From: Candidatus Helarchaeota archaeon
Lineage (GTDB): Archaea > Asgardarchaeota > Lokiarchaeia > Helarchaeales > HEL-GB-A
Assembly (NCBI GenBank): GCA_016840125.1
Contig: JAEOSY010000681.1
Location: 1-7,815 of the forward strand
Direction: 5' to 3'
DNA length: 7,815 bases
Both the position numbers and the translations under genes were made by a program. The notes beneath the pieces are model-generated. The model saw only the letters and a program-made list of their open reading frames with translations, had not been told where the DNA came from and searched no databases. This document shows positions 1-7,815 of this stretch, in pieces (the first letter of the stretch is position 1; every line of letters begins with the position of its first letter).

Positions 1-283
1 AAGTCGTTTACAGTACGGACTTATTATCGTAAGGAGGAGGGACTTATTATCGTAATCAGCTTGATCTTAATGGATATCGTTTTGTATTTGGGCGAATTTC
101 TTATCTCGAAGGGGAGGACTTATTATCGTAATCAGCTTGATCTTAATGGATATCGTTTTGTATTTGGGCGAATTTAACGTTCCCATAAATATCCTACTGG
201 TGGCACTATTTATACCGTTTGAAATCTTTATAGTCCTCTGGTACATTCTGAAATATTTCTATTTTCCCGAAAAGATGAGATAA
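1..283 (+). pseudogene. 3' end of a small membrane-protein gene broken by a 76-bp duplication
   Basis: From base 1 a plus-strand frame is open and encodes a hydrophobic stretch ending in ...DIVLYLGEF (to base 99). It then runs off frame and stops at 175-177. The same hydrophobic stretch is encoded again at 116-175 in a different frame, and that copy continues without a stop to TAA at 281-283 (...VPINILLVALFIP... ending FPEKMR). Removing one 76-bp unit joins the two into a single frame of 68 residues plus stop: a charged lead, two membrane helices and a short basic tail. So either a tandem duplication has disrupted a real gene or the assembly is wrong here. The 5' end lies outside the window. 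No family is recognised. An alternative is a short gene starting after the purine-rich AAGGAGGAGG at 31-40, but no ATG or GTG follows at the right distance. Confidence 0.5.
40..175 (+). repeat. 60-bp exact direct repeat with a 76-bp period
   Basis: Bases 40-99 and 116-175 are identical over 60 bp. A third partial copy of the first 16 bases (GGACTTATTATCGTAA) lies at 17-32, ending just before the purine-rich run. The period of 76 is not a multiple of three, so the duplication shifts the reading frame of the membrane-protein remnant. The copies show no divergence, so the event is recent or is an assembly error at a contig edge. Confidence 0.9.
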
Positions 284-285
284 GA

Positions 286-300
286 AAGTCGTTTACAGTA
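286..300 (+). repeat. 15-bp direct repeat, second copy of bases 1-15
   Basis: AAGTCGTTTACAGTA occurs at 1-15 and again at 286-300, so it flanks the duplicated membrane-protein remnant. It contains GTTTACA, the conserved half of the window's dispersed repeat, and may be a degenerate member. Its position at the first base of the window also fits a short-repeat misjoin in assembly. Confidence 0.7.
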
Positions 301-310
301 ATCATTGTAG

Positions 311-412
311 AAAAACGATTTTTTTGGGTTTATTTCTAAGCTTATTAATTGGAGTCGCATTATTTTGACGGAAGAATTACAATGTGATTTGTGTCATAGG
401 AAAATCGACTAA
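311..412 (+). pseudogene. Possible remnant with a CxxC zinc motif
   Basis: After the TAG at 308-310 the same frame is open to TAA at 410-412 and ends in LQCDLCHRKID. The CDLC pair resembles the first knuckle of a zinc ribbon, but the second knuckle is missing and no start codon or SD is visible. It follows a membrane-protein remnant, the same order (membrane helices, then zinc ribbon) seen in the intact gene at 2473-2943. It might therefore be debris of a similar gene, but that is speculative. The frame is short enough to be chance. Confidence 0.2.
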
Positions 413-510
413 AATCTGTTAATGACTCTTGTAAAAGGACAGACGATATTTAATAATTTGAGAATAATCTTCTTCCACGTCCAGATATCTCTCATTCTTT
501 TTCTACCTAG

Positions 511-671
511 TTAGAAGTTTACAAAAAGTAGAGGGCTTCGTTAGAAGTTTACCAATGGATTAGTTAGAATTTTACCAATTAGTTAGAACTTTACTAGAAC
601 CCTAGTTAGAAGTTTACAAAAAGGACTGTAAGAAATTTACAAGTAACTTAGAACCTTCAAAATACTTCATC
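511..671 (+). repeat. Dispersed-repeat cluster 1 (six units) in the 284-790 gap
   Basis: Copies of the 13-bp motif start at 511 and 606 (exact TTAGAAGTTTACA), 541 (TTAGAAGTTTACC), 564 (TTAGAATTTTACC), 583 (TTAGAACTTTACT) and 629 (TAAGAAATTTACA). Successive spacings are 30, 23, 19, 23 and 23 bp. The first spacer is the GTAGAGG-type sequence at 528-540. The last unit is followed by AAGTAACTTAGAACC and, a few bases on, AAAATACTTC. This right flank recurs at 6423-6450. All units are on the plus strand, while the next gene lies on the minus strand with its 3' end facing this cluster. I see no gene in the rest of the gap (413-510 and 672-790). Confidence 0.85.
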
Positions 672-790
672 ACACACTTGAAAATTTCTTTTGCGAAATC
701 CACATGAGAGTTGATTGAGTCTGAACATTGCAGCGGTTAGAACGTAATCAATTATGGAGGCGTCTTCTTTTGTGGTCTTACCTTGGTTAT

Positions 791-2026
791 CTATGACTCT
801 GCTTCATATTTAACTCGTTTCCAATAATAAGAAGCAAGGAAAATGATCGCAATGGCAGATCCAAGTAAAAGAGAAATCCACCATTCCCGATTCCATCCCA
901 ATATCGAAATAATTGCGAGAATTATCGAATAAGCTGTGAAGAAACTCACCATTTCTTTCATAGGGGTTTTATTTTTTCCAATATATAAGAGACATATCGT
1001 TGTGCAAGCACCTCCAACCAACAGGGAGATGAAAACTGACTCGAGAGTAAGAGTGTTGTCCCAAGGAAAGATATTAAAACCTGTAAAAAGCATGAACCCA
1101 GAAAACCCAAAAATGAATATGGTAAAGCAAATCGATAATACAATTCGGTTTGGTCCCTTTGTTTCACGTATTATCCCAAATGCCATTAGACCAAAGGCAG
1201 CGAAGGGAAGAATAATTATGGCCATAGTGCTAGTATTAATTGAACTGTAGTTATCTGTGATAATATTATTTGAGCTAGATTCCTCACTAATAGAAATTGA
1301 ATTACCTTGAAGAGTGTTCCATTTGATTGCGTTTGAATGTGCTAAATATAGTTCGATACCATAAATGTTATGACTTATTGTGTTCGAAAATACATTAGTT
1401 CTGTTTGCTTTTTCAAGCCTAATTCCCCCATTATTAACTACAATAGAATTCGAGAAGATGTGATTTAGTATAGAATTATAAATCGCAATTCCACGTGAGT
1501 TCGATGAAATAACATTGTTTGAGAGATTATTTGCATTTCCATCGTTCAAACTGATTCCAACATAATTATCTGCTATTATATTATTCGATATTATGTTATC
1601 ATGAGAAGATGTCAATTGAATCCCATAATGATTGTCAGTGAGCGTATTAAAGGAAAGATTTGCGTTTGTCACGTTAACTAACCAGATCCCTGCATAACCA
1701 TTCGGAGACGTTCCTGTAATATTACAACCGCGAAGGGTGAAGTAAGCCGAAGTATGCCAGATTGAGATACCATGGGTAAAAGGAACAGTTACGTTGATAT
1801 CATAATTCTCAAGTATATATGGATTAGCCATCGTGCCATTACCTAATGTTGCATTTAATGCGAGCTCCGCATCGCCAACTATGGAGAAGGGAAGGGAAGC
1901 TTTCCGTATTCCACCATTATAGATGGATTCGTTCCTTAGTGGTGTAATAAAGGGAGTTAGAATTACGCTCAGGATAAATATTAAGAAGCATGCAAGGATT
2001 ACTACTTTAATCCAACGTTTCCTCAT
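791..2026 (-). CDS. Secreted NosD-like parallel beta-helix protein with a five-helix membrane C-terminus
   Basis: This 411-residue protein begins with a positively charged lead and a hydrophobic helix (residues 8-29), a signal peptide or anchor. Residues 45-75 carry the G-N-G-T-x-x-N-P-Y-I-L-E-N-Y-D-I entry motif typical of archaeal NosD/CASH-type beta-helix proteins. Residues 85-260 consist of about eight irregular 22-24-residue rungs of the N-x-I-S-N-N-x-I-x-x-N-x-x-G-I type. These domains form right-handed parallel beta-helices that usually bind or process polysaccharide. Many N-x-S/T sequons fit an extracellular location. Five membrane helices follow (about 267-286, 294-315, 328-349, 359-377, 383-401). 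I see no catalytic motif, so enzyme activity is not claimed. The ATG at 2026 has a GGAAGGGAT SD seven bases upstream. The gene stands alone; its promoter faces away from the gene at 2473. Confidence 0.9.
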   Translation of the reverse strand: MRKRWIKVVILACFLIFILSVILTPFITPLRNESIYNGGIRKASLPFSIVGDAELALNATLGNGTMANPYILENYDINVTVPFTHGISIWHTSAYFTLRGCNITGTSPNGYAGIWLVNVTNANLSFNTLTDNHYGIQLTSSHDNIISNNIIADNYVGISLNDGNANNLSNNVISSNSRGIAIYNSILNHIFSNSIVVNNGGIRLEKANRTNVFSNTISHNIYGIELYLAHSNAIKWNTLQGNSISISEESSSNNIITDNYSSINTSTMAIIILPFAAFGLMAFGIIRETKGPNRIVLSICFTIFIFGFSGFMLFTGFNIFPWDNTLTLESVFISLLVGGACTTICLLYIGKNKTPMKEMVSFFTAYSIILAIISILGWNREWWISLLLGSAIAIIFLASYYWKRVKYEAES

Positions 2027-2032
2027 TTAGAC

Positions 2033-2070
2033 ATCCCTTCCAATCTAAAATAGTAAATTCAAAATAAAAA
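2033..2070 (-). promoter_or_regulatory. SD and candidate TATA box of the beta-helix gene
   Basis: On the minus strand, GGAAGGGAT (2041-2033) ends seven bases before the ATG and is a plausible SD. The T/A-rich run TTTTTATTTT (2070-2061) would place a transcript start near 2038, giving a short leader that contains the SD. A second TATA-like sequence, TTTTATAAA, is further upstream (about 2112-2104). Which one is used cannot be decided by reading. Confidence 0.4.
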
Positions 2071-2193
2071 GCTATATCTTAATTATGTTTGAAATTTCAA
2101 GAGTTTATAAAAGGATTCGGAGCTCTAAGAGATAATTAAATTCTATCTAATCCTGACAGATAAGATGACTTATTGGAAGATCACCGCGAATGG

Positions 2194-2240
2194 TTTGAAG
2201 TTTACAATTCCTTTAGAAGTTTACAAGTGGCGCATAACCT
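2194..2240 (+). repeat. Dispersed-repeat cluster 2 (two units) in the 2027-2472 gap
   Basis: TTTGAAGTTTACA at 2194-2206 and exact TTAGAAGTTTACA at 2213-2225 are spaced 19 bp apart. The second unit is followed by AAGTGGCGCATAACCTTCC, which resembles the right flank after clusters 1 and 5. This cluster sits between divergent genes, about 170 bp upstream of the minus-strand beta-helix gene and about 250 bp upstream of the plus-strand membrane-protein gene. The rest of this gap holds the palindrome at 2335-2353 and a doubtful peptide ORF. Confidence 0.85.
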
Positions 2241-2334
2241 TCCAGATTGTTTTATTTTTCAGTTGTGAGGGGTGTCCGTTTACCCCAATATGAAGAGTTT
2301 CTAAAAACCAGATTACTTTTCTTTAATAATCAAG

Positions 2335-2353
2335 TAAAATTATCATAATTTTA
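2335..2353. promoter_or_regulatory. 19-bp perfect palindrome, possible operator
   Basis: TAAAATTATCATAATTTTA is a perfect inverted repeat with nine-base arms around one central C. It lies in the divergent intergenic region, about 120 bp before the apparent start of the zinc-ribbon membrane protein and nine bases before a 24-codon peptide ORF. Arms of this length are typical of dimeric regulator sites. The sequence is also A/T-rich, so chance is less unlikely than for a mixed palindrome. Confidence 0.45.
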
Positions 2354-2361
2354 ACATCCAT

Positions 2362-2436
2362 ATGTTTATTTCTATTCAGATAATTGCTCTCTGCGTAGGT
2401 ACTTTACATCTTTTCATCGGGATAAGAAAAATATAG
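2362..2436 (+). CDS. Doubtful 24-residue hydrophobic peptide ORF upstream of the zinc-ribbon gene
   Basis: ATG at 2362 opens a 24-codon frame whose product is a single hydrophobic helix (begins MFISIQIIAL, ends FIGIRKI) with a basic C-terminus. It ends 36 bp before the next gene's apparent start and directly follows the 19-bp palindrome. There is no SD, and it would have to be leaderless. The composition fits a small membrane peptide or upstream ORF, but a frame this short in A/T-rich DNA is weak evidence. Confidence 0.18.
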   Translation: MFISIQIIALCVGTLHLFIGIRKI

Positions 2437-2455
2437 GAGAGCTACCAGTAATCAT

Positions 2456-2463
2456 AAGGAGGT
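2456..2463 (+). promoter_or_regulatory. Strong Shine-Dalgarno that decides an ATT start
   Basis: AAGGAGGT is a full anti-16S match, and it ends nine bases before ATT at 2473. In that frame it directly follows a stop (2455-2457), so the true start must lie downstream of it. No ATG, GTG or TTG occurs in frame until the TTG at 2539, 75 bases beyond the SD and in the middle of the first membrane helix. Confidence 0.75.
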
Positions 2464-2472
2464 TACGGAAAA

Positions 2473-2943
2473 ATTAATATTCGAAAACAAGAAGCCGTTT
2501 TAATTGGGTTCAGTTTTATAATACCTGGACTAATAGGGTTGGTCCTTTCATTTATAATTCCCTATTATGATCCTAGGATAGTCATATTTGATTGGATAGT
2601 GGCGGGTTTACTTATTACGGGTGGGGTAGGGTACCTTGCCTTAAAATTCTCTGGGAAGATTGTTAGGTTCGATCCTCCAAAGTCACAGAAGAGCCAATTA
2701 GTTCTAGGCTCATTTCTTCTCATCATATATTCCATTGGCTTATTTCTTTCATTTTATCCACCTTTTTTAATGCCATATTGCGTTATTTGGGGGCTTTTGA
2801 TGACGTCAATTTGGCTCCACCACAACCGTCAGAAATTCACCCGCCTATGTCCATACTGTGAGAAAGATTTGATTGATATCAACCAAAGAGACCATTTCCG
2901 ATGTGAAAATTGTGAAAAATCGTTCCGATTGAAGGCGAAGTGA
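2473..2943 (+). CDS. Four-helix membrane protein with C-terminal zinc ribbon, apparent ATT start
   Basis: Reading from ATT at 2473 gives 156 residues beginning (M)NIRKQEAVLIGF. The first membrane helix (about 7-30) is complete only with this start. Helices follow at about 35-57, 74-96 and 100-115. The soluble tail carries a zinc ribbon with C126-x2-C129 and C144-x2-C147 (CPYC...CENC), followed by a basic end. The four cysteines should bind one zinc on the cytoplasmic side. No catalytic motif is visible and I do not recognise a named family. Proteins with several helices and a short CPYC/CxxC tail are common unassigned archaeal membrane proteins. The conventional TTG at 2539 lacks an SD and would cut helix 1. 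An ATG-to-ATT sequence error is the alternative to a true ATT start. A TATA-like AAAATATA lies at 2428-2435. Confidence 0.75.
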   Translation: MNIRKQEAVLIGFSFIIPGLIGLVLSFIIPYYDPRIVIFDWIVAGLLITGGVGYLALKFSGKIVRFDPPKSQKSQLVLGSFLLIIYSIGLFLSFYPPFLMPYCVIWGLLMTSIWLHHNRQKFTRLCPYCEKDLIDINQRDHFRCENCEKSFRLKAK

Positions 2944-3028
2944 AGGGATCTAACTCGCCGATCTGGATGCTAGAGTAATAAAACCTTAGACTTATCATTA
3001 CAGATTAGCTTAAACTTTTGTGGGTTCT

Positions 3029-3115
3029 TTAGATGTCTACAAAACTGTTAGAAGTTTACAAAGAATATAGACCTCCACGTTATTTGTTTACAATTCCGAG
3101 TGTTAGAAGTTTAAG
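3029..3115 (+). repeat. Dispersed-repeat cluster 3 (four units) in the 2944-3355 gap
   Basis: Units start at 3029 (TTAGATGTCTACA, degenerate), 3048 (exact), 3080 (TTATTTGTTTACA) and 3103 (TTAGAAGTTTAAG). Spacings are 19, 32 and 23 bp. The 32-bp interval contains ATAGACCTCCACG (3067-3079), the same spacer class that precedes TTATTTGTTTACA at 6247 and 6387. The cluster lies between two plus-strand genes. The remainder of the gap contains a doubtful 28-codon ORF and a hairpin with a T run. Confidence 0.85.
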
Positions 3116-3173
3116 GGCGACTGAATAGATAGTAATTCAGTTGGAAAGGTAAAATAGCTAGAGATGACATAAC

Positions 3174-3260
3174 ATGACTTTTGAGGAAAGCTTGAACATC
3201 ATTAATGAAAAAATATATTTATCAAGACGAAAGCGTCGGGTTGTCCAATTAATGTTTTAA
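3174..3260 (+). CDS. Possible 28-residue basic small protein
   Basis: ATG at 3174 opens a 28-codon frame. Its product begins MTFEESLNIINEKI and continues with a strongly basic stretch (SRRKRR) and a hydrophobic end. The acidic, helical start and balanced codon choice look protein-like, and a hairpin with an eight-T run begins two bases after the stop, as if closing a short transcript. Against it, the SD is poor (only GAGATGAC, about five bases before the ATG) and no homologous family is recognised. It could equally be leader DNA of the LRR gene. Confidence 0.28.
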   Translation: MTFEESLNIINEKIYLSRRKRRVVQLMF

Positions 3261-3261
3261 T

Positions 3262-3289
3262 GCTTTTTTTTATGAAAAGATAAAAAAGC
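3262..3289 (+). terminator. A/T-rich hairpin with T8 run, possible terminator
   Basis: GCTTTTTT at 3262-3269 and AAAAAAGC at 3282-3289 form an eight-base stem with a 12-base loop. The left arm is part of an eight-T run. Archaeal polymerase terminates on T-rich stretches with little need for a stem, so the T run is the relevant part. It would end any transcript from the cluster-3 region before the LRR gene. Confidence 0.35.
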
Positions 3290-3355
3290 TGCAAGAATAA
3301 TACAATAAAAAGGCGATATAAGAAGAGAACGTAATTATGCGAGGCGAAAGCTTGT

Positions 3356-4639
3356 ATGGTTAAACTTCCGGCTAATTTCGACGTGACTCCGCTTGACGAT
3401 GCCATCGTGGTCGAAAATGGTACCACGCTAAGCAAGGCAGAACACGAGGGGTTGAAGACACTGGGTTTCAAGGATAAATACATCCAAGATGTCCAACATC
3501 CAAGCGGAACTGGCATCGTGTATGAAGGACACGTTGTTTATCTCAAACCTAAAAAGAATATCCCACCTGATTTTGATTTCAGCGTATTTCCCTACTTGGT
3601 GGAATTGATAATACTTGGGAAGGTGAAGGAGCCAGTGTTCCATGCATCGATAGGGAAATTGTACCACCTGAGAAACTTGCAGTTCTACCATCATGAATGT
3701 GATGCATTTCCTGAAAACCTTCGTCTCTCCCCTAATCTCGAGAAATTAGACCTGGAACGATTAAATGTAAAGGAAATCCCGCCCATCCTTTCAAACCCCA
3801 ATAATATCAAGCGTTTGGGTTTCTGGTCCATGCCCTCCTTGGACACCTTTCCTGCATGGATTACTGATTGCGTGAATTTAAGGGTGTTAACCATCAGGAA
3901 AACTGGAATATCTGAATTTCCTGAATCGTTACAATCATTACAAGAATTAGGTTCTGTTGCCTTGAGCGATAGTCCTTTACGAGTGGTGCCACGATTCCTA
4001 TCAAAGTTGCCCCGATTGAACTCCTTATCCCTAGTTAAAACTGAAATCGAGGTTTTACCTGATTGGATAGGGAACCTGCGTGATTTAAAAGGTATTAGTA
4101 TCGCGGATAACAAGATCACCCATCTGCCCGATTCAATCGGAAACCTGTCTGCATTGAAACGACTTCGTATGGACCGGAATCGACTCGTGGAGATTCCTGA
4201 CGGAATCGGCGGGTGCGTGAACCTTGATGAATTATATGCCAGGAATAACGATATCAAACAGATCAGTCCCGAAATCGGAAATTGTAAAAAGCTATCATGC
4301 ATTGACTTGGAAGGTAACCAACTCCACGAGTTGCCTGAAACGTTTGGGAACCTTGTTTCGCTTAAGACGCTCGATCTTTCCAGGAATAAATTAAAGACAT
4401 TACCCGACAGTTTCGGCAACCTGACTTCTCTGACTTCGCTGGATCTCTCTCACAACCAATTGAAAGATCTTCCCGAGTCCATAGGAAACCTGCCCGACAA
4501 CCTGATCATTACATTGGGTTTTAATCCACTCCCGGACATGCTGTGGAACATCCTTGATGAGTCTCCCGGCAGGTTCAAGATCATGGAAGGAATTCGTGAA
4601 TACCTCAAGGTTCGTTCTGGAGACAGGCAAAATCATTAA
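3356..4639 (+). CDS. Leucine-rich-repeat protein, cytoplasmic
   Basis: This 427-residue protein has about 13 tandem 23-residue LRRs from about residue 82 to 385, of the LxxLxLxxNxLxxLPxxIGNL type found in SDS22- and PIRL-like proteins. The last six repeats are near-canonical and the first six are divergent. Residues 1-80 are non-repetitive, and a short helical tail (about 395-427) ends in a basic stretch. There is no signal peptide or membrane helix, so it should be cytoplasmic. The solenoid is a protein-binding scaffold. No GTPase, kinase or other effector domain is attached, so any activity must come from a partner. ATG at 3356 is the first in-frame start after a stop at 3332, with GAGGCG ten bases before it. 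The DNA is clearly richer in G+C than the neighbours, which hints at transfer or stronger expression. The next gene is co-oriented, 121 bp downstream. Confidence 0.92.
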   Translation: MVKLPANFDVTPLDDAIVVENGTTLSKAEHEGLKTLGFKDKYIQDVQHPSGTGIVYEGHVVYLKPKKNIPPDFDFSVFPYLVELIILGKVKEPVFHASIGKLYHLRNLQFYHHECDAFPENLRLSPNLEKLDLERLNVKEIPPILSNPNNIKRLGFWSMPSLDTFPAWITDCVNLRVLTIRKTGISEFPESLQSLQELGSVALSDSPLRVVPRFLSKLPRLNSLSLVKTEIEVLPDWIGNLRDLKGISIADNKITHLPDSIGNLSALKRLRMDRNRLVEIPDGIGGCVNLDELYARNNDIKQISPEIGNCKKLSCIDLEGNQLHELPETFGNLVSLKTLDLSRNKLKTLPDSFGNLTSLTSLDLSHNQLKDLPESIGNLPDNLIITLGFNPLPDMLWNILDESPGRFKIMEGIREYLKVRSGDRQNH

Positions 4640-4654
4640 AAGTTTTCATCTCTC

Positions 4655-4697
4655 TTAGAAGTTTACAAAAAGTAGAGGTCTTCGTTAGAAGTTTAGA
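4655..4697 (+). repeat. Dispersed-repeat cluster 4 (two units)
   Basis: Exact TTAGAAGTTTACA at 4655-4667 and TTAGAAGTTTAGA at 4685-4697 are 30 bp apart, with spacer GTAGAGGTCTTCG at 4672-4684. The first unit begins only 15 bp after the LRR stop codon. Including spacer and flank, this pair is almost identical to the pairs starting at 511 and 6325. Confidence 0.85.
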
Positions 4698-4700
4698 GGA

Positions 4701-4738
4701 TCAATATACGAATTGAGAATTTGCATGGTATTTTTAAG
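4701..4738 (+). promoter_or_regulatory. Candidate leaderless promoter of the HEPN-like gene, with inverted repeat
   Basis: TTTTTAAG at 4731-4738 is centred about 27 bp before the ATG at 4761, the expected TATA distance for a leaderless archaeal transcript. The only purine-rich match (AAGGA, 4736-4740) is 20 bases from the ATG, too far for an SD. Just upstream, TCAAT (4701-4705) and ATTGA (4712-4716) form an inverted repeat with a six-base gap, in the usual place for a regulator. The minus-strand gene ending at 7373 has a very similar box, TTTTTTAAGG. Confidence 0.4.
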
Positions 4739-4760
4739 GAATAGCTGATTTTTATAGGCA

Positions 4761-6038
4761 ATGTGTGAAAAGGATTATTCTTCATTCTTGAAGCGGCTAA
4801 AAGACTCGTTGTTAGAGTCCGACGAAAACATTAATATTGAGAAGCTAAGAAGACCAGAGGATCCACTTTCTGGGATTGTCTGGGATATAATCAAGATGCT
4901 AAAATCAGCTGATATTGAAAAAGTAAAAGTTCAATATAACGAGCTTCTGGAGAAATTTAGTGCTGAGGCAAAAAGGACTGCCCAATCAAACCCTTCAGAT
5001 TATCTTCAAACGCTCCAAGAATTTATTAGTCTTTTTGAGCCAATAGTTGTGGATGGTGCATTCAATGATCAAAGTACTCCTGGTTTATTGAATCCTGATA
5101 AACACAAGGGTTTTTGGTCAGATAAATATTTAAATCTATATGACCAGATGGGCAAAATTTACGAGGTGATAGCAGCTTCATGTGATATAGATCTAGAATT
5201 GGAGGATCTAAAACTAGATTTAAGACTTGATTTATGTATTCGATTGACTCAATTTGTAAGGGATCTAGCAGCGATTCAGAATGAACCAAAACTTTCAGTT
5301 AAGCAAGAATTAGAGTTGCTATTTAACTTTATCTCATATTATGAAAATTTTTTGACAATTATGGCGATGGAGTTAAACCCTCAGAACAAAAAATTAAAAT
5401 TTGGGACGCCTTTCGGAATTATTCTCCATAAACTTGCCGGAGGAAACAAAAACTTCATAAAAATTCATAAAAATTTTTTCAAGATAAAGCAATTTCGCAA
5501 TAAGCAGGCCCATCACATGCTAACCCAACGAGAGGGACGACTCTATTGGTATGATGGCAAGAACCACGAAATCAAACGGGAGGCTGTCGAGGATGCAATA
5601 GATTACATACTCATTCTCCTGTACGCTTTCATGGACCATTGGGTTCTAGGAACGCTTCGGAAGAAGACAAAACTAGTATTGCCTATTTTAGGGGCCGCCC
5701 AGACGCATAATGAGAGTATTCTGAATTGCAAAAATGTTTCTGAAGAGCATTGGACATATATTCTGGATAAAATCGCAGCTAAATTCACATCTTCGCCCAA
5801 TCAGAGTAAAAATTTACGTTATAATCATTTCCTCCTAGAGCTGGAACGATCGCGAAAACAAGGTGCCCTACCCTATTCGCAGAGGATTATTAAACATGCA
5901 TTAGACATAGTCATTGAAATTAGTTTTCTAAGAAAAACGGGAATCCATTCCTACTCGCTTGCAGATGATTGTAAGGAGAATTTTAAACAATACTTAAGAG
6001 AGATTGAAAATTTCTGTATGGCTTTTATTAAGCCTTAA
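4761..6038 (+). CDS. Large helical protein with a HEPN-like domain, possible RNase
   Basis: This 425-residue protein is predominantly helical and has no signal peptide or membrane helix. Residues about 180-295 resemble a HEPN domain: helices rich in L/I/F, then F-R246-N-K-Q-A-H251-H, then a short strand-like turn (GRLYWYDG) and a long hydrophobic helix (EDAIDYILILLYAFMDHW). The R-N-x3-H arrangement is the RNA-cleaving R-x4-6-H motif of HEPN nucleases, which act in toxin-antitoxin, CRISPR-ancillary and abortive-infection systems. The rest (1-180 and 300-425) is helical and unrecognised; the C-terminal part carries an R-x-R/K-basic stretch. No nucleotidyltransferase antitoxin gene lies next to it. 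The assignment rests on one motif and its surroundings, so another helical family remains possible. The gene is co-oriented with the LRR gene and 121 bp behind it, but it has its own promoter-like sequence. Confidence 0.65.
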   Translation: MCEKDYSSFLKRLKDSLLESDENINIEKLRRPEDPLSGIVWDIIKMLKSADIEKVKVQYNELLEKFSAEAKRTAQSNPSDYLQTLQEFISLFEPIVVDGAFNDQSTPGLLNPDKHKGFWSDKYLNLYDQMGKIYEVIAASCDIDLELEDLKLDLRLDLCIRLTQFVRDLAAIQNEPKLSVKQELELLFNFISYYENFLTIMAMELNPQNKKLKFGTPFGIILHKLAGGNKNFIKIHKNFFKIKQFRNKQAHHMLTQREGRLYWYDGKNHEIKREAVEDAIDYILILLYAFMDHWVLGTLRKKTKLVLPILGAAQTHNESILNCKNVSEEHWTYILDKIAAKFTSSPNQSKNLRYNHFLLELERSRKQGALPYSQRIIKHALDIVIEISFLRKTGIHSYSLADDCKENFKQYLREIENFCMAFIKP

Positions 6039-6157
6039 ACAATGATCTGTATTTATTATTGGATGTTACATTAAGTTTAATTGGAAAATGCTTTTATTTA
6101 TCTGTATTTGGAAAGGGATTCTAAAACAAGCCAAGCTTTCAGATAAAAATAATTTGA

Positions 6158-6163
6158 TTTTTT
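6158..6163 (+). terminator. T6 run downstream of the HEPN-like gene
   Basis: A six-T run (GATTTTTTG) lies about 120 bp after the stop at 6038, in A/T-rich DNA without a clear stem. It is a plausible archaeal T-tract terminator for the HEPN-like gene, but such runs are common here. Confidence 0.22.
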
Positions 6164-6230
6164 GTTCAATGTCTATTTTAAAGCTGTGCTTTCTTAAAGT
6201 TGCGATCAAATTAGAAAGGATTTCTTCAAA

Positions 6231-6460
6231 AAAATAGACCTCAACGTTATTTGTTTACAAACCCGCATTGTTAGAAGTTTACAAAATGCGATTGTTAGAA
6301 GTTTACAAAAGGTAGAGGTCTTCGTTAGAAGTTTACAAAAGGTAGAGGTCTTCGTTAGAAGTTTACAAGAAAGATAGACCTCAACGTTATTTGTTTACAA
6401 ATCCTGACTGTTAGAAGTTTACAAGTAGCTTAGAATCGTATAAAATACTTCCGTAGTATT
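6231..6460 (+). repeat. Dispersed-repeat cluster 5 (seven units) between convergent genes
   Basis: Units start at 6247 and 6387 (TTATTTGTTTACA) and at 6271, 6295, 6325, 6355 and 6411 (exact TTAGAAGTTTACA). Spacings are 24, 24, 30, 30, 32 and 24 bp. The 30-bp intervals both carry GTAGAGGTCTTCG (6312-6324, 6342-6354). ATAGACCTCAACG precedes each TTATTTG unit (6234-6246, 6374-6386). The cluster closes with AAGTAGCTTAGAATCG and AAAATACTTC, the flank also seen after cluster 1. AATACT (6444-6449) and AGTATT (6455-6460) add a small hairpin. It occupies the gap between the plus-strand HEPN-like gene and the minus-strand zinc-protein gene. The remaining sequence of that gap is A/T-rich without a recognisable gene. 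Confidence 0.9.
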
Positions 6461-6542
6461 GAAAGCTCACAGTCTAGTCAAACCCTCTTAATATATAACC
6501 TTCGCTACTCTGATTTGATCAAAATTAAAGGGGTACTAAATT

Positions 6543-6713
6543 TCATCTTACTAACTCTAGTGTATACGTTTTCTTCTTGTTTGGTGGTGTTTTTTGATGA
6601 TGGATAATACCGTCATTCGTACAAATGTCACACATATCTTTCCTGCAAATCTGACACTTATTTCTTTTAAGTCCCCGATGGGTTGTACAGACAATACAAC
6701 TAGATTCTTCCAT
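6543..6713 (-). CDS. 56-residue B-box-like zinc-finger protein
   Basis: The minus-strand frame from ATG at 6713 to TGA at 6543 encodes 56 residues. Zinc ligands are C6-x2-C9, C20-x2-C23, C28-x2-C31 and H38-H39, with H12 a further candidate. The order C-x2-C...C-x2-C-x4-C-x2-C-x6-H-H follows the B-box cross-brace pattern, which binds two zincs and usually mediates protein contacts. A lysine-rich tail (PPNKKK) follows. Nine Cys/His in 34 residues is very unlikely by chance. A strong SD, AGAGGAG, ends ten bases before the ATG, and the gene starts 18 bp after the stop of the membrane-protein gene, so the two form an operon. The role is unknown; the zinc module may dock to its membrane partner or to RNA or ubiquitin-like factors. 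A longer antisense frame over the same DNA destroys this pattern. Confidence 0.85.
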   Translation of the reverse strand: MEESSCIVCTTHRGLKRNKCQICRKDMCDICTNDGIIHHQKTPPNKKKTYTLELVR

Positions 6714-6731
6714 TTATCATCATCTCCTCTT

Positions 6732-7373
6732 TTAAAAAAACCCCCACAACTGTCCTCCAATGAGTATTAAAATTGCTAGTGACGCTAATACGCAGAATAA
6801 ACCGGTGTAAGTACAACGAAAACCCCACTTGATACAAGTAACCTTTTGATTGTTTTTCTCACAGTAATCCCCCAAACTCGATACAATCTTATCTAACAAT
6901 TTGTCGATTATTACCTTCTCTTCTTGATAAATCAGAGCTTTTGCTTCTGTAAGGCTTTTACTGTATTGATCTCCCTGACCTTTTATGGTTTCGGTATCTT
7001 GAGACGTAGGATAATAGTCAAGGGGGCGTAACCACTCTTTAATCCATTGGGCGACCATTACGAACAGAAGAGCGACTAACAGCGAGACTGTAGCAACGAT
7101 AGCAAAGATAGTATAGGCTTGAATTAGAATTATATTGACGCTGGCTATAAGACTGTTTGTTGATACAAAGAATATTGTAGTCATGGTACCATATAGACCT
7201 AGAATTAAGCTAATTAAACGTAATTGGCTGCTCGATTTCGATTCTAAAGCTGTTTTTCTACCCTTTTCAAAATTTAATTCATTGATGTAGATGGATAAAA
7301 CTAGTTTTCCACTCGCTTCATCTATTTTTTCCACCACTTCTTCTGCCCCTGACTCAATTATAAAACTTCTCAC
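6732..7373 (-). CDS. Membrane protein with three hydrophobic segments, first gene of an operon
   Basis: The product has 213 residues. Residues 1-50 are soluble, mixed and then charged (EKGRKTALESKSSS). A hydrophobic block follows with helices at about 53-71 and 79-108. A soluble, helical region of about 75 residues (about 115-187, with a Lys/Glu-rich stretch at 143-178) precedes a last helix at about 188-208. The stop follows at once. The layout of a helical pair plus a charged cytoplasmic section faintly recalls SLATT-like two-helix effector proteins, but no diagnostic motif is visible and I do not assign a family. The start is GTG at 7373, the first standard start in a frame that opens at a TAA (7403-7401). 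It lacks an SD but has a TATA-like box about 31 bp upstream, so translation may be leaderless or nearly so. The B-box-like gene follows 18 bp downstream. Confidence 0.8.
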   Translation of the reverse strand: MRSFIIESGAEEVVEKIDEASGKLVLSIYINELNFEKGRKTALESKSSSQLRLISLILGLYGTMTTIFFVSTNSLIASVNIILIQAYTIFAIVATVSLLVALLFVMVAQWIKEWLRPLDYYPTSQDTETIKGQGDQYSKSLTEAKALIYQEEKVIIDKLLDKIVSSLGDYCEKNNQKVTCIKWGFRCTYTGLFCVLASLAILILIGGQLWGFF

Positions 7374-7398
7374 AATATGTTTTTTATTTGGTAGTCTG

Positions 7399-7427
7399 CC
7401 TTAAAAAACTATTGTAACAATATTACA
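7399..7427 (-). promoter_or_regulatory. Promoter of the membrane/B-box operon with a TGTAA-N5-TTACA palindrome
   Basis: On the minus strand, TTTTTTAAGG (7408-7399) lies about 31 bp before the GTG start and matches the box before the HEPN-like gene. Immediately upstream, TGTAA (7413-7417) and TTACA (7423-7427) form a perfect inverted repeat with a five-base gap. This is where an archaeal regulator would block or recruit TBP/TFB. Regulation of the two genes together is inferred from position only. Confidence 0.45.
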
Positions 7428-7494
7428 GAAAAAATCAAATATCAAATCTAATAGGAACCTATTTTGACTGTGTGTAGGCTTAATTTGATACGGG

Positions 7495-7509
7495 AAAGGT
7501 ATTGCCTTT
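7495..7509. other. Short inverted repeat AAAGG-N5-CCTTT
   Basis: AAAGG (7495-7499) and CCTTT (7505-7509) form a five-base stem around TATTG. It lies in the 7374-7608 stretch upstream of the operon promoter, which otherwise shows only a C-rich/T-rich tract and no gene. The function is unknown; it could be a second regulatory site or chance. Confidence 0.3.
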
Positions 7510-7608
7510 ATTCCTAACTTTGAATCCCTCCCCCCTTTTCTATTTTCCTCTAACTTTTAGGCAGTACCCCCCAAATCCACATAAATGAAAATTATATTAG
7601 AAAATTTG

Positions 7609-7692
7609 TTTGAAGTTTACAAAGATTTTCCGTTAGAAGTTTACAGACTCCCTGTGTAAAAGTTTACAAAAAAGATAGCCCTCTACGCTATC
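7609..7692 (+). repeat. Dispersed-repeat cluster 6 (three units) plus hairpin
   Basis: Units start at 7609 (TTTGAAGTTTACA), 7633 (exact) and 7656 (GTAAAAGTTTACA), spaced 24 and 23 bp. The last is followed by GATAGC (7674-7679) and GCTATC (7687-7692), a perfect six-base stem with a seven-base loop containing CCTCTAC. This hairpin sits where the GATAGACCTCAACG spacer lies in cluster 5 and looks like a variant of it. From 7693 to the end I see no gene. The last bases hold GGCGGAGGT, SD-like, within GAGGT-N5-ACCTC (7798-7812), which might precede a gene outside the window. Confidence 0.8.
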
Positions 7693-7815
7693 CACACTAA
7701 CATCCTCAAGCATAAATTTGTCTATATTCGGCAAACAAAGGTATTTAATTTATTTGGTATGAAAATTGTTAGAAAATAAATTTGAAAATCAAAGGCGGAG
7801 GTATCAAACCTCGAT

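Follow-up and report, generated by a model that had tools for sequence, protein, structure and literature searches.

A directional repeat in the non-coding gaps

The window analysed here, a contig of 7,815 nt taken whole, raises the question of why a 13-bp sequence should recur in a single orientation in the gaps between genes that themselves point in different directions. The core, TTAGAAGTTTACA, is present in 11 exact copies, and relaxing the match to ≤1, ≤2 and ≤3 mismatches increases the number to 15, 22 and 25, respectively, all on the plus strand and none on the minus. These counts, made on both strands of the entire contig as the first-pass annotation had proposed, reproduce its claims of 11 exact copies with further close variants, every one reading on the plus strand with no reverse-complement copy. 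In 200 dinucleotide-preserving shuffles of the window, scored at ≤3 mismatches with plus and minus strands pooled, matches to the core averaged 5.61 (s.d. 2.41, largest 15) and never reached 25 (0/200). At 4 mismatches the signal merges with chance (46 plus, 15 minus). The core is asymmetric in its extended form, (G)TTAGAAGTTTACA(A), and its best conserved half, the 7-mer GTTTACA, taken alone matches 19 times on the plus strand and not once on the minus. Two of these 19 lie within a different 15-mer, AAGTCGTTTACAGTA, found at 1-15 and identically at 286-300 (plus strand) on either side of a short ORF; it has GTTTACA and direction in common with the core, and its membership of the repeat family is uncertain.

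The copies form six arrays, at the positions originally assigned to the clusters, of 6, 2, 4, 3, 7 and 3 units, all on the plus strand. Array 1 (511..660; cores at 511, 541, 564, 583, 606 and 629) occupies a convergent gap flanked on the left by a short membrane-protein-like ORF (plus strand, ending at 283; translation read by eye) and on the right by a NosD-like β-helix gene (791-2026, minus strand, ending at 791). Array 2 (2194..2245; cores at 2194 and 2213) is in the divergent gap between this gene and a plus-strand coding block (2458-2943) that has no ATG, GTG or TTG before 2539. Two co-directional gaps follow, the first holding array 3 (3029..3115; cores at 3029, 3048, 3080 and 3103) ahead of a leucine-rich repeat (LRR) gene (3356-4639, plus strand), and the second, of 121 bp, holding array 4 (4636..4697; cores at 4636, 4655 and 4685) ahead of an orphan gene (4761-6038, plus strand). 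Array 5, the longest (6233..6442; cores at 6247, 6271, 6295, 6325, 6355, 6387 and 6411), lies in a convergent gap before two overlapping minus-strand ORFs (6557-7373), and includes a 30-bp unit in 2.5 perfect copies (6294-6368). Array 6 (7609..7700; cores at 7609, 7633 and 7656, and a 19-nt spacer) is 5' of a minus-strand 213-aa gene, its one known flank, in the gap that forms the right end of the contig; its right neighbour lies beyond. Degenerate units, recognised by eye from alignments, prolong arrays 1, 2, 5 and 6 at 648 (TTAGAACCTTCAA), 2232, 6430 and 7688, respectively, and arrays 1, 2 and 5 have a common 3' tail in which AGTRRC is followed by the degraded unit.

To the right of position 284, all six non-coding gaps of >100 bp hold one array apiece, and the left end of the contig (1-143) carries none. 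With coding blocks taken as 65% of the window, the placement of all six arrays in non-coding DNA has p = 0.0018. Only one copy touches a gene: the cluster-4 unit at 4636-4648 (2 mismatches) overlaps the LRR gene at its stop codon, over the final bases of a frame that ends at 4639. With this exception, the initial claim that the main genes contain no copy stands. Similarly, long intergenic gaps do carry arrays, as had been stated for every such gap, but arrays are not confined to them, since the cluster-4 gap is only 121 bp. Distances from the arrays to gene starts and stops show no fixed value which, together with the presence of arrays in divergent, convergent and co-directional gaps, makes it fair to argue, as was done earlier, that the arrays are not tied to individual genes.

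Proteins encoded by the window

No DNA-binding or replication protein was recognised in the window, and six proteins from this contig gave no Pfam, NCBIfam or PHROG match to a Rep or Orc1/Cdc6 initiator. In a search of 5.77 billion sequences the orphans encoded at 4761-6038 and 6732-7373 had no relative except themselves, and the NosD-like protein had 50. Seven of these 50 carry an organism in their name and all seven are archaeal, three of them Asgard (Helarchaeota, Hodarchaeales and Promethearchaeota). These relatives point to an archaeal origin, although as evidence they are only moderate because the β-helix is repetitive. The LRR protein matched 10 phage records by tblastn, reflecting general LRR likeness, and no relative of it was confirmed in IMG/VR.

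Units, spacers and structure

Start-to-start distances between neighbouring cores fall into a few classes, 19 (n = 4), 23 (5), 24 (4), 30 (4) and 32 nt (2), which account for 19/19 neighbours. When degenerate tail units are included there are 23 spacers, of 6 nt (7), 10-11 nt (9), 17 nt (4) and 19 nt (3). The two shorter classes are near random in sequence, with mean identities of 0.40 for 6 nt (random 0.34, s.d. 0.04) and 0.46 for 10-11 nt (random 0.36, s.d. 0.03), against 0.81 and 0.82 for their cores, a likeness that is partly built in as copies were picked by their match to the core. By comparison, mean identity reaches 0.93 in the 17-nt spacers (random 0.40; their cores 1.00) and 0.81 in the 19-nt spacers (random 0.41; their cores 0.90).

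The 17-nt spacers, designated type A, are located on the plus strand at 524..540, 4668-4684, 6308-6324 and 6338-6354, and have the consensus AAARGTAGAGGKCTTCG. The 19-nt spacers, type B, are at 3061..3079, 6368-6386 and 7669-7687, also on the plus strand; they end in ATAGACCTCNACG and are followed by the core variant TTATTTGTTTACA, and the 3' part of a type-B spacer is present by itself at 6233-6246. The hexamers GAGGTC and GACCTC that occur in the 17- and 19-nt spacers are reverse complements. By eye, type-A units could form a CTTC-GTTA-GAAG hairpin, for which type B shows a corresponding change; the idea was dropped, since the majority of the remaining units are unable to pair in this way and array RNA folds no better than shuffles (12 folds computed with RNA parameters, z from -1.76 to +1.97). 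A coding repeat was likewise rejected, as spacings of 19, 23 and 32 nt break the reading frame.

Homology among the arrays and the weight of the polarity

When the six array-bearing gaps were compared with each other in direct orientation, 15/15 pairs outscored every one of 100 mononucleotide shuffles, whereas in inverted orientation 0/15 pairs exceeded the shuffles. The longest match joins 510-668 to 6294-6451. Because every pair matches beyond all shuffles, and in direct orientation only, the six arrays share a common descent.

This homology bears directly on the strand bias, which was observed in a single contig, the entire window. As units within an array are related, the sample for polarity is six arrays rather than 25 copies, and a single direction in six arrays has a two-sided p of 0.031. 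The arrays, moreover, are homologous to each other and so are not six independent draws of direction; same-strand copying would orient them alike with no need for a cause at the scale of the genome. The evidence for polarity is thus weaker than the 25:0 ratio implies.

Candidate binding sites or a neutral repeat family

The best reading of the locus, which we hold tentatively, is that the arrays are dispersed, iteron-like sets of candidate binding sites, non-coding direct repeats whose host would be an archaeal genome, or a mobile element, that has yet to be sampled. The asymmetric core, arranged in tandem in one direction, would be what a sequence-specific DNA-binding protein recognises; the arrays would have spread through the gaps of the replicon by being copied from one another, gaining or losing units, and the core-reading protein would act for the replicon (in its replication, partition or packing) and not for individual adjoining genes. 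Of the causes listed in the first-pass annotation, the iterons come close to this reading.

An asymmetric, conserved and directional core, combined with spacers of set length and free sequence, fits a tandem protein-binding site, and the homology between arrays shows that they get copied. The excess of cores, their restriction to one strand and to non-coding sites, the near-random 6- and 10-11-nt spacers, the unremarkable folds, the set start distances (19/19) and the indifference of the arrays to gap type are all consistent with iteron-like sites. Against this are the lack of a recognisable DNA-binding or replication protein in the window, the partly built-in likeness of the cores, helical phasing of the cores that is not significant (p about 0.06-0.08), and 17- and 19-nt spacers nearly as conserved as the cores, as mere recent duplication would give. 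Known iterons, in addition, are located at one origin and not in many gaps. The reading draws on one contig from one genome.

The main rival, which is possible, is a repeat family, neutral or selfish, to which no protein binds. An ancestral array would have been copied to adjacent gaps by template switching or same-strand ectopic recombination and reshaped by slippage, surviving only where no gene was broken, with the shared direction a by-product of local copying. Homology that spans tens of bases, spacers included, is consistent with such copying, as is the array-level polarity of only p = 0.03, and the perfect 30-bp tandem units at 6294-6368 and the repeated type-A and type-B spacers show recent duplication. 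What this explanation accommodates less readily is that, where the 6- and 10-11-nt spacers are near random, cores of different arrays remain alike (0.81 against 0.45, 29 pairs). Furthermore, seven gap-free homologous pairs, which are not independent, differ at 1/139 core positions but at 9/110 spacer positions; an eighth pair, two bases out of register, was left out of this count.

Gene regulation, replicon-wide signals and cassettes

It is unlikely that the arrays regulate adjoining genes, as operators or as RNA-level sites in their transcripts. With one array per gap no gene or gene pair is far from one, and there are precedents in the intergenic direct repeats of halovirus HF2, which carry promoters (PMC8707807, excerpt), and in the TAACTGA repeats of Beggiatoaceae just 5' of start codons (PMC4679880, excerpt). 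The proposal is weakened, however, because the arrays are indifferent to gene direction, with convergent gaps also carrying them, and the distance to gene starts varies. The array RNA showed no unusual fold, sigma-70-like promoters, predicted with a bacterial-type model outside which archaeal promoters fall, showed no real excess (36 versus 27.2, s.d. 6.2), and terminators were not in excess (4 versus 5.1 expected).

Unlikely as well is a replicon-wide polar signal, in line with the genome-scale polarity (replication direction, segregation, DNA uptake or the iterons of an integrated element) that the first-pass annotation had inferred. Nearly every gap of an archaeal genome, or of a giant extrachromosomal element, would then carry arrays of same-direction 13-bp sites, with few spacer lengths, for a direction-reading protein of replication, segregation or packaging. 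Were the arrays to keep one direction across an entire replicon, they would amount to a system of polar DNA addresses in an archaeal lineage of which little is known, similar in role though not in sequence to the polar motifs of bacteria, and the 13-mer would give direct access to the protein that reads it. Otherwise, they form a distinctive repeat family by which contigs without a placement could be assigned to the same organism or element.

Integron-like cassette recombination sites are very improbable: gene blocks of about 0.5-1.5 kb do lie between same-direction arrays, as between attC sites, and the core starts with GTTAGAA, near the attC end consensus GTTRRRY, but attC features are absent. 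None of the arrays has RYYYAAC...GTTRRRY (R''/R') paired at a distance of 40-150 nt (the one such pair of the window, 5321-5378, is inside a gene), there is no hairpin, and a scan of six proteins revealed no integrase. Integrons have been reported in Asgard archaea (PMC9668308, excerpt).

Other known classes fit no better. The arrays lack the traits of MITE or REP elements, having no minus-strand core and no inverted gap-to-gap match above shuffles; among the 25 of 33 inverted pairs listed, those at the arrays are single cases. CRISPR arrays have repeats of about 23-55 nt and unique spacers of about 20-70 nt, whereas here the repeats are 13 nt and the spacers 6-19 nt, several of them recurring. 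A tRNA search of the window found none, and a comparison with Rfam up to E = 1 was likewise empty. The Rfam result and a non-exhaustive literature search, which found no described repeat family with this consensus, agree with the earlier statement to that effect.

Relatives and comparable repeats

Searches for relatives relied largely on exact patterns, which would miss diverged arrays. Among GTDB representatives a two-copy exact pattern retrieved three stretches (one from a Spirochaetaceae genome, two from Bacteroidales MAGs). Each of these holds just one array, with steps of 8, 16 or 21 nt, and they were rejected as relatives; the whole Spirochaetaceae genome contains no exact 13-mer on either strand. 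The same two-copy pattern gave no match in IMG/VR, nor did the type-A and type-B patterns; a looser two-copy pattern matched 39 stretches, and three GTTTACA in a row matched at least 120. Among the matches listed, none of the 162 loci compared has several arrays like those of the window. In the richest of them, with 14 copies on one strand, the clustered copies are spaced by multiples of 3, a pattern that a repetitive protein would give. The whole window matched no phage, and array 5, the only query used against plasmids, had one match (E = 0.6).

Plasmid iterons and the archaeal origin recognition boxes (ORB and mini-ORB elements) are short asymmetric direct repeats in tandem, close in length to the present core and with variable spacers, features also displayed by the window's arrays, which have one orientation (25/25 plus). 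Those elements, in contrast, cluster at origins beside an initiator gene, and here arrays occupy six gaps in 7.8 kb with no initiator gene. ORBs are found in AT-rich origins and bind Orc1/Cdc6 (PMC3984812, excerpt). The Beggiatoaceae repeats resemble the arrays in being small sets of short, mostly intergenic direct repeats whose mobility mechanism is not known, although they are contiguous 7-mers that for the most part face a start codon within a few bases (PMC4679880, excerpt), whereas the 13-mers here have spacers and are unrelated to starts. Borg tandem repeats share the archaeal setting and comprise numerous direct-repeat regions, many intergenic, but they are perfect, head to tail, region-specific and about half in ORFs (PMC9879509, excerpt); the arrays form one degenerate, non-coding family with spacers of 6-19 nt, perfect only at 6294-6368. 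The exact 13-mer string also occurs in three papers on rickettsia.

An orphan protein and the start of a membrane protein gene

The coding block at 4761-6038 (+) encodes a 425-aa orphan protein that has no relatives among the 5.77 billion sequences searched and to which no family was assigned from Pfam, NCBIfam or PADLOC. PHROG returned a single weak match (E 6e-4), to a family of unknown function, and a single-sequence model was helical, though of low quality (mean pLDDT 44.4). The protein contains RNKQAHH, which resembles the HEPN nuclease motif.

The gene at 2458-2943 (+) encodes a membrane protein with zinc-ribbon-like CxxC pairs at its C-terminal end. AAGGAGG is present at 2456-2462, by the beginning of the coding block, but ATG, GTG and TTG are all absent upstream of 2539, and thus the gene may start at a rare codon or contain a sequence error.

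Features at the contig ends

The short membrane-protein-like ORF (+, ending at 283) has a 76-bp tandem repeat at its start, and this repeat includes a 60-bp exact direct duplication (40-99 and 116-175), which is either genuine or an assembly artefact. The ORF is flanked by two copies of the 15-mer AAGTCGTTTACAGTA (1-15 and 286-300), the former beginning at the first base of the contig; the 15-mer has GTTTACA and its direction in common with the 13-bp repeat core.

On the minus strand at 7673-7693, the type-B spacer (a conserved 19-nt spacer between repeat units) of array 6, a cluster of the repeat, forms a hairpin with 7 pairs that leads into a T run, resembling a terminator. As the window contains four such terminator-like sites compared with 5.1 expected, this hairpin is possibly a chance occurrence.
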